Shown here in pieces: positions 1 to 64,000 of a stretch of 64,000 bases of DNA; the stretch's first letter is position 1, and each line of letters opens with the position of its first letter. A model generated the notes under the pieces. It did not search any database and was not told the DNA's origin. It saw nothing but the letters and a program-made list of their open reading frames with translations. The translations under genes were made by a program, and so were the position numbers. The stretch is from Chthoniobacterales bacterium (lineage in GTDB: Bacteria > Verrucomicrobiota > Verrucomicrobiia > Chthoniobacterales > UBA10450): contig DATENU010000019.1 of the NCBI GenBank assembly GCA_035274845.1, positions 62,001-126,000 of the forward strand, written 5' to 3'.

Positions 1-1
1 A

Positions 2-181
2 GATGGCTCGATCAACGGGTATGCGCTCGGGATTGCCGCGCAACAGGCGCACCGGTTTCAGACCGAGAAGCTCATTGCCGGTCTCGAGGCTTGTTTGGAA
101 GCAAACCTGCGCCTGGTCAGCAGCCAGCTCGATCACGAACTGATCCTGACGGAGATTGTGGTCAAGCTATTGGCGTGCTGA
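2..181 (+). CDS. holA: DNA polymerase III delta subunit, 3' end (partial)
   Basis: The last 59 codons of a gene that enters from the left edge, ending in TGA. The visible peptide has an ALGIAAQQAHRFQ stretch and a C-terminal helix of the type KLIAGLEACLEANLRLVSS followed by LDHELILTEIVVKLL. This resembles the alpha-helical C-terminal domain of HolA, where a leucine-rich 'L..LL..D..LK....P...LE..LLKL' pattern closes the clamp-loader subunit. The role would be opening the beta clamp within the clamp loader. Only the tail is visible, so the name rests on pattern rather than on a catalytic motif. Confidence 0.6.
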   Translation, partial: DGSINGYALGIAAQQAHRFQTEKLIAGLEACLEANLRLVSSQLDHELILTEIVVKLLAC

Positions 182-186
182 TTTTT

Positions 187-256
187 GTAGCCGCCGCCCT
201 GTGGGCGGCGATCCGGGGCGTAGCTGCGAAGGCGCTGCCCACAGGGCAGCGGCTGC
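187..256. repeat. Palindromic intergenic element (GTAGCCGC...GGGC family)
   Basis: Left arm 187-206 and right arm 237-256 are inverted copies with two mismatches. Each arm also holds its own small hairpin (GCCGCCC-TGT-GGGCGGC on the left). It lies between two convergent genes, so it may terminate both. Related TGTAGCCGC-type sequences occur at 11475-11500 and 22887-22981. Confidence 0.6.
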
Positions 257-264
257 AGAAACGA

Positions 265-696
265 TTAAGCCTCGCCGATTTGCTTCCGGGCCATGGGGCC
301 GACCCACGGAATATCCCAACGAACGCCGGTGAACGCCTTCACCATCGCGATAATCATGATCACAAGTAGCCCGAGATGGATCAGCGCCGATACGAAAATC
401 CAGAGCGCGCCGAGAACAGCTCCGATGACGGGAAGCGCCCAAAGGATATGTTGGATTACCCAGGAGATGATGTTGAAGAGAAACCAGATGCCGCCAAAGA
501 TGATCGACTGCATCGCGTAGAACCGGACGAACTGGTCGTGTTTTTCGAGAATGTAAAAGACCACCCCGCCGATGAGCGGGATGCAGGCGAGGGCGGCGGC
601 GACGTTTGAGGGAAGTCCCGTAGCGGTCGGAGAAGCGGTTGGGCCCGGAGCAGGATTCGCGGCGGGAGGCGGCGTCGGATCGACTGGATCTGGCAT
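265..696 (-). CDS. DUF4870-type small membrane protein
   Basis: A 143-residue protein. Its proline/alanine-rich N-terminus (about residues 1-30) is followed by three hydrophobic segments: around 33-50 (NVAAALACIPLIGGVVFYI), around 63-85, and around 88-118. The order 'YILEK..QFVRFYAMQSIIFG' after the first segment is typical of the DUF4870/Tic20-like family, where a charged loop precedes 'hsmQs'. The function of this family is not established. It is encoded convergently to the holA tail, with a palindromic repeat between them. Confidence 0.75.
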   Translation of the reverse strand: MPDPVDPTPPPAANPAPGPTASPTATGLPSNVAAALACIPLIGGVVFYILEKHDQFVRFYAMQSIIFGGIWFLFNIISWVIQHILWALPVIGAVLGALWIFVSALIHLGLLVIMIIAMVKAFTGVRWDIPWVGPMARKQIGEA

Positions 697-800
697 TCCT
701 CATTTAGAGGAACGCCGGACCGATTTGTCAAGGCAACTTGGAAACCGCCGGGCGCTTTTCTCTTTCGCCCGATGGAGGTGGCCGGTACGCTTCCGGCATC

Positions 801-1865
801 GTGAATTCGATCAAAGTGCGAGCCGGAGAGCAGGGGTATGACGTCGTCGTCGGCCCGAATCTTCTTGGGCAAGCAGGGGATTTGATCTCTCAAAAACTAC
901 GAGGGCCGGCCTGCGCGATTATTTCGGATGATAAGGTCGCTGGGCTTTTCGCGGAGAAGGTCCGGCAAAGTCTCACCAGCGCCGGGTTCCAGGCCGCATT
1001 GTTTACGGTCCCGCCTGGCGAAGAATCAAAGGCGATGACCGGGGCGGAAGCAATCTGCGGCCGGATGTTGGAAGCCGGGTTGGACCGGACCTCGTTCATC
1101 GTGGCACTCGGCGGCGGAATGGTGGGCGATCTGGCGGGATTCGTGGCCGCGATTTATCACCGCGGAATTCCATGCGTGCAAATACCGACAACGCTCCTTG
1201 CCCAGGTGGATAGCTCCATCGGTGGAAAAACCGCCGTGAATACGATCGCCGGGAAAAACCTGATCGGCGCGTGGCATCAGCCGGCGCTGGTCATTTCCGA
1301 CGTCGATGCGCTGGCGACGTTGCCGCCGCGCGAATTGCGCCAGGGCTTTGCCGAAATCATCAAGCACGCCGTCATTCGCGACGCGGAAATGTTCGCGACG
1401 TTGCCACGATTCGACCGGACGGATTGGGAGCCGCTTATTCGCCGGAATGTCGAAATCAAAGCGGCCATCGTTGCTGCCGACGAACGCGAGACGACCGGCG
1501 AGCGCGCCCTGTTGAATTTCGGTCACACCGTGGGGCATGCCATCGAGCGGGCAGGGGAGTATCGGGATTTCCTTCATGGTGAAGCGATCAGTCTCGGAAT
1601 GGTCGCGGCCTGTGAAATCTCGATGCGGAAAGCAGGGCTGAGCGACGCCGAGCGGGCTCAGGTCGTGAGGACCTTGGAAACGTTCGAGCTGCCGACGCGG
1701 TTGCCCCCCGATTTTCCGAGAAAAAAAATCCTAAGCGCGCTTCGATTCGACAAAAAGTTCGCGGCTGGCCAAATCCGGTTTGTTCTCTTGTCGAGAATTG
1801 GCTCAGCCCACCTGGCCACAAACGTGACCGCGGCCGACATCGAAGCAGCCGTCGCCCTTCTTTGA
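801..1865 (+). CDS. aroB: 3-dehydroquinate synthase
   Basis: Converts DAHP to 3-dehydroquinate, the second step of the shikimate pathway, in the cytoplasm with NAD and a divalent metal. Family motifs in order: GGGMVGDLAGFVAA (NAD/phosphate binding), LAQVDSSIGGKTAVN, QGFAEIIKHAVI and the metal-binding LNFGHTVGHAIE. I chose the GTG at 801, which gives 354 residues beginning VNSIKVRAGEQGYDVVVG and aligns with usual AroB N-termini. The open frame extends back to a TTG at 738, but that adds 21 residues unlike the family. It converges with the amidase gene across a strong hairpin. Confidence 0.95.
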   Translation: MNSIKVRAGEQGYDVVVGPNLLGQAGDLISQKLRGPACAIISDDKVAGLFAEKVRQSLTSAGFQAALFTVPPGEESKAMTGAEAICGRMLEAGLDRTSFIVALGGGMVGDLAGFVAAIYHRGIPCVQIPTTLLAQVDSSIGGKTAVNTIAGKNLIGAWHQPALVISDVDALATLPPRELRQGFAEIIKHAVIRDAEMFATLPRFDRTDWEPLIRRNVEIKAAIVAADERETTGERALLNFGHTVGHAIERAGEYRDFLHGEAISLGMVAACEISMRKAGLSDAERAQVVRTLETFELPTRLPPDFPRKKILSALRFDKKFAAGQIRFVLLSRIGSAHLATNVTAADIEAAVALL

Positions 1866-1875
1866 TCGCGCCTCG

Positions 1876-1904
1876 GATCTTGACGGCTTAAAGCCGTCAA
1901 GATC
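1876..1904. terminator. Bidirectional hairpin terminator between aroB and the amidase gene
   Basis: A perfect 14-bp inverted repeat (GATCTTGACGGCTT, one-base loop, then its complement) lies 10 bases after aroB and 27 bases before the convergent amidase stop. There is no clear T tract on the + side, so this is a stem-loop call rather than a textbook intrinsic terminator. Confidence 0.65.
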
Positions 1905-1931
1905 TGGACGCCTCGCAATTCCCAAAAATCT

Positions 1932-3197
1932 CTATTTGCGCGCGTTTTTGTAATAGTCGACCAGGCCATCCACGACGCCGCCGACGTACTCTCGATAAAT
2001 ACTGATGCGTTCTGTCCCGTTGATCATCCTCGTGCCTTCGTAATCGCCCGCCTGGATTCGCGCGAATCCATCGACGCTGTTCATGACGTAGGGCTCGAAA
2101 TAGACCACCGGACATTGATAAAGCCGCGTCGCGGCGAGATTCCGCGCGTAAACGAATCCGCTGGTGCCGACCTTCGTGACAATGTCCTTGGTGTATTCGT
2201 AGGGCGGCAGTCCGCTCTTCTTCGCCAAGGCAGGCGCGGCGACATCAGCGATCGCCAGTTCCTCGTCGAAGTCTCGGCTGAGCAGGCGTCGCAACATCTC
2301 GAAGCGCACGTCGTCGGATTCGGGCTCGGGCGGCAGATACGATCCGTTGACGAGGAGGTGCAGGTGGTTCTTGTCGGTCAGTGTCGGATTGCGTTCGTCG
2401 CCCCAGGCTTCGGCGTTGAAGTGCAGGCACAACACCACATCGGGGCGCAGTTTCGTGTTTACCCGCCGAGCCCGCTCGCGAATCTCGCTCGTGCGGTAAA
2501 ACAGAATCTCGCTCTGCCATCGGACGCTCTGTTCCCTCAGCGGATCGTCCGGGCGCTGAAAATCTTCCTGCGGATTTTCAATCCCTTCCGCCTTGAGCAC
2601 GGCCAGCGCGGTCGCCTTAAAATCTTTTGGCCGGTAAGGCGTGACCGGCTCCGTTTTGTCGCGGACAAACGAAACCCGGGCGCCGAGAGCACGCAGTTTT
2701 GGCGCGAGCATCTTCGCTACTCGCAAAGTCATTTCGCCTTCTTCCACGGGCGCCGCATCGCCCGACTTGAACCAGCGTTCCTCCATCTTTGCCCACGCGC
2801 CGCCCAGGTGCCCTGGATCGAGGGCGATCTTCACGCCCGAGAGAGGACCGCCCTTCTTCGTTTTGGGCAGGGCATGCGCCGGGCGCCACCAACGAGGAAC
2901 TTTCTCGCTCTTCGCGTCGGGCTCGGCAAAGCGAAGGGTGAACCAGCTCTGGGCATCGCGGTCCATCAGGATGCAAGCCGCGTTTGAATCCACCCGAATG
3001 AATTCCTCGCCGATCCCGTGGGTGCAATAAACCCCGCGGAGCAGGCGCTCGAATTCGTCATGCGTGATGGTCTTCTGGAATTTTTCCAGCGCGCTCCACT
3101 TCGGCGGATCGGCCAGCGGATTGCTGAGGTGATCGGCGGCGTGAACGGAGGCGGTGAGAAGGACAAGAAAAAGAAAGCTGCGGAAGCGAAAGATCAC
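1932..3197 (-). CDS. N-acetylmuramoyl-L-alanine amidase (Amidase_3 type), exported
   Basis: A 421-residue protein with a signal peptide (FRSFLFLVLLTASVHA). A family-specific N-terminal region is followed by an Amidase_3 catalytic domain. Zinc-site residues are visible in order: His in KIALDPGHLGG (about residue 128), Glu in PVEEGEMTLRVAKML, His in VLCLHFNAEAWG, and a catalytic Glu candidate in VVYFEPYVMNS. Such enzymes cut the bond between muramic acid and L-alanine in periplasmic peptidoglycan during division and turnover. It is longer than minimal AmiC-type domains because of an insertion of about 100 residues between the metal ligands. It is divergent from the ymdB-like gene, 38 bases away. 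Confidence 0.85.
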   Translation of the reverse strand: MIFRFRSFLFLVLLTASVHAADHLSNPLADPPKWSALEKFQKTITHDEFERLLRGVYCTHGIGEEFIRVDSNAACILMDRDAQSWFTLRFAEPDAKSEKVPRWWRPAHALPKTKKGGPLSGVKIALDPGHLGGAWAKMEERWFKSGDAAPVEEGEMTLRVAKMLAPKLRALGARVSFVRDKTEPVTPYRPKDFKATALAVLKAEGIENPQEDFQRPDDPLREQSVRWQSEILFYRTSEIRERARRVNTKLRPDVVLCLHFNAEAWGDERNPTLTDKNHLHLLVNGSYLPPEPESDDVRFEMLRRLLSRDFDEELAIADVAAPALAKKSGLPPYEYTKDIVTKVGTSGFVYARNLAATRLYQCPVVYFEPYVMNSVDGFARIQAGDYEGTRMINGTERISIYREYVGGVVDGLVDYYKNARK

Positions 3198-3235
3198 GGT
3201 TTGGATTTCCGGCTTTTCAATACGATGCTCGCCCG

Positions 3236-4063
3236 ATGCTGACGATTCTTTTTCTGGGCGACGTGGTGGGCGAGCCGGGCCGGAACGCCGTCATCGGCCA
3301 GTTGGCGCGCCTGAAGGAATCGTTTGCGGTGGATTTCATTGTCGTGAACGGCGAGAACGCCGCCGGCGGCCGCGGCATCACCCCGAAGATTACCATCGAT
3401 TTGTTGCGGGCGGGCGTCTCGGTTATCACGACGGGCGATCACATCTGGGATCAAAAGGAGATTCTTTCCTTTATCGATACCGAGCCCCGTTTGCTGCGCC
3501 CGGTAAACTATCCACCCGGCGCTCCGGGGAACGGCTCGATCGTGCTCGAGACGGCGAAAGGAAAAGTCGGGGTGATCAGTGTGCAAATGCGGACGTTCAT
3601 GCAGCCAATCCTGGAGAACCCATTTCCCGCCGTCCAGGCAGCGGTTGAGGCCTTGCGCGAGCAGACTCCGGTGATCTTTGTCGATGCTCACGGGGAAACC
3701 ACCAGCGAGAAGATCGCCATTGGCCGTTTTCTGGACGGCAAGGTCTCGGCCGTGATCGGCACCCACACCCATGTCCAGACGGCCGACGAACAAATCTTCC
3801 CGGGCGGGACCGCGTTTCTTTGTGATGCGGGAATGTGCGGTCCGGTGAACTCGATCCTGGGCCGAACCGTCGAGCCGATTGTGAACCGTTTCATTTCCAA
3901 CCTACCGGTGATATTTCCGGTCGCGAAAGGCGATGTCCGCCTTTGCGGCGCGCTCGTGCAAGTGGATGAAATGACTGGACGCGCGCTTTCGATCGCGCGC
4001 GTAAACGAATTGATTTCCGTGACCGCCTCCGAGCCGCCGGGGGAAGCAAAGCCGCCAGATTAA
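3236..4063 (+). CDS. ymdB: YmdB-family metallophosphoesterase
   Basis: 275 residues. The di-metal phosphoesterase fold shows as LFLGDVVGEPGR at the N-terminus, VVNGENAAGG, TTGDHIWD, VDAHGETTSEK and IGTHTHVQTAD, which are the hallmark blocks of the YmdB/TIGR00282 family. Characterised members hydrolyse 2',3'-cyclic nucleotides and affect RNase Y-dependent processes. No rny gene is visible next to it here. The C-terminus overlaps the stop of the convergent acyltransferase gene by four bases. Confidence 0.88.
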   Translation: MLTILFLGDVVGEPGRNAVIGQLARLKESFAVDFIVVNGENAAGGRGITPKITIDLLRAGVSVITTGDHIWDQKEILSFIDTEPRLLRPVNYPPGAPGNGSIVLETAKGKVGVISVQMRTFMQPILENPFPAVQAAVEALREQTPVIFVDAHGETTSEKIAIGRFLDGKVSAVIGTHTHVQTADEQIFPGGTAFLCDAGMCGPVNSILGRTVEPIVNRFISNLPVIFPVAKGDVRLCGALVQVDEMTGRALSIARVNELISVTASEPPGEAKPPD

Positions 4064-5148
4064 TTCGTCAGCACCGGGCCGGAAGGATGCGCGAGTGCGT
4101 TCCGGCCGTACTTCAACCGGAGGAACGGGCGTTCAATCACGAACCAACTGAAGACGGCAAAGAGCGCAATCTCGAAAAAGGCGAGCAGAAAAAAAGTCGC
4201 GACGGTAAGAGAAGGGCCGAACCATTGCACCGTCAGTTGCTGGACGGGCCACGCGTAAAGGTAAAGGCCGTAGGAGAAATCGCCGGGGCGCGACCATTGC
4301 GAGAGAAAGGCGTTCCGCGTGTAGCCGCCATAGAAAAGCAGATACGGCCCAGTTATCATGAGCGCGAGGTCGATCCAGCGTTGAAAGACCAGCAAAGCGA
4401 TCATCGCGGCGATGCACCAGGAAAAGCGGGCCGGAATTCTGTCGCGCCACAAATAGAAGGTCATTCCTCCAAGGAAATAGGCGCCGCAACGGAGCCAGCC
4501 GTAGGCCGGACCGCCAAAGACCACGACCGAGCGCGGCACGGACAAAATGTTGCCGTAAGCAAAAGCTGCGAACGCGATCAGGAAGGCGAGGAAAACCAGC
4601 GTCGTTCCGATTCTCCGGCGGAACAATCCAAACGCGGCCAGAATTGGCACCAGCAGGTAACAGCAGAATTCCCATTTGATGGTCCAAAGCGAGCCGTTGA
4701 AGACCTGCGGGAACGGAATGTCGTGAAAGACTCCGGGTTGCGACGGTTCGTGGAGGATCAGGGCCTGGCCGATCAGCGTTCCGAAATGCAATTGGGCGAA
4801 ATACGCCCTGAGATCGAGGGCCGCGAGCGGTCCAATCACGAGCGCGCCGACCAGGATCACGCCGATGAACCCCGGATAAATTCGGAGAACACGCTTACGC
4901 AAATAATCGAATACTCCGCGCGATCGCAGCCAGCTGTGTGTCACCAGGTAGCCGCTCAACGCGAAAAACCCGGCCAGGGCGAGGGCGCCGAAGGTGAGCG
5001 CGCCGTTCGTTAACCGTGCGATCGGCTCGTCTTTTTCGGTCCCGGTGAGGAGCGCGAAGCTATGGCTGACAACGACCGCGGTCGCGAAAACGAAGCGCAG
5101 GAAATCGAAAGAATTTCGCGGGCTGCCCGCTCGGTCTAGGAAAGTCAT
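4060..5148 (-). CDS. Acyltransferase 3 family membrane protein (OafA/YrhL-like)
   Basis: 362 residues with about ten hydrophobic segments. The N-terminal RNSFDFLRFVFATAVVVSHS carries the conserved Arg-Phe and His of the acyltransferase-3 family, and the segment ALSGYLVTHSWLRSRG follows as expected. These inner-membrane enzymes move acyl groups onto extracytoplasmic sugars such as O-antigen, exopolysaccharide or peptidoglycan. The substrate cannot be told from sequence. No polysaccharide genes lie alongside. It is divergent from no obvious partner and ends against ymdB. Confidence 0.85.
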   Translation of the reverse strand: MTFLDRAGSPRNSFDFLRFVFATAVVVSHSFALLTGTEKDEPIARLTNGALTFGALALAGFFALSGYLVTHSWLRSRGVFDYLRKRVLRIYPGFIGVILVGALVIGPLAALDLRAYFAQLHFGTLIGQALILHEPSQPGVFHDIPFPQVFNGSLWTIKWEFCCYLLVPILAAFGLFRRRIGTTLVFLAFLIAFAAFAYGNILSVPRSVVVFGGPAYGWLRCGAYFLGGMTFYLWRDRIPARFSWCIAAMIALLVFQRWIDLALMITGPYLLFYGGYTRNAFLSQWSRPGDFSYGLYLYAWPVQQLTVQWFGPSLTVATFFLLAFFEIALFAVFSWFVIERPFLRLKYGRNALAHPSGPVLTN

Positions 5149-5241
5149 CGCCGCCTGTGGTGGATCGCGCGCAACAGCTAACAGGCGGGAATGGAACTGA
5201 CCAGCGGCAATTGTTGCCGCGTCGCCGCTACCAACTACTTG

Positions 5242-5817
5242 TTAGGCGCTTTCGCCGCTGCCGTTTTGTTTCTGGAGCTCGGACTGATCGGGATGCGCGG
5301 TGAAACGCCGTTTGCGCCGCGCTGCCGGCAGCGGGGACAAAGTCATGGTGATGTTTCGTCCCGCGATCTTGGGCTCCATCTCGACCTGCGACATGCCGGA
5401 CAGGTCGTCGCGGACCTTTTCCATCAATTGCATTCCAAATTCCTGATGCGCCATTTCGCGGCCGCGGAATTGAAGCTGGACCCGGACCTTGTTCCCCTTG
5501 TCGAGAAACTCTTCGCCGTGGCGGATCTTGGTCAGGTAATCGTGGTCGTCGATGTTTACCCGGAATTTGATTTCCTTGAGCTTGGTTCCCGAAGACCTCT
5601 TGTCCTTCTCCTGCTTCGAGATGTCGTAACGGAATTTTCCGAAGTCGACGATTTTACAAACCGGCGGGTTGGCTGTGGGCGCAACCTCGACCAGATCGAG
5701 ACCGAGGCTCTGAGCTTTGCGCAACGCGTCCGACAGTTTCATGACGCCGAGTTGCTCGCTGGTGGACCCGAGAATGACCCGCACTTCGCGGGCGCGAATC
5801 CGACCGTTTACACGAAT
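5242..5817 (-). CDS. infC: Translation initiation factor IF-3 with AUU start codon
   Basis: A 191-residue IF-3 that binds the 30S subunit and monitors start-codon choice. The N-domain begins IRVNGRIRAREVRVI and contains QLGVMKLSDALRKAQ, followed by the linker and the C-domain (VQLQFRGREMAHQEFG, GRNITMTLSP). No in-frame ATG or GTG gives the family N-terminus. The codon at 5815-5817 is ATT, which yields IRVNGRIRARE; the next canonical start (GTG at 5784) would delete 11 conserved residues. An in-frame TGA lies six codons further up. AUU starts on infC are a known self-regulation device: IF-3 rejects its own start. Confidence 0.92.
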   Translation of the reverse strand: MRVNGRIRAREVRVILGSTSEQLGVMKLSDALRKAQSLGLDLVEVAPTANPPVCKIVDFGKFRYDISKQEKDKRSSGTKLKEIKFRVNIDDHDYLTKIRHGEEFLDKGNKVRVQLQFRGREMAHQEFGMQLMEKVRDDLSGMSQVEMEPKIAGRNITMTLSPLPAARRKRRFTAHPDQSELQKQNGSGESA

Positions 5818-6034
5818 TTGTGGTTGCAGATTAAATCAAAGCTCCGGACCAGCAACCCGGGAAGTGAACCGTGTAGCCGTATTTATTTGCCGCATCCTCC
5901 CCGGAAGCCATCGCTGGCCGCCGGACACCTCTGCCTCACCTCGGCTGCGGAAACCGCGGTGACAGGCGTGCTTTTCGCAAGCCGAGTGGAAGTAGTAAGC
6001 AACATTCGTGCGGTAGCAAGGTGAATCTACTAGC

Positions 6035-6268
6035 TCAGGCTGCGACCAGCGGCTCAAGCCTCACGACGCGTAGCGGAGAGGTCGTGTCGGCACGAAGGGG
6101 AATGTCTTTCGTGGGATCGGCAACCGGTCGACCTACGACCAGCGCAATCCGCGTTAACATGGCCATTTCTGGATGAAGCACATCCAAATATTTGCCATCG
6201 CTCATGTGGACGCGGAAAGGCACGAACGGGACGGCTCTAAGATGGTTTCTAATTTCTTCGGGGTTCAC
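6035..6268 (-). CDS. Small conserved hypothetical protein
   Basis: 77 residues beginning MNPEEIRNHLRAVPFVPFRVHMSDGKY (quoted in part), with the later pattern LHPEMAMLTRIALVVGRP. Short proteins of this build (EIR..L...PF.PF.VH.SDG....V.HP) are frequent in Planctomycetes and Verrucomicrobia and have no assigned function. The 218 bases between it and infC show no further gene; they would form the infC leader. Confidence 0.6.
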   Translation of the reverse strand: MNPEEIRNHLRAVPFVPFRVHMSDGKYLDVLHPEMAMLTRIALVVGRPVADPTKDIPLRADTTSPLRVVRLEPLVAA

Positions 6269-6309
6269 GATTCGAGTTTACTCGTGGCCCCGCGAATTCT
6301 CAATCCAGA

Positions 6310-6969
6310 TCACGCCGGCGGCGGCTCCCCGAAATGCGCCGCGTGGGCCGCATAGCCGTCCAGATCGTCGAGCATCGCATCGATGGTCGACGCGATCGGC
6401 TCCAGCTTCGCGAACCCGGAAAAGATGGCGCGGTCGCCGATCTCGCTATCGACGACGAACGTTGGGCGTTGCGTAACCTGAAGCGCGTGAAACTCCGCCG
6501 TGCTCTGGCGCGCCCGCGCTTCGATCTCCGGCGAACGAGCGCGTTCCAGCAGTTTCGCTTTGTCGAGGCCACCGGCCTTCGCGCCAATCTCCGCCGAAAG
6601 TTCCCAGTCGTTCGTGCGTTGCCCTTCGCGTTCGGTCGCATGAGCGAGCGCCATGCGCACGCGATCGTCGGTCACCCCCAGGTCGCGCGCAGCTTCGGCG
6701 ACGAGATTGGGCGCCAGGCATTCCTGGAGGTCCGGCTCGAACCATCCCGGCTTGAGCATGAAAGGCGAGCGCATCATCATTCCGCTGCGCCGGTAGAACC
6801 ATTCCGCCTGCTCAATCGACTTTGGGAAACCGGACGCATCCATCAACGCAATCTTCCAGTCGAAATCCACTCGGCCCGCGTAACGTTTCTTCAGTTCCTC
6901 CCAGGCCGGTTGCGCCCAAAAACACCAGGAGGAGATGACGTCGAGGTAGATGGTCACTCGTAGTTTCAT
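6310..6969 (-). CDS. DsbA-family thioredoxin-fold protein (FrnE/HCCA-isomerase-like)
   Basis: 219 residues. The N-terminal strand VTIYLDVISSWCFWAQPAW occupies the position of the CxxC active site but holds only one cysteine (SWCFWA). The helical insertion and the cis-proline region TQRPTFVVDSEIG near residue 170 follow the DsbA-like/2-hydroxychromene-2-carboxylate isomerase layout. There is no signal peptide, so it is probably cytoplasmic. The single cysteine argues against a classical dithiol oxidase and for a glutathione-dependent or redox-inactive role, but that is inference. Confidence 0.75.
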   Translation of the reverse strand: MKLRVTIYLDVISSWCFWAQPAWEELKKRYAGRVDFDWKIALMDASGFPKSIEQAEWFYRRSGMMMRSPFMLKPGWFEPDLQECLAPNLVAEAARDLGVTDDRVRMALAHATEREGQRTNDWELSAEIGAKAGGLDKAKLLERARSPEIEARARQSTAEFHALQVTQRPTFVVDSEIGDRAIFSGFAKLEPIASTIDAMLDDLDGYAAHAAHFGEPPPA

Positions 6970-7087
6970 GCTTCACTCATCTACGCCGCCGCAACTTGCT
7001 CGAAAAGTGAATAGTGACTGGTGATCGGTGAATGGTCTGCTATTCACCATTCACACTCGACCGACAAGTTCCAGCGCCGTCGCTTCC

Positions 7088-8644
7088 ATGCTCGATCTCA
7101 ATCACATCCTTCTTTTTGTTTCCTCCATTTCGCCGCTGGTCCTGCTGGGGCAAACCTGGCGGCGTGGTGGTTTATATCGCCCGTGGCGACTGGCCTCGTT
7201 TGCGGTGCTTTTGGTAAACGTCGTTGCCTGGTTGATGAATCCCGAGACGGCGGGATTTGTTGGCGCCGGGGCCTGGGTGGCGTTGCTGGTGCTCCCTGCC
7301 ATCGGATTGCGAAAGGCCGCTGAGCTCGCCAGCCGGCAACGTTTCGGCCCGGCGTCGCGGTTGTCCCGCTCCCTGCGCGTTCTTCACCCCTCTGCCGCCC
7401 TGCGCGAGCAAGCAGAACTGTTTCGAGCGATGACCATCGCCCAACAGGGAGACATTTCGTCCGGGGTCGCTCTCCTCGCGCCGTTGCGGAACAATCAAAC
7501 CAACGTCGGGCGCCAGGCCATCGCTCAATCCTTTCGCCTGCGTGGCGAGTGGGCCAGCATCGTCGAATGGGCGCGCAAGGAATTGGCTCCCGCCGCCCGA
7601 CAGAATGATTTTGCGTTGCTTCCTCTTTATCTCCGCGCCCTCGGTGAGATCGGCGAGCGGGACGAGCTGGTTCTCGAGTTCGCCGCGCTTGTGGCGGCGG
7701 CGAATCCGGTGCAGTTACCGGCCTGGAGTTACCACGCCAGCCTGCGAATGGTGTTGGCCTTTTGCGGACGGATGCCCGCGCTCGCGAAGCAGCGCTCATT
7801 CTCCGGGCTTCCGCAGGATCTTCGAGAATTCTGGCTTGGGACCGCTGAATTAACCGCCGGCGAAATTCCAGCCGGGAACGCGCGCCTCGAGAAGTTGCGA
7901 ATGGCGACAGCCGATCAATTGCTCCGGGCGGAGATCGCGCAACGCATGAACTCCGCAGGCATCATTGCCCCCGCACCGCTCTCCCCGCAGAATCGTGAGT
8001 TGGTCCGCCGCATCGAACAAAGCGAACGGCCCGCGACCAGCGCCTTCGGATCCGGAACCGCTCGGCCGACCATCGCCGTACTTGTCATTATCGCGCTGAA
8101 TATCGCGCTATTTATCGCCGAGCTGGTGATGGGCGGCTCGACCGATCCCTCCACGCTGCATCGCCTCGGCGCGCTGGACCCCTGGTCGGTCCGGTTCCAA
8201 GGCGAATACTGGCGGCTCCTGACCTCCCTCTTTCTCCATTACGGTCCGCTCCATCTCGTCTTCAATCTCGTCGCGCTTTTTATTATTGGGCCGGGATTGG
8301 AACGGACCATCGGCTCGATTCGATTCGCCGTTTACTATTTGTTCTCCGGGCTCGGATCCGGTGCCGGCGTTCTGCTTCTGCATTTTTTCCAATTGATCCG
8401 GCCCGGACCGCTCGTGGGAGCGTCGGGTTGCGTCATGGGCGTGGTCGGGGTTTGGGCCGGCTATCTTTTGCGGAATCGAAACGACCCGATGGCGGGCCGG
8501 CGCCTGAAGAACATTCTCCTGATCGTCGCAGTCCAGACCGCCTTCGATTTCTCGACTCCGCAAGTCAGCATGGCTGCGCATTTGAGCGGGCTGGCGACGG
8601 GAGTGCTCCTGGGACTTCTGGTGGCGCCAAAGCGGGCGCGTTAG
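7088..8644 (+). CDS. Rhomboid-family intramembrane serine protease with long N-terminal domain
   Basis: A 518-residue protein. Two hydrophobic segments at the N-terminus are followed by a soluble region of about 250 residues with a repeat-like helical look (TPR-like possible). The rhomboid domain starts near residue 330: GEYWRLLTSLFLHYGPLHLVFN, the catalytic serine in VGASGCVMG (about residue 445) and the catalytic histidine in MAAHLSGLATG (about residue 497). Rhomboids cut transmembrane substrates within the membrane. I start at ATG 7088 rather than the upstream GTG at 7028, because the hydrophobic N-terminus begins there. A hairpin follows the stop. Confidence 0.85.
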   Translation: MLDLNHILLFVSSISPLVLLGQTWRRGGLYRPWRLASFAVLLVNVVAWLMNPETAGFVGAGAWVALLVLPAIGLRKAAELASRQRFGPASRLSRSLRVLHPSAALREQAELFRAMTIAQQGDISSGVALLAPLRNNQTNVGRQAIAQSFRLRGEWASIVEWARKELAPAARQNDFALLPLYLRALGEIGERDELVLEFAALVAAANPVQLPAWSYHASLRMVLAFCGRMPALAKQRSFSGLPQDLREFWLGTAELTAGEIPAGNARLEKLRMATADQLLRAEIAQRMNSAGIIAPAPLSPQNRELVRRIEQSERPATSAFGSGTARPTIAVLVIIALNIALFIAELVMGGSTDPSTLHRLGALDPWSVRFQGEYWRLLTSLFLHYGPLHLVFNLVALFIIGPGLERTIGSIRFAVYYLFSGLGSGAGVLLLHFFQLIRPGPLVGASGCVMGVVGVWAGYLLRNRNDPMAGRRLKNILLIVAVQTAFDFSTPQVSMAAHLSGLATGVLLGLLVAPKRAR

Positions 8645-8650
8645 CTGGAG

Positions 8651-8670
8651 CCGGCCTGCCTCCAGGCCGG
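8651..8670. terminator. Hairpin after the rhomboid gene
   Basis: CCGGCCTG-CCTC-CAGGCCGG, 8-bp arms with a four-base loop, seven bases past the rhomboid stop. No T tract follows. The surrounding 8645-8747 stretch also has TGGAGCCGG and CCGGCTCCA at its ends, so the hairpin may be part of a larger palindromic repeat. Confidence 0.45.
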
Positions 8671-8817
8671 GGAGAGTGCGCTTCGACCCAAAGCCCCCGG
8701 GGAGAGACAGCTCCGACGCCCACCGGCGCGAAGGCCCACCGGCTCCATGGCCAATGGAATGCTTGATGCTAAAATTCTTTGCTGCCACATTGCGCTCCTT
8801 CCCTGAGGGGCTTCTCC

Positions 8818-11370
8818 ATGCCGACCTACCACACGTATAATGTCATCCCCACATTGCCGACGGCGCTCGAGCCGTTGCGCGAGATGGTCTTCAATCTCTG
8901 GTGGACCTGGGAGCCCTCCGCGCGCCGCCTTTTCCGGCACCTCGACCCCGAACTTTGGGACCGAACCAACCACAATCCTGTTCGGATGCTTCAGCTTTCG
9001 CGGCAGGCCCGGCTGATCGAAGTATCGCAGGACAAGAATTTTTTGCGCGAATTGAAGGAGGTCCACGACGCCTATCGTGCCTATCTGTCGCGCAAGGATA
9101 CCTACGGCAAGACCGGCAACGGCCGCGTGATCGAGAGACCGGTTGCTTATTTCTCGGCCGAGTTTGGTTTCCATGAATCGATCCCGAATTACTCCGGCGG
9201 CCTCGGCATTCTTTCCGGCGACCATTGCAAATCCGCGAGCGACCTCGACCTGAATTTCGTGGCGATCGGTCTGCTCTATCGCCACGGCTATTTCAAACAG
9301 GTGATCGACAAGGAAGGCGTCCAGCACGCGGTCAGCTTGAACCAGAATTTTCATCACCTGCCGATCCGCGAAGTGCGGCAGGGCGACAACAACCTGCTGA
9401 TCTCGGTCCGGATCCTCGATCGCGAAGTGCGCGCCAAAGTCTGGCAACTCCACGTCGGTCGCGTGAATCTTTACCTGCTCGATACCGATATCGCCGAGAA
9501 CAACTCCGAGGATAGGCGCATCACCGCGGAGCTTTACGGCGGCGATCTGGAAATGCGGATTCGGCAGGAGATCGTGCTCGGGATCGGCGGAGTGAAAGCG
9601 CTCACCGCACTGGGGATCGACGCCGAAGTCTTCCACATGAACGAAGGCCATTCGGCCTTCCTCGCGCTGGAGCGGATCCGGCTGCGCGTGGAGCAAGGCC
9701 TCGACTTTTATTCCGCGCTCCAACTGGTCGCGTCGGCGAACGTTTTCACAACTCACACGCCAGTGCCCGCCGGAAACGACGCCTTCCCGCGCGAGATGAT
9801 GAAGCGTTATTTCGGCGATTTCGCGACGCAGCTCGGCCTGCCCTTCGATGAGCTTCTCCGCTTTGGCCAGGCCAGCGTGAATCCGCTCGATGCCTTCAGC
9901 ATGACGGTGCTGGCCCTGCGCGCGAGCCGTCATTCAAACGGAGTCAGCAAACTCCACGGCGAAGTCAGCCGCGGACTCTGGAAAGATGTCTGGGCCGGCA
10001 TTCCCGGGCATGAAGTTCCCATCACCAGCATCACCAACGGCGTCCACACCAAGACCTGGATGGCGCCCGAGTTCTCTGCTCTCTACCAAAAGTATCTGGG
10101 CGACTGGGAGGAACATCTCACCGACACCGATTTCTGGCGGCGCGTGACGGACATTCCCGGCGCGCAGCTTTGGGAGACGCACCAGAAATTGAAACTGCGC
10201 CTGATCGAGTTCGTCCGCGATCGAGTCCGCCTCGCGCGCGAGCGTTCCGGCGAATCCCCCGAATCGATCCGGAACGTCAATCGCATTCTCGATCCCGAGA
10301 TTCTCACCATCGGATTCGCGCGCCGCTTCGCGACCTACAAACGCGGCGCGCTTCTCTTCAGCGACCAGGAGCGGCTGAAACGTTTGCTCAATGACGAGAC
10401 GCGCCCGGTCCAATTCATCTTCGCGGGCAAATCCCATCCGCAGGATGAAGGCGGCAAGGCCCTCATTCAGCAGGTTTACAAATTCAGCCGGCAGCACGGG
10501 TTCGAAAACCGGATGGTTTTCGTGGAAGACTACGACACCTACATTGCGCGCCGGCTCGTCCAGGGCGTCGATCTGTGGCTGAACAATCCGCTCCGTCCGC
10601 TCGAAGCCAGCGGCACCAGCGGAATGAAACTGCCGCCCAACGGCGGATTGAATTTGAGCGTGCTCGACGGGTGGTGGTGCGAAAGCTTCAACGGCAACAA
10701 CGGCTGGGCCATCGGCGCCGAAATCAAGGGCGGCACCGTCGATTTCCAAAGCGAAGTCGATTCGAGCAGCCTTTATCAGTTGCTCGAGAACCAGATCATT
10801 CCGCTGTATTACGCGAAGCCGGACGGGAAACTGCCGCTCGCCTGGTTGCAGTTAATGCGCGAATCGATCCGGAGCGTGACGCCGGTGTTCAACACTCACC
10901 GCATGGTGAAAGAATATACCGAGCGCCTGTATACCCCGGCCGCGAAAGCTCATCAGGAGTTTTTGCGGGATAATTGTGTGGCCGCCACCGGGCTCAGCCA
11001 GTGGAAAGCGAAGATGCGCAAGGATTGGCCGCAGGTCAGTATTCTCGAGGTCCAGGTCGGGAACGCCGACCGCCAGAACATCCAGGTGGGCGAAGCGCTC
11101 CAGATCTCTGCGCGCGTTCATCTCGGCGCGGTTAGTCCGGATCATGTCCGAGTCGAGGCTTATCACGGCGAAGCGGAAAACGGCGGGATCAAGAACCCGA
11201 CGGTGACTGTTCTCGATGGCAGTTCGCGGGCGGAAGGAGAGGGCAATTACAATTATCGGGGTTCCGTTCCGGCGACGGACAGCGGGACCTACGGGTTCAG
11301 CGTGCGCGTCGTCCCGGTCCATCCGCACCTGATGCAACCGCACGAGCTGCGACTCATAACCTGGTCGTAG
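8818..11370 (+). CDS. glgP: Alpha-glucan phosphorylase (TIGR02094 type)
   Basis: 850 residues. It releases glucose-1-phosphate from glycogen or maltodextrin ends in the cytoplasm. An N-terminal DUF3417-like segment (NLWWTWEPSARRLFRHLDP) is typical of this long phosphorylase class. Further on come YFSAEFGFHESIPNYSGGLG, FHMNEGHSAFLALERIR, FTTHTPVPAGND, FARRFATYKRG, and the PLP-binding region ASGTSGMKLPPNGG with the Schiff-base lysine near residue 604. I start at ATG 8818 (MPTYHTYNVIP) because the 13 residues encoded upstream look non-coding. Confidence 0.95.
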   Translation: MPTYHTYNVIPTLPTALEPLREMVFNLWWTWEPSARRLFRHLDPELWDRTNHNPVRMLQLSRQARLIEVSQDKNFLRELKEVHDAYRAYLSRKDTYGKTGNGRVIERPVAYFSAEFGFHESIPNYSGGLGILSGDHCKSASDLDLNFVAIGLLYRHGYFKQVIDKEGVQHAVSLNQNFHHLPIREVRQGDNNLLISVRILDREVRAKVWQLHVGRVNLYLLDTDIAENNSEDRRITAELYGGDLEMRIRQEIVLGIGGVKALTALGIDAEVFHMNEGHSAFLALERIRLRVEQGLDFYSALQLVASANVFTTHTPVPAGNDAFPREMMKRYFGDFATQLGLPFDELLRFGQASVNPLDAFSMTVLALRASRHSNGVSKLHGEVSRGLWKDVWAGIPGHEVPITSITNGVHTKTWMAPEFSALYQKYLGDWEEHLTDTDFWRRVTDIPGAQLWETHQKLKLRLIEFVRDRVRLARERSGESPESIRNVNRILDPEILTIGFARRFATYKRGALLFSDQERLKRLLNDETRPVQFIFAGKSHPQDEGGKALIQQVYKFSRQHGFENRMVFVEDYDTYIARRLVQGVDLWLNNPLRPLEASGTSGMKLPPNGGLNLSVLDGWWCESFNGNNGWAIGAEIKGGTVDFQSEVDSSSLYQLLENQIIPLYYAKPDGKLPLAWLQLMRESIRSVTPVFNTHRMVKEYTERLYTPAAKAHQEFLRDNCVAATGLSQWKAKMRKDWPQVSILEVQVGNADRQNIQVGEALQISARVHLGAVSPDHVRVEAYHGEAENGGIKNPTVTVLDGSSRAEGEGNYNYRGSVPATDSGTYGFSVRVVPVHPHLMQPHELRLITWS

Positions 11371-11886
11371 GGACGGCGGCTGGTCAGCGCGCGACAGGAT
11401 TCGCGTCCTTCGCGCGCTACCCTTTTGCCTCTGGCGATCCACAAGGAGCGGCGCTTTCCAAACCGCCGTTTCTCTGTAGCCGCGTCCCTGCGGGACGCGC
11501 CCTGGTAGGGACGCCGCGCTGCGGCGTCCGGGGCCAACCGGCTTTTCCTGATTCCGCGAAGGTGGGATCGCGTGCTCCGTCGCGCGATGTTTGGAGCGGC
11601 CGCGCCAGGGGACAATAGAGTCGAAGCTGAAATTCCGCCCATCCCGCTCGATTTTCGGTCCGCCTCGGTGCCGCGCCAAGCGAAACTGTTTTTGATACCA
11701 TCGTCTTGTTCGCCAGCGGAAGCCTTCGGATGCGGCAGCTGCACGCCCTCAGATAGAGGAGATCGACCAATTCAACCTTGAGTCGCTCCCTGGTTTCATG
11801 ATTAATGAGTCGGAGCGTATGGTGTGGATCTGGGAGTGACATTGCACTCTCCTACCGGCCACCCCACAAATGACCAACCCCAATTT
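11371..11886. other. Gene-poor stretch between glgP and the cassette array
   Basis: I see no convincing gene on the + strand. On the - strand an open frame 11842-11417 begins with ATG preceded by a good Shine-Dalgarno (GTAGGAGAGTGCA). Its first 50 or so residues look possible, but it then runs through dispersed repeats at 11441-11530 and matches no family I know, so it may be a decayed gene. A cassette could once have stood here. Confidence 0.4.
11441..11530. repeat. Composite intergenic repeat (two families joined)
   Basis: 11441-11484 is nearly the same as 22853-22897 (ACAAGGAGCGGCG.TTT.CAAACCGCCGTTTCT...TGTAGCCGCG). 11504-11530 is a 27-base exact copy of 20969-20995 (starting GGTAGGGACGCCGCGCTGCG). 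Both parts contain short palindromes (GCGTCCCTGCGGGACGC). Such sequences behave like REP-type elements. Confidence 0.7.
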
Positions 11887-11952
11887 CCTTAACCCTTCGA
11901 AAATCCGCGTGCACCTGCACGTGCACGTGCTTTCGTCTAATTCTCGTTAGGT
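11887..11952 (+). repeat. attC-like site 0 (left end of the array)
   Basis: The R' box GTTAGGT at 11946-11952 sits in the conserved right-end context TCTAATTCTCGTTAG. A weak R'' (CCTTAAC, 11887-11893) and an imperfect stem, CGAAAATCCGCGTGCAC (11898-11914) against GTGCACGTGCTTTCG (11921-11935), complete a 66-base site. It is the most degenerate left half of the set, so it could also be a remnant. Confidence 0.6.
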
Positions 11953-11968
11953 CTATGCGTGCGCCGCG

Positions 11969-12325
11969 ATGAAAAGGTGGACCATTCTGTTCCTTGTCTT
12001 CGGCGCCCTGCTTGCCGTGGTGCTATTGCTGGGTTTTATGCGAGCCCGAGCTTATCGTCGGTTGTCCGTCCAAGCCGCACGCCTTCAGGATGCGGTGAGC
12101 CATGAGGCCGGACTCGGAGACGTCGGCGTTATCACTGACTCTACCGCTCCCTACGGAGTCGTCATATCTTGCAAGCGTCAGTTGCCCCCCGTCGACAAGG
12201 CGCGGTTAGAGCACCTTTTTCATGAATACCGCCCAGATATTCCGACACAGCAGGTGGACGAGATGCTTAGAATCTCTTACGAACTCCAGAACATGGACCT
12301 TTCTCCGGCACCATCTCCGCCTTAG
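11969..12325 (+). CDS. Cassette gene 1: small single-pass membrane protein
   Basis: 118 residues. One N-terminal hydrophobic segment (TILFLVFGALLAVVLLLGF, about 4-23) is followed by a basic stretch and a soluble tail ending in Pro/Ser. I recognise no family. A five-codon minicistron (ATG 11955 to TGA 11972) begins right after the R' box and overlaps the gene's ATG in an ATGA arrangement, a possible translational coupling device. No clear Shine-Dalgarno precedes the gene itself. The attC R'' box lies 17 bases after the stop. Confidence 0.65.
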   Translation: MKRWTILFLVFGALLAVVLLLGFMRARAYRRLSVQAARLQDAVSHEAGLGDVGVITDSTAPYGVVISCKRQLPPVDKARLEHLFHEYRPDIPTQQVDEMLRISYELQNMDLSPAPSPP

Positions 12326-12342
12326 AAAAGCTCGCGTGACGG

Positions 12343-12466
12343 ACCTAACCATGCGATGGAGCGAACGGCGGACCGGTGTCCGCTCCCCTTCTGAAATGAG
12401 TCCCACACTTCCACTCCGCGCGACGCGCTCTCTCGTCCGCCGTCGCTCATCTTGTCGTCGTTAGGT
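12343..12466 (+). repeat. attC site 1
   Basis: R'' ACCTAAC at 12343-12349, R' GTTAGGT at 12460-12466, 124 bases. The inner arm GATGGAGCGAACGGCGGA (12355-12372) pairs with TCCGCCGTCGCTCATC (12436-12451), leaving a G and an A unpaired, like the extrahelical bases that orient attC recombination. Confidence 0.9.
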
Positions 12467-12468
12467 CT

Positions 12469-12900
12469 ATGCAGCGCCACTCCGTTATCGTTTTGTTCTG
12501 CGCGGTGTTTTATCTTGGCGGAATGATGGCGCGTAACGTCGTGGCGGCCGATGACGACGTTCTCTTGTTCTTGATTTCTCATAGCGATCTCCATGCTGTG
12601 CTGACCTATTCGGTTCCTAAAGCTCGTCTCGACGCCACTGCGTGGCGCGACCGCAGCAAAGATGTCCCGTTGAGCGCTCGCGATGCGGTGCGCATCGCGA
12701 ACGCTACCCTGACGCCCGAGCAGCAGTGTGAGTGTCACCTGAACGCCGTAGCGTTAATGAAGCCCGAGTCGGAAGCACGAGACGAATGGTTTTTCTACAT
12801 GGTAAACTTTTGGACAGCCGACTACCACGATCAGAGAGAAGTCATTATCCTTCTCGACGGAACCGTGATTAGACCGATTTCGAAAGACACTAAGACCTAA
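12469..12900 (+). CDS. Cassette gene 2: exported hypothetical protein
   Basis: 143 residues with a signal-peptide-like N-terminus (VIVLFCAVFYLGGMMARNVVAA). The mature part has a central region RDAVRIANATLTPEQQCECHL and an aromatic-rich C-terminal half (EWFFYMVNFWTADYHD, then VIILLDGTVIRP) that suggests a small beta-rich domain of the PepSY/DUF-like size class, but I cannot assign it. The start codon lies two bases after the R' box, and the TAA stop is embedded in the next R'' box. Confidence 0.65.
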   Translation: MQRHSVIVLFCAVFYLGGMMARNVVAADDDVLLFLISHSDLHAVLTYSVPKARLDATAWRDRSKDVPLSARDAVRIANATLTPEQQCECHLNAVALMKPESEARDEWFFYMVNFWTADYHDQREVIILLDGTVIRPISKDTKT

Positions 12901-13017
12901 CCAGTCAGTGGAGCTAACCGCCACCCGCTGTGCGTTCACATCTTACATGACTAGAAATTCCTCGCTCCGAGTCGAGCTCGCCATCGGTGGCGGTAGCTCA
13001 CTTCTGTCTCGTTAGGT
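12895..13017 (+). repeat. attC site 2
   Basis: R'' ACCTAAC at 12895-12901 overlaps the preceding stop codon; R' GTTAGGT is at 13011-13017; 123 bases. The arm GTGGAGCTAACCGCCACC pairs with GGTGGCGGTAGCTCAC with the same two unpaired bases (G, A) as site 1, although the stem sequence differs. Confidence 0.9.
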
Positions 13018-13025
13018 CGCCGACT

Positions 13026-13454
13026 GTGGACATCTTGGGTGGCATTCTCGGTTGCGGTGTTTTGCTCGCGCTCACGGGGATCCTGTTTCCACTGTTGGGG
13101 CCACGAGTATCTGTCGCGGCGGCCCGGCGCGTTCGCTTTTGGACGCTCACTCCGGGCATCGTCATAATGATCGGTGTTGCCATCGCGTTCATCCTGGCTG
13201 CCGACGCGTGGGCAGCTCCATACCGGACGTCCGGCGGCTCGTCCATCTCTGAGCGATCGCCACCCGTGATCGAGCTGTTTTTGGGCCTGCCTTTGTTGCC
13301 GTTCTATTTCTTGTGTCGACTATTGTTTCCCGCCTGGACCGCGGCTGAGCACTATCCAGAGTTCTTGCTCCCGGTTTCGCTGCTCGACGCGTATGGCTGG
13401 ACGGCTATCATTTACGTCATAAGAAAACTTTGGAGGAAATTACCTCAGACCTAA
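13026..13454 (+). CDS. Cassette gene 3: multi-pass membrane protein
   Basis: 142 residues from a GTG start nine bases after the R' box. Hydrophobic segments at about 3-22, 38-58, 78-97 and 113-130 suggest four membrane passes; basic residues end the protein (RKLWRKLPQT). No family is recognised. The reading frame runs back into the attC site (GTG 12987), which I reject as the start. The TAA stop is inside the next R'' box. Confidence 0.6.
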   Translation: MDILGGILGCGVLLALTGILFPLLGPRVSVAAARRVRFWTLTPGIVIMIGVAIAFILAADAWAAPYRTSGGSSISERSPPVIELFLGLPLLPFYFLCRLLFPAWTAAEHYPEFLLPVSLLDAYGWTAIIYVIRKLWRKLPQT

Positions 13455-13510
13455 CCAGGTGATGGAGCGAATCCCGCGATGGCGGGATGCTCATCTTATT
13501 CTCGTTAGAT
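13449..13510 (+). repeat. attC site 3 (short)
   Basis: 62 bases, near the classic 59-base-element length. R'' ACCTAAC 13449-13455, R' GTTAGAT 13504-13510. The arm GATGGAGCGAATCCCGC pairs with GCGGGATGCTCATC. The terminal loop is minimal, so this is the cleanest hairpin in the array. Confidence 0.9.
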
Positions 13511-13538
13511 GTTTACGCGCGTCATCGGCTCTCGTTGC

Positions 13539-13946
13539 ATGAGAACCATCTTTTTCGCATTTCTGATGGCTGTCTCGAGTCTTTGCGCGGGGGATTCGCC
13601 TCCGGAGAAGGCGGCCATAGCGGCGGCCGCCGAGTGGTTGACGCTCGTGGACGCAGGTAAGAGTGGCGAGAGCTGGCAGGCATTGGCGGCAGCCCCTCGT
13701 GAGAGCATGGGACAATGGAAGTGGAAATTCGGTTTCAGTATGGCGCAACGCGAGTTTGGCGCGTTCCGCGACCGTAAACTGCGCTCGACGGAATTTACTA
13801 CGAAGAGCCCGGGAGGACGTTCCGGCGAGTTTGTTCTTTTGCAGTACGACACCACATCCACCAAGAAGGGCAAAGTCGTGGAGAAACTGACTGTGATGCG
13901 CGACACAGACGGACAGTGGAGGGTAGCCAGCTACACAGCCGAGTGA
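13539..13946 (+). CDS. Cassette gene 4: exported DUF4019-type protein
   Basis: 135 residues from ATG 13539, chosen because it starts a good signal peptide (MRTIFFAFLMAVSSLCAG). An upstream in-frame ATG at 13509 overlaps the R' box. The mature protein follows the DUF4019 pattern: AAAEWLTLVDAGKSGESWQA near the N-terminus, RKLRSTEFTTKSPGGRSGEF in the middle, and VMRDTDGQWRVASYTAE at the end. DUF4019 proteins are small periplasmic or extracytoplasmic proteins of unknown function. The TGA stop is immediately followed by the R'' box. Confidence 0.8.
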   Translation: MRTIFFAFLMAVSSLCAGDSPPEKAAIAAAAEWLTLVDAGKSGESWQALAAAPRESMGQWKWKFGFSMAQREFGAFRDRKLRSTEFTTKSPGGRSGEFVLLQYDTTSTKKGKVVEKLTVMRDTDGQWRVASYTAE

Positions 13947-14063
13947 ACCCAACATCTGACGAACCGCTGGCCGCACCGCGTTCCGGCTTCCCACGACTCC
14001 CACATTCAACCTGCAGTCACGCGCGCTCTCGCCAGCGGTCGCTGATCTTGTGTCTCATTAGGC
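13947..14063 (+). repeat. attC site 4
   Basis: R'' ACCCAAC 13947-13953, directly after the stop. The R' box is ATTAGGC at 14057-14063, one base off GTTRRRY. The arm ATCTGACGAACCGCTGGC pairs with GCCAGCGGTCGCTGAT, again with unpaired bases. 117 bases. The changed R' base at the crossover may weaken this site. Confidence 0.82.
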
Positions 14064-14081
14064 CGCTGCCGCGCGCACTCC

Positions 14082-14639
14082 GTGAACGAAGGCAAAAGCA
14101 TCCGTCTCGAAGTCAGCGATGGTTTCTGCCTCAGTCCCATCGTGCGAGCCGACAAGGCCGCTTACTTGGAGCATTTCGCCGACCCTGAGATTGTCCACAA
14201 CCTGTTGGCCATACCGTTCCCCTACACGGAGGCGGACGCCGACTGGTGGCTCGACCGCTGCGAGCAATCCGTCGACTCTTCAACCACGAATTTCGCTCTC
14301 CGTGAGCCATCAGGCTACCTAATCGGTGCCATCGGCATGGTCGGAGAGCTGTCGGCAGATGCTCATAGTGCAGAGTTCGGTTACTGGTTGGCGCAGTCTT
14401 ATCGCGGGCTCGGCCTGATGCCCCGCGTCATCCGCACATTCAGCGACTACGCATTTCAACAGCTCCGAATTCATCGGCTTTTTGCTACGCCTTTCTCCCC
14501 GAACGTTCCTTCGCACCGCACCCTGGAGAAGGCAGGCTTTCAGCGCGAAGGTCTGCTCAGACATCACCATTTCAAGCAAGGCGTTTACCTCGACGCCATT
14601 ATTTATGCACGCATTTCTGAATCAAAGGCAACCGCCTAA
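14082..14639 (+). CDS. Cassette gene 5: GNAT-family N-acetyltransferase (RimJ/RimL-like)
   Basis: 185 residues from a GTG start. The acetyl-CoA-binding fold shows as SGYLIGAIGMVGEL, AEFGYWLAQSYRGLGLMPRV (motif A, Q/RxxGxG/A-like), then RLFATPFSPNVPSHRTLEKAGFQREG, the usual closing block of RimJ/RimL-type enzymes. The substrate is unknown. Acetyltransferases of this superfamily are common in integron cassettes, some giving drug resistance, but nothing here predicts a particular substrate. The TAA stop is inside the R'' box. Confidence 0.88.
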   Translation: MNEGKSIRLEVSDGFCLSPIVRADKAAYLEHFADPEIVHNLLAIPFPYTEADADWWLDRCEQSVDSSTTNFALREPSGYLIGAIGMVGELSADAHSAEFGYWLAQSYRGLGLMPRVIRTFSDYAFQQLRIHRLFATPFSPNVPSHRTLEKAGFQREGLLRHHHFKQGVYLDAIIYARISESKATA

Positions 14640-14757
14640 CCATGCGATCCAGCGAACGCCTACGCGTCGTTCGCTTCAGACTTCCCGTGACCAAACCATT
14701 TCACCTCCGACCAATGCTCATTCCCGGTAGGCGTCGCTGATCTTATTCTCGTTAGAC
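14634..14757 (+). repeat. attC site 5
   Basis: R'' GCCTAAC 14634-14640, R' GTTAGAC 14751-14757, 124 bases. The arm GATCCAGCGAACGCCTAC pairs with GTAGGCGTCGCTGATC, leaving C and A unpaired. The right-end context CTGATCTTATTCTCGTTAG matches sites 0, 3 and 4 closely. Confidence 0.9.
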
Positions 14758-14772
14758 GTAAAGGCCGCATCG

Positions 14773-15126
14773 ATGCCGAACGGAAAAGGCGCTCTTGAAT
14801 GTTGTTACTGTCGGCACTTCGCCGGCCCGCCCGGCTACGGTTGGGGCGCGTATCAGGCTGCCCGATGTAAGTTTCATGACGTCATGCTGCCGGCCTCTGA
14901 TGATGGTCTCCAGCGCGTTTGCTGTCACTTCGAGCCGAACGACACGTATTGGCAGGACAACCCTGGGGGCTTTTTTCCACCTGCGCGCCGCTTCGCGTGG
15001 TTTACTCAGGATCTAGAGCCAGACGTATTGTACTTCTTCTTTTACAACTCGCCGGATAAGATCACGCGTGAGATCGTCCTCAGAAAACCGAATTATCAGT
15101 CGGGCACATGGACACCAAACGCCTAG
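14773..15126 (+). CDS. Cassette gene 6: Cys-containing hypothetical protein
   Basis: 117 residues. The N-terminal half has ECCYCRHF, then CKFHDV and CCHFEP, a spaced Cys/His set that could bind a metal. The C-terminal half is aromatic (VLYFFFYNSPDK). No signal peptide and no known family recognised. The stop overlaps GCCTAGG, a damaged R'' box; no matching R' box follows, so this is the last recognisable cassette. Confidence 0.6.
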   Translation: MPNGKGALECCYCRHFAGPPGYGWGAYQAARCKFHDVMLPASDDGLQRVCCHFEPNDTYWQDNPGGFFPPARRFAWFTQDLEPDVLYFFFYNSPDKITREIVLRKPNYQSGTWTPNA

Positions 15127-15255
15127 GCTCAACTTTGAAGTCCGACATTTGCCAGGTCTGAAGAGAGCATTGATTGGGTCCAATAGGGGTCAGCGTGCAA
15201 TAGACGCTCGTCGGGGTTTGAAAGCCCGGCCTCGCCAACTTTGTTGGCTGCGTTA

Positions 15256-15291
15256 CGGCTCGACTGCGCTTTGCTCCGCTCGAGATGACAC
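15256..15291. repeat. Half copy of the GTCATCCCGAGCGGAGCGAAG element
   Basis: GGCTCGACTGCGCTTTGCTC and the following CGCTCGAGATGACAC match the right arm of the element at 17210-17249. It stands between the cassette array and the convergent GDSL hydrolase gene and could mark the array's end. Confidence 0.55.
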
Positions 15292-17087
15292 TACGGGATG
15301 CGGTAGGCTTCGACCAGCGCGACACCGGTCGTGTTGTTCCTGCCGCGAACGATGACGGTGTAATTCCCCGGCTCCAGTGACGCGACGATGGTCGCTTCGC
15401 GATCGTCGGCTGGGGTTAGCCCGATAGCCCGAATCGCTGCCGTTTGCGTGTCCTTCCAATCGTCGTTGAACTCGATTTCATCGCCATTGCCGTTATGGAG
15501 CTCGATCGTTGGGTCCAACAAAGGATGCGTGATCCCCGCATTCAACAAGCTCGGCCCGATGGCGCGCATTGCTACGATCGGTCCCTGGCCGCTGCCGATG
15601 ATGAGGCCTCCGATCAGCACGTTATTCCCGACACCGACAAACCCGCGCGTGCTGATATTAGCCAGGGTCGCGCCCGGTGCGGTATCCAGATCATAAACCT
15701 CCACGAGCCCGTTCCCGTTCCCTCCATTCTGGCCGGCCAACACCGCGGTGTAAGACCCGGGCGCCAGCGTCCGGATGATAGCCGACTCCAAATCATTCGT
15801 GGGCGCGAGGCCGGTCGCCGCGATCTCCGACTCCTGGGTTGTCCTCCAATTGTCGTTTGTTGCCAGGGAACTGTTGGCCGAATCGAAAAGCTCAAGCGTG
15901 GGATTTGCCAGCACGTCCGGGACGCCGCTGCCGGTTAGGGAGGGACCGATCCCGCGAAGCAACACGCGTTTCGCGATCGAGCCCGTGATGATGAAACCGG
16001 CGATCGAGACATTCTCGCCGGTGCCGACCGTGACTCGACTGGAAAGATTCAATGCTCTTGCGGAAGCGCCAGCTGAACCGCTCAACGCGCGGTTCGCCTC
16101 TTTCGCAATCTGAAAATGCCCGGCGGTGGTCGGGTGAAGAACATCCCAGAAAAGGAATTGATCGGGGTTGGCGGAAGAGTCGCCTTGCGCCACGTGGCCA
16201 ATATCGGTGAAGCCATAATCGGAGGGCTGCGCGGCGATCCGAACAAAACGCGACCAAATATCGAGCCGATAAATGGTGGGATGGACGCCCTGCGCGGCCA
16301 GGGTGTTCACCGTCGAATCCAGAGCCGCGTCCAGTTGAAACCGATAGGCGCCCGCCGCTTCGTTCAGGGAAGTTATTCTTGCCTCGTCCCCAGCGTAATT
16401 TGGGAACATGCCCAGCGGCGGCACGTTTGGCACGAGGATGTGATTTGCTCCCGCCAGGGCCAGACGGCTTATCAGGCTGCCCACTCGGTTGGCCGTAGCC
16501 GACACACTGGCAGGGCTTTCGTCATTAAGGAGATCGTTGATCCCGCCCCAGACGAGATAGAGGGCGTTCCCATTCACGGCATGGCTGGCCAGATAATCGT
16601 CGACCTGTTTGCCCATGTTATCGATCGTGATGGTGAGATCCCCGCCCGGGGAGGGGATCACTGTCCGTTCGCTGGTGCCGTTCTGGGTGGTCGCTGCGCC
16701 AAACGCGAAATCGGTCCCGCCACCCAGACTGAAGGTCGCTGCCGGCAAACCGAGAAAGCTTTGCGCGAGCTGTTCGTGCCAGAGACCGGCGTACATCGCA
16801 GATCCAGGAGTGGTGTTCGCGCTATTGGTGAACCGGCCGTCCGCAAAATTGTAAACGCCGCTGGGATAACTGACCTGTCCTCCTGACGCGGTTTCCGTTC
16901 GGCGCCGAACGTTCCCGTCGTCAGAGTAGCTGTCCCCAAAAACAATGACTTGAGAGAACGTGGGCGGGTTCTGTCCGAAGGCGTGACTGATTGGAAGAAA
17001 GAGGGACATGAGCACGACCACCGCGCATCGCGAAATCGCGAGGAGCTCAGCTACTTGGCTTGGGTGAAGCGGGCGCAGAATTCTCAT
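15291..17087 (-). CDS. Secreted SGNH/GDSL hydrolase with C-terminal tandem repeat module
   Basis: 598 residues from ATG 17087 (an upstream TTG at 17111 is less likely). A signal peptide is followed by a GDSL esterase/lipase domain: nucleophile block VIVFGDSYSDDGN, WGGINDLLND (oxyanion Asn), and DVLHPTTAGH with the Asp-His pair. From about residue 345 it carries two homologous repeats of about 120 residues, the first starting LNLSSRVTVGTGENVSIAGF and the second around LANISTRGFVGVGNNVLIGG; each contains a GIGPSL- or AIGPSL-type core and ends with VEVYDL or VEAYRI. The same module ends three other proteins here (near 33.3, 36.3 and 43.5 kb). Role: extracellular ester hydrolysis, substrate unknown. 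Confidence 0.82.
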   Translation of the reverse strand: MRILRPLHPSQVAELLAISRCAVVVLMSLFLPISHAFGQNPPTFSQVIVFGDSYSDDGNVRRRTETASGGQVSYPSGVYNFADGRFTNSANTTPGSAMYAGLWHEQLAQSFLGLPAATFSLGGGTDFAFGAATTQNGTSERTVIPSPGGDLTITIDNMGKQVDDYLASHAVNGNALYLVWGGINDLLNDESPASVSATANRVGSLISRLALAGANHILVPNVPPLGMFPNYAGDEARITSLNEAAGAYRFQLDAALDSTVNTLAAQGVHPTIYRLDIWSRFVRIAAQPSDYGFTDIGHVAQGDSSANPDQFLFWDVLHPTTAGHFQIAKEANRALSGSAGASARALNLSSRVTVGTGENVSIAGFIITGSIAKRVLLRGIGPSLTGSGVPDVLANPTLELFDSANSSLATNDNWRTTQESEIAATGLAPTNDLESAIIRTLAPGSYTAVLAGQNGGNGNGLVEVYDLDTAPGATLANISTRGFVGVGNNVLIGGLIIGSGQGPIVAMRAIGPSLLNAGITHPLLDPTIELHNGNGDEIEFNDDWKDTQTAAIRAIGLTPADDREATIVASLEPGNYTVIVRGRNNTTGVALVEAYRIP

Positions 17088-17148
17088 GGGGTGACCGTAA
17101 ATAATTTTCAAGCTAACTCATCTGTTCCTGCTTTCCGAACGAAAAGCT

Positions 17149-17249
17149 GTCATCCCGGGGGGAGCGAAGCGGAGTCGAGGGACCCCGTGGAATATCGATA
17201 GACACTCGCCGGGATCCCTCGACTGCGCTTCGCTCCGCTCGGGATGACA
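17149..17249. repeat. Inverted-repeat element (GTCATCCCGAGCGGAGCGAAG family)
   Basis: Left arm 17149-17187 and right arm 17210-17249 are imperfect inverted copies of about 39 bases, ending in TGTCATCCC and GGGATGACA. It separates two same-strand genes (dop upstream, GDSL hydrolase downstream). Elements of this build are widespread in environmental bacterial genomes; transcribed, it would form a long hairpin. Confidence 0.7.
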
Positions 17250-17252
17250 ACC

Positions 17253-18764
17253 TCAGCGCGCCAGCTCCCGGAAAAACTCCTCGAACTCCGTCTCCGCATT
17301 CACGAGCTCGTTCAATTTTCCCAGGCGTTCGCCGCCGCTTGGTTCCGGCAATACGACCACGCGTGATTCCTGGCCATCGGTGAACGCGATCTCGTCCCAT
17401 TGAATGGAGCTGATCGCATGATTGAAGCGCGCGACGGCGCGGCCGCGGAAGTAAGCTCGCGTTGTTTCGGGTGGCGAAAAGATCGCGTTCTTGATTTCCC
17501 GCTCGCTCACAATGGCGCGCATCGATCCCTGCCGCGCCAGCTCATGGAACAACCCCTGGTCTGGTTGGATATTGTGATACTCGAGGTCGAGGGCCTGAAG
17601 CCATGGATCGCTCCATGAAATTTTCTGTTCCTCCCGGAAAGCGTCGAGCAGGGACCACTTCGCGGCCCAATCGACCCGGTCGCGCGTCGCCGTGACATCC
17701 CGCTCGAGATCGTTCAATACCTGTTCCCATTCCCGGAGAAGCCACGCTGTTTCCGGATCAGCGCCGCCCTCGCCCTGGGCCGCCTTCAGGTAAAGCCGCT
17801 GCACGTCGATGGCCGAGATTTTTCGTCCATCGCTCAGCTCGATGATCCAATCATGGCCCTGATCGCGGCTGATCGATTTTGTGGCGTTGATCGGCTGCGC
17901 GATCTCGATCTGGGGCGCCTGGTCGCGTTCGATCAGACCGAGCACGAGCGCGGTCGTTCCAGTCTTCAAGGCCGTGGCCCATTCACTCATGTTGGAATCG
18001 CCGATGATGACATGAAAGCGCCGGTAACGGCTCGCGTCCGCGTGAGGTTCGTCGCGGGTGTTGACCAGGGGGCGTTTGTTCATCGTGTCGATGCTCACGA
18101 GCGTGCTGAAGAAGTCGGCCCGCTGTGAAATTTGAAATACCCCCGGCTGTCCGCCACCGCTCTCCGCTTCAACTCCCATCTTTCCCGCGCCCGCGAAAAT
18201 TTGCCGCGTAATCAGGAATGGCAGGATGCCTCCGACGAGGCGGTCCCACGGAAGATCTCGCCGAATCAGGTAATTGTCGTGGCAGCCGTAACTGTGCCCG
18301 GCAAAATCCGTGTTGTTCTTGAACAGGCGCACTTCCTGTCCGGCCGGGAGTTTCAGGTTCCGGCGACGCGCGCACTCCGCCAAAATGCGTTCGCCGGCTT
18401 TCTCGTGGGCCACGAGCTGGCGCAGGGTGGTACATTCCGGCGTGGAATACTCCGGATGAGCGTGGTCGTTGTAAAAACGCGCGCCGTTCGAGAGAACAAG
18501 GTCGCTTTTAATTTCCTCGAAGCTCAGCGGCCGTTTCCGGTCGATTTCATAGTAGGCGGATTCATCGGTGTCCTGGAGTAATTCCGGGGCGCGGAATCCG
18601 CGAGCGTCGCGATGAGGATCTTCGAGACGGTAATCCCATTTCATGTGTGCGCCGTGGTCGGTGTAGGAGCGCACCAGCGCGATCGATTCGGCGACGACAT
18701 CCACGCTCGGCGCGCCCTGAATCGTAATCCCGTATTCCGTTTCGAGGCCGAATACCCGCTGCAT
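17253..18764 (-). CDS. dop: Pup deamidase/depupylase
   Basis: 503 residues from ATG 18764. It starts MQRVFGLETEYGI, the glutamine-synthetase-like N-terminus with the catalytic Glu-Glu motif seen in Dop and PafA. LSNGARFYNDHAHPEYSTPE favours Dop over PafA (PafA has 'DVGSHPEYATPE'). The segment between the first strands (about 45-90) corresponds to the Dop-specific loop. Later blocks are FKNNTDFAGHSYGCHDNYL and FHVIIGDSNMSEWATALKTG. Dop converts Pup-Gln to Pup-Glu and removes Pup from proteins. No pup, pafA or prcBA is seen nearby. The upstream zinc-ribbon gene is 43 bases away on the same strand. Confidence 0.88.
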   Translation of the reverse strand: MQRVFGLETEYGITIQGAPSVDVVAESIALVRSYTDHGAHMKWDYRLEDPHRDARGFRAPELLQDTDESAYYEIDRKRPLSFEEIKSDLVLSNGARFYNDHAHPEYSTPECTTLRQLVAHEKAGERILAECARRRNLKLPAGQEVRLFKNNTDFAGHSYGCHDNYLIRRDLPWDRLVGGILPFLITRQIFAGAGKMGVEAESGGGQPGVFQISQRADFFSTLVSIDTMNKRPLVNTRDEPHADASRYRRFHVIIGDSNMSEWATALKTGTTALVLGLIERDQAPQIEIAQPINATKSISRDQGHDWIIELSDGRKISAIDVQRLYLKAAQGEGGADPETAWLLREWEQVLNDLERDVTATRDRVDWAAKWSLLDAFREEQKISWSDPWLQALDLEYHNIQPDQGLFHELARQGSMRAIVSEREIKNAIFSPPETTRAYFRGRAVARFNHAISSIQWDEIAFTDGQESRVVVLPEPSGGERLGKLNELVNAETEFEEFFRELAR

Positions 18765-18807
18765 CGCCGGCAAGATAGCGCCAGCCACCGCGCCCGCTAT
18801 AAGAAGG

Positions 18808-19035
18808 TTAGCCTGCCGCGACGATCAACCGCCAGGCGAAGCCACCCTGACCAAGCGAATGTTGATGATGACTCGGCGGCGGCAACGGGTCGCCCGCCAT
18901 CGAAACAATCTCGCAGCCGCATCCCTGGCATTTGTAAATCCCGGAATGCGGCGTCAACACTCCCGGCGAGTGAGCTGGATCGAATCGCGGCTCGGACTCA
19001 TTAGTCAGGTAGTGAGAATATTTGTACAGCGCCAT
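18808..19035 (-). CDS. Small zinc-ribbon-like protein upstream of dop
   Basis: 75 residues from ATG 19035 (MALYKYSHYLTN). After a 30-residue N-terminus it has SGIYKCQGCGCEIVSMAGDP and a histidine cluster PPPSHHQHS, then FAWRLIVAAG. The CxxCxC plus histidines suggests a metal-binding mini-domain, and the GIY...AGDP.PP..HH order is shared with small YjzC-like proteins. Its place 43 bases upstream of dop suggests co-transcription; whether it acts with the Pup system is a guess. It does not end in Gly-Gly-Gln/Glu and so is not Pup. Confidence 0.6.
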   Translation of the reverse strand: MALYKYSHYLTNESEPRFDPAHSPGVLTPHSGIYKCQGCGCEIVSMAGDPLPPPSHHQHSLGQGGFAWRLIVAAG

Positions 19036-19210
19036 CTGGTTCTCGCTCTGCGGGATTCTTTCCCGCGGAAACGAAATCCGTAAAGTAGGAGAATTCCTAC
19101 ACCCAGGTTGGGTCACGTCATGAGCTCGGGAGGAATCGCCCGGCTCGGTGATTGCGTTTCAAGAAATCGCCCAACTTTGTCCCGGAAAACTCGTAACTAA
19201 TAGCAGACGC

Positions 19211-19735
19211 ATGTTGCTGCCCCCATCAATCGAGCGAACCATGGCCGGACCGGCCATTTCCAAGCAAGCATTGCTGGTTGTTTCCCCCAGTGGCCGCATT
19301 CAATTCGCGACTGCGCGTGCGATCCAGTGGCTAAAAGATTTGGCGGTTTCCCCCCCGAATCGCGGGCCCCATCCGCCCGCGGGCTGGCTCGCAGACTTTG
19401 TTTTGTCGAGCCAGCTGTCGCGGTTGGTCGTTGATCGTTCTGGGAAGGAGCTTCGCTTCCAGATCATCCACCGGGAACAGAACTCGATCTGTTTGCTTCT
19501 GGAACAAACCGCCAAAAAGTCCGCCACGAACAAGGCCCGAGGCCATCTCACCCAGCGTCAGGTCGAGGTCCTTTCGTGGGTGGCCCGCGGCAAGACGAAT
19601 GCACAGATCGCCAGCATTCTGCGGTTGAAGACAGGAACAATTGGGAAATATCTGGAGCGCATTTTCCCCAAACTCGGCGTCGAAAACCGGACTGCGGCGG
19701 CCAGCTTCGTCCTGGGAACGAACGGCGCCGCTTAG
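19211..19735 (+). CDS. LuxR-type DNA-binding regulator with N-terminal sensor-like domain
   Basis: 174 residues from ATG 19211; a GTG at 19148 and an ATG at 19241 are also possible starts. An N-terminal region of about 100 residues (ALLVVSPSGRIQFATARAIQWL) is PAS-like. The C-terminal HTH is clear: LTQRQVEVLSWVARGKTNAQ, IGKYLERIFPKLGVENRTAA. It is divergent from the zinc-ribbon/dop pair and could regulate it, though no operator is obvious. Its end overlaps the convergent flavoprotein gene by four bases. Confidence 0.8.
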   Translation: MLLPPSIERTMAGPAISKQALLVVSPSGRIQFATARAIQWLKDLAVSPPNRGPHPPAGWLADFVLSSQLSRLVVDRSGKELRFQIIHREQNSICLLLEQTAKKSATNKARGHLTQRQVEVLSWVARGKTNAQIASILRLKTGTIGKYLERIFPKLGVENRTAAASFVLGTNGAA

Positions 19736-20937
19736 CTTGGAAGACTGGGCCACATCGTGGCCGCGCCGCGGCCTGCGCGCGTCGCTGTCGCGAAACAGCC
19801 CTGCAGCAGATAACCGCCGGTCGGTGCTTCCCAATCAATCATTTCGCCGGCTACGAAAACGCCCGGCAGTTTGCGCAACATCAGGGCCTCGTCTAGCTCG
19901 CACCAGGCCACGCCACCCGCGGATGAAATTGCCTCGGCGATTGGGCGCGGCCCGCGCAGTAGGACGGAGAAATTTTTTACCCGGGCGATCGCCTGGTCGA
20001 GATCGAGCACGGAACCTGTCGAATTGGATTCAAGCAGGGCGATTGCACCGATACTGAGTTTCCAGGCGCGAAACCAATCGACTTCGCTTCGCAAATTTGC
20101 CGCGCGCTGCCGCATCATTTCGATCGTGAGCTGCGGCTTGAAATCGATTGTCAGGGAGGGCTGCGGCATCGAACGAAGCTGGCGGCCCAGGCGATAAATC
20201 GCGCCGCCTTCGAGGCCGTGACGCGTTATCAGCAACTCGCCCGAGACCGTCTCGTCGCCCGCGCCCACGGTGAGATTCTTGAGAGGTAATCCTTCCGCAC
20301 GGGCCAATACCTGGGGCGGCCAGGCGACCTCCCAACCACAGTTTGCTGCTTGCCAGGGTGCGATTTCGATTCCGTGGGCGGCCAGGATCGTGGGCCACGT
20401 GCCATCCGATCCTGTCTCCGGCCAGGACGCACCGCCGAGCGCGAGAATAATCGCGCTGGCGGTAAGGGAAGATTCGCCCCCGTCGGTTTGGAATTCGGCG
20501 CGCCAGCCGCTGGCTTCGCGCGTGAGACCCTTGAAGCGCAAACCGGTCCGGAGATCCACGCCCCCGGTCCGCAGTCGCCTCATCCACGCGCGCAACAATC
20601 CTGCGGCTTTCTGTCCTTTTGGAAAAACGCGTCCGCTGCTGCCTACATAAGTTTCAACGCCAAGCCCCGCCGCCCACTCGCGCAACTCCGTCGGCCCGAA
20701 TTCGCGCAGCAGATCGCGCCACCGTTCCAGTTCATCCCCATAACGCGCCGGAAAATTCTCCACCGTTTCTCCATGGGTAAGGTTTAGTCCGCCCCGGCCG
20801 GCGATGAGGAATTTTCGTCCGACCGAGGTCTGCGCATCGCAGAGGATGACTTCAGCCCCAGCTGCATTTGCGACTTCCGCCGCCCGCAATCCGGCTGGGC
20901 CGCCACCGATGACGAGGATGGGAAGGTTGGCAGGCAT
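19732..20937 (-). CDS. HI0933/BaiN-family NAD(P)/FAD-dependent oxidoreductase (TIGR03862-like)
   Basis: 401 residues from ATG 20937. The FAD-binding Rossmann motif ILVIGGGPAGLRAAEVA is at the very N-terminus, followed by GRKFLIAGRGGLNLTHGE, the signature of HI0933-like flavoproteins. ILALGGASWPETGSDG and the C-terminal GVFVAGEMIDWEAPTGGYLLQ with its second FAD contact complete the family pattern. The physiological substrate of the family is largely unknown; bile-acid reduction by BaiN is one described case and need not apply here. Confidence 0.88.
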   Translation of the reverse strand: MPANLPILVIGGGPAGLRAAEVANAAGAEVILCDAQTSVGRKFLIAGRGGLNLTHGETVENFPARYGDELERWRDLLREFGPTELREWAAGLGVETYVGSSGRVFPKGQKAAGLLRAWMRRLRTGGVDLRTGLRFKGLTREASGWRAEFQTDGGESSLTASAIILALGGASWPETGSDGTWPTILAAHGIEIAPWQAANCGWEVAWPPQVLARAEGLPLKNLTVGAGDETVSGELLITRHGLEGGAIYRLGRQLRSMPQPSLTIDFKPQLTIEMMRQRAANLRSEVDWFRAWKLSIGAIALLESNSTGSVLDLDQAIARVKNFSVLLRGPRPIAEAISSAGGVAWCELDEALMLRKLPGVFVAGEMIDWEAPTGGYLLQGCFATATRAGRGAATMWPSLPS

Positions 20938-20968
20938 CGGGTTAGCGTAATCTTGCTCGGTTGGAACT

Positions 20969-21058
20969 GGTAGGGACGCCGCGCTGCGGCGTCCGCGGAT
21001 TTTCAGAAAGCACGAGCTTGCAATATTCGCTCGGACGACGCAGCGCGCGGTCCCTACC
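20969..21058. repeat. Inverted repeat GGTAGGGACGCCGCGCTGCGGCGTCCG
   Basis: Left arm 20969-20995 and right arm 21032-21058 are imperfect inverted copies; the left arm is identical to 11504-11530. Located between two same-strand genes; a 36-base spacer separates the arms. Confidence 0.75.
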
Positions 21059-21069
21059 AATCGGAAATC

Positions 21070-22836
21070 TCAGCGCATCACCTGTTCTATTGAGGTCGCG
21101 TCATCCAACAAAATCCATTCGACGATCGAAAGAGGCAGACTGCCGCTCTTAATCAGGTCGTCATGAAACTTGCCGAGCTGAAAGTTCGTTCCGGCTTTGT
21201 CGCGATAGCGGCCCAGCAAATTCATGATCTGCCATTTGCCCACGATGTAACTGATCTTCTGCGTGGGACTCGACGCCGCCCCGGCCGCTTCGCCTTCGGC
21301 GGCTTCGCGATCGAGGCCGCCGCCTTCCATGAAATACTGGACCGCCTGTTCGAACGTCCATTTCCCGGTGTGCAGATTCACATCCACGCCGATGCGCGCC
21401 GAGCGGTAGCGAGAGAGGCGCAGAATTTGTCCCTGTGCCGCCGAGTTCTCCGGATAAAGCCCGGTGCGCATCAGCATTTCCTCGCCGTAGAGTGCCCAAC
21501 CTTCCACGAAAACGCCGTCACCATGCTGACGCCGGATTTCGTTCGACAGATGATTCGCGATCGAGATCTGCATGAAGTGGCCTGGGATCCCTTCATGCCC
21601 CAGGATCGGCCGCGGATCTTCGATCGCCGCGCGAATGTAGAAGTTCTTCGATTGCGGATTGTAGGTCGGAATGAAAAAGAACCCGGACGGATCCTTGTCG
21701 TAGAGACCGGGCGGATTCATGAAGCCCCCGGGACTGGTCGGCTTGAACGCTTCCGGCAGCTGCCGGATCTCGAACCGGCCGAGGTAATCCGGGATCGTCA
21801 CGATCTTGTGTTCCTTCATGAAATTAATCATTTCCTGCTCCCGGCTTTCGTAGGCCGCCAGGAACGACGCCTGGTCGGGCGGAATGTTTTTGCTCCGTGC
21901 CGGATTCGGATCGGCTAGCGATGGATCGGGCAGGAGCGATTCGAGCGCGCGATAGCGGGCTAGTTCGGCGCGTCCCAACATCGCGACCTGCTCGGCATCA
22001 AGAGGAAGCAGGAGAACGTGCTTGAGGTAGTAATTGTAGTTCGCCGTCCCCATTGGCGCGAAATCGACCATTGAGGGAAGGCGTTTTTCGAGCCGATCCG
22101 CGAAGCCATGGATAGCGACCAGCGCCGCATCGCGCGCTTTCACCAGTGCGTCGCGCTCGGCGGGCGCCATGTCGCGGGCCAGGGTCATGAGACTGTCGTT
22201 GAAAAGAGGGTCGATCGACCGGGCGGAAGCAATCGCAAGCTGGGCGAATAGTTTTACCGGCTTCTGCAAGTTGCGTTCGCCCTGGGCGAGCATGGCCGGC
22301 ATTGCTTTCAGACGCTCGGTCGCGGCCAGAGCGCGCGTTCGCGGCGCGTCGTATTCCTTCTTCAGGAGCGAGAAAATCCCGGTCGAACATTCGCCCACGT
22401 AGAGCTGCGGGTCGCGGCTCTCCGATTGCAGAACACGATTGCCGAAGTCGACGTTTTCGAGCTGGGCGCGAAACAGCATCCAATCGATCCGGTCGTCCTT
22501 CGGCCACTTTGCCGCCGTCATGGCGCGGACCTGATCGAGAAGCTTGCGCACCCGTTGGGCGCGTTCGGCGATTTTTGCGGGCGAGTAATCGGTGAGGCGA
22601 TTGTCCCAGGTGTGGAGTCCGGAGTCGCTGCTGAACACGGGAGAGACTTCATTCCGCCAGGAATAATATTCGTCCGCCAATTTGCGGAGCGCGGCGATAT
22701 CGTTGCCCGCTTTGCTAACCGGTGGCGTCGCCTTGGTAAGGAGCGTCTTGTTCGAAACGTCCGTTTTCGGATCCGGCGTCGGTTGAGCGAGGAGAGGGAA
22801 CGCCGTCAACAAGCTGAGTGCGATGATCAATCTCAT
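21070..22836 (-). CDS. Exported DUF885-family metallopeptidase-like protein
   Basis: 588 residues with a signal peptide (LIIALSLLTAFPLLAQ). A long helical region follows, with ADEYYSWRNEVSPVFSSDSG near the N-terminus. The zinc-type motif GHEGIPGHFMQ near residue 410, followed by EGWALYGEEMLMRTG, is the core of DUF885. Such proteins are predicted zinc peptidases of the gluzincin type, acting in the periplasm or outside. It lies in line with the flavoprotein gene but separated by a repeat, so co-transcription is uncertain. Confidence 0.85.
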   Translation of the reverse strand: MRLIIALSLLTAFPLLAQPTPDPKTDVSNKTLLTKATPPVSKAGNDIAALRKLADEYYSWRNEVSPVFSSDSGLHTWDNRLTDYSPAKIAERAQRVRKLLDQVRAMTAAKWPKDDRIDWMLFRAQLENVDFGNRVLQSESRDPQLYVGECSTGIFSLLKKEYDAPRTRALAATERLKAMPAMLAQGERNLQKPVKLFAQLAIASARSIDPLFNDSLMTLARDMAPAERDALVKARDAALVAIHGFADRLEKRLPSMVDFAPMGTANYNYYLKHVLLLPLDAEQVAMLGRAELARYRALESLLPDPSLADPNPARSKNIPPDQASFLAAYESREQEMINFMKEHKIVTIPDYLGRFEIRQLPEAFKPTSPGGFMNPPGLYDKDPSGFFFIPTYNPQSKNFYIRAAIEDPRPILGHEGIPGHFMQISIANHLSNEIRRQHGDGVFVEGWALYGEEMLMRTGLYPENSAAQGQILRLSRYRSARIGVDVNLHTGKWTFEQAVQYFMEGGGLDREAAEGEAAGAASSPTQKISYIVGKWQIMNLLGRYRDKAGTNFQLGKFHDDLIKSGSLPLSIVEWILLDDATSIEQVMR

Positions 22837-22852
22837 GCCCCGGATGCTAACA

Positions 22853-22981
22853 ACAAGGAGCGGCGGTTTACAAACCGCCGTTTCTTCTGTAGCCGCGGCC
22901 CTGTGGGCCGCGTTGGAGCGGCTGTGACCACGATGTGAATGTCACGCTCGGCGCTTCGCATAGCGAAGCGGCTACAGAAAA
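22853..22981. repeat. Composite palindromic intergenic repeat
   Basis: 22853-22897 repeats 11441-11484. TTCTGTAGCCG near 22887 is answered by CGGCTACAGAA near 22970, making a long inverted repeat with an inner palindrome GCGGCCCTGTGGGCCGC. It fills almost the whole gap between the DUF885 and ARC genes. Confidence 0.7.
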
Positions 22982-22998
22982 CGGAGCGCTCGATCTAC

Positions 22999-24690
22999 CT
23001 AGATCACCACGCCGCGCAGCGGCCGGCGTTCCTGCCCATCGCGCCGGACCGGCGAAATCTTCACCACGTTTTCCGGATCGAAATCGATCAGCTTGAACCA
23101 GTCTTCGGTCATGTCGGTCGGCGGGAAGATATCGTTCTCTTCGAACTCGGAGACGAAAGCCTGTTGGAGATCGGCTTCGCTGATTCCGTGTTCTTCCTGC
23201 GTCGCGATCGAACGTTTGATGGCCATCCCTTTCGCCCGCTCCACAATCGAAGCAATGATCGCCCCGCTCATCAGGTCGCCGCGGTAAAGCATCTCTTTCC
23301 GTCCGCTCCGCAGCGTGATCTCCAAAAACTTGTTCTCTTCTCTCCGGGCGAACTGAACTTCGAGAATCCGCTCGATCAACTTGTCGATGGCCGCACCAAT
23401 ATTCCTCGATTCCTTGGCCAGGGCGCCGTCGTAGGGCAGGTCGTTCGTGAGATAGATCCGGTAGATATCGCGCGCGCCCTCACGGTTCGGCCGATTTACC
23501 TTGATCTTTCGATCGATTCGGCCGGGACGCAGGATCGCGGGATCAATCAGGTCGGCCCGGTTCGACGCCAGAATAATGACCACGTCGTGGAGCGATTCGA
23601 TTCCATCCATCTCCGAACAAAACATCGGCACCAGCGTGGAAAGAATGTTCGAATAACGCGAAGCGCGCCGGGTCCCGAGGATGCTCTCGGCTTCGTCGAT
23701 GAAAAGAAACGGGAGATATCCTTCCCGCCGTTTCTCTCGGGCCGTCGAAAAAATCTCACGCACAATCCGTTCCGATTCGCCGACCCACATATTGAGGATC
23801 TCCGGACCTTTGACGTGCATGAAGTATTCCTTCATCTCGTCGCCGCTCTTTTCCCGGAGCTGCTTCGTCAGGTTGTAGGCCGTGGCTTTGCCGATAAGGG
23901 TCTTGCCGCATCCCGGCGGACCGTAGAGCAGGAATCCCTTCGGCGTGGCGTGCTGAAATTTTTGAAAGAGCTCGCCGTGAATGAGCGGCAGCTCGATCGC
24001 GTCCTTGATCGCCTCAAGGGCCGCGTCCTGGCCGCCCACTTTTTCCCAGGGTAGTTCGGGAACATCGTCGAGAAAATGCTCGCGCGATTGCGGATGGGAG
24101 AGGAGTTCAAGCGCCACCCGGTAGTTGGGATCGACCCGCACTTCGTCCCCGGATTTTAGCGACGCCTTCATCAACGCCGCCGAACGCTGGAGCACGACCG
24201 ACTGCAAACCATGGTCGGAGCCCACCCGGAGACGTTCCTCTCCGATGACCTCGGTGATTTTCGTCACCGGCCCGGCAGTTTCGAACCCGAGATCGCCGAC
24301 GACGACATACGCTTCGTTGACCAGGACGCGCGTTCCCTTCTGTAAATTTGCCAGCTTGATGCGCGGATCGACGTTGCAATAATAATCCGCGCCGCCGACC
24401 ACGATATGCGCCGTGTTGCGGGCCGGATTGCTCAAATAAGTCCCGATCCGGTTCGCAGGCGAGGTGACCTTCTTGATCACTTCCTCGAGCTTCTCGATCA
24501 TTTGGCGCGCCTCGCCGATCGTTTCCTCCTGCGCCTCAATTTGAGAGCGTATCACGTACAGCTCGCGGCGATGCCGGTTCTCCGGGGGAATCGAAGCCAC
24601 GAGGAGATCGAACGCTTCCAGTAAGCTGAGCTCATGATGCTTCGCTGCATCATCCGGACTTTCAAACTCGGGGCTTCGCTCGTTGTTCAT
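22999..24690 (-). CDS. arc: Proteasome-associated AAA ATPase (ARC/Mpa)
   Basis: 563 residues from ATG 24690 (MNNERSPEFES). An N-terminal coiled coil (about 20-75) is followed by tandem OB-type domains (about 80-200, TRVLVNEAYVVVGDLGFETA). The AAA module has Walker A GPPGCGKT at 257-264, Walker B FLFIDE at about 328-333, ILASNRADLIDPAILRPGRID and an arginine-finger region. This is the architecture of the Pup-recruiting unfoldase hexamer. The C-terminus reads RPLRGVVI and lacks the Gln-Tyr-Leu (HbYX-type) tail that docks actinobacterial Mpa onto the 20S core. It is about 4.2 kb from dop on the same strand, with unrelated genes between. Confidence 0.9.
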   Translation of the reverse strand: MNNERSPEFESPDDAAKHHELSLLEAFDLLVASIPPENRHRRELYVIRSQIEAQEETIGEARQMIEKLEEVIKKVTSPANRIGTYLSNPARNTAHIVVGGADYYCNVDPRIKLANLQKGTRVLVNEAYVVVGDLGFETAGPVTKITEVIGEERLRVGSDHGLQSVVLQRSAALMKASLKSGDEVRVDPNYRVALELLSHPQSREHFLDDVPELPWEKVGGQDAALEAIKDAIELPLIHGELFQKFQHATPKGFLLYGPPGCGKTLIGKATAYNLTKQLREKSGDEMKEYFMHVKGPEILNMWVGESERIVREIFSTAREKRREGYLPFLFIDEAESILGTRRASRYSNILSTLVPMFCSEMDGIESLHDVVIILASNRADLIDPAILRPGRIDRKIKVNRPNREGARDIYRIYLTNDLPYDGALAKESRNIGAAIDKLIERILEVQFARREENKFLEITLRSGRKEMLYRGDLMSGAIIASIVERAKGMAIKRSIATQEEHGISEADLQQAFVSEFEENDIFPPTDMTEDWFKLIDFDPENVVKISPVRRDGQERRPLRGVVI

Positions 24691-24780
24691 TTTGGAAGGC
24701 TGCTCGATTATAAACTGAGCCGAACGCGCCGTAAACCCGCGCCTCGATTCGGCACGTTCCGCTACCAAAGCCGTGCCAGA

Positions 24781-25908
24781 TCAGCGCCGAAATTCAATCT
24801 CAACGATTGGAAGAGTACTATAGGTCGCCCACGTTCCGGTCCCAAAGCGGTTGTCGACCGTCAGCGTGACGGTCGAGATCGCGTTGCCCCGGACGGTGAA
24901 GGTCGCGGGGGTGCGGATGCGAGGCTCGGTATGGTCACCGCGGTCCTGGATAACGGTATCCAACGGAGTGCCGCTGGGATCAGAGGCTTCGAGCCTCCAG
25001 GAGGGCAACGAGGTTGGATTGCCTCCGATCCGCGTGAGGCTAAAGCTCTTGATCGCTGGCTCAAATTCAAAAGCCAGCGTCGTCAGTGGATATTCGCCCC
25101 GGACATTCAGGACGCGGGTGTACCCGCGCGGAACGATCATCCCGGGATCGATATCGTTGATAGATGGTTTGCCGCCGAATGTCTTGAGGCTTCGGATGCC
25201 TTCAGAAAGGAAAGCGTTTGGCTCCAGGAACCCCGGAGGGAAGTCGCTGAAGTTAATTTTGCGGACGTCCCCGGGAGGAGTCGGCGAAGAAGTTTGGGAG
25301 GTGGCAAGGGTTGGCGCTGGGGTTTGAACCTCTCGCTGGCGCTGAAGGATAAAGCCAACTCCGATCCCGACGATGGCCACTGCCGCGGCCAGACCCCAGA
25401 TTGGGAATCTACGTTGACGTGATTTGCCTTCAGTCGCGTGAGATGAAACGGGTCGCGCCTGAGTGTGGCGCAATGCCACTGGCCGCGGGACGGCCGCCGG
25501 TTCCGATTTTCCGAGGAGGGTTGTGATCGAATCCGCCAGGCGCCCGAGATGGTTTTCCAAGGGCGGCGTCATTGCATCGAGCCAATGCGGAGTGCTCAGG
25601 AAGTATTTCAGGTCGTCGTTAAGCCGGACGTCCTCGATTCGAAACTGGAGGATGTGCAATTGCGCCTCGACCGCCAGCTGGACCTCCCGCAAGACCTGAG
25701 AGGAATTGTTCGAGTTCTCCGAGAAGATTAGCACCATCGCTTTGCTTTGCTGGATGGCGCGCGTGATTTCGCCGGCAAACGATCGCCCGAGCTGAACGTC
25801 CCGCGGCGCGACCCAGCAGCGAATCTCCGCATTTTCCAGGGTCGCACAGACTGCGTCGGCCACAGGTTTGTCGCGGGTGGAGTGGGAGATGAAAACGTCG
25901 TGCGCCAT
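24781..25908 (-). CDS. TIR-domain membrane protein
   Basis: 375 residues from ATG 25908. The N-terminal TIR domain (about 1-130) has DVFISHSTRDKPVADAVCAT, CWVAPRDVQLGRSFAGEI and AMVLIFSENSNNSSQVLREV, which includes a Glu at the position used by TIR NADases. A Pro/Arg-rich linker leads to one membrane helix (FPIWGLAAAVAIVGIGVGFIL, about 195-215), then a C-terminal beta-rich domain of about 130 residues, probably outside the membrane. Bacterial TIR proteins act as NAD-cleaving effectors or scaffolds. Here no partner of a known TIR defence system is seen. It lies 90 bases upstream of arc on the same strand, so the two may share a transcript. Confidence 0.85.
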   Translation of the reverse strand: MAHDVFISHSTRDKPVADAVCATLENAEIRCWVAPRDVQLGRSFAGEITRAIQQSKAMVLIFSENSNNSSQVLREVQLAVEAQLHILQFRIEDVRLNDDLKYFLSTPHWLDAMTPPLENHLGRLADSITTLLGKSEPAAVPRPVALRHTQARPVSSHATEGKSRQRRFPIWGLAAAVAIVGIGVGFILQRQREVQTPAPTLATSQTSSPTPPGDVRKINFSDFPPGFLEPNAFLSEGIRSLKTFGGKPSINDIDPGMIVPRGYTRVLNVRGEYPLTTLAFEFEPAIKSFSLTRIGGNPTSLPSWRLEASDPSGTPLDTVIQDRGDHTEPRIRTPATFTVRGNAISTVTLTVDNRFGTGTWATYSTLPIVEIEFRR

Positions 25909-26129
25909 ACCAGGCCAGGCCGCCGCTGTTGTATCCGTTGCCCGGCGAACAGGCAATGGATCAATGGAGGGTCGAAACTCCCGCGAGACCGCAGCGACTG
26001 GCACGGCGTCGCAGAGCTCCGCGGAACGGCGGCGTCGCAGAGCTCCGCCCTTCAGAATCGTACCGAAGAATTTTCCCGCCGTCTGAGTTGCGGCTGGCGA
26101 CAGCCGCCTCTACAATCTGACCCTCGCGA

Positions 26130-26203
26130 GGAGTCTTAGCTCAATTGGTTAGAGCGCCGCCCTGTCACGGCGGAGGTTGCGGGTTCGAGCCCCGTAGACT
26201 CCG
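26130..26203 (+). tRNA. tRNA-Asp (anticodon GTC)
   Basis: A full cloverleaf can be read. Acceptor GGAGTCT pairs with AGACTCC (26196-26202) plus discriminator G. The D arm is AGCTCAATTGGTTAGAGC. The anticodon stem CCGCC/GGCGG has loop CTGTCAC, giving anticodon GTC. The T arm is GCGGG TTCGAGC CCCGT. CCA is not encoded. Confidence 0.97.
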
Positions 26204-26449
26204 GAAAATCTTTCTCTTCCGCTCCTCTCCGTCTTCTCTCCAAAAGCGCCGGAACTCTCTGGGTAATGCGGCAATTGGCTGCGTAAGCGGAATAACGCTG
26301 GTTCCAATTTTCGAGACGTCCCAACCGAAGCGTCGCGAAAACCTCGCAAGTTCCGTCGGGGTCGATAGATGTAGGCTGACGCCGCTGTCGGGGCATTTCA
26401 CGACATTTTTGTCGTGGGTTGAACGGTTTTTCCCCCAATTTCCGGCGCT

Positions 26450-28006
26450 ATGAGCTCACATCTATTTAGAAGCGGTTTACAAGTCTTGGTGTCGCTGTTT
26501 TTTGTAGGGATCTTACCTGCGCAAGGATGGGCAGAGGTTTGGACGGTGTTGAGCGCCGACCCTCTGGAAGATGGTCGTGACGCTTCATTGGCAGACGCAG
26601 CGCAGCTCGCTTACCGCTACGACAAGGGGCAGGACCTTTTGTGGTTTCGCGTAGCCCTGTTCGGCAAGCCGAACCAGGATGCGTTTGGTGTTAACCTTGT
26701 TTTCGACACCGGCAGCGATGACGCCAGCAAAATGAACTGGTGGGGTGCCAATAAAACTTTCAAGTTCGATAGACTTGTGACGGCGTGGGTAACACGCCGC
26801 GGCGACCGATATCAGGGAACGATGGGAATCGGTGACGCGGCTGGATCTCGCGCGAAGCAATTTAACAATCTGTCGCAGGATAATCTGCAACTTCGCATCG
26901 AAGGAGACTCGATCATAATCGGTGTCAAACGCACGGACGTCACTGATAAGATGAAGATGAATCTGATAGCGGCAGTCGGGTCCAATGAGCAGTGGAATGA
27001 CGATGTTCCGGGGGTCGATTCGGTCACCATTGATCTATCATCGGAACGACCGAAGCAAGGATTGCGAGAGATCGATTTGACCCGCAATAACCTCGACCTT
27101 CCGTCAGACTACAAGACGCTTGCGGACGACCAGCCGCCAGTGATCACGAAAAAGGGGAAAGGCCGGCGTCCTTTGATTCTAATTCCGGGCGGGTATTCGG
27201 GCGCGACGTCGTTTGATGGCTTCGTTGATCGGAATGAGCAGAATTTCAGCTTCTACACTGTGACGCCGCCTGGCCTCAACGGGACGGCAGCCCGTCCGGT
27301 CCCTCCAGCCGGCACTAGTCTCAGCGAGTTAACGTGGTCTCGTCGTTTGGAACGGGACATCCTTGATTTGATCAAGCGGGAAAATCTGGTCAAACCGGTC
27401 ATCGTCGCGGAACAGGCGCCGGCTTCCATTGCCGCAACCGAACTTGCTGAAAAGCATCCGGAACAGATCGGCGGCGTAGTTCTCGCCGCCTCGTATCCGT
27501 TCTTTTTTGTACCTTCCCCAAAAGACCCGACCAGAAAGACTCCGGCAACGGCCGGTGAGCGCACCCGCGTGGTTGATGCGGCCGTGGCCGCCAAATGGTT
27601 TAAATACGTTACCCCTGAAACCTGGTTGAGTAATGATACGCCAGCGCAGGCGCTTTCCAATGTGCCGGCGAGGGGCCAGAAAGCCCGAGACGAGCTCGAG
27701 GGGGCCCCGCTTGAGATCAAAATTCGTTATCTGTGTGAATTTTGGGCCTCCGATCTTCCTCGCAATTTCGACAAGTTAAAGGTGCCGCTCATGGCATTAG
27801 TGCCTCAATTCGACGAGAAATTTCTCTCCGAACCGGGCAATTCTACCTTGAAGACAGGCTATCTCGATCGATGGGAAACCGTGAGAAGCCCTCTGGTTGA
27901 GATTGCGAAAATCCCGAATGCCCGATTGCTCGTTCTCGATGATCAACCCGAAAAGACTGACGAGGCCATCACCAAGTTTGTCGATCGAGTTAATAGACGG
28001 GGATAG
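26450..28006 (+). CDS. Exported two-domain protein: CBM9/DOMON-like plus alpha/beta hydrolase
   Basis: 518 residues with a signal peptide (LVSLFFVGILPAQGWA). Residues about 30-210 form a beta-rich domain (LLWFRVALFGKPNQDAFGVN, LVFDTGSDD) like CBM9/DOMON-type domains. Residues about 235-518 follow an alpha/beta-hydrolase plan: RRPLILIPGGYSGATSFDG as the oxyanion strand, the nucleophile elbow region PVIVAEQAPASIAATELAEK, and a late acid/His region. The elbow lacks the usual G-x-S-x-G; Gln-Ala stands where the serine is expected. It may be a non-catalytic or altered hydrolase. It starts about 250 bases after tRNA-Asp. Confidence 0.72.
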   Translation: MSSHLFRSGLQVLVSLFFVGILPAQGWAEVWTVLSADPLEDGRDASLADAAQLAYRYDKGQDLLWFRVALFGKPNQDAFGVNLVFDTGSDDASKMNWWGANKTFKFDRLVTAWVTRRGDRYQGTMGIGDAAGSRAKQFNNLSQDNLQLRIEGDSIIIGVKRTDVTDKMKMNLIAAVGSNEQWNDDVPGVDSVTIDLSSERPKQGLREIDLTRNNLDLPSDYKTLADDQPPVITKKGKGRRPLILIPGGYSGATSFDGFVDRNEQNFSFYTVTPPGLNGTAARPVPPAGTSLSELTWSRRLERDILDLIKRENLVKPVIVAEQAPASIAATELAEKHPEQIGGVVLAASYPFFFVPSPKDPTRKTPATAGERTRVVDAAVAAKWFKYVTPETWLSNDTPAQALSNVPARGQKARDELEGAPLEIKIRYLCEFWASDLPRNFDKLKVPLMALVPQFDEKFLSEPGNSTLKTGYLDRWETVRSPLVEIAKIPNARLLVLDDQPEKTDEAITKFVDRVNRRG

Positions 28007-28189
28007 CGAGCAAGCTCGGAACGGTTCGCGCAAACAGTTCAAGAAGTTCAGCGCCGGGTGTCTTGAGCTGGATCATCGACACGATAAGTAATTCTTCACT
28101 GGCACGACGGTGGGATTCAGTTTCGCGCCGCGGCGGCAAAGAGCAGGCGATGATCAGGAGGGTTCGATCTCGGATAGCCGCGCGCTCGC

Positions 28190-28828
28190 TCAGCTCGACC
28201 GCCGGATCTCGAAGCAGCAGGATGGATCAGTGCCGCGCTGGCAGCGCTCCTTGACCGGAACGCCAATGATCTCGCTAAGGAGTGACTCGGCGATTAGGCA
28301 TGCCTCGGGGTGCTTCGCCGTGGCCGCCGCGATTGGGCAGCCGCGACCGCGGATCACGTCCGTCCCATCGACTCGCTCCACGGTCGCCGCGCCCCCGAGC
28401 TCCGACAGAATTTGCACGGCCAGCTCGATCCGCTGCTGATGGCTTCGAGCAGGGGCTCTCGCCATATTCTCACCAGCAATTTCCCGGCCGACTTCGCGCA
28501 TGGCCTTTCCAAGCTCGCGTGGCCCGAGCCGGCGGGCAATTGCGCCAAGCACAAGATCCAGCAATCGGCCATATGATTTTGGAAAGACGTGTTCCACAGC
28601 GCCGGTCACGGTAAAAAGGGCATGGGGCCGTCGCGAGCCCGCACGGGTTCCCGCCTGGCCGACAAATCCGTCGCGCTCCAGCGTCATCAGATGGGCGCGA
28701 ACCGCGTTGTCGGTCAGCTGCAATTCGGTGGCGAGTTCGCCGACCGTTCGGTCACGTTGCCGCAGCAGGGTAAGGATTTGACCTCGCGTGCTTTGGATGA
28801 GCCGTTTCCGCCAGGGTGAATCGTTCAT
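28190..28828 (-). CDS. SufR-like winged-helix regulator with C-terminal cysteines
   Basis: 212 residues. The N-terminal winged helix shows as TRGQILTLLRQRDRTVGELA, LTDNAVRAHLMTLERDGFVG and a basic wing GTRAGSRRPHALF. The C-terminal part has GRGCPIAAATAKHPEACLIA and later ERCQRGTDPSCCFEI. The C-x12-C spacing followed by further cysteines resembles the Fe-S binding part of SufR-type repressors. An iron-sulfur or redox-responsive repressor is the likely role. It is divergent from the DUF4142 gene, with repeated TTCCAATAA in the shared gap. No suf genes are in view. Confidence 0.78.
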   Translation of the reverse strand: MNDSPWRKRLIQSTRGQILTLLRQRDRTVGELATELQLTDNAVRAHLMTLERDGFVGQAGTRAGSRRPHALFTVTGAVEHVFPKSYGRLLDLVLGAIARRLGPRELGKAMREVGREIAGENMARAPARSHQQRIELAVQILSELGGAATVERVDGTDVIRGRGCPIAAATAKHPEACLIAESLLSEIIGVPVKERCQRGTDPSCCFEIRRSS

Positions 28829-28848
28829 GCAGGTTTCTTGGTATCCGG

Positions 28849-28869
28849 TTCCAATAAATATTCCAATAA
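28849..28869. promoter_or_regulatory. Direct repeat TTCCAATAA, possible operator
   Basis: TTCCAATAA occurs at 28849-28857 and again at 28861-28869, one helical turn apart, in the 80-base gap between the SufR-like gene and the divergent DUF4142 gene. A TTGACT at 28874 could be a -35 box. The spacing suits a regulator binding one face of the helix, probably the neighbouring repressor. Confidence 0.4.
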
Positions 28870-28908
28870 CATCTTGACTAATTGGGTTTCCGGCAAATGC
28901 TTTCGGCT

Positions 28909-29442
28909 ATGAAAACCTACGCACTCTTCTTCTCCGGAATCCTCGCCTGCTCGACGATATTCGTCGCGGGAAACGAAAGCAACGCCGCCACCCCGCCGAC
29001 CGATCCACAGATCGCAATGATCGCGGTGACCGCCGATTCGATCGACATTGACGCGGGCAAATTAGCCGCGGAAAAGTCCTCGAATCCCAAAGTCAAAGAA
29101 TTCGCCGAAATGATGGTGCGCGACCACACTTCGGTGAACAAGCAGGCGACGGACCTGGCTGCAAAATTGAAGCTGACTCCGGAGGAGAGCGACACCAGCC
29201 GGAGCTTGAAAGCCGACGCGGATAAGAACCTCGCCAAACTCAAGGGATTGAGCGGAGCCGCATTCGACAAGGCCTATATCGACAACGAGGTCGCGTACCA
29301 TGAAGCGGTCATCAAGGCGGTTACCGAAACCCTGATCCCAAACACAAAGAACGCGGACCTGAAAAAACTGCTGGAGAGCGCGGGCCCTATCTTCACCTCC
29401 CACCTTACCCACGCCAAAGAGCTTCAGAGTTCCCTCAAATAG
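28909..29442 (+). CDS. Exported DUF4142 (ferritin-like fold) protein
   Basis: 177 residues from ATG 28909 (MKTYALFFSGILACS). After the signal peptide the DUF4142 pattern is clear: AMIAVTADSIDIDAGKLAAE, VKEFAEMMVRDHTSVNKQAT, AYIDNEVAYHEAVIKAV and FTSHLTHAKELQ. The family forms a four-helix bundle with conserved His/Glu residues and is usually periplasmic; function unproven, often linked with stress. Its start lies beyond the divergent SufR-like gene. Confidence 0.9.
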   Translation: MKTYALFFSGILACSTIFVAGNESNAATPPTDPQIAMIAVTADSIDIDAGKLAAEKSSNPKVKEFAEMMVRDHTSVNKQATDLAAKLKLTPEESDTSRSLKADADKNLAKLKGLSGAAFDKAYIDNEVAYHEAVIKAVTETLIPNTKNADLKKLLESAGPIFTSHLTHAKELQSSLK

Positions 29443-29531
29443 GGCCATCTTCGCGATGGTGAGCGAACAGTCCTTCCGTCCGAACCGGAAGGGCTAAGCG
29501 CGCGTGGCCGCGAGGGCCAACAATCTCCAGC

Positions 29532-30299
29532 ATGCTGCAGCCTGAATACATTCACGTTCTGATCAACCCGTTGCCGGTCTACGGCCTGGCCGCGGGATTG
29601 ATTGGTTTGGTCGTAGCGATTTTGCAGCGCAGTCGTCGGGCGACGATCGCCGCGCTTGTCATTGTGCTCATCAGCAGCGCCTCAGCGTGGCCTGTCTACG
29701 AATTGGGCCAGCAAGCGTACGACCGCGTGTTGTCGATGGCGGACAACGACGGACGGGCCTGGCTCGCCGAGCACGCGGATCGGGCTCATAAATTGATTTG
29801 GTTTTTTTATGCGCTGGCGACGTTGAGCGCAGTTGGGCTCGTTCTTCCGATAAGGTGGCCGAGGTCATCGACTTGGTTTGCAACGATCGTCCTGGTCCTT
29901 GGCGCTGCTTGTCTCGGGCTGGGAGGCTATATTTCCTACGCGGGAGGCAGAGTTCGCCATCGCGAATTCCGCCTCGAACCGCCCCCAAACGCATTGCCAA
30001 ACCCGACCGCCCGCGAGACCCAGCCCCCTGGCTCCGCCGATGTTGCCGCCGCTTCACAAGTTACGATCGAGATGGTCAAATATTCACCGGCAGCAATTGA
30101 AATCAAAACCGGCGAAACCGTCGTATGGATCAATAACGACCTGACGCCCCACACCGTCACCTCCGAGGCCGGCGCTGAACTGAATTCAGAGTCAATAGAA
30201 CCCGGATCTTCCTGGAACCACAAGTTCACCCAGGCTGGAATTTTTTCCTATTATTGCACCTTCCACACGGAGATGAAGGGCACTGTTACGGTGAACTGA
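29532..30299 (+). CDS. Membrane-anchored cupredoxin with DUF2231-like N-terminus
   Basis: 255 residues. Four hydrophobic segments (about 10-30, 36-55, 90-110, 117-137) make a DUF2231-like membrane domain. A Pro-rich linker leads to a plastocyanin-type domain (about 175-255): VVWINNDLTPHTVTSE with the first His ligand and FSYYCTFHTEMKGTVTVN with the Cys, His and Met ligands. It would hold one blue copper and carry electrons at the outer face of the inner membrane. The heavy-metal-binding peptide gene follows at 30442. Confidence 0.85.
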   Translation: MLQPEYIHVLINPLPVYGLAAGLIGLVVAILQRSRRATIAALVIVLISSASAWPVYELGQQAYDRVLSMADNDGRAWLAEHADRAHKLIWFFYALATLSAVGLVLPIRWPRSSTWFATIVLVLGAACLGLGGYISYAGGRVRHREFRLEPPPNALPNPTARETQPPGSADVAAASQVTIEMVKYSPAAIEIKTGETVVWINNDLTPHTVTSEAGAELNSESIEPGSSWNHKFTQAGIFSYYCTFHTEMKGTVTVN

Positions 30300-30441
30300 A
30301 TGTCAACGACTTCCAAACGCCTCGACTCAGGCGCTCGTCCCAGGAGAAATTCGGCGCTGACCTTGCTATTTCGGCCAGAGGAAAGCCGCACATGACAAGA
30401 GGGAACCGGAGCGTGTAGACTCCGGATATCTCAACAACGAT

Positions 30442-30672
30442 ATGACCCTAAGAAAAGCAGCGCTAGTACTTGCCGCAATGACCTTGACGATTTGGGTCGC
30501 AACCACATTTGCCGAATCGACGCCAACCCCGACGCCGAGCGCATCGGCGGATTCCCAGGCCAGGAAATATACGTGTCCGATGCATCCTGAGGTGGTGGAG
30601 GACAAGCCAGGGAAGTGTTCCAAGTGCGGGATGACCCTGGTGCCCAAGAAAGAAGAAAAGCCTAAGAAATAA
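30442..30672 (+). CDS. Exported heavy-metal-binding-domain peptide
   Basis: 76 residues with a signal peptide (AALVLAAMTLTIWVATTFA), a short Thr-Pro/Ser-Pro stretch, then YTCPMHPEVVEDKPGKCSKC-type sequence ending GMTLVPKK. The CPMHPE...PGKC.KCGM.L pattern is the heavy-metal-binding domain found at the N-terminus of copper/silver ATPases and efflux proteins. As a free exported domain it probably binds copper or a similar metal. The preceding gene encodes a cupredoxin, which supports a copper context. Confidence 0.88.
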   Translation: MTLRKAALVLAAMTLTIWVATTFAESTPTPTPSASADSQARKYTCPMHPEVVEDKPGKCSKCGMTLVPKKEEKPKK

Positions 30673-30797
30673 CGGCGATCTTACCGGGGAAAAATCCCGA
30701 CTGCGGTTGGGATAACGGATAGACGGGGGCGCATTGGCCTATCGTCGGAAAAGTTGCTTTCTTTTTCGGCAAATTTTTCGGAAAAGGCTGCGGGACC

Positions 30798-33356
30798 ATG
30801 AAGAATTTGTCTGTTGTCGCTATCGCGGTCGGGCTGGGAACCCTGGGCATTGCCGCCTCCAGAGCGCTCCTCACCCAAGCCCCGGCAGCTCCCGCCGCCA
30901 TCTCTCAGAATGTGACCCAGTATCATAAAAATCCATCGCGCGACGGATTATTCATTGACCCGTTATTTACGGCGGCGGCGGCGGCGAACCTGGCGAGGGA
31001 TCAGAACTTTGATGGCGCAATTGTGGGCAACGTCTACGCCCAGCCGCTCTATGTCGAAGGCGGGCCGGACGGCCGGGCGAAAGTGATCGCGGTCACGGAA
31101 TCGAATAACGTCTACGCGCTCGATGCGCTCACCGGCGCGATTATCTGGCAGAAGAATGTCGGCGTGCCGGCGTCGGGCATGGGACTTATCTCGCCGGTCG
31201 GCATCACAGGCACACCGGTGATCGACCTGGCCTCGCGCGCGCTCATCTTCGTCGCCGTGGTCAGCGGGCCTAACAACATGATCTATTCCGTGAACGTTGA
31301 TACCGGGTCGGTCAATCCCGGGTTCCCCATCGACGTGAACGCCAGCTTTGCCGACTTCAGCTCTTCGCTTCACATGCAGCGCGGGGCGCTCATGCTCCTC
31401 GGGAACATGGTTTACATTCCCTACGGCGGATATGCGGACCAGGGCAATTATCACGGGCGCGTGCTGGCCGTGTCGCTTGACGGTTCGCAGTTCGGCGAGT
31501 GGGTCACCACTTCGCTTAAGTCAGGAATCTGGACGCCCGGCGGAATTGCGAGCGATGGCATCAACCTTTTCGTCGTCACCGGCAATGCTCCCGGCGGGAC
31601 GACTCCCTGGGGTGGCAGCGAAGCCGTTATTCGTCTTCAGCCGGGACCGGTTTTCAGTGGGTCGACCAACGATTATTGGGCGCCGACAAACTGGCAGTCG
31701 CTCGACAGCGGTGACGTCGATTTGGGCGGGACGAATGCCATCATCCTTGATGTTCCCGGCGCGACCCCTTCCGCGCTGGTGCTCGCGATTGGCAAAGATC
31801 GAAACGGGTACCTGCTTGATCGCGCGAACCTCGGCGGCATCGTTGCGCCAGTAGCGCAAGCGGTCGTCTCCGCCGGACAAGTCATCAATTCGTCGGTGAC
31901 TTATCGGACCAGCCAGGGCACCTTCGTCGCGCTCCGGCCGCCCAATGGGACGCTGACCGCATTTAAGATTACGGCCACAAATCCGCCGACAATCGCCACC
32001 GCGCCCGGATGGCCTGTGACTTCTGCCGGGCGCACATCACCGTTCGTGACCTCTACCGATGGCACGAGCAACGCGATCGTCTGGGCCTATACACACGGCA
32101 CCAACGGGCACTTGTTTGGGTACAACGGCGAGACCGGTGCGACGATTTACGGCGGCGGTAGCGCTGCCGATACAGTGAGCGGGACGCGCACCTTTAACAC
32201 CGGGATCGCCGCGCGCGGCCGAATCTATATTGCGGGCGACAACAAAGTCTACGCGTTCAGCCTGCCCGGCGCGCCCACACCGACTCCCAGCCCGAGCGTT
32301 TCGCCGACAGCGACTCCGACAGCCACGTCGACGCCTACGGCAACGCCGGTCATGACACCGACCGCTACCGCGTCGCCCACACCGGCTGTCACTGCGACCG
32401 CGACGCCGGTGATAACCCCAACCGCTACCCCGATGGTGACGCCTTCTCCAACGCCGGTCATCACCCCAACTGCTACGCCAGTCGTTACGCCAACTGCCAG
32501 TCCGAGCGCGACGGCGACTCCTACACCGGTGACGCCGACGCCAACCCCAACGGTTTCACCCGCAGCACAGCCTCTCAACTTGTCGACTCGAATGCGGGTG
32601 CAGGCCGGGGATAATGTGGGCATCGGCGGGTTCATCATCACCGGGAGCGCTTCCAAACATCTCCTTCTCCGGGCGATCGGCCCGTCTCTGACCGGTTTTG
32701 GTGTCCCCGACGCGTTGGCCGACACCACCCTCGAGCTGCATGGCCTGACCGGCTTTGTCACTATCACGAATGATAACTGGCACGACGACCCGGTTCAGGC
32801 CGCCGCGATTCAGGCTACCGGAATTGCACCGACCAATGACCTCGAGGCCGCGATCGACGTCACCCTGACTCCCGGCGCTTACACCGCCATCATCCGCGGC
32901 AAGAACAACACTTCCGGCGTCGGCCTGATCGAGGTCTACGGCCTGAGCCAAACCGTTCCCGCGAAGCTCGCCAATATCAGCACGCGCGCCTTTGTCGATA
33001 CCGGCAACAACATCGTGATCGCAGGATTTATTCTCGGTGGAAACAGCGGCGGTGACAGGATCGTGGTGCGCGGCATCGGCCCCAGCCTCGGCGCGGTCGG
33101 AGTGACAAACCCGCTGGCCGATCCCACGCTCGAGCTGCGCGACGGCAATGGAGGGCTTCTCCTGGTTAATAACAATTGGCAGGACGATTCCACCCAGGCC
33201 GCCGAGCTTGTCGCGGCCGGCCTGGCGCCGGCAAGTATCTTGGAGTCGGCCATCGCCGCGACGCTGCCCCCGGGTCTCTACACCGCATTGCTCGCTGGAG
33301 TAAACAACACCTCTGGCGTAGGTTTGGTCGAGGTCTACGACCGCGGGGCGCCATAA
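30798..33356 (+). CDS. Secreted PQQ-type beta-propeller protein with Thr-Pro linker and C-terminal tandem module
   Basis: 852 residues. Signal segment, then about 460 residues of propeller-like repeats (VYAQPLYVEGGPDGRAKVIA, NVYALDALTGAIIWQKNVG, IGKDRNGYLLDRANLGG), as in outer-membrane-type PQQ-like proteins. Residues about 490-595 are a low-complexity Thr/Pro linker (TPTATP, VITPTATP units). The last 255 residues or so are the two-repeat module seen in the GDSL hydrolase, beginning LNLSTRMRVQAGDNVGIGGF and ending VGLVEVYDRGAP. The propeller could be catalytic or binding; no quinone ligand set was verified. The following gene has the same linker and module. Confidence 0.8.
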   Translation: MKNLSVVAIAVGLGTLGIAASRALLTQAPAAPAAISQNVTQYHKNPSRDGLFIDPLFTAAAAANLARDQNFDGAIVGNVYAQPLYVEGGPDGRAKVIAVTESNNVYALDALTGAIIWQKNVGVPASGMGLISPVGITGTPVIDLASRALIFVAVVSGPNNMIYSVNVDTGSVNPGFPIDVNASFADFSSSLHMQRGALMLLGNMVYIPYGGYADQGNYHGRVLAVSLDGSQFGEWVTTSLKSGIWTPGGIASDGINLFVVTGNAPGGTTPWGGSEAVIRLQPGPVFSGSTNDYWAPTNWQSLDSGDVDLGGTNAIILDVPGATPSALVLAIGKDRNGYLLDRANLGGIVAPVAQAVVSAGQVINSSVTYRTSQGTFVALRPPNGTLTAFKITATNPPTIATAPGWPVTSAGRTSPFVTSTDGTSNAIVWAYTHGTNGHLFGYNGETGATIYGGGSAADTVSGTRTFNTGIAARGRIYIAGDNKVYAFSLPGAPTPTPSPSVSPTATPTATSTPTATPVMTPTATASPTPAVTATATPVITPTATPMVTPSPTPVITPTATPVVTPTASPSATATPTPVTPTPTPTVSPAAQPLNLSTRMRVQAGDNVGIGGFIITGSASKHLLLRAIGPSLTGFGVPDALADTTLELHGLTGFVTITNDNWHDDPVQAAAIQATGIAPTNDLEAAIDVTLTPGAYTAIIRGKNNTSGVGLIEVYGLSQTVPAKLANISTRAFVDTGNNIVIAGFILGGNSGGDRIVVRGIGPSLGAVGVTNPLADPTLELRDGNGGLLLVNNNWQDDSTQAAELVAAGLAPASILESAIAATLPPGLYTALLAGVNNTSGVGLVEVYDRGAP

Positions 33357-33406
33357 GGAATACGATCTGAGGATCGGAACGGATGATCCCCTCAGGAGAA
33401 TCCAAA

Positions 33407-36295
33407 ATGAAAAACCATCGTCAGACGAAGAAATCATCAGCGCGTGCGAGGCGCGTTTTTGGCGCTTTTTGCGCGTTGGCGGCAGTCACCCTGGCCGGCC
33501 TCGCCTTGGCGGCCGACTCTGAGACTCGCGCCACCACCTCTATCCATTCCCAACCGGGAAGCGGCCCGAATCCATTGGCCGAGAAATACAAGACGCTCGT
33601 CCTGCGCGTCTACTTCCGCGATCGCGACGAACGCGACCGGTTGGCCCAGGAACTCAACCCCGAAGAAGTGCCCACCACGGGCGGTTATCTCACGGTAATC
33701 GGTGATCGCGACCAATACTATGGCCTGACGTCGCGCGGCCTCCGGGTGGAGATAGAGGAGAACGGCAGTCGAAACCTGAGCGATCCCCAGCTCATGCTCG
33801 ACACTTTCTACAACGGCTACAAGTCGGTGGAAGAAATTTACACCTTCCTCGACCAGAAGGTCGCGCAGTTTCCCAGTCTGGTGGAGAAAATCGATATTGG
33901 CGATTCCTGGTGCAAGCTCCATCCAGGCTCGTGCACCCTGCCGAGCCCGTGGAACGGTTACGACCTGTTTGTGCTCCACATCACGAACCGCAACATCCCA
34001 GGCCCCAAACCCGTTGTCTGGATCGACGGCGATATTCACGCCCGGGAAATCGCTACGCCGGAAGTTGTGATGCGGTTGATCGACTACCTGCTCAATAACT
34101 ACAACACCAATGCCGACGCCCATTGGCTTGTGGACCATCACGACATCTGGCTGATGCCTGAAGTGAACCCCGATGGCCACCACATCGTCGAGGCGGGCGG
34201 CGGCGGCAACAGCCCGTACATGTACCGCAAGAACGGTGACAACGTCGGAGGCGGGACTTGCGCCTGGCCGCCCTCTCCCACGAATCACTTCGGCGTCGAT
34301 GCCAACCGCAATTTTCCTTTCCACTGGGGCTGCTGTGGCGGCTCGAGCACTTCCGTGTGCGAGCAGACCTATCGAGGAACGTCGTCGGGTTCGGAGCCGG
34401 AAGACATGGCGATCGTGAACAAGCTTCGCACCCTCGTGCCCGACCAGCGCGGCCCCGGCGATACCGACGCGGCGCCGATCACGGCCATGGGCGTTTACCA
34501 GAACATCCACACCGTTGTACCCGTGAACCTCTATCCGTGGGGCTGGACACTTAACCAGATGCCGAACTACGCGGAGACGCGCAATATCGCCGCTCACATG
34601 GCCGCCACGAACGCGGGCGGGAATGGTTATCCCTATGGCGGGATCCAGGAACAGTTGTACCCGGTAGATGGTGGCTCGATTGACTGGGCCTACGGTGAGC
34701 TGGGCATGGCATCCTTCTCCACCGAGTTGAGCGGCCAGGACTTCCTTCCCTCCTTCTCGTGCATAGATAATCCTGGCTGCGGCTCGTCACAGGGTATCTG
34801 GCCTGAGAACCGGGGAATGCTTCTTTACCTGGCGAAGATCGCGCGCACGCCTTATCTGACTTCGCACGGACCAGACGCCAATACGGTTGCCACTAACCCG
34901 GCATCAGTGGCGCCCGGCGTGCCCTCACAGCTCACTGCCAGCATTACCTTTGCCTGGTCAAACAACGCCTTCAGCCAGAACGTGGGCGCGGCGGAATATT
35001 ACATTGACACGCCTCCCTGGGCCGGCGGCACGGCTATTCCAATGAGCGGCTCGTTCACGTCGCCAACCGCGGCCGTCAACGCAACCATCAACACCGGCAG
35101 CCTGTCGGCCGGCCGCCACGTTATCTTTGTGCGCGGGCGCGGCGTGAACAACGTCCAGGGCTTTGAGACGTGGGGGCCGATCACGGCGGCATTCCTGGAT
35201 GTGACCGGAGGTCCAACTCCAACCCCAACCCCAACGGCAACTCCGGTGGTAACGCCGACACCTTCAGCGTCGCCCACGCCGGTCATCACGCCGACGATAA
35301 CTCCAACCGCCACCCCGGTGGTGACACCTTCTCCAACGCCGGTCGTAACTCCGACGGCTACCGCGACTGCGACCCCGGTCATTACCCCGACCGCCACTCC
35401 GATTACAACTCCAACCGCTACGCCGATCGTCACGCCAACTGCCACCGCTAGCTCGACGCCGACTCCCACACCTGTGACGCCGACGCCAACCCCAACCGCG
35501 ACGGCTTCACCGGCATCCCAGCCGCTTAACTTATCGACTCGGATGCGTGTGCAAGCCGGGGATAATGCTGGCATCGGCGGTTTCATCATCACGGGAAGCG
35601 TTCCCAAACACATCCTGCTCCGCGCCATCGGTCCCTCCCTGACCGGTGCCGGCGTCCCCGACGCATTGGCCGATCCAACCCTCGAACTCCACGGCCCTTC
35701 CGGTTTCGTTACGATCGCCGATGATAACTGGCACGACGACCCGGCCCAGGCCGCCGCGATCCAAGCAACTGGTCTTGCGCCCAGCAATGACCTCGAGGCC
35801 GCGATCGACATCACACTCGATCCCGGCTCTTACACCGCCATCATTCGCGGCAAGAACAACACCGCCGACGTCGGCCTGATCGAGGTCTACGACCTGAGCC
35901 CGGCCGTTCCGGCCAGGCTGGCCAACATCAGCACGCGCGCTTTTGTGGACACGGGGGACAATGTCGTGATCGCCGGGTTCATTCTCGGAGGCAATAACAG
36001 TGATGGCCAGATTCTCATTCGTGGAATCGGGCCGAGCCTGGCTGGGTTTGGTGTGACTAATGCGCTGGCCGATCCGACGCTTGAGCTACGTGACAATAAT
36101 GGAACGCTGCTCGCGTCGAATAATGACTGGCAGCAAAGCATGCAACCGCTGCCGCCCCCCGGGCTGCGGCCCACAAACAATTTGGAGTCGGCCATAATGG
36201 CGACGCTGCCGCCGGGCATGTATACTGCCTTGCTCGCCGGAGTGAATACAACCGGCGTCGGCCTGGTCGAGGTTTACGACCGTGGGGCACAGTAG
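33407..36295 (+). CDS. Secreted M14 zinc carboxypeptidase with Thr-Pro linker and C-terminal tandem module
   Basis: 962 residues from ATG 33407, preceded by CAGGAGAATCC (good Shine-Dalgarno); an ATG at 33383 is less well placed. After the signal peptide a propeptide-like region leads to the M14 domain: GDIHAREIATPE (His and Glu zinc ligands), VNPDGHHIVE, GVDANRNFPFHWGC and SFSTELSGQDF with the catalytic Glu. A beta domain follows, then a low-complexity Thr/Pro linker (about 605-705) and the two-repeat module to the end (VGLVEVYDRGAQ). It would trim peptides outside the cell. Linker and module closely match the upstream gene, also at DNA level. Confidence 0.9.
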   Translation: MKNHRQTKKSSARARRVFGAFCALAAVTLAGLALAADSETRATTSIHSQPGSGPNPLAEKYKTLVLRVYFRDRDERDRLAQELNPEEVPTTGGYLTVIGDRDQYYGLTSRGLRVEIEENGSRNLSDPQLMLDTFYNGYKSVEEIYTFLDQKVAQFPSLVEKIDIGDSWCKLHPGSCTLPSPWNGYDLFVLHITNRNIPGPKPVVWIDGDIHAREIATPEVVMRLIDYLLNNYNTNADAHWLVDHHDIWLMPEVNPDGHHIVEAGGGGNSPYMYRKNGDNVGGGTCAWPPSPTNHFGVDANRNFPFHWGCCGGSSTSVCEQTYRGTSSGSEPEDMAIVNKLRTLVPDQRGPGDTDAAPITAMGVYQNIHTVVPVNLYPWGWTLNQMPNYAETRNIAAHMAATNAGGNGYPYGGIQEQLYPVDGGSIDWAYGELGMASFSTELSGQDFLPSFSCIDNPGCGSSQGIWPENRGMLLYLAKIARTPYLTSHGPDANTVATNPASVAPGVPSQLTASITFAWSNNAFSQNVGAAEYYIDTPPWAGGTAIPMSGSFTSPTAAVNATINTGSLSAGRHVIFVRGRGVNNVQGFETWGPITAAFLDVTGGPTPTPTPTATPVVTPTPSASPTPVITPTITPTATPVVTPSPTPVVTPTATATATPVITPTATPITTPTATPIVTPTATASSTPTPTPVTPTPTPTATASPASQPLNLSTRMRVQAGDNAGIGGFIITGSVPKHILLRAIGPSLTGAGVPDALADPTLELHGPSGFVTIADDNWHDDPAQAAAIQATGLAPSNDLEAAIDITLDPGSYTAIIRGKNNTADVGLIEVYDLSPAVPARLANISTRAFVDTGDNVVIAGFILGGNNSDGQILIRGIGPSLAGFGVTNALADPTLELRDNNGTLLASNNDWQQSMQPLPPPGLRPTNNLESAIMATLPPGMYTALLAGVNTTGVGLVEVYDRGAQ

Positions 36296-36366
36296 CCGCC
36301 TGAGCCGCCGCTAACGGCGGATTCCAAATCCCGGGTTCCAAGCTCCAAAAGGCTCCAGGACTGCGT

Positions 36367-37008
36367 TTATTCTCCCCGAAACACCGTAATGCCGTCCGAG
36401 AATGAAAGGGTCTGGTGGTAAAAGGGGGGTCGTAGCTCGGAACGGCCGACATGAACGCCCCAATGACCTGGCAATGCTCCGCCCCACGAAAACTCGACCT
36501 CGGGCGGCCGCACAAAAATCACGCAGGTATCTCCATCCATGTGGACAAACGAATGCGCACGGATCGCATCCCATGCTCGGCGGCTTTGTTCGGCTTTTTC
36601 TGGCGGCGGACGCAAACCCTTTCGCGGTCCGTAGATCGAACCTCCGTCGGGCATAAGCGAGAGACACGTCTGCGCGACTGACTGAATCTCGGCTGGACTG
36701 GATGACACATGCAGGCGGGTGGCGAACCCGAGCAGGAACATCGGCCGCCCAGCCAGCAACGACGAAACCAGCCAGCATGTAACGATCGTCAGTGCGAGAA
36801 TCACCGCACACTCAATGCGCCGCCAAAACAGGGCGACGATTACCGCCGCGCCCGTCGCGAATGCGCTCCATGCGAATGGAAAGCAGGCTGCCCGGAGAAA
36901 ACCTATCGGGACCGGAAACGAATTGAAACCAGCCACGAACTCCACCGCATCCGAGCCGAGAACAGCAGCGATTACTGCGAACGCTGCAATTATGGTGATG
37001 GATTTCAC
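36367..37008 (-). CDS. Membrane-associated hypothetical protein
   Basis: 213 residues. Three hydrophobic segments in the first 95 residues (about 4-28, 37-62, 66-90) are followed by a soluble C-terminal domain with QTCLSLMPDGGSIYGPRKG and HMDGDTCVIFVRPPEVEFSW. No family recognised. It is isolated between the carboxypeptidase gene and the divergent ars operon. Confidence 0.5.
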   Translation of the reverse strand: MKSITIIAAFAVIAAVLGSDAVEFVAGFNSFPVPIGFLRAACFPFAWSAFATGAAVIVALFWRRIECAVILALTIVTCWLVSSLLAGRPMFLLGFATRLHVSSSPAEIQSVAQTCLSLMPDGGSIYGPRKGLRPPPEKAEQSRRAWDAIRAHSFVHMDGDTCVIFVRPPEVEFSWGGALPGHWGVHVGRSELRPPFYHQTLSFSDGITVFRGE

Positions 37009-37104
37009 GATCTAAAGAGGAACAAGGAATTTGGGATTAGGCGGGATGATGCCACACCGGCCATCGATGGAAATCCTCAACCTCTTCAATTCCCCGCAGC
37101 TTGC

Positions 37105-37133
37105 TTGACTATATTCCTGTATCGGAATATAGA
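37105..37133 (+). promoter_or_regulatory. Promoter with ArsR-type palindromic operator
   Basis: A perfect inverted repeat CTATATTCC (37109-37117), six-base spacer, GGAATATAG (37124-37132). It lies across a promoter-like TTGACT (37105-37110), 17 bases, TATAGA (37128-37133), eight bases before the first gene of the ars operon. AT-rich imperfect palindromes overlapping the promoter are the usual ArsR-family target, so the downstream ArsR probably represses from here. Confidence 0.75.
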
Positions 37134-37140
37134 TCGGGCT

Positions 37141-37602
37141 ATGAAACTGGCCGCCCTTCGCGAAATCCTTGGACGACATCCAAAAAATTTCCTCCGCTTT
37201 TTGTTGCCAGACGGGGACGCTATCCCGCTTCACGCACACGTCACCGAAGTCGGACACGTCGTGAAAAGCTACATCGATTGCGGCGGGCTCACGGGCCGGT
37301 CCGAGTCAGTGGTTCTTCAAACGCACGTGGGGGAGGATGTCGATCATCGATTGCGCGCGGATCGGTTCGCAAAAATTCTCCAGCTCGGCAAACGCGTCCT
37401 GCCGCACGACCGGCTGGAAGTGGAGGTGGAATACGACTGCTGCGTCGTGGCGCAATATCCGGTGTTGGCAGTCGAGCCCGCCGGTGAGTATCTCGACGTC
37501 ACGCTCGGCAAGCGCCGCACCCGATGCCTCGCCCAGGAGCGTAAAAAGGCCATCTCCAATGAGAATTGCTGCGCTCCGGCGACAGCCACTTGCTGCGCCT
37601 GA
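37141..37602 (+). CDS. DUF6428-family protein, first gene of the ars operon
   Basis: 153 residues from ATG 37141. The pattern MKLAALREILGRHP, FLLPDGDAIPLHAHVTEVGH, SYIDCGGLTGRSESVVLQTH, DHRLRADRFAKILQLG and LEVEVEYDCC matches DUF6428, a family commonly found beside arsR genes. The C-terminus adds a Cys-rich tail (ENCCAPATATCCA) that could bind arsenite or another thiophilic metal. Function otherwise unknown. The stop is one base before the arsR ATG, so they are co-translated or at least co-transcribed. Confidence 0.82.
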   Translation: MKLAALREILGRHPKNFLRFLLPDGDAIPLHAHVTEVGHVVKSYIDCGGLTGRSESVVLQTHVGEDVDHRLRADRFAKILQLGKRVLPHDRLEVEVEYDCCVVAQYPVLAVEPAGEYLDVTLGKRRTRCLAQERKKAISNENCCAPATATCCA

Positions 37603-37603
37603 C

Positions 37604-37978
37604 ATGGACCTCGTCCAAATCTACCAATGCTTCTGCGACCGGACGCGGTTGCGGATTCTGCATCTCTTGCGCCAGTCGCCGCTGTGCGTCTGTCATTTCC
37701 AGGAAATCCTCGATGAACCGCAGGTGAAGATCTCGAAGCACCTCGCCTATTTGCGCGAGCGCGGCATGGTCGTGGCCGAGCGCGACCAGAACTGGATGAT
37801 TTATTCCTTGCCGAAAACCCCGGCGCCTGAGCTGGAGGCGAATCTCAAATGCCTTCAGGATTGTGTGCAGACCGACAAAGTATTTGCGCGCGACCTGAAG
37901 AACCTCACCGCTCTGAAAAAGGAGTGCTGCGAGCCGAGATCTCTCTTCCAATCTGCCAGCGCCGCCCGCTCTCCATGA
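37604..37978 (+). CDS. arsR: ArsR-family transcriptional repressor
   Basis: 124 residues from ATG 37604. The HTH shows as YQCFCDRTRLRILHLLRQSP, LCVCHFQEILDEPQVKISKH, LAYLRERGMVVAERDQNWM. The Cys-Val-Cys of LCVCHFQ at the start of the recognition region is the classic arsenite-sensing motif, with further cysteines at the C-terminus (KKECCEP). Binding of As(III) or Sb(III) would release the operator at 37109-37132. It ends in an ATGA overlap with arsC. Confidence 0.92.
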   Translation: MDLVQIYQCFCDRTRLRILHLLRQSPLCVCHFQEILDEPQVKISKHLAYLRERGMVVAERDQNWMIYSLPKTPAPELEANLKCLQDCVQTDKVFARDLKNLTALKKECCEPRSLFQSASAARSP

Positions 37979-38424
37979 AACAAAAAATTCTCTTTATCTG
38001 TGTCCACAACAGCGCTCGCAGCCAGATGGCCGAAGCGTGGCTCAATCATCTTTGCGGCGAATTCTTCACGGCTGAGAGCGCGGGGCTTGAAGCCGGCACG
38101 ATCAATCCGCTGGTCATCGAGGCGATGCAGGAAGCCAAAATCGATCTTTCCGGCAAGCGGACCCAGGAGGTTTTTGAGGTATGGAAGTCAGGCAGGATAT
38201 TTCAATACGTGGTGACTGTTTGCAGCGAAGCGGAAGCCGAGGGCTGTCCGATCTTCCCCGGAATCACCACCCGCCTGCACTGGCCATTTCCTGATCCTTC
38301 CAAACTCACGGGCACCGACGCGGAAAAGTTGGCCGCGATCAGAAAAATTCGGGACGAGATTCGCTCGAAGATTGAAGTCTGGTGCGAAGAGAAGTGTCCG
38401 AAGGCTCTGGCCCCCGCGCCATGA
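37975..38424 (+). CDS. arsC: Arsenate reductase, low-molecular-weight phosphatase fold
   Basis: 149 residues. The phosphate-binding loop ILFICVHNSARSQMAEAW (C-x5-R) holds the nucleophilic Cys near residue 9. TVCSEAEAEGCPIFPG holds the two further cysteines of the thioredoxin-linked reaction, and HWPFPDPSK the Asp-Pro acid. The enzyme reduces As(V) to As(III) in the cytoplasm. It overlaps arsR by four bases and the aquaporin gene by four bases, so the three are translationally coupled. Confidence 0.93.
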   Translation: MKQKILFICVHNSARSQMAEAWLNHLCGEFFTAESAGLEAGTINPLVIEAMQEAKIDLSGKRTQEVFEVWKSGRIFQYVVTVCSEAEAEGCPIFPGITTRLHWPFPDPSKLTGTDAEKLAAIRKIRDEIRSKIEVWCEEKCPKALAPAP

Positions 38425-39110
38425 CAGAAGCGGGGCTATTGAAGAAATGTGCGGCCGAAGCGATCGGCACGTTCGCCCTGGTTTTCGCCGGCACCGGCGC
38501 AATCATCATAAATCAGGTATCGGACGGCGCGATTACGCACGTCGGCATCGCACTCACTTTCGGCCTGGTGGTCCTCGCGATGATCTACACGCTGGGCGAC
38601 ATTTCCGGGGCGCACATTAACCCGGCCGTGACGCTCGGTTTTTGGTTCGCCCGTCGATTGCCCGGCCGAACCGTGCCGCCTTATGTCGCCAGCCAAGGCG
38701 CCGGCGCATTGGTTGCCAGCGGCCTGATGCGTGTTCTTTTTCCAGCGAGCGCGCTGCTCGGCGCCACCCGGCCAGCGGGCGCGGAATGGCAGTCGTTCAT
38801 TCTCGAGGTCCTTCTCGCGGCCCTGTTGATGTTTGTCATCCTTGGCGTTTCCACTGGCGCGCGGGAGAAGGGAATTACGGCGGGGATTGTGGTTGGTTCC
38901 GTGATCGCTCTGGAAGCAATGTTCGCCGGCCCCATTTCCGGCGCATCGATGAATCCTGCTCGCTCGCTTGGTCCCGCGGTTGTTTCGGGGCAGCTTACGT
39001 CTCTCTGGATTTATCTTCTCGCTCCGGTGATCGGCGCCGCCATTGGCGTGGCGGGTTGCTGTTGTGTTCGCGAGCCAGGCTGCTGCGCCCGCGTTGCCCC
39101 AACCGAGTAG
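38421..39110 (+). CDS. Aquaporin-family channel in the ars operon (AqpS-like)
   Basis: 229 residues, six membrane segments and the two half-helix motifs SGAHINPAVTLG and SGASMNPARSLG of MIP channels. The start overlaps the arsC stop (ATGA). In Sinorhizobium an aquaglyceroporin (AqpS) in the ars operon lets arsenite made by ArsC flow out passively; the same job is inferred here, as no ArsB/Acr3 pump is visible. The C-terminus ends with a Cys-rich run (GCCCVREPGCCARV), unusual for the family and possibly metal-binding. Confidence 0.88.
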   Translation: MTEAGLLKKCAAEAIGTFALVFAGTGAIIINQVSDGAITHVGIALTFGLVVLAMIYTLGDISGAHINPAVTLGFWFARRLPGRTVPPYVASQGAGALVASGLMRVLFPASALLGATRPAGAEWQSFILEVLLAALLMFVILGVSTGAREKGITAGIVVGSVIALEAMFAGPISGASMNPARSLGPAVVSGQLTSLWIYLLAPVIGAAIGVAGCCCVREPGCCARVAPTE

Positions 39111-39151
39111 TGGAGATTTGAGATTTCGCGGGATGGCCCTAGGTTCGATCC

Positions 39152-39343
39152 ATGAAACGTTTGTTCCTTGGCGCAGCCGCAGCCACTCTTCTGGTGGCTT
39201 CCGCATTTGGAGCCAAACTCGTCTGTAAAGATACCGGCAAAGAATCCGCAGCGAAATGCTGCTGCACGGTCAAAGCCGGAAAGTTCGTGTGCTCGTTTAG
39301 CAAAAAGACACACGACAAATGCTGCTGCGAAGCAAAATCATAA
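39152..39343 (+). CDS. Tiny exported Cys-rich protein downstream of the ars genes
   Basis: 63 residues. A signal peptide (RLFLGAAAATLLVASAFGA) leaves a mature peptide of about 43 residues with eight cysteines: VCKDTGKES, AKCCCTVKAGKFVC and DKCCCEAKS. Lysine-rich spacing resembles metallothionein-like or metal-buffering peptides. Position 41 bases after the aquaporin gene suggests the same operon. A periplasmic trap for arsenite or a thiophilic metal is plausible but unproven. It overlaps the next gene's open frame by 25 bases. Confidence 0.65.
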   Translation: MKRLFLGAAAATLLVASAFGAKLVCKDTGKESAAKCCCTVKAGKFVCSFSKKTHDKCCCEAKS

Positions 39344-39624
39344 CGCCGCAATTATTGACAAGGCAAGAAGAGGGCCGCCTGGTTCTCCGTTCGGTCATCA
39401 CCTGTCCACATTGCGGTCACCGCGCGGAGGAAGAGATGCCGACGAATGCCTGTTTGTTCTTCTATGATTGCCTCGCCTGTCACGCGCGGTTGAAGCCGAA
39501 AGCGGGAGACTGCTGCGTTTTTTGTAGCTACGGCTCCGTCCTTTGTCCGCCGGCCGGGATGAGTCAGGTGGGATGTTCAAGTCCAGGCCGGAGTTTCAAA
39601 ACAGCGACAATCGACGGGGCATAG
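39319..39624 (+). CDS. GDCCVxC-domain protein
   Basis: 101 residues from ATG 39319; a TTG at 39355 would give 89 residues closer to the family length. A zinc-ribbon-like start VLRSVITCPHCGHRAEEEMP, then FFYDCLACHARLKPKAGDCC and VFCSYGSVLCPP, the defining GDCCVFCSYG block. Members often sit in mercury or arsenic resistance neighbourhoods and are thought to bind metal. Its place after the ars genes fits. The last 20 residues look non-conserved. Confidence 0.78.
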   Translation: MLLRSKIITPQLLTRQEEGRLVLRSVITCPHCGHRAEEEMPTNACLFFYDCLACHARLKPKAGDCCVFCSYGSVLCPPAGMSQVGCSSPGRSFKTATIDGA

Positions 39625-39690
39625 TTTCAAAAGAATCGCTGTTTTGCTCCGGTAGCCACTGACGGCACTGGTTGGAGGAGAAACCGTAAA

Positions 39691-40764
39691 TTACTCGCGC
39701 AGCTTTTCGCCCTCGCTCTTGGCGGGGCTGATGGTCACGTCCTGATTCAAACCAAGTTTCTGTTGTTCCTCGGGTGACGATCCTTCGGGTGGTTTGCCCA
39801 CGCGCATTCGGACGTCGCGCCAGGCAAGTTTCACGTCGCGCAGGAAATGGCCGGGCGCTTTGTAGCCGAAGGCGCGGTATTTGCCTGGCTCGACCTTGCC
39901 TTTCCGGCGAACGAAGGCGGCGAAGCGGTCCGTCCAGGCGTCCAGTTCCTCAAGGGCCGTGTCGTGCCGTGGCAAATCTTCCGCCTGGTTTTCGCTGTAC
40001 TTTTCGCCTTTGCCGAACTCGACGTAACTCCACAACTCCTCCGGTACTTCGACCCCGCCGTAGCGGCATTGCCAGACGAGAGGCGCATAGCTTTCGCGGT
40101 CGTTCTCGAACGGCTCCTTTTCCGGATCGAAGTAATGTTTGTGCGCGTGCTTCAGCACTTTGGGCCGGCCTTCACTGTCCAGCTCGTCGCCGCCGCCATC
40201 GCCATAACAAAAAAAGCCGGCAGTGCGGCCTTCGAGATGGTTCAGGCTCATCGCCTGCCACTCCGGCGTCCGCTCGAGCTGCATGGCGAGCTCGGGGTTC
40301 TTGTGCTCGATCGTTTCTTCCCGCGGGTTGCCGCCGTTCATGCAAACAAGCCGGTCGAACATCAGCTTCAAACTGCTGGTAGGCGCGTACCAATTGATCG
40401 GGCCCAGGATCGCCCAGGCGTCTGCCAGATCGAGCCGCGCATACAAATCGAGCTCCCACATGAGGTCGGGCTCTTTCCTGCTCCCTTTCTCGTAACAATT
40501 GCAGGGCCAGACGCAGAGTGCCATGGAAGTCGAGACACAGGCGTTGCAGCTCTGGATGCGGGCCCGGCCGTAAACGTTGCCGAGATCTTCGTAATCGATC
40601 TCCCATTCCTGCGGCAATCGCTCCGCCATTCGCAACATCAGGGTCCGCGCCTTCGAATCGACCCCCGGACAGTTGTATTGCCGCCGGTTCGAGCCGCTGA
40701 TGATGAGGATCCGGAAGGGCCGTTCGCTTACTGGCAAATGACCATTTTCGTCATTAGGCTTCAT
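39691..40764 (-). CDS. Flavodoxin-family NAD(P)H-dependent reductase-like protein
   Basis: 357 residues from ATG 40764. The FMN-phosphate loop region RILIISGSNRRQYNCPGVDS is near the N-terminus; QSCNACVSTSMALCVWPCNC is a cluster of cysteines, and AWAILGPINWYAPTSSLKLMFDRL is the usual second flavin loop of NADPH-dependent FMN reductases. The C-terminal third is family-specific. It is divergent from the glycosyltransferase-ArsS operon, 40 bases away, so a shared control region and a redox step in the same pathway are possible. Confidence 0.72.
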   Translation of the reverse strand: MKPNDENGHLPVSERPFRILIISGSNRRQYNCPGVDSKARTLMLRMAERLPQEWEIDYEDLGNVYGRARIQSCNACVSTSMALCVWPCNCYEKGSRKEPDLMWELDLYARLDLADAWAILGPINWYAPTSSLKLMFDRLVCMNGGNPREETIEHKNPELAMQLERTPEWQAMSLNHLEGRTAGFFCYGDGGGDELDSEGRPKVLKHAHKHYFDPEKEPFENDRESYAPLVWQCRYGGVEVPEELWSYVEFGKGEKYSENQAEDLPRHDTALEELDAWTDRFAAFVRRKGKVEPGKYRAFGYKAPGHFLRDVKLAWRDVRMRVGKPPEGSSPEEQQKLGLNQDVTISPAKSEGEKLRE

Positions 40765-40804
40765 GAATCTGATTCGCAAACCGCAGGCGAATCCGATGTA
40801 AACA

Positions 40805-41545
40805 ATGGGCGAGCCCTCTCTTTCCATCATCCTGCCGGTCCTGAACGAGGCCCGGTTGCTTGGAGATTTCCTGCGTCACGTGCGCAACGTCGCGCCCGAC
40901 GCCGAAATCATCGTGGCCGACGGCGGCAGCACGGATGAATCGGCGACCATCGCCCGATCGCTCGCGGACGTTGTGGTGACGACCGCCGCCGGTCGCGGCC
41001 TGCAAATGAATGCTGGCGCGGCGTTCGCGCGTGGTGAGGTCCTCTGGTTTGTCCACGCGGATCTGCAATTGCCCACGAACGCGCCCGGAGAGATCGAGAA
41101 TGCACTGCGTGATCCGCTCGTGGTGGGCGGTTGTTTTCGACTGCGTTTTCCGCGGCGGCCGATGATCTATCGGGTCAGCGACTCGTTAGGTAACCTGGGC
41201 GTGGATGTCTTTGGTTTCGCGCTCGGAGACCACGCCATCTTTTGTCGGCGTCAGGGTTTTGAAAAGACCGGCGGTTATCGTGATCTGCCGATCCTGGAAG
41301 ACGCGGAGCTTTACCTCGCGCTGCGCCGCCTCGGCCGCATGAAGCAACTGCGCCCGTTCGTCCATTGCAGCCCGCGCGCGTATGAGCGTTACGGTCCGTA
41401 TCGAACAACGGCATCCTACTTTCTCATTCTTCTCCTTTATGTGCTCGGGGTCCCGATCGCCCGCTTGCATGTGATCTACCGGTGGTTGCGCCGGGAAAGA
41501 GTTGCGGGACAGGAGGCGACGTTCGCGCCGGCGCCGCAGCGATGA
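40805..41545 (+). CDS. TIGR04283-family arsenosugar-type glycosyltransferase
   Basis: 246 residues of GT2 fold. LSIILPVLNEARLLGDFL and EIIVADGGSTDESATIA give the nucleotide-sugar site, VLWFVHADLQLPTNAP the metal-binding DxD-like motif, GGCFRLRFPRRPMIYRVSDS and LPILEDAELYLALRRLG the acceptor side. One C-terminal hydrophobic stretch (FLILLLYVLGVPIARLHV) suggests membrane contact. This subfamily typically co-occurs with ArsS radical-SAM genes, as it does here two genes downstream. The stop overlaps the next ATG by four bases. Confidence 0.85.
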   Translation: MGEPSLSIILPVLNEARLLGDFLRHVRNVAPDAEIIVADGGSTDESATIARSLADVVVTTAAGRGLQMNAGAAFARGEVLWFVHADLQLPTNAPGEIENALRDPLVVGGCFRLRFPRRPMIYRVSDSLGNLGVDVFGFALGDHAIFCRRQGFEKTGGYRDLPILEDAELYLALRRLGRMKQLRPFVHCSPRAYERYGPYRTTASYFLILLLYVLGVPIARLHVIYRWLRRERVAGQEATFAPAPQR

Positions 41546-42402
41546 AGCCCATCCCACTCCTGGATTATGGCGGCACGTCGCTCTTCGTGGCGCTGTTTGC
41601 CCTTCTGTTTTGGCTGCAAATGCGCGATTCCTTGCGACGCCCGCGCTATTCCGCTTTCGCGCGCGCGTTGCGCAACCTCGCCTTCTCCGCTCCGGGATTT
41701 GCCATTTTCCGGCTGGCGATGATTCCGATCCCGCTCGCCGTTGCCGCCTGGGCCGAGCAGCGGGGCGTCGGGTTATTCCATTGGTTGCATCTTCCGCCCT
41801 GGGCGGCCGGCATCCTCGGGTTTTTCGTCATGGATTGGGCCTATTACTGGTGGCATTACGCCAATCATCTCGTGCCGTTCTTCTGGCGTTTTCACAACGT
41901 GCATCACACCGATCTCGACCTCGACGTTAGCACCGCGGCGCGCTTCCACTTCGGCGAGATTATCCTTTCGGTGCCGTTTCGCGTTCTCGTCGTTGGGCTC
42001 TTCGGCATTCCGTTTTTCGCGCTTCTCATCTTCGAAATCGTGTTTGAATCAGCGACCCTGTTTCACCATTCGAACTGGCGTCTCCCGCTCGGACTGGAAC
42101 GCCTGCTCAACCAGGTGATTGTGACCCCGCGCATGCACGGCATCCATCATTCCATCGTGCAGCGCGAGACCAACTCGAACTGGGGCACGATTTTCTGCTG
42201 GTGGGATAAGCTGCATCGCACCCTGCGCCGGGACATCGCGCAGAATGAAATCACAATTGGCGTCGCCGCCTATCGCGATGAACGTGAGCTCGCGCTCGTG
42301 AAGCTGTGGGCGTTGCCCTTTCGCAAACAGCGCGACTGGCGATTGCCGGATGGCAATATCCCGGCGCGCGAACCGCGCAACCTGAGAGAGCTCCAACCCT
42401 GA
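41542..42402 (+). CDS. Sterol desaturase/fatty-acid hydroxylase-superfamily membrane protein
   Basis: 286 residues, about five membrane segments. The eight-histidine di-iron signature is present: WWHYANHLVPFFWRFHNVHH, then FHHSNW, and RMHGIHHSIV. Family members use O2 to hydroxylate or desaturate lipids within the membrane. Its ATG overlaps the glycosyltransferase stop and its TGA overlaps the arsS ATG (TGATG), so it is locked between two organoarsenical-pathway genes. A lipid-linked step such as making an arsenolipid is inferred from position only. Confidence 0.85.
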   Translation: MKPIPLLDYGGTSLFVALFALLFWLQMRDSLRRPRYSAFARALRNLAFSAPGFAIFRLAMIPIPLAVAAWAEQRGVGLFHWLHLPPWAAGILGFFVMDWAYYWWHYANHLVPFFWRFHNVHHTDLDLDVSTAARFHFGEIILSVPFRVLVVGLFGIPFFALLIFEIVFESATLFHHSNWRLPLGLERLLNQVIVTPRMHGIHHSIVQRETNSNWGTIFCWWDKLHRTLRRDIAQNEITIGVAAYRDERELALVKLWALPFRKQRDWRLPDGNIPAREPRNLRELQP

Positions 42403-43364
42403 TGAACGGCGGGCAGAACTTTGCGCAAACCCTGGCCGATCACTCAATGGTCCTGCGGCGCGCCCGGACCGACGTGCTCCAGGTCAACGTGGGCAAGCTT
42501 TGCAACCTCACCTGCGTGCACTGCCACGTAAACGCCGGTCCGAAGCGGAAGGAAATCATGACGCGTGAGACGATCGACCGGGTAATCGATTGGCTGGCGA
42601 AGACAGACATTCCGAAGGTGGACATCACCGGCGGCGCCCCGGAGATGGTGCCCGGCTTCCGCTATCTCGTTGAGCGCGTAAAGGCGCTCGATCGACACGT
42701 AATGGATCGGTGCAACCTCACGATCCTGCTCGAGCCAGGCTACGAAGGTCTGGCGGCGTTCCTCGCGCATCATGAAGTAGAAGTGATCGCTTCGATGCCC
42801 TGCTATTCCGCAGCCAACGTCAATGCGCAGCGCGGTGAAGGGGTATTTGAGGCGAGCATCAAAGCGCTCCAGCTCTTGAACTCGCTCGGCTACGGCGCCG
42901 AGCCCGGGCTGCCGCTTCACCTCGTCTACAATCCGAACGGTGCGTTCCTGCCCGGCCCGCAGGCTGAGCTCGAAGCCGATTACAAGCGGGAGTTGAAGGA
43001 GCATTTCGGCATCGTGTTCAACAATCTCTACACGATCACCAATCTGCCTATCGCGCGTTTCGCTTCCTACCTGAGGAATAACAATCTCTTTGTCGATTAC
43101 CTGCTGTTACTGAAGGAGGCGTTCAATCCCGCCACCGTGGAAGGGTTGATGTGCCGGAATACTCTCAGCGTGGGCTGGACCGGCCAGGTGTTCGATTGCG
43201 ACTTTAACCAGATGCTCAACATGCAGTGGGACGAGGGCGGGCGGGGCCTGTATCTGTGGGACATTGATCCTGCGGCAATCGAGAACCGCCCGATCCTGGT
43301 CGGAGACCATTGTTTCGGCTGCACCGCCGGAGCTGGATCCAGCTGCGGCGGCGCACTGGTTTGA
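42402..43364 (+). CDS. arsS: Radical SAM protein ArsS (arsenosugar biosynthesis)
   Basis: 320 residues from ATG 42402. The 4Fe-4S motif GKLCNLTCVHCHVNAGP is near residue 35. VDITGGAPEMVPGFRYL, CNLTILLEPGYEGL, IASMPCYSAANVNAQRG and VYNPNGAFLPGPQ follow the family. The C-terminus has DCDFNQML and HCFGCTAGAGSSCGG, a Cys-rich tail where some homologues carry selenocysteine; all are cysteine codons here. ArsS joins a 5'-deoxyadenosyl group to dimethylated arsenic on the way to arsenosugars. It follows the desaturase-like gene with a one-base overlap; the methyltransferase arsM is not in the window. Confidence 0.9.
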   Translation: MNGGQNFAQTLADHSMVLRRARTDVLQVNVGKLCNLTCVHCHVNAGPKRKEIMTRETIDRVIDWLAKTDIPKVDITGGAPEMVPGFRYLVERVKALDRHVMDRCNLTILLEPGYEGLAAFLAHHEVEVIASMPCYSAANVNAQRGEGVFEASIKALQLLNSLGYGAEPGLPLHLVYNPNGAFLPGPQAELEADYKRELKEHFGIVFNNLYTITNLPIARFASYLRNNNLFVDYLLLLKEAFNPATVEGLMCRNTLSVGWTGQVFDCDFNQMLNMQWDEGGRGLYLWDIDPAAIENRPILVGDHCFGCTAGAGSSCGGALV

Positions 43365-43443
43365 AGCGAGACCCCGGTCTGGGCGACAGCGACACGAGAC
43401 GTTTCCTATTTACCGCGTTCCCGGCATCTATTTTTTGGACGAA

Positions 43444-46400
43444 TCACTGGATATTGTAAGCCTCGACCAAACCAACACCCGTGGTGCTTCCTTTGCCCGC
43501 GACAATGGCAGTGTAAGCACCCGGCGGGAGCGACTGAAACAAAGCCGCCTCGCGATCGTCAGTCGGCGCCAGCCCTGCCGCCACGATCTCAGGTTGGCTC
43601 GCCTCCCGCCAGTTGTCGTTCGTTCCCAGCATATTCCCGTTGCTGTCGTAGAGCGAGAGCATGGGATCCTGGAGAGCGTTCGCGATCCCGAAACTGCTGA
43701 GCGAAGGACCCATCGCGCGGACCACGATCCCGGTCTGGTCCGTGGCGCTCCCTCCAACCATGAACCCTCCGATCATCACCTGATCGCCGGTCTTGACAAA
43801 GGCACGCGTGCTTAGATTGGCCAGTTTCGAGTTAACACTTTGATTGAGATCGTAGACTTCCACCAACGCGACGCCTGAGGTGTTGCCATTGCCGCGCACG
43901 ATCGCCGTATACGCCCCGGGAGAGAGCGTGGCCAGGATGGCCGACTCAAGATCATGAGTTGGCGGAATACCCGTGGCCTGGATTTCGGCCCACTGGGTTT
44001 GTTTCCAATCATTGTTCGTTATCGTGGCGAACGCGCCGGGGCCATGCAATTCCAGCACAGGATCAGGCACCGCATGGGGCACCCCGAAACCTGTCAGCGA
44101 AGGCCCGATCCCTCGGATGAGTACATTTTTTGGAGTGGTCCCCGTAATGATGAATCCACCGATGCCAACGTTATCCCCGGTCTGAATTAGCATTCGGGTC
44201 GAAAGGTTGATGGCCTTGGATCCTGGATTTGGGCTGGGGCTCGGGCTCGCGCTGGGGCTCGGGCTCGGGCTCGCGCTGGGACTCGGGCTCGCGCTGGGAC
44301 TTGGGCTCGCGCTGGGACTTGGGCTCGCGCTGGGGCTTGGGCTCGCGCTGGGACTTGGGCTGGGCGTTGGCTGGCCGATCATGATCTGCACCACGCCTTC
44401 GCTTCCGTCGGTCGCCCAGAGATTTCCGTTCCCGTCGAATTCGACGCTCACGACCTGCCAATGGATCAACGGCGAGTTGTCGGGGGTGTAATGAGTCCAG
44501 ACCATTCCGTTGAACGTGCTCACGCCTCCGGTGTAAGGCCACACACTTGGCTGATTGTTGGCGATTGCGATCATTCCGTCACTCGGCCGGCGCGCAATCC
44601 CATTCACATTCCTGCCGGGCATGCCGGTATTGCTCTGGTTGTAGACTGTCCAGGTGCTGCCGTTAACATGCACCAAGCCTTCCGTGGTCCCGATCCAAAT
44701 GCCTCCGCTGGGATCCGCCTTTAGATCGAGAATGTAATCACTCGGCAGTTGCGAATTGCTCGTGTAGTACTCGGTAAAGTTAACGTTGTCGCCGGGGGCA
44801 AATTTTCGCAGCCCGAAATTCGACCCAACCCAAAGGTTATTGGCCGTATCGACGGTCATCGCGTTCACATAATTGATGTCGTAGGTCCAGCCCGGATCGA
44901 GCAGGACGCGCGTCCAGCTGTTTCCATTTAGCCAGAATACGCCCGAACCGCCCGTTCCGACCCAGGTAGTCCCTTGCCGTTTGACGATTCTGTTAATCCC
45001 CGACGTGTCGAGGTTCGAGTTTTGCCAGTTCCAAAATTTTGTGAATCCCCCACTGGCGGAATCCCAGTAGCCAACGCCATTGCCACCCATCCAGAACATG
45101 CCGTTGTCATCTTCCAGAACGGAGTACATCGGCTCGTTTTCCATCCAGGGATACGGTTCGGAGTTATCATTGTGCCTGCTCCAATTTCGCCAATGAGTCG
45201 CTGCCTCAGGCGCTCCGTTGCTGCCGAGCATTCGTGAGAGGCCGCCGCCATTGGATCCCGCGAACCACATATTACCGCTGCTATCCCGGGTGATCCTATC
45301 GATGAAATAATCGGGCAGACCGCTGTTGTAGGTGTTCATGCGCGTGAGCAACTGACCCGCGGCGTTGTAATGCCGAACGGTACCGAGCATCGCAGTGCTG
45401 CCATAATTGTTGACCCAAATGTCGCCGTTAGGCCGGCCAATCACGTTGCGGGGTAGGTGTTCGGCCGCGGCGAAAAGGTTTGGGACGTCGTTAATCATCT
45501 TATAAATTTTTCCGAACCACATGGAGACATAAACCACCCCGTCGCGGTCTTTTCCGATCCCGGTTACGGTGACGTCGCCGTCGATCTGCGGCCAGTATTG
45601 CCAAGACGAGCCATTCCATTTCCACAGGCCCTCTCCGTTTATTCCGCTCCCGGCGGCCCAGACGTTGCCTTGCGAATCCTGCATGAGGTTATCCAGTTCG
45701 CGGGGTTCCGCCTCGTGCAGCACCCAGGAGGTGCCGTCAAATTCGATGATGCCGCCGGTGTCCTTCATCGAAGCAAAAACGTGATCATTATTCCCGACCG
45801 TGATCTCCAGCGGCTGGTGACCCGTGCTGACTGACGTCCATTGACCGGTCGCGGGGTTTAGTTTGAACAGGAAGCTGAAGGCGTAATTCAGGCTGGCGTT
45901 GGCGACCCAGAGGTTGCCCTGGCTGTCCATCGCGATAGACCGAACTTCTCCCACGACGAGCGGCGAATTGGCCGGGGTATAGGTGAACCATCGATCGGCG
46001 GGATTTTGGGCGTTGGGGCGAAATCGGGTGAGCCCGCCTTCGCTGCCGAACCACATTGTCCCGTCGCTGCTAAAGGCGAGGCCCTTGATGTAAAGGGAGG
46101 GGATCGGATTGCCATGAACGCTCGACCAGACCTTCCACGCCCCAGTGTCGAATCCGCCCCCGGGTAGTGGTTGATAGTCGAGTTGATCGGCCGAAAGCAT
46201 CGCCACCGCCGCTTCCTGCCAATAGACCCAGCGCCCGGCGATCCAAAGATTGCCGGCGGGATCGAACCCCATCACGCGCACTTCATCGCAAGGCACGCCG
46301 GTCGTGCTTGGCTTAACGATGTTAAATTGCGGCTGCTGCGCGAATGCCGATGCGATCAGGATGCCGGAAATCACTAACACAAGGAGGCCAACCCGTTTTT

Positions 46401-46461
46401 GCCCGGCGGGTGCATTGTTCCTCGCTCTTTGCTGATCTGAACCGAAACCTTGCGTTTTCAT
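43444..46461 (-). CDS. Secreted two-component-propeller-like protein with Ser-Pro linker and C-terminal tandem module
   Basis: 1005 residues. N-terminal membrane/signal segment (VGLLVLVISGILIASAFA), then about 640 residues of beta-propeller repeats of the regulator-propeller type (NLWIAGRWVYW, DSQGNLWVANASLNYAFSF, DTANNLWVGSNFGLRKFAPG, GGIWIGTTEGLVHVNGSTW). A Ser-Pro-Ala linker of about 45 residues leads to the two-repeat module from LSTRMLIQTGDNVGIGGF to the end (VGLVEAYNIQ). No kinase or regulator part is attached, so despite the propeller name it looks like a secreted sensor or binding protein. Confidence 0.82.
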   Translation of the reverse strand: MKTQGFGSDQQRARNNAPAGQKRVGLLVLVISGILIASAFAQQPQFNIVKPSTTGVPCDEVRVMGFDPAGNLWIAGRWVYWQEAAVAMLSADQLDYQPLPGGGFDTGAWKVWSSVHGNPIPSLYIKGLAFSSDGTMWFGSEGGLTRFRPNAQNPADRWFTYTPANSPLVVGEVRSIAMDSQGNLWVANASLNYAFSFLFKLNPATGQWTSVSTGHQPLEITVGNNDHVFASMKDTGGIIEFDGTSWVLHEAEPRELDNLMQDSQGNVWAAGSGINGEGLWKWNGSSWQYWPQIDGDVTVTGIGKDRDGVVYVSMWFGKIYKMINDVPNLFAAAEHLPRNVIGRPNGDIWVNNYGSTAMLGTVRHYNAAGQLLTRMNTYNSGLPDYFIDRITRDSSGNMWFAGSNGGGLSRMLGSNGAPEAATHWRNWSRHNDNSEPYPWMENEPMYSVLEDDNGMFWMGGNGVGYWDSASGGFTKFWNWQNSNLDTSGINRIVKRQGTTWVGTGGSGVFWLNGNSWTRVLLDPGWTYDINYVNAMTVDTANNLWVGSNFGLRKFAPGDNVNFTEYYTSNSQLPSDYILDLKADPSGGIWIGTTEGLVHVNGSTWTVYNQSNTGMPGRNVNGIARRPSDGMIAIANNQPSVWPYTGGVSTFNGMVWTHYTPDNSPLIHWQVVSVEFDGNGNLWATDGSEGVVQIMIGQPTPSPSPSASPSPSASPSPSASPSPSASPSPSASPSPSPSASPSPSPNPGSKAINLSTRMLIQTGDNVGIGGFIITGTTPKNVLIRGIGPSLTGFGVPHAVPDPVLELHGPGAFATITNNDWKQTQWAEIQATGIPPTHDLESAILATLSPGAYTAIVRGNGNTSGVALVEVYDLNQSVNSKLANLSTRAFVKTGDQVMIGGFMVGGSATDQTGIVVRAMGPSLSSFGIANALQDPMLSLYDSNGNMLGTNDNWREASQPEIVAAGLAPTDDREAALFQSLPPGAYTAIVAGKGSTTGVGLVEAYNIQ
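44231..44370. repeat. Minisatellite coding the Ser-Pro-Ala linker
   Basis: GC-rich tandem units of 18 bases built on GGGCTCGCGCTGGGACTT, seven or eight copies with small changes. On the - strand it encodes repeating Ala-Ser-Pro-Ser-Pro-Ser. Prone to length change by slippage. Confidence 0.85.
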
Positions 46462-46500
46462 GTGATAATTCTCGGTCGCTGCCCCGGCGACGGCTCGGCA

Positions 46501-46710
46501 TCAATTGGGAAACGGTGTGCGTTCCTTGCGCATCAGGGCGGCGATTTGCTGGCTACCGGGGCGCTTCTTTGGATCGGCAAAGTGAATCCGAAAATCCGGA
46601 TCGTCGAACCGGACAAATTCGAAGGGCGTAATGCCGGATCGGTGATTTTGGTCGGTTTGTTGCGCCAACGGCGCTGAACAATTCAAGCCTGGGGCAACGC
46701 CCCATGACAC
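46501..46710 (-). CDS. Possible small protein upstream of the propeller gene
   Basis: Open frame of 69 codons. The C-terminal 40 residues (TPFEFVRFDDPDFRIHFADP, then KKRPGSQQIAALMRKER) read like a real protein and codon use is regular. The first 15 residues fall inside the inverted repeat at 46686-46704, so the true start is unclear. No family recognised. A shorter + strand frame also exists here. Confidence 0.3.
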   Translation of the reverse strand: MSWGVAPGLNCSAPLAQQTDQNHRSGITPFEFVRFDDPDFRIHFADPKKRPGSQQIAALMRKERTPFPN

Positions 46711-46835
46711 CTCGTCCGCGTGAAACCCAAAGCGCTGAAGGCGCGGTTCATAGATCGGAGGGAGCGGATCGGAATCGCGCCTTCAGCGCTCGCGTGGGTG
46801 GAATTGCCCTGGTCCCTGGGGCGTTGCCCCAGGCT
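46686..46835. repeat. Nested inverted-repeat element
   Basis: Outer arms 46686-46704 and 46817-46835 are perfect 19-bp inverted copies (AGCCTGGGGCAACGCCCCA). Inner arms 46731-46745 and 46776-46790 are perfect 15-bp inverted copies (AGCGCTGAAGGCGCG). The 150-base unit would fold into one long branched hairpin. It could be a small non-autonomous mobile element or a structured RNA. The remaining bases 46836-46993 hold nothing I recognise. Confidence 0.8.
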
Positions 46836-46993
46836 AGGAGTGATCGTCGCGCCTTTGGTGCTCTGGGGATCGCCGGTCCCGGCTACAGCTCACCGAGATG
46901 GCATTGCAGGAGTTTCTGCAACTCGATTGGCTGCGTCACCGTGAAGGTCCGCGAATCATTTGATCGGCGGACCGTCCCAATCAATGCTGTCCG

Positions 46994-47440
46994 ATGAAGA
47001 CGCCCTGCAGCGATTACGTAGCGACCGGAGGCATATTTTTCTTTGCTCGAATGCTGGATAAGCTCCGCCTGAAGGAGCAGGGCCTCCTTCCTGCCGACTA
47101 CAACTATCCTGGTTGTCCCGTGCACGACTGCTTCGATGGCTACTTCTGCCGTTTCTTCGGCATCGATGTTCCGCAATTAGTCGAGTGTGTGCGCGGGGGC
47201 GGGACGAATGACGAAATCCTCGCCTGGTGCTTCGAAAACTTTGGCCGGCCCGACGAAGACAAGATCAAGTTCTGGAATAACTTTGTCGTGAAACGCGGTT
47301 GGCGCGACGACAGCACCGGCGAGCTGCAAGAGGTAAAGAGAGCGAGCGGCTTCGGGGATCGGGCTGATATCCAAACGTGGGTCGATTACCACGACGCCGA
47401 TGAAGGCCGGGTGCCGCGAACGAACGAGAGCTTTGTCTGA
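46994..47440 (+). CDS. DUF5069-domain protein
   Basis: 148 residues. Family pattern: GIFFFARMLDKLRLKEQGLL near the N-terminus, then GCPVHDCFDGYFCRFFGIDV, EILAWCFENFGRPDEDKIKFW and a C-terminal VDYHDADEGRVP. DUF5069 proteins are short, cytoplasmic and typical of Verrucomicrobia and Planctomycetes; function unknown. Several cysteines and histidines (GCPVHDC) might bind a metal. It stands alone between the nested repeat and the AraC regulator of the electron-transfer cluster. Confidence 0.85.
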   Translation: MKTPCSDYVATGGIFFFARMLDKLRLKEQGLLPADYNYPGCPVHDCFDGYFCRFFGIDVPQLVECVRGGGTNDEILAWCFENFGRPDEDKIKFWNNFVVKRGWRDDSTGELQEVKRASGFGDRADIQTWVDYHDADEGRVPRTNESFV

Positions 47441-47679
47441 CCAGCGCGCTCCTGGTCCGCTGCGCCGGCGGAATCCTGGATAGCCCTAAGGTCCAATAGC
47501 GGGACGCCCCCGTTTTTCAGATTCTGGGCCGGTTCCAACCTGAAGACATTTCGCCGATGACAAACCTCAAGCTCCCGGTCCGCGATCTTCCAAACGGCGC
47601 CGGCAAGATAGAGCCAGCCTTTGCCAAGGAACGACGAGCCTCAATTTCCCTCCTGGAGTCTCTTACTCCAGGAGAGAAA

Positions 47680-48051
47680 ATGAAAAACGGAAATCACCAT
47701 TCCAATGGCGTCGAACCAGTCAGGATCTGGAAGGCGCGCAATTTTATTCGCGACCATTGCGGCGAAGAGTTGTCGTTAGGCGCGGTGGCCCGGGCGGCGA
47801 ACACCAGCCCAAATTATTTCAGCGAAAAATTCAAGGAAGCGACTGGAATGAATTTTGTGCACTACGTGGCGCGGACCCGTTTCGAGAAAGCGGCGGCGCT
47901 CTTGCGCGAACGCAATCTCCGGGTGAGCGAAATCGCTTTCGCGACCGGCTTCCAATCCCTTTCGCAATTCAACCGGGTCTTCCGGAAGTTCGCGGGCAAA
48001 TCGCCCACGGAATATCGTGCCAAGCTCCGGAATGGAGCGAAGCGGAGTTGA
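47680..48051 (+). CDS. AraC-type regulator (DNA-binding domain only)
   Basis: 123 residues from ATG 47680, preceded by CCAGGAGAGAAA (good Shine-Dalgarno); the open frame extends up to 47557 but the extra part is not conserved. It is almost only the double-HTH domain: KARNFIRDHCGEELSLGAVA, ANTSPNYFSEKFKEATGMNF, VSEIAFATGFQSLSQFNRVF and KFAGKSPTEYRAKLR. No sensor domain is attached. It lies 29 bases before the multihaem cytochrome gene, so it probably regulates or is co-transcribed with the conduit genes. Confidence 0.85.
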   Translation: MKNGNHHSNGVEPVRIWKARNFIRDHCGEELSLGAVARAANTSPNYFSEKFKEATGMNFVHYVARTRFEKAAALLRERNLRVSEIAFATGFQSLSQFNRVFRKFAGKSPTEYRAKLRNGAKRS

Positions 48052-48080
48052 TGCTGACCGGATAAATTTTGCCGGTAAAA

Positions 48081-48962
48081 ATGCGTAGCCACTCGCCCGT
48101 GGTTTCTGTAAAAATTTGGGCCGTGCGACTCGCGAGGCTCACTCGTTGGTTCATCGGTAAGCGCGAAAAGCTCTGGTGGGTGGTCGGCGGCAGCGCGGCG
48201 CTCACTCTCATTCTTCTTTCCTGCAGCAGCATGGAGTCGGGCCACGCGATTGTGGCGCCGCCGAGTATTCCGGGCGCGGAATTCGTCGGGTCGGACGAGT
48301 GCGCCACCTGTCACGACACGATCGTGCGGGATTTCCGGACCGCGAGCCATGCGCGCCTGAAAGCGCAGGGCGACAACGCCAAGAGCATGGGGTGCGAATC
48401 GTGCCACGGCCCCGGAAGTCTCCACGTCAAGGGTGGGGGAGACCGGAGCAAGATTGTGAATCCGCGGAAATCGCCGACGACCTGTTTCCAGTGCCACACC
48501 GATGTCCGTTCCTCATTTGATTTGCCGCATCATCACCCTGTCCTCGAAGGCAAGGTGAGCTGCACGGATTGCCATAACCCGCACAAGGGCGACGCCATCA
48601 AAGGCGGCGGAACCAACATGCCGCAAAGCGTGAAGGGCGGAAGCATCGCGATGCTGGGCCCGAACGGAGCCTGCCTGCAATGTCATACCTCCCAGCGGGG
48701 GCCCTATGTCTTCGAACACGAAGCGATCCGGGAGGGATGCATTACCTGCCATTCGCCGCACGGCTCGGTGAACCAGAAACTGCTCACCCAGCGGAGCGCG
48801 AATCTCTGCCTCAAGTGCCACTTCCAGCAGCAGACCAGCGACGGCAAGATTCTCATCGCCGACAACGATCATACGAGCAGGATCCAACAAGGCACCTGCT
48901 GGTCGGCTGGTTGCCACGAAGCGGTCCACGGTTCGCAGGTGAACCAGCATTTCCGCTACTAA
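48081..48962 (+). CDS. MtrA/DmsE-like octahaem cytochrome c lipoprotein
   Basis: 293 residues from ATG 48081 (a TTG at 48069 is less likely). The membrane segment ends in a lipobox-like ALTLILLSCSS. Haem sites in order: CATCH, CESCH, CFQCH, CTDCH, CLQCH, CITCH, CLKCH, then CWSAGCH (C-x4-CH). That makes seven standard sites plus one unusual one, fewer than the ten of classic MtrA. The order 'DCHNPHKGD' and 'CHSPHGSVNQKLL' fits the DmsE/MtrA family, which threads an outer-membrane barrel to pass electrons across it. The barrel gene follows after one base. Confidence 0.88.
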   Translation: MRSHSPVVSVKIWAVRLARLTRWFIGKREKLWWVVGGSAALTLILLSCSSMESGHAIVAPPSIPGAEFVGSDECATCHDTIVRDFRTASHARLKAQGDNAKSMGCESCHGPGSLHVKGGGDRSKIVNPRKSPTTCFQCHTDVRSSFDLPHHHPVLEGKVSCTDCHNPHKGDAIKGGGTNMPQSVKGGSIAMLGPNGACLQCHTSQRGPYVFEHEAIREGCITCHSPHGSVNQKLLTQRSANLCLKCHFQQQTSDGKILIADNDHTSRIQQGTCWSAGCHEAVHGSQVNQHFRY

Positions 48963-48963
48963 A

Positions 48964-51171
48964 ATGAAACGCTCACTCCTCATCGCCGGCGTTTGGGCGC
49001 TGAGCGCATTCGTTTCTGCGCTGCCGGTGTCGGCCGGCGAAACCAAGGTGGATGAGAACGGCACCACCACGGCGGAGGAAGAAAGCTCCGCCACCAACTG
49101 GGTCGAGCTGACCATTGGCGGGCTCAGTATCAAAGGCGATGACGCGCAGTTTAAACAGCAGCAACGTCTTTCGGGCGATGTCTTCGGCGGAATCTCGGAC
49201 CTGCATTACGAGACCACGATGGACAAAGGCACGCTGACCGTTGACGGGCACGCGTTCTTTGGACTTCACGACTACGATGTGACGGTGGGCTTCACCCAGA
49301 CCGACGTCGGCTATGTCCGCGCCGGTTACACCGAGTTTCGGACCTGGTATGACGGCAATGGCGGTTTCTTCCCGGGCAACGGTTTGTGGTTCCCGCCGAC
49401 GAGCCCCGAGGATCGCCTCGATCGCGGCGAGGCCTGGATTGAGCTCGGGTTGCGGATCCCGAAATGGCCGGAGATCACCTTCCATTACTCGCATATCTTT
49501 CGCGACGGCCGGAAGGATTCGACGATCTGGGGTGATTCCAACCTGACCGGTCTAACGAGTAATTCCGGCCGCAAGATCGCTCCCGCCTTTCGCGACATTG
49601 ACGAGAGCCGCCACGTCTTCTCGCTCGATATCAACCACACGATCGGCAACACGGACCTCGGAGCCGGCATGCGTTACGAGCACAGCGAGCAGAACGACCG
49701 TCTGCAATTGTGGCGGGGCGCGGGCCAGCTGCCGCCGGTCGTCGCGCCGCCCGGCGCCCAGCGCTTCATTACGCAGCGCGACCAGAACGACGCGGATTCC
49801 TTCAACGGCCATTTCACCGTGGAGACCCGGCTGAGCGATACGCTCCTGGCCACCGCCGCCTATTCCTACACGTCCCTTGACGCGGACATTTCCGGGACGC
49901 GCATCATCGGCAGCGACTACGACTCGATGTACGGGGATCCAATCCTGACCCTGCAATCAAACGATCACGGCACGTTGAACCTGGCCGGCATGTCCGAGAG
50001 TCGTGAGCACATCGGCAATTTCAATCTGATGTGGATCCCGATTAAGAATCTCAGCCTCCTGGCCGGATTCCGTTACACGCACCAGGACAAGGACATGTTC
50101 GCGACTTTCCTCGACACCAACACCACGGCAAACGTCGCGCCATTTTCCCCGACAAATCCCATGGGCGGTTTCCACAACATCCCGAACCCGACTCCACGGG
50201 AGAGCGACAGCACGAACGAATTCGATAATCTCGGGGAAACGTTCGAGATGCGCTACACCGGCCTCGACAATTGGGCCTTCTACCTCCGCGGCGACTGGAA
50301 CGAAGAATGGGGCAACATCCATGAGCATGAAGCTTCCAACGGCGTGGACGGGGGAATCGAAAACAAGGACACCGAGTTGTTCTACCAGAAATACATCATC
50401 GGCCTTAACTGGTATCCCCTGGCGGAGCTGAATTTCGCCGCCCAGTATTATCATAAGAATACCGACTACGAGAACACCTTCCTCTCGGAAGGAGGGCTGC
50501 CCCCGATCGAGACCTCGGAGAAAAACCAGCGGCTCCGCCACCAGGAATGGGACACGGATGATTTCAATATCCGCCTGACCTGGCGACCAAAGGTTCCGCA
50601 GGCGGCCGGCACCGTCTCGCTCGTGACGCGCTACGATTACGTCAAAACGAACCTCGATAGCCAGTGGGCCGTCTCGACGACGGGCGCCGGCCCGGTGTTT
50701 GATGAGCTGCGGACCGGCATCATCACCCAGCACATCGTGAGTGAAAGCATAACCTGGAACCCGACGGCCCGGCTCTATTTCCAGGGCAGTTTCTCCTACG
50801 TGAAGGACGAGACCGACACGCCGGCCGACATCATTCTCACCGGCAACACGCTGCCGAGCATTGTCGACTCACAGAACGATTATTGGACTGCCAATGCCGC
50901 GATGGGGTTTGCCCTGGATGGGAAGACCGATTTCCACGCCGAGTATTCTTATTATCGCGCCGACAATTACGAAGGGACTTCGATCGTCGGGATGCCCTAC
51001 GGGGCAGGGGCGACCCAGCACACAGTTGGGGCGAGCATTAGCCGGGAAATTATGCGAAACGTCCGGGTGAAATTGCAGTATGGTTATTACCATTACCGTG
51101 ACGAAACATCCGGCGGGCATAACGACTACGAAGCGCACACCATCTTCTCGAGTTTGCTCTTCCGCTTCTAG
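48964..51171 (+). CDS. MtrB/PioB-like outer-membrane beta-barrel
   Basis: 735 residues with a signal peptide (LLIAGVWALSAFVSALPVSA). The rest alternates in beta-strand fashion with aromatic belts (HDYDVTVGFTQTDVGYVRAG, NFNLMWIPIKNLSLLAGFRY) and ends in a Phe (FSSLLFRF), as outer-membrane proteins do. PioB/MtrB features include KIAPAFRDIDESRHVFSLD and repeated strands of 'xxYxYxxxD'. Its role is to sheath the multihaem cytochrome in the outer membrane. It starts two bases after the cytochrome stop. No N-terminal CxxC (present in Shewanella MtrB) is seen. Confidence 0.87.
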   Translation: MKRSLLIAGVWALSAFVSALPVSAGETKVDENGTTTAEEESSATNWVELTIGGLSIKGDDAQFKQQQRLSGDVFGGISDLHYETTMDKGTLTVDGHAFFGLHDYDVTVGFTQTDVGYVRAGYTEFRTWYDGNGGFFPGNGLWFPPTSPEDRLDRGEAWIELGLRIPKWPEITFHYSHIFRDGRKDSTIWGDSNLTGLTSNSGRKIAPAFRDIDESRHVFSLDINHTIGNTDLGAGMRYEHSEQNDRLQLWRGAGQLPPVVAPPGAQRFITQRDQNDADSFNGHFTVETRLSDTLLATAAYSYTSLDADISGTRIIGSDYDSMYGDPILTLQSNDHGTLNLAGMSESREHIGNFNLMWIPIKNLSLLAGFRYTHQDKDMFATFLDTNTTANVAPFSPTNPMGGFHNIPNPTPRESDSTNEFDNLGETFEMRYTGLDNWAFYLRGDWNEEWGNIHEHEASNGVDGGIENKDTELFYQKYIIGLNWYPLAELNFAAQYYHKNTDYENTFLSEGGLPPIETSEKNQRLRHQEWDTDDFNIRLTWRPKVPQAAGTVSLVTRYDYVKTNLDSQWAVSTTGAGPVFDELRTGIITQHIVSESITWNPTARLYFQGSFSYVKDETDTPADIILTGNTLPSIVDSQNDYWTANAAMGFALDGKTDFHAEYSYYRADNYEGTSIVGMPYGAGATQHTVGASISREIMRNVRVKLQYGYYHYRDETSGGHNDYEAHTIFSSLLFRF

Positions 51172-51187
51172 GCGTCGGCCAAATCCG

Positions 51188-51796
51188 GTGCGAGCGGTGG
51201 CAATCCGAGGAACAATTCTGTTCGTGGCGCTAGCGGCCGCGCTCTTTTCGGCCTGCGACCGGGACGATCAACAGATAAAAGTCTATCGCGTTTCCAAGGC
51301 GCCCCTGGAATCAACTCCCCCTCCGCTCGACGCGACCATGCCGACAAATGCTTCCTCGCCCGCCGCCGATGCCATGGCGCCGCCGCCGAGTTCCGACAAG
51401 CCGCAGATCCAATGGGACGTTCCCGCGGAGTGGTCTTCCGCGCCGGCGTCCGCGATGCGTTACGCCAGTTTCGCCGCGGAGAAGAATGGCGAGAAGGTGG
51501 ATATTTCTGTCGTCACCTTTCCCGGCGACGGCGGGAGCGACGCGGATAACGTCAACCGCTGGCGGCAACAGATCGGCCTGGGCCCGCTGGCTTCCGTCGA
51601 TCCGATTATCGTTCCGGTTCACGCCGGAGATCTCCATATTTCCACGGTCGATATGGCCGGCGCGTCCGCCCGGGTCCTGGCGGCGTGGACCCGGCACGAT
51701 GGCCGGAGCTGGTTTTTCAAGTTGACCGGGCCGTCCGCCCTGGTCGAAGAGCAGAAGCCTAAGTTCGCGGCGTTCCTCCAATCGATTCGCTTCTGA
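51188..51796 (+). CDS. Small lipoprotein in the electron-conduit operon
   Basis: 202 residues from GTG 51188 (GTG 51197 also possible). A lipobox is seen in FVALAAALFSACDRDD. After a Pro/Ser-rich linker the mature domain (IQWDVPAEWSSAPASAMRYA, DISVVTFPGDGG, RVLAAWTRHDGRSWFFKLTG) resembles small periplasmic domains of the PsbP/DUF-type fold, but I cannot name the family with confidence. It lies 17 bases after the barrel gene and two bases before resB, so it is part of the operon. Confidence 0.7.
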   Translation: MRAVAIRGTILFVALAAALFSACDRDDQQIKVYRVSKAPLESTPPPLDATMPTNASSPAADAMAPPPSSDKPQIQWDVPAEWSSAPASAMRYASFAAEKNGEKVDISVVTFPGDGGSDADNVNRWRQQIGLGPLASVDPIIVPVHAGDLHISTVDMAGASARVLAAWTRHDGRSWFFKLTGPSALVEEQKPKFAAFLQSIRF

Positions 51797-51798
51797 CC

Positions 51799-52953
51799 AT
51801 GCTGCGCAAGTTCGTTGCCCTCATCCCTTCCCTGAAGCTGACCATTGCCTGCCTGGCCGCGGCCATGGCCCTCATCTTCGCCGGCACGATCGCGCAGGTG
51901 CACCTCGGTATTTGGGAAGCGCAGCAGCGTTACTTCCAAAGCCTCTTCGTCTGGTGGCCGGCGGAAGGCCGCGGTTTTCGCATTCCGATTTTTCCCGGCG
52001 GCCATTTAATTGGCGGGGTGCTGCTGGTCAACCTGATCGCGGCGCACGCCAAGCGTTTTCAATGGAACTGGCGCAAGCTCGGCATTCATCTCACCCACGC
52101 CGGGCTCATCATCATGCTCGCGGGAGGCTTGTTCACGGACCTGTTCGCGGTCGAGAGCCATATGCGGCTGAACTGGGGGGACACCAAAAATTACTCGGAA
52201 GATTCTCGCCGAATGGAGCTGGCCGTCATCGACACCAGCGACGCCGAGCTCGACCAGGTGACTGCGATTCCCGAAGCGTTGCTGCGTCGGGGCGGAACCA
52301 TCGAACACAAGAGCCTGCCCTTCCGGATCGCGGTCCGGAATTTCTTTCAAAACTCGCGTTTAAAGATGGCGAGTGAAGCAGGGGAAGGCCGGAAGCCGAT
52401 CGCGAATCGAGGGCCGGGCGCGCAGGTCGTGGTCGAGCCGGCTCCGCGCGCGACCGGCGTAAACGACCGCGATCTCGTCACCGCGGTGATTGAAATTCTC
52501 GGGCCGGAGGGTTCGCTGGGAACGTGGCTGGTCTCCGATGCTCTCGGCGCGCCGCAAACATTTACGGCTGGCGGAAAGACCTGGCAGATCGCGATGCGGC
52601 CGGCGCGTTATTACAAACCATATAGCGTGACACTCCAGAAATTTACCCACGAGCGTTATGTCGGAACCGAAATTCCAAAAAACTTCGCGAGCACGGTGAC
52701 GTTGATCGATCCGGAGCGGGATGTGAATCGAAACGTCCTGATTTATATGAATCACCCGCTCCGCTATCGCGGTGAGACCTACTACCAGGCTGGATTCGAG
52801 CGGGACGATCGCACTACGATTCTGCAGGTTGTGCGTAATCCCAGCTTTCTCGCGCCTTATCTCGCCTGCATCATCGTGGGGATCGGTCTGCTCGTGCAAT
52901 TCGGATCGCACCTGATCGGCTTCTCGCGACGCCGCCGCGCCCTTGCCACATGA
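51799..52953 (+). CDS. resB: ResB-like cytochrome c biogenesis protein
   Basis: 384 residues. Membrane segments at about 12-30, 68-84, 97-117 and 355-375, with a large periplasmic part (MRLNWGDTKNYSEDSRRMEL, VTLIDPERDVNRNVLIYMNH, YRGETYYQAGFERDD). The last block, 'N.PL...G..YYQ..F', is characteristic of ResB/Ccs1. With CcsA it delivers haem to apocytochromes c outside the membrane (System II). The stop overlaps the ccsA start by four bases. Confidence 0.88.
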   Translation: MLRKFVALIPSLKLTIACLAAAMALIFAGTIAQVHLGIWEAQQRYFQSLFVWWPAEGRGFRIPIFPGGHLIGGVLLVNLIAAHAKRFQWNWRKLGIHLTHAGLIIMLAGGLFTDLFAVESHMRLNWGDTKNYSEDSRRMELAVIDTSDAELDQVTAIPEALLRRGGTIEHKSLPFRIAVRNFFQNSRLKMASEAGEGRKPIANRGPGAQVVVEPAPRATGVNDRDLVTAVIEILGPEGSLGTWLVSDALGAPQTFTAGGKTWQIAMRPARYYKPYSVTLQKFTHERYVGTEIPKNFASTVTLIDPERDVNRNVLIYMNHPLRYRGETYYQAGFERDDRTTILQVVRNPSFLAPYLACIIVGIGLLVQFGSHLIGFSRRRRALAT

Positions 52954-54854
52954 AACGACATTTTCCATGGCTCGTTTTGGCTTTCGCGGCCCTCTGGGTC
53001 GTGACGAGCTGGTGGCCGACGAAAACAACCGGCAATCAGCCGGACCTCGTGGCCTTTGGGAAAATTCCGGTGCTCGTGGGCGGCCGCGTTAAGCCGATCG
53101 ACACCGTGGCGCGCAATTCGTTGCTCATCATTCACGGGAAACAGACACTCCAGCTAACGAACGGCCAAACGATCACGGCGATGGAATGGCTCGCCGACCT
53201 TCTTTTCAAGCCGGCGGTAGCGGATGAGTATCCGCTTTTTGTTATCCAGAACGCCGAGGTCCTCGGCCTGTTCGGCTGGGAACAAAGCGACCGGAAATAT
53301 TTCAGCTTCGTGGAGCTCTCGCCATTTTTCCGCCAGATCGACGAACAGGGCCAGCAATCCGAGAAGCTCGAGTCGGTCCAGCGCTCAGCCTATCAAAGCG
53401 CCGTCATGAATCTGCGGAACGCGCTCATCCTTTTCCAGAAGTTAAAGAACAGTCTGCGCCCGGAAGACGCGCATGATTTTTCCAAGGAGCTCGCCGCTTA
53501 CACCGCCGCCATTTCTCCCGCGGCGGAGGCCGCGCGGCAGCGGGAGATGGGAGAAAATTTCGACAAGTCGAAGCTCGAAGCGGTGGCGGCATTCATGGAG
53601 CGCTACGAAACCCTTTCGAACATGGCCTATATCCTCACCGTTCCCTCCCCGGAGGGCCCGCAGTGGCAATCCGTCGGTGCCGTTCTCTCCCTGGCCCCGG
53701 CGACTGGTGAAATCCATCCAGTCGTGCAGACGTATGCCCAGATCGGCGACGCCTATCACGCCGGCGATCAAGCCGCGTTCAATCAGCGTGTCGCCGCGCT
53801 TCGGGACTGGTTTGCGAAAGATCAGGCCACGGCAACCAAGCGGTCCTCTTTCGAGTTTCTCTTCAACCACGTCGATCCGTTCACCCACAGCATGTATCTC
53901 TACGTGCTCGCGTTTCTCCTGGCCTGCGGGTCGTGGCTCGGTTGGAACCGCCCGCTGAATCGCGCCGCGTTTTATCTCCTCCTTCTCTCGCTCGCGGTCC
54001 ACACCTTCGGGCTGATTTCGCGGATGTATCTCCAGGAACGCCCACCCGTCACGAACCTCTATTCGTCCGCCATTTTCATCGGTTGGGGCGCGGTCATCGT
54101 CTCGCTGATTCTCGAACGCATTTTCCGTGACGGAATCGGCGCGGCCTGCGCGGGGGCGATCGGATTCATCACTCTTATCATTGCGCATCACCTGGCGGGT
54201 AGCGGCGACACCCTCGAAATGTTGCAGGCCGTCCTCGACACCAACATCTGGCTCGCCACCCACGTGGTCGCGATCACCACCGGTTATTCCGCCATGTTCC
54301 TCGCCGGCATGCTGGCCATGATTTACATCGTCCGGGGTGTGTTCACTTCTTCTCTCAAAAAGCAGACCGCCGATTCCCTCGCTCGAATGACCTACGGCGT
54401 CGTTTGTTTCGCCACTCTCTTCAGCTTCGTCGGCACCGTCCTCGGCGGGATCTGGGCCGACCAATCCTGGGGCCGCTTCTGGGGCTGGGACCCAAAGGAG
54501 AACGGCGCGGTCCTGATCGTTCTCTGGTGCGCGATCATTTTGCACGCCCGCTGGGGTGGATTCGTCCGCGCGCGCGGGCTGATGATCATGGCCATCTTCG
54601 GCAATATAGTGACCAGTTTCTCCTGGTTCGGCGTCAACATGCTCGGCGTCGGCCTGCATTCCTACGGATTCATGGAAAAGGCGTTCCCGTGGCTCTGTGG
54701 CTTTATCGCCAGCCAGCTCGCGCTGATGGTTGCCGCCGCGATGCCCCTCGAGCGCTGGCGCAGTTTTCGCGTTGTTCCGGATGGGCCGCGCCGGAAACGC
54801 GCTCGAGACCAATTCGTGTCTCCGGAGCTGGCCATCGAAACAACGAACGACTAA
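52950..54854 (+). CDS. ccsA: CcsA/CcmF-type cytochrome c assembly protein
   Basis: 634 residues. An N-terminal membrane segment and a long periplasmic region (about 30-300) precede eight or so membrane helices. The haem-handling tryptophan-rich motif SWGRFWGWDPKENGAVLIVL is clear near residue 510, and conserved histidines occur at WLATHVVAITTGYSAM and LHARWGG. It is the haem exporter/lyase partner of ResB. The long N-terminal part is unlike short CcsA proteins and resembles the fused forms seen beside multihaem cytochrome genes. Confidence 0.9.
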   Translation: MKRHFPWLVLAFAALWVVTSWWPTKTTGNQPDLVAFGKIPVLVGGRVKPIDTVARNSLLIIHGKQTLQLTNGQTITAMEWLADLLFKPAVADEYPLFVIQNAEVLGLFGWEQSDRKYFSFVELSPFFRQIDEQGQQSEKLESVQRSAYQSAVMNLRNALILFQKLKNSLRPEDAHDFSKELAAYTAAISPAAEAARQREMGENFDKSKLEAVAAFMERYETLSNMAYILTVPSPEGPQWQSVGAVLSLAPATGEIHPVVQTYAQIGDAYHAGDQAAFNQRVAALRDWFAKDQATATKRSSFEFLFNHVDPFTHSMYLYVLAFLLACGSWLGWNRPLNRAAFYLLLLSLAVHTFGLISRMYLQERPPVTNLYSSAIFIGWGAVIVSLILERIFRDGIGAACAGAIGFITLIIAHHLAGSGDTLEMLQAVLDTNIWLATHVVAITTGYSAMFLAGMLAMIYIVRGVFTSSLKKQTADSLARMTYGVVCFATLFSFVGTVLGGIWADQSWGRFWGWDPKENGAVLIVLWCAIILHARWGGFVRARGLMIMAIFGNIVTSFSWFGVNMLGVGLHSYGFMEKAFPWLCGFIASQLALMVAAAMPLERWRSFRVVPDGPRRKRARDQFVSPELAIETTND

Positions 54855-54964
54855 TTCCGAGCGGCGGTCTCTGGCGTCGGAAGAATTGCGCAGTCTTTTG
54901 GTTTGCCCCGCAGGCGGTTTTCATTCCAGAATGAACTGACAGCATTAACCAAGGGGACCTAACG

Positions 54965-55276
54965 ATGAGAACATTGAGTAAGACTGCTTTGTTAATCGCG
55001 TCCATGTCGCTTTGCGCGAGCATGGCGTTCGGAGCCGACGCAAAGGCCAACTGGAGCCAGCATTGCGCTTCCTGCCACGGCGCAAACGGCAACGGCGCCA
55101 CCACCATGGGAAAAAAGCTCGGGGTGAAGGATTACACCAAGGAGCAAGGGTTCAGCGATGCTGACGCCATGAAGGCGATCATGAGTGGCAGCGGCAAGAT
55201 GAAAGGCTTCAAGGACAAACTGTCCGAGGCTGACGCGAAGGCGCTCGTCGCCTACGTGCGTGGCCTGAAGAAATAA
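54965..55276 (+). CDS. Periplasmic monohaem cytochrome c
   Basis: 103 residues, preceded by AAGGGGACC. Signal peptide (TALLIASMSLCASMAFGA), then NWSQHCASCHGANGNGATTM with one CxxCH, a Met ligand candidate in KMKGFKDKLSEADAKAL and a typical class I C-terminal helix VAYVRGLKK. It would ferry electrons in the periplasm between the inner-membrane and outer-membrane cytochromes of this cluster. Confidence 0.92.
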   Translation: MRTLSKTALLIASMSLCASMAFGADAKANWSQHCASCHGANGNGATTMGKKLGVKDYTKEQGFSDADAMKAIMSGSGKMKGFKDKLSEADAKALVAYVRGLKK

Positions 55277-55297
55277 TCTTCAAAAGAGCCTGCGTGA

Positions 55298-56776
55298 ATG
55301 GCGGACGCTGAAGAACCTCGTCGTTCTTTTACCCGGCATTTTCACAACTGGACCAGCTATTGCGGGCTGTTGCTCGCGGCGAGCGCGACGTTCGCGTTCC
55401 TGTTTCTCTTCGCCGTCGATCTGTTCGCGGTGCGCTCGAGCCCCTACGTCGGCATTCTCGCTTACGTCGTCGCACCGTTCTTTTTCATTCTCGGATCGAT
55501 TGTCGCCTTGTTCGGTGCGCTCCTGGCCAGACGGCAAGAACGGCTGGCTCGACAAGGCCCGCTCAAGATTCATATCGACTTCGCCCGGCCACGGGATCGC
55601 CGGATGCTGTTGCTCTTCTCCGGCGGCGCGGTGGTGTTTCTCTTCCTCACTGCGCTTGGCAGTTACGAGACCTACCATTACACGGAGTCGGTCGAGTTTT
55701 GCGGCAAGGCCTGCCACGTTCCGATGCAGCCGGAATGGGTCGCCTCGCAGCATGGTATCCACGCCAATGTCGAGTGCGTCGATTGCCACGTCGGACCGGG
55801 CGCGGCGGCCTTTTTCAAGACAAAGCTGAACGGGGTGAAGCAGCTTTATCACTGGACCCTGGGCGATTTCCCCCGGCCGATCTTCGTGAGCGAAGCCAAC
55901 CCGCGACCCCCCCAGATGATCTGCGAACAGTGCCACTGGCCGCAACGTTACGTCGGCAACATCGTTCGGAGTTATCCTCATTACCTCTCGGATGAGCAGA
56001 ACACTCCGTTCACCGTCCGTATGCTCCTGAACGTCGGCGGCAACGATCCGGCCAGCGGCCCCGCGGAAGGAATCCATTGGCACATGAACATCGCCAACAA
56101 GATCGAGTACATCGCCACGGATAAGACGCTCGAAACAATTCCCTGGGTCCGCCTGACGAACAAGCAGGGCGTGGTGACCGAATATCGGACGGCAGAGTTC
56201 ACCGATGATCCCGCCAAACATAAAGTCCAGCGCATGGATTGCCTGGACTGCCATACTCGCCCGGCACACCAATTCCAGGCGCCAAACGACGCCGTGGATC
56301 TCGCGCTGAGCACCGGCAACCTCAATTCAAAAACGCCGTGGGTGAAATCCAAGGTCGTTGCCGCCCTGGTGAAACCCTACAACACCTCCAGGGAGGCCGA
56401 CGACGGCATTACCGCATCCCTCCGCGAAGCCTATCCGGACGCGGCTGTCTCCGAGCCCATCATCCGCACGGCGAAAGCGATCTATCACCAGAATTTCTTT
56501 CCCGAGATGAAGACGGATTGGCGAACCCATCCCGACAATATTGGCCACAAGAACTGGAACGGCTGTTTCCGCTGTCACGACGGCAAACACATGGCGGGGG
56601 ACGGGAAGACTTCGATCAGCGCCAACGACTGCCGCTCGTGTCACCTGATCCTGGCCCAAGGCGCGGGCGAGCAGCTCGATCAAATCAACTTTAAAGGACA
56701 CAACTTCTTTCACATCGATTCCGATTACTCCGATTTCTCCTGCGCCGAGTGTCACACCGGCGGCATCCAGAAATAA
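55298..56776 (+). CDS. NapC/NirT-like inner-membrane multihaem cytochrome c
   Basis: 492 residues. Three N-terminal membrane segments (about 18-42, 52-75, 105-125), then haem sites CGKACH (C-x3-CH), CVDCH, CEQCH, CLDCH, CFRCH, CRSCH and CAECH: six standard sites and one unusual. The NapC/NirT pattern (ETYHYTESVEFCGKACHVPM, NVECVDCHVGPG) shows a quinol-oxidising domain; the C-terminal 250 residues add three or more haems. It would take electrons from quinol and pass them to the periplasmic cytochromes. It follows the monohaem gene by 21 bases. Confidence 0.88.
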   Translation: MADAEEPRRSFTRHFHNWTSYCGLLLAASATFAFLFLFAVDLFAVRSSPYVGILAYVVAPFFFILGSIVALFGALLARRQERLARQGPLKIHIDFARPRDRRMLLLFSGGAVVFLFLTALGSYETYHYTESVEFCGKACHVPMQPEWVASQHGIHANVECVDCHVGPGAAAFFKTKLNGVKQLYHWTLGDFPRPIFVSEANPRPPQMICEQCHWPQRYVGNIVRSYPHYLSDEQNTPFTVRMLLNVGGNDPASGPAEGIHWHMNIANKIEYIATDKTLETIPWVRLTNKQGVVTEYRTAEFTDDPAKHKVQRMDCLDCHTRPAHQFQAPNDAVDLALSTGNLNSKTPWVKSKVVAALVKPYNTSREADDGITASLREAYPDAAVSEPIIRTAKAIYHQNFFPEMKTDWRTHPDNIGHKNWNGCFRCHDGKHMAGDGKTSISANDCRSCHLILAQGAGEQLDQINFKGHNFFHIDSDYSDFSCAECHTGGIQK

Positions 56777-56918
56777 TTTGCCAGCCCGCGGCGACGCCTG
56801 ACGGAAGCCAGCCTGTTTCCGCTCGCTGATCGAAGCGATCGCGAACTCCGCAATTTCTGCGCATCAAATGACAATTACGGCGCAGTAAGCTCGCCCGGCT
56901 CAGGCTCCAATTTGCTTT

Positions 56919-57137
56919 ATGAAAGCAATTGCGCCTTTGTTCGCAGCTGAGACAGCCGACTCGGCTTCGCTCGTTACCAAATCGGCAGAAGGTTTCGTGC
57001 GTGCCGGTAACGTTGATTCCGCGTCCCACAATTCAAAATCGTGCAGCTGCGATGTGTGGGGTCATCCTCATCCCGCTGAACAAAAATCCGGATCCGGCAA
57101 ATGCAGTGGTAACTGCCAGACCTGCGCTGCCCGTTAA
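56919..57137 (+). CDS. Possible small Cys-rich protein after the cytochrome cluster
   Basis: Open frame of 72 codons starting MKAIAPLFAAETADSAS and ending KSGSGKCSGNCQTCAAR, with SKSCSCDVW before it. Two Cys clusters (CxC; CxxxCxxC) near the C-terminus could hold a metal or Fe-S cluster. No Shine-Dalgarno is evident and no family is recognised, so it may be chance. Apart from this, the 370 bases between the multihaem gene and the convergent regulator show nothing. Confidence 0.3.
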   Translation: MKAIAPLFAAETADSASLVTKSAEGFVRAGNVDSASHNSKSCSCDVWGHPHPAEQKSGSGKCSGNCQTCAAR

Positions 57138-57147
57138 GCCCGGACCG

Positions 57148-58074
57148 TCAGGCTGCCCGGGGTTTTCGCTGGCCGCTGTGCAGTCGGGCGCGGAATTCCG
57201 TGGGGGATTGACCGAAGACGCGTTTGAACATCCGGTTGAACTGGGTCAGCGACTGGAACCCGACGTCGTAGGCGACTTCGCTGATCCGGCGGCTTGGGTT
57301 GGCCAGTTGATTCTTCGCGTCCTCCAGGCGGACCCGGGCAACGTAATCCGTGAACTTTAGTCCGGTCGTTTTCTTGAAGACTTTGCAGAAGTGAAAGACG
57401 CTCGCGCCGGAGGCCTGGGCGACCGCGGCAAGGGAGAGCGGTTCCATTTTGTGGCGCTCGATGTATTCGCGCGCTTTTTGCACGAGCGGCGGCTCGGCGT
57501 TCTGCTGCTCCAGGACGATCTGATTGATCAAGGCTGAGAGTTGTTCGGCGAAGAAGGTCAGCAACCGCACGATCGCGCTGTATTTGTCCTTCGGGATGAT
57601 CGGCGTCATTTTCCAGGCTTTGCGAATGGTGCCGGCAAAGGGAACTCCACACTCCTTGAGCCTGGAGGCGGCGCGCTCCTTGTCGCTTTTGATCGCCGAA
57701 CGTCGGAGAACCTGGCCGATCCGGAGAAAGCCGATTGTCTTTTCGCCCAACCGGACCGGCACCGCTGTCTCAGTGAGGCCGAACGGGCAGGTTTCGGTGC
57801 AGGGCCTGGCCCCGGCGTGCTGGACGATCTCGGCGTGCGATTGCAGACACACGGCGAGTGTGGCCGGCTTTTCCGCGAGCAACGCGCAGAAGCGGTTCTC
57901 GTTCGTTTTTTGATGATGTTCGAGCTGCCAGTATTCGAGGGGCCGCAACGCGAGGGGCAGCCCGGTCGCCTTGGTAAAAACGTTTTCGTAATCCCGAAAC
58001 AAACGAGACCTCAGCAATGTCTCGACCAGTTGCTTGCTCGCCATCGTGCCGTCCGCGGCCTTCGTTTCCGGCAT
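57148..58074 (-). CDS. AraC-family regulator with PocR sensory domain
   Basis: 308 residues from ATG 58074. The N-terminal PocR-type domain (about 15-185) has FCALLAEKPATLAVCLQSHA, GARPCTETCPFGLTETAVPV and EKTIGFLRIGQVLRR; its four cysteines might bind a metal or cluster. The C-terminal double HTH reads YIERHKMEPLSLAAVAQASG, VFHFCKVFKKTTGLKFTDYV and VAYDVGFQSLTQFNRMFKRV. Convergent to the electron-conduit operon and a likely regulator of it or of the neighbouring cyclic-nucleotide gene. Confidence 0.87.
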   Translation of the reverse strand: MPETKAADGTMASKQLVETLLRSRLFRDYENVFTKATGLPLALRPLEYWQLEHHQKTNENRFCALLAEKPATLAVCLQSHAEIVQHAGARPCTETCPFGLTETAVPVRLGEKTIGFLRIGQVLRRSAIKSDKERAASRLKECGVPFAGTIRKAWKMTPIIPKDKYSAIVRLLTFFAEQLSALINQIVLEQQNAEPPLVQKAREYIERHKMEPLSLAAVAQASGASVFHFCKVFKKTTGLKFTDYVARVRLEDAKNQLANPSRRISEVAYDVGFQSLTQFNRMFKRVFGQSPTEFRARLHSGQRKPRAA

Positions 58075-58106
58075 GCCGCCGATGTTCTCGCTGTCGGGAT
58101 AAAGTG

Positions 58107-58595
58107 TCAACGTGCTTCGACCAACGGCCGCTCCGGAGACAGCATTCTCGTTCGGGCCATCTCCAATCGTTTCACCATCATCGCGGTCATCCGCTTGAAG
58201 AGCTCATAGCCGAGAGAATGATTCCGTTCGCAGTAATCACGAAGGATGGTGCCGTAAAAGAAAATCGCGACCGTCGGCTCGATCGCACGCGCTGTGAAAT
58301 GCCACGCGTAGGGCGGAAACATCCACGACCAGCCGAGCAACTCGCCCGCATGGACGGTCTCGATCTCGACCGTTCCAGCCGGCGCACCCGTCGATTCCAG
58401 GGCAACCCGGCCGCTTTCGATAAGGTAAAACCGATTGGCATTTTCGCCTTCCTGGAAAATGATTTGCCCCGGCTCGAACCGGACCACCATGGCGCAGTCG
58501 GCCAGGAGCGCCAGGTCCTTCCGATTCATGCCGGCGAGAAAAGGGTGCAACGCCACCCGGGGAGCGATTGGTTCGGTGTCAGTGTGTCTTTTCAT
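58107..58595 (-). CDS. Cyclic-nucleotide-binding-domain protein
   Basis: 162 residues, essentially one cNMP-binding domain: HPFLAGMNRKDLALLADCAM, FEPGQIIFQEGENANRFYLI, ESGRVALESTGAPAG, and ETVHAGELLGWSWMFPPYAW in the phosphate-binding position (GE motif present). No HTH is attached, so it may act by protein contact rather than DNA binding. It lies between the PocR regulator (33 bases) and the universal stress protein gene (8 bases), all on one strand. Confidence 0.85.
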   Translation of the reverse strand: MKRHTDTEPIAPRVALHPFLAGMNRKDLALLADCAMVVRFEPGQIIFQEGENANRFYLIESGRVALESTGAPAGTVEIETVHAGELLGWSWMFPPYAWHFTARAIEPTVAIFFYGTILRDYCERNHSLGYELFKRMTAMMVKRLEMARTRMLSPERPLVEAR

Positions 58596-58602
58596 GGAGT
58601 GA

Positions 58603-59112
58603 TCAGGAGAGCTCGTGTTCTTTTTCGCGCACCACCAGCACCGGGCAGGGCGCGGCGCGAACGACGCGTTCGGCGGTGCTGCCGATGCAAAAATGCTTCC
58701 AGCCGGTGTAACCGTGGGTCGCGATCACGATGAGGTCGACGTCCGCTTCCTTGGCTGCTTCCACGATTTCGTGGGCCGGAACGCCGGTCCGGATTGTCCA
58801 GTCTGGTCGCCCGGAATTTTTTGTGCGTTCAGCAGCAGTCAGCGCGCGCAGGTTCTTTTCGGCCTGGGTAAAATTGATTTCTGGAAAGGGGATCACGCCA
58901 GGCATGGCGGCGAAACGGACAGACGGCAGGGGCTCGACGACGTGAAGCAGGGTGAGCTTGGCCCCGAACTCTTCCGCGCAGCGCATCGCATATCTGAAAC
59001 CGTTTTCGGAGGCGGGGGAAAAATCGAGCGGCGCCAGGATTTTCTTGAATCGCAGAGTCGGGGTCGTGATTTCTTTTCGAACTTCGTGTCCCGATAAAGT
59101 CGTCGTTGTCAT
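58603..59112 (-). CDS. Universal stress protein (UspA family)
   Basis: 169 residues from ATG 59112; the upstream 36 codons are not conserved. N-terminal FKKILAPLDFSPASENGFRY and C-terminal VIATHGYTGWKHFCIGSTAE followed by RVVRAAPCPVLVV show the ATP-binding G-x2-G-x9-G-S pattern. Cytoplasmic stress-response protein. Operon partners are the cNMP-domain and PocR genes, so the trio may link energy or redox state to regulation. Confidence 0.92.
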   Translation of the reverse strand: MTTTTLSGHEVRKEITTPTLRFKKILAPLDFSPASENGFRYAMRCAEEFGAKLTLLHVVEPLPSVRFAAMPGVIPFPEINFTQAEKNLRALTAAERTKNSGRPDWTIRTGVPAHEIVEAAKEADVDLIVIATHGYTGWKHFCIGSTAERVVRAAPCPVLVVREKEHELS

Positions 59113-59291
59113 GCGACCATCTTGCCGCCGGGACGGGCGCTTTGCTGCGCCGGGCTTGGGAAAACTTGGGCGTTTCTTGTTCCCGACGTCACTTGTTCGT
59201 GGTTCGCAATTTTTGCCCAACCAAAGCCAACCCGCGGTGAGCCTCCCGGCCGCCCGGAAGAGAGACTCTTCCTGGGAAAGGAGATCAAAAT

Positions 59292-59378
59292 ATGGATTAC
59301 CTGGTTGTGCTTATTACGATGTTGATGATTGCCGGTTACGCCTGCCTTGTTGGGCGCGCCTTGAGCGAAACGAAATAG
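59292..59378 (+). CDS. 28-residue membrane mini-protein
   Basis: ATG 59292 is preceded by GGGAAAGGAGATCAAAAT, an excellent Shine-Dalgarno at ideal spacing. The peptide is MDYLVVLITMLMIAGYACLV plus GRALSETK: one membrane helix and a short charged tail. Its length and shape recall KdpF and other small transmembrane subunits, but no kdp genes are present. It is divergent from the universal stress gene, 179 bases away. Confidence 0.6.
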   Translation: MDYLVVLITMLMIAGYACLVGRALSETK

Positions 59379-59380
59379 CA

Positions 59381-59536
59381 ATGTTTCGCGTCACTCTCGA
59401 CCAGGCCGAGAACACGCTGACGATTTCTTATCGCGGGCATGTCTCGAGGGTAATGGGTTGCCTGTCCCCCCGAAAGAGCGTGGCGCTGTCAGCTTCGACC
59501 GGGCTCAGGGCTTGGCGAGCGACAGGACGCGGGTGA
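59381..59536 (+). pseudogene. Possible truncated gene (MFRVTLDQAENTLTISYRG...)
   Basis: Two bases after the mini-protein stop, an ATG opens a frame of 51 codons. The first 22 residues read like a real protein start (strand-turn-strand), but the rest (MGCLSPRKSVALSASTG) looks random and overlaps the end of the convergent receiver gene. Probably the 5' remnant of a gene cut by a deletion. Confidence 0.35.
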
Positions 59537-60620
59537 TGGCGCTCACTACCTGTGGGATCTCGACGGGTTTGACGAACGATTCGGCGAACCCGGCGTTGCG
59601 ATAGCGTTCCTGGTCGCGGCTGGTTCCGAACCCGGAAACAGCGATGCCTACCACGCCGAGCGGCGCCAGGCGTTGCATCAGTTCGCAGCCATCCCCGTCG
59701 GGCAACGCGATGTCGGAGATGAGGAAATCACCGCGCCGCGCCGCCGCCGCGGCTTCGGAGACGGAGCTGGCTTCCTGGACCTCGAATCCTTGCCGGCGCA
59801 AGGACCGGGCAAAAATTCGCAGGGTGTCGAGATGATCTTCCACTAACAGGAGCCGCGGACGAGCGAGGTCCGCCGCCGGCAGCTCGAGATCGGCGGATGG
59901 TGGCGGGGTGCCTGGAATCTCCAGACGCTCGATGAGGGCGCTCACGAGCCGGGCTTCCTTTTGGACATTGGTCCGAAGCACCTGGAGACAGTCCTTGATC
60001 TCAGTATCGGCCGAGGAGGCGAGCCGGTGTTCGAGCTCGGTCAACGAAGCGAGAAGCGGCGCCAGCGGCGTGCGCAACTCGTGGCTCACAGCGGCCAGGA
60101 GTTTATCCTTCTCTTCAGCGCGCGCTTCGGCCCGGATGACGTCCTTCTGGAGGTGGAGCCACTCGGCTTTAGTGGGAATGGTGAGGATGCGCGGGACGAG
60201 CGCCTGGAGGATGAGCAGGGTGGCGACGGCGAGCAACGCGCTCCCGAGATGAGTGAGCACGAGTGTCCAGATGGCGATGGGCCCGTGGAACCAGATGTTG
60301 AGCAGTCCGAGGAACGCGGACGCGCCGGAAAGAAAGAGAAACCCCGCGAGGCAAAGAACAACCCAGCCAAAGGGAACGTCGGAGCGTTCCCGGACGATGC
60401 GGAAAAGAAGAAATGGCATGGCACAGAAAGCGGCGGCCACGGAAAGGCTGGAGGCGAGGCTGAGCCAGGTGAGGAACTGCGGCGGGGTGTAGGCGCGCGA
60501 TTTGTGGAGGAGCACCGCGAAGATCTCGGCGCCGTAAACGGTGAAGAAATAGACGGCGATGGAAAAGAGGACGAGAAAGATCGCGTAGCGCCGGACGACT
60601 CTTTTCAGTTCGGGTTCCAT
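59505..60620 (-). CDS. Membrane HisKA-receiver protein lacking the kinase ATPase domain
   Basis: 371 residues from ATG 60620. Four membrane segments in the first 150 residues, then the dimerisation/phosphoacceptor helix KLLAAVSHELRTPLAPLLAS (His near residue 190). After only about 45 residues the sequence passes straight to a receiver domain: RPRLLLVEDHLDTLRIFARS, DFLISDIALPDGDGCELMQR (phospho-Asp), VGIAVSGFG and SFVKPVEIPQV. No N, G1 or G2 boxes of a HATPase_c domain are present. It may be phosphorylated by another kinase or have lost activity. Confidence 0.82.
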   Translation of the reverse strand: MEPELKRVVRRYAIFLVLFSIAVYFFTVYGAEIFAVLLHKSRAYTPPQFLTWLSLASSLSVAAAFCAMPFLLFRIVRERSDVPFGWVVLCLAGFLFLSGASAFLGLLNIWFHGPIAIWTLVLTHLGSALLAVATLLILQALVPRILTIPTKAEWLHLQKDVIRAEARAEEKDKLLAAVSHELRTPLAPLLASLTELEHRLASSADTEIKDCLQVLRTNVQKEARLVSALIERLEIPGTPPPSADLELPAADLARPRLLLVEDHLDTLRIFARSLRRQGFEVQEASSVSEAAAAARRGDFLISDIALPDGDGCELMQRLAPLGVVGIAVSGFGTSRDQERYRNAGFAESFVKPVEIPQVVSAITRVLSLAKP

Positions 60621-60865
60621 GAGGAAGCGGCCCGGGGCGGAGTGTAGCACTGCTGCCGCTCTCGGCAAGCGGCAGCAGAAATCCCAAATCCCAGGGAAAG
60701 CGAAAATCTCAAGACGGGAGGAAACTCGAATATCGAAATTCGAATTCGAAACAACGGTGTGAAACAGAGAAGGACGAAATCTCGAAACGGCGACGCTGCG
60801 AAATTGATCTATTGGAACTTGGAATTTATTTGGAGCTTGGGTTTTGGACCTTGGAAATTCCGCCA

Positions 60866-61264
60866 TCAGGCGGCGGAGTATTGCTCGTCGGTAACCTGCT
60901 CCATCCACTCGACAAGTTTCTCGTCGAGCGACTCCTGAATCGCGATATGCGTCATCGCGGTGTCGGGGGATGCGCCGTGCCAGTGTTTTTCATTGGGCGC
61001 AAACCAAACCACGTCGCCGGGCCGGATTTCCTCAATCGGTCCGCCTTCGCACTGGGCTCGGCCGAAGCCGCTGGTCACGATCAACGTTTGGCCCAGGGGG
61101 TGGGTATGCCACGCCGTTCGGGCCCCCGGCTCGAACGTCACCCTCGCGCCGGCGACGCGAGCCGGTGCCGGCGCCGAAAACAACGGATCAATTCGAACTT
61201 TCCCGGTAAACCAGTCGTCCGGTCCCTGTCGGGAGGATTGCGAACCAACTCTTTTGATCTCCAT
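60866..61264 (-). CDS. Cupin-domain protein
   Basis: 132 residues from ATG 61264, preceded by GAAAGGAATCC. Cupin motif 1 is seen in [20 protein letters not shown] (two His) and motif 2 in [20 protein letters not shown]. The layout matches small single-domain cupins annotated as possible carboxymuconolactone-decarboxylase-associated or quercetinase-like proteins. Metal binding is likely; the substrate is unknown. Convergent with nothing close; 245 bases lie between it and the receiver gene. Confidence 0.85.
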
Positions 61265-61599
61265 ATGGGATTCCTTTCGTTTCGTCACTGCCTTCGCCCG
61301 GAGGGCGAACGCAGCTGCGCTTCCGACTCTTGAGAAATGTGCGGGGAGAAAGCATCGCTGAATGCAGATGGCTGCATACTCGGTTCCTTTTGGTTCTAGG
61401 GCAATTCGCAGGTAACCGTTACGCTTCCGGGACCAATCTCATTTGAGTTTTCTTTTTGCCCGCCGTGCTCAGAACGCTGGTCTTCAGGGGCCTGATCGAC
61501 TGCGGTTTCATTGATCACACCGTCGCTCGCGTGACCGAATCGGCTCTTGCGTTATTGCGCCGACTGTTGCGTTCTTGCGGGAAACTAGCGAAGCGTGGT
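61265..61599. other. 335-base stretch with no gene seen
   Basis: Between the cupin gene start and the DUF2971 gene end. Only short shadow frames are present; no repeat, tRNA or hairpin of note was recognised. Confidence 0.5.
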
Positions 61600-62847
61600 T
61601 TACGACGCTTCGAGCGCCTTCCGCCGGCGACGCGACAATCGCGACGTCTCGAGAACGCTTGCCATTTCGCGTAGCTTCGCCGCGCGCGGTTCGTCCAATT
61701 CGTTGATCTCCTTGATCGGCAGAATGTCGTGAAAAAACGACCCTTCAAGGACACCGACAGGTAAAATTTTGTACGCGAAGCGGTCGGTTAGCTGACGTGC
61801 TTGGAAAAAGCTAAGCTCCCCCTGTTCTTCCACTTCGCCCGCTTCTCGCGGAGCTGATGCAACCATCAGGTGACAGCAAATGACGGCTCTCGCTTTATCG
61901 GACTGCGACATTCTGGGTCCAAAGATCAGTCCGCGGATTTGCCGTGGCGAAACTCGAAGCACTCGGATGTCCGGGGGAACGACGCCCCAATTCGGGAAAA
62001 AAGCTCGAACCTCGTCCTCGTACGACCAATCCGTGAACTTCACTAGACCGATGATGCTATCCTTTTTTTTCGGAGCATCGCCGTACAGCTGCTCCGGGAC
62101 GTCGTAATGACTTTCCTCTTCAGAGTATGAGAACTGATGTATCAGTCGGTGAAAGGCGTTCACCTTCGGCGGCATGTGCCGATAGACGACCCGATGGAGT
62201 TTGAGGTGTTCGTCTCGATAGAACCCGAGTTCCGTTGCCCCGATCACGTTCGCCGACGGCCGACTGCCCGACAGGACCGTAATCGGAGAGTTCACGTGAA
62301 TAGTGCAGTCCGTACTCTCATAGACAACGACGAAGCCAGATTCGGCCGATGCATAGTGGCCCCACATCGTGGGGTTAGTCGCGTCCGTAGAGAATGACGC
62401 GACGTACTGCTGTTCTTCCAGTGATCGAGGTAGCTGCTTGGTGATCACATCCGCAGCCAGCTCTGTGAACAATGTCCAGTTAATTTCCAGAGCCGTATCG
62501 CGCGAAACCTCAGCTAGTGCGGCGAGAAACGCTTTCCTGAATACGTCGATGCTTAGATCTCGGTTACGGGCGAACTTCTTTAGCTGGTGCGCGATCGGTT
62601 CACTCAAGCGCAGCAGTTCGCCGATAGCTCGCGAGCGTTCTTCACGATAAAAGTCTGGACCAAAGCAAACTCGCTCCAACACAAACTTCGACAATCGGCG
62701 CCAGAGCTCTTCGGTCCCGTTTAGGACGAAGTGGGGACGAAACTCGTTTGCGTCATTTAGCTCCGCATACGACGGAAAGTAAATTTCGCCCCTGCGGAGC
62801 ATGCTAAACTCGAGGTGTCCGGCGGTGCGATACTTGAAGAAGTACAT
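61600..62847 (-). CDS. DUF2971-domain protein
   Basis: 415 residues. The N-terminus FKYRTAGHLEFSMLRRGEIY followed by FPSYAELNDANEFRPHF and, near residue 155, ASFSTDATNPTMWGHYASAE plus SGFVVVYE are the DUF2971 signature ('CFS......MW.HYA..H.G'). YEDEVRAFFP and RGLIFGPRM close the domain. The family occurs scattered in accessory regions, often beside defence or mobile genes, with no proven activity. GC content is lower and codon use looser than in neighbours, which hints at transfer. Confidence 0.82.
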   Translation of the reverse strand: MYFFKYRTAGHLEFSMLRRGEIYFPSYAELNDANEFRPHFVLNGTEELWRRLSKFVLERVCFGPDFYREERSRAIGELLRLSEPIAHQLKKFARNRDLSIDVFRKAFLAALAEVSRDTALEINWTLFTELAADVITKQLPRSLEEQQYVASFSTDATNPTMWGHYASAESGFVVVYESTDCTIHVNSPITVLSGSRPSANVIGATELGFYRDEHLKLHRVVYRHMPPKVNAFHRLIHQFSYSEEESHYDVPEQLYGDAPKKKDSIIGLVKFTDWSYEDEVRAFFPNWGVVPPDIRVLRVSPRQIRGLIFGPRMSQSDKARAVICCHLMVASAPREAGEVEEQGELSFFQARQLTDRFAYKILPVGVLEGSFFHDILPIKEINELDEPRAAKLREMASVLETSRLSRRRRKALEAS

Positions 62848-62870
62848 AGCGAAGCAACCTACGACCCCGA

Positions 62871-63155
62871 CTATAATGCGCTCCGAAAGTCCGTTGGCCT
62901 AACACCGACCATCCGTCGAAAAACCTGCGCGAAATGGCTTGGGTTCTTGTAGCCGACGTCGAGGCCAATCTCGATCAGGCTGCGCCTGGTTGGAAAGCCC
63001 GGCCGTTGCTTCGCAGCCGTTACGGCGCGGATGAGTTGCTGGGCGCGGGTGATCCGCATCATGGCAAGGCGCGACGCAGCAGACGTTGCAAGGAACGATT
63101 GCCCTCGGTTACGCCCGCTTCGACTATTCACGTGCGGATTAACGACTTGGCGCAC
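62871..63155 (-). pseudogene. Remnant of an AraC-family regulator
   Basis: Open frame of 94 codons whose last 40 residues are a good second HTH of AraC type (SLIEIGLDVGYKNPSHFAQV, FRRMVGVRPTDFRS). The first HTH and any sensor part are missing or scrambled, and it overlaps the ArsR-type gene end by 17 bases. Likely a decayed gene cut at its 5' side. Confidence 0.5.
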
Positions 63156-63513
63156 TGCTCCGCGGCTTTTTGCTTGGTCGTTGGGCGCGGGACTGGATCT
63201 TATGCGCGTGGATGATCGCTTTGATCAACCCCGGAAAACGGTGCTCGATCTCGGCGCAGCGTGAGGTGTTCTGCATCTCGACGCCGCGGCGCTCACCGCG
63301 GATCAGGCCGGCGTGGCGCAAGGCCGTGAAATGCTGCGAGAGGGTCGACTTCGGAATGTCCCGGTCGACTACAGTCAGGAAGTCGGAGCAACGCTGCGAG
63401 CATTGCGAGTTCGCGATCTGCGAAAAGATCGCGACGCGCACCGGATCGGAGAGGGCGTGGAGGATTGCTTCCACGGTCACGTCCTCGATCGAAGGATGAA
63501 AAAGAGGCCTCAT
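63139..63513 (-). CDS. ArsR-family winged-helix regulator
   Basis: 124 residues from ATG 63513. HTH: VEAILHALSDPVRVAIFSQI, DIPKSTLSQHFTALRHAGLI and the wing RGERRGVEMQNTSRC. There is no CxC of arsenite sensors in helix 3, but NSQCSQRCSDF holds two cysteines. The gene is divergent from the SDR gene, 132 bases away, and such ArsR/SDR pairs usually show repression of the reductase by the regulator. Confidence 0.85.
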   Translation of the reverse strand: MRPLFHPSIEDVTVEAILHALSDPVRVAIFSQIANSQCSQRCSDFLTVVDRDIPKSTLSQHFTALRHAGLIRGERRGVEMQNTSRCAEIEHRFPGLIKAIIHAHKIQSRAQRPSKKPRSSAPSR

Positions 63514-63645
63514 GAATGCGGTAAGGATATCACAGTTTGACACTTGTTCCATTGTTCGTAAGTTCAGAACTATAGCGGAAGATCAAGCAGGCGGCGCAAG
63601 GTGCGGCGCCTCGGTTCGTCCGGCAGAAGAAAGAACCCAATCATC

Positions 63646-64000
63646 ATGAGCAAACTCACCGGCAAGGTCGCCATCGTCACTGGAGCTTCCAAAGGTATCG
63701 GCGCAGCCATCGCCACCCATCTCGCCGCGGCCGGCGCGTCCGTCGTGGTCAATTATTCATCGAGCAAAGAAGGCGCGGGCCGCGTCGTGGATACCATCAT
63801 CAAGCGCGGCGGCAAAGCCACCGCGGTGCAGGCGAACGTGGCGAAGAAACCCGACATCGACCGCCTCTTTGCCGAAACCAAGAGTGCCTTCGGCCGCGTC
63901 GATATTCTCGTCAACAACGCCGGCATCTTCGACTTCAAGCCCCTGACGGAAGTCACGGAGGAGCACTTCCATAAGCAGTTCGACGTAAACGTCCTCGGTC
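63646..64000 (+). CDS. Short-chain dehydrogenase/reductase, 5' part (partial)
   Basis: 118 codons before the window edge. NAD(P)-binding motif KVAIVTGASKGIGAAIATHL, RGGKATAVQANVAKKPDI, then VDILVNNAGIFDFKPL and FDVNVLG mark an SDR of the FabG/glucose-dehydrogenase class. The catalytic Ser-Tyr-Lys lies beyond the window. Substrate cannot be inferred. Divergent ArsR-type regulator upstream. Confidence 0.9.
   Translation, partial: MSKLTGKVAIVTGASKGIGAAIATHLAAAGASVVVNYSSSKEGAGRVVDTIIKRGGKATAVQANVAKKPDIDRLFAETKSAFGRVDILVNNAGIFDFKPLTEVTEEHFHKQFDVNVLG

Follow-up and report, generated by a model that had tools for sequence, protein, structure and literature searches.

An integron platform without an integrase and with an attI-type head in a soil bacterium of the Chthoniobacterales

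The cassette array and its first site

The DNA analyzed here, called the window throughout, is a 64-kb stretch from a soil bacterium of the Chthoniobacterales. It carries a chromosomal cassette array at about 11.88 to 15.13 kb, inside a 199-kb contig, between gph and an SGNH gene. We found that the stretch from 11687 to 15126 is an integron platform without an integrase, in which an attI-type head is followed by six cassettes, of which the first five have an attC site and the last has lost it. The features are listed below, with scores from two covariance models, R1 for attC sites and R2 for attI-type sites.

11687 to 11842, minus strand: decayed gene of a small protein of about 67 aa, in the position of an integrase gene and divergent from the array; profile positions 1 to 59 of 67, E=5e-9; compared with intact copies, it lacks an internal stretch and the C terminus
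11876 to 11952, plus strand: attI-type head, core GTTAGGT at 11946 to 11952; R2 23.6 bits, E=0.0013 in 329 kb; the distance of 103 bp between GTTAG and the start codon of the small-protein gene matches that in relatives
11969 to 12325, plus strand: cassette gene 1, short protein whose N-terminal part includes a hydrophobic stretch; no Pfam match
12343 to 12466, plus strand: attC 1; R1 106.3 bits, E=8.5e-31
12469 to 12900, plus strand: cassette gene 2, protein without a Pfam match, probably exported; its stop codon falls within the next R'' box
12895 to 13017, plus strand: attC 2; R1 111.2 bits, E=2.5e-32
13023 to 13454, plus strand: cassette gene 3, probable membrane protein without a Pfam match; its start codon is taken to follow the R' box, and its stop codon falls within the next R'' box
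13449 to 13510, plus strand: attC 3, short form; R1 49.6 bits, E=4.2e-13
13509 to 13946, plus strand: cassette gene 4, DUF4019 protein; Pfam PF13211, E=2.5e-23
13947 to 14063, plus strand: attC 4, R'' region degenerate, ATTAGGC replacing GTTAGGC; R1 57.7 bits, E=1.2e-15
14082 to 14639, plus strand: cassette gene 5, GNAT acetyltransferase; Pfam PF13302, E=2.2e-23; stop codon within the next R'' box
14634 to 14757, plus strand: attC 5; R1 97.1 bits, E=6.3e-28
14773 to 15126, plus strand: cassette gene 6, Cys-containing protein; no Pfam match; attC missing

A first-pass annotation, made from the letters of the window, had described boxes alternating with short same-strand genes and stop codons at 12900, 13454 and 14639 within R'' boxes, and both are seen directly in the sequence. 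Its assignment of two cargo proteins, GNAT and DUF4019, was matched by Pfam, and a Pfam search of all six cargo proteins left four (genes 1, 2, 3, and 6) without a match. An Rfam search of the window returned nothing but one tRNA. Beyond the array, the minus-strand gene at 15291 to 17111 ends in an exported-protein domain that is very largely expanded in the genus, with dozens to more than 100 copies per genome; its C-terminal 250 or so residues gave 71 to 129 matches per genome in seven sister genomes.

The attC sites were scored with R1, which was built, with the window sequence excluded, from 46 intI-proximal attC sites of relatives, namely five congeneric species and one from a different genus of the family. 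In the training alignment, 96% of the cells of the attC stem are paired, and the unpaired bases stand at fixed positions. Changes on both sides of a pair occupy 122 cells, compared with 43 in shuffles, and affect twelve stem pairs; the covariation score is 0.318, compared with 0.112 after shuffling, and shifting the partner by 1 to 3 columns abolishes the covariation. This bears out the earlier impression that the stems are conserved in structure rather than in sequence. The window sites fit R1, with pairing of R'' and R', an imperfect stem, and extrahelical bases at fixed places. Over the 64-kb window, R1 returned five sites, all on one strand, with E values from 4e-13 to 3e-32 and, beyond these, nothing except 11887 to 11952, at 15 bits (E=0.027). 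Thus, five of the six attC-like sites with R'' and R' boxes that had been proposed are attC sites; the covariance-model check suggested at the time scored these five strongly, and the first of the six is an attI-type site instead.

No attC follows the sixth gene (14773 to 15126). Another array of this genome contains a cassette 79% identical to that of gene 6, with its attC intact. The similarity between the two stops at 15125, inside the R'' box, which indicates that the sixth attC was lost.

Judged by sequence and position, the first site (11876 to 11952) is an attI-type head. In relatives, the sites adjacent to intI consist of a hairpin followed by ..CGTCTAATTCTCGTTAG or a near variant, and the last 24 bp of the window site match, base for base, those of the intI-linked attI of a sister species (G033). 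R2, a model of 15 integrase-linked attI-type sites, also recovers the window head, with a score that is modest when taken alone. By R2 and the 24-bp identity, an attI-type site thus stands upstream of the first cassette, as in a complete integron.

We compared the locus across eight species. In six of the seven sister species gph is directly followed by pafA, in the seventh (G050) the order is gph, the SGNH gene, and pafA, and in none of the seven is an array present. Of the eight species, only this one therefore has the window array, which was gained or lost, and the same genes in the same order, which would have spoken against a mobile array, were not found at this locus in the sister species. 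In G003, a genome from another genus of the family, gph, which in the window precedes the array, is followed directly by an intact intI (locus L078, 6387 to 7343, minus strand); the adjacency may be ancestral, may mark a hot spot, or may be coincidental.

Headed arrays without an integrase across the genome

With R2, ten headed arrays were found in the window's genome. Their heads, named by contig, scored as follows.

C23: 57.6 bits
C8b: 53.1 bits
C19a: 49.3 bits
C9: 47.3 bits
C24: 44.8 bits
C15: 34.5 bits
C21: 27.3 bits
C8a: 23.9 bits
Window: 23.6 bits
C20: 20.0 bits

Most attC sites score below 16 bits under R2, and three score 19 to 24 bits. Since R2 alone cannot separate the weakest heads from attC sites, we also weighed position, flanks in common, and the R1 score, which is 15 bits for the window head. 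All ten heads lie on the strand of their own array, upstream of its first attC. They share a structured site of about 65 bp with the integrase-linked attI sites, many with E below 1e-8. Three of them (window, C20, and C21) have about 220 bp of upstream sequence in common, which contains the start of the divergent gene. The genome holds 34 to 36 attC sites in total, and four additional attC groups are headless. When a collection of species genomes was searched for the 20-bp head end, every exact match fell in an assembly of Verrucomicrobia or of Spartobacteria/Chthoniobacterales; most of these assemblies are from soil by their titles, and several are the sister species used here.

The genome is a draft of 4.54 Mb in 24 contigs and is 95.9% complete. 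A TIGR02249 search of it returned no match over the cut-off (best, 78.7 bits); the best matches below the cut-off are XerC/D-like, and the search gives such matches in 14 of 14 control genomes as well. Matches over the cut-off occur in 28 of 61 family genomes, including five of the seven sister species. We found no convincing intI similarity beside the window head. Thus, the integrase gene of a complete integron is absent from this assembly, and the annotation was right in calling this a chromosomal cassette array without an integrase. What it had missed were the attI-type head, the roughly ten headed arrays, and the decayed small-protein gene. Its proposed genome-wide search for intI and sister cassettes gave no intI over the cut-off and, on the other count, the 79% sister cassette described above.

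Scraps of the 5' end of intI adjoin three heads, C19a (77% over 26 aa, E=1e-7), C23, and C24; some heads are therefore integrons that lost intI. The window head and most of the rest showed no such scrap. The pattern recurs in a sister species, G026 (97% complete), in which no intI was found even at E 1e-25. Of the 17 attI-like sites fetched from that genome, 14 have same-strand attC sites after them; one of the resulting 14 headed arrays adjoins an intI scrap.

Two observations concern relatives that do retain intI. In G039, a second attI-type site (L068, 11751 to 11821, minus strand) heads an array on a contig that also carries an intI-bearing integron; orphan heads thus occur also beside integrons that retain intI. 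At five loci (L065, L068, L069, L079, and L080), intI reads toward attI and the array, and other relatives show the usual divergent layout.

A small-protein gene in the integrase position

The divergent gene occurs at the window, C20, and C21 heads, and these three copies, the only ones in the genome, are all decayed. We considered whether the divergent open reading frame at the window head is a truncated intI and rejected this, as it has no convincing similarity to intI and its homologues form a family of their own. Intact homologues of about 67 aa are encoded in other genera of the family. We read ten loci from other genomes of the family at length, and at all of them the gene, whether or not it is intact, diverges from an attI-type end. 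R1 found attC sites following at eight of the ten, and at the other two (L185 and L190) the contigs end a few hundred bases past the gene. The GTTAG core lies 103 to 105 bp from the start codon in the seven loci with an intact start, and 103 bp from it in the window. No intI was found in the 82 kb of small-protein-locus stretches from other family genomes. Codon positions and the comparison of dN with dS indicate purifying selection on the gene, with several dS values saturated.

Profile searches matched 9 of 197 genomes of the order. More distant matches came from two other families of the phylum, in five genomes; all five encode intI elsewhere, and two of them show attC sites downstream of the gene. 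Among the six loci of these distant homologues, a simple attC scan gave attC sites on the expected strand at L203 and L205 and no convincing array on that strand at L200, L202, and L204, and L201 ends too soon. Within the family, 6 of the 11 genomes with the small protein have intI, which is close to the family average, and co-occurrence there therefore proves nothing.

Searches of Pfam, PHROG, and NCBIfam with the intact homologues gave no family match (best in Pfam, E=0.08, below the cut-off). The best match among the sequences of solved structures had E=1.1, and the protein was absent from viral contigs. The predicted fold has strands and then a helix, with four strands in the single-sequence model (pLDDT 85) and three in the model from seven sequences (pLDDT 71). 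Foldseek with this fold returned no match reaching E 0.001; PUR and PC4 chains, of single-strand-binding fold, scored Z 2.7 to 3.0 against the predicted model, amid many unrelated chains, and no structure stood out among the matches. Our best guess, from the position and constant spacing of the gene, is that the protein is a DNA-binding factor of the head. In another genome (G007, L184, 2208 to 2246, plus strand), a weak and possibly chance match to the intI-type attI hairpin (12.7 bits, E=0.34) lies just past the 3' end of the small-protein gene.

These data suggest, tentatively and at rather less than even confidence, a second kind of integron head in Verrucomicrobiota, in which the divergent gene of the 67-aa protein takes the integrase's place 103 to 105 bp from the attI-type core. 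Such arrays would be served in trans by an IntI encoded elsewhere, and the protein, bound to the head, would control recombination or the expression of cassettes there.

Origin of the headed arrays and comparison with known integrons

In known systems, attI is recombined by IntI with the bottom strand of attC (PMC8352920), and a functional IntI can mobilize intI-less arrays in trans (PMC12444791). We therefore propose, as the probable explanation, an integron with dispersed capture sites, at which cassettes entered beside the head by IntI-type recombination and the integrase was encoded elsewhere and has since been lost or lies in an assembly gap. Cassettes would be inserted next to the head when the folded attC strand recombines with attI, and IntI would be supplied from another locus, so that one integrase may serve many such sites. 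Heads would have arisen in at least two ways, from complete integrons that lost intI and by the small-protein gene taking the integrase's place, as at the window head; the small protein would bind the head. The many dispersed headed arrays, with few or no intI in this species and its sisters, argue for service in trans; the small part of the genome missing from the assembly counts against this reading. Since all three small-protein copies in this genome have decayed, the activity may have ended.

It is also conceivable, if unlikely, that every orphan head is a dead, once-complete integron, with intI deleted in place, nothing acting in trans, and the small-protein gene an unrelated neighbor. 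The intI scraps at three heads here and at one in G026 fit this account, as does the decay of the small-protein genes in this genome. However, it leaves unexplained the window and most other heads, which adjoin no scrap; constant spacing and purifying selection are not expected of an unrelated neighbor, and the window array is private to its species.

We give somewhat less credence to an integrase that is present in the unassembled 4% or so of the genome, which would make these the ordinary outlying arrays of an intact integron. The draft state of the assembly and the intI genes of five sister species are compatible with this, but the array is internal to its contig, so that intI is not adjacent in any case, and G026 likewise lacks intI at 97% completeness. 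This explanation and service in trans from a source since lost or in a gap differ only in the persistence of that source. Last, insertion by an integrase in trans at chance attG-like sites, with the heads not being attI, invokes a process that PMC12444791 and PMC12901181 describe (cassette insertion at sites that are neither attI nor attC), but it is very improbable here, because chance sites would not yield a structured site of about 65 bp shared with integrase-linked attI, far beyond the short core, or the 220 bp common to three heads.

Integrase-less cassette clusters are common. Like a CALIN (cluster of attC sites lacking an integron integrase), which has at least two attC sites, no intI nearby, and short cassette genes on one strand, the window array has five close same-strand attC sites and no integron integrase nearby. 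However, a CALIN is defined as headless, whereas ten arrays here start with an attI-type site, and one class of head has a conserved divergent small-protein gene. The outlying CALINs of Xanthomonas are likewise described without attI heads in the accessible text of PMC12444791. A sedentary chromosomal integron shares the attI-type site before the first cassette, similar attC sites throughout, and cargo mostly of unknown function, and intact intI-bearing versions exist in sister species; but it is a single platform, whereas here no intI is found at the array or in the assembly, and the arrays are many, small, and dispersed. Integrons with decayed intI, such as those of Xanthomonas (PMC12444791), have likewise lost intI and kept the array, and scraps at three heads here resemble them; the window head is instead free of scraps, with another gene in the intI position.

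Our literature search found neither the attI-headed dispersed organization nor the small-protein heads described, which is weak evidence, as most subscription journals lay outside the search. The headed arrays can be compared with integrase-bearing sister species, which makes the choice between a dead relic and a capture site served in trans directly testable. If true, a small protein conserved in the position of the integrase would add a new component to the integron. A cassette array without an integrase is of a known kind, and what is new is the attI-headed dispersed organization together with the small-protein heads.
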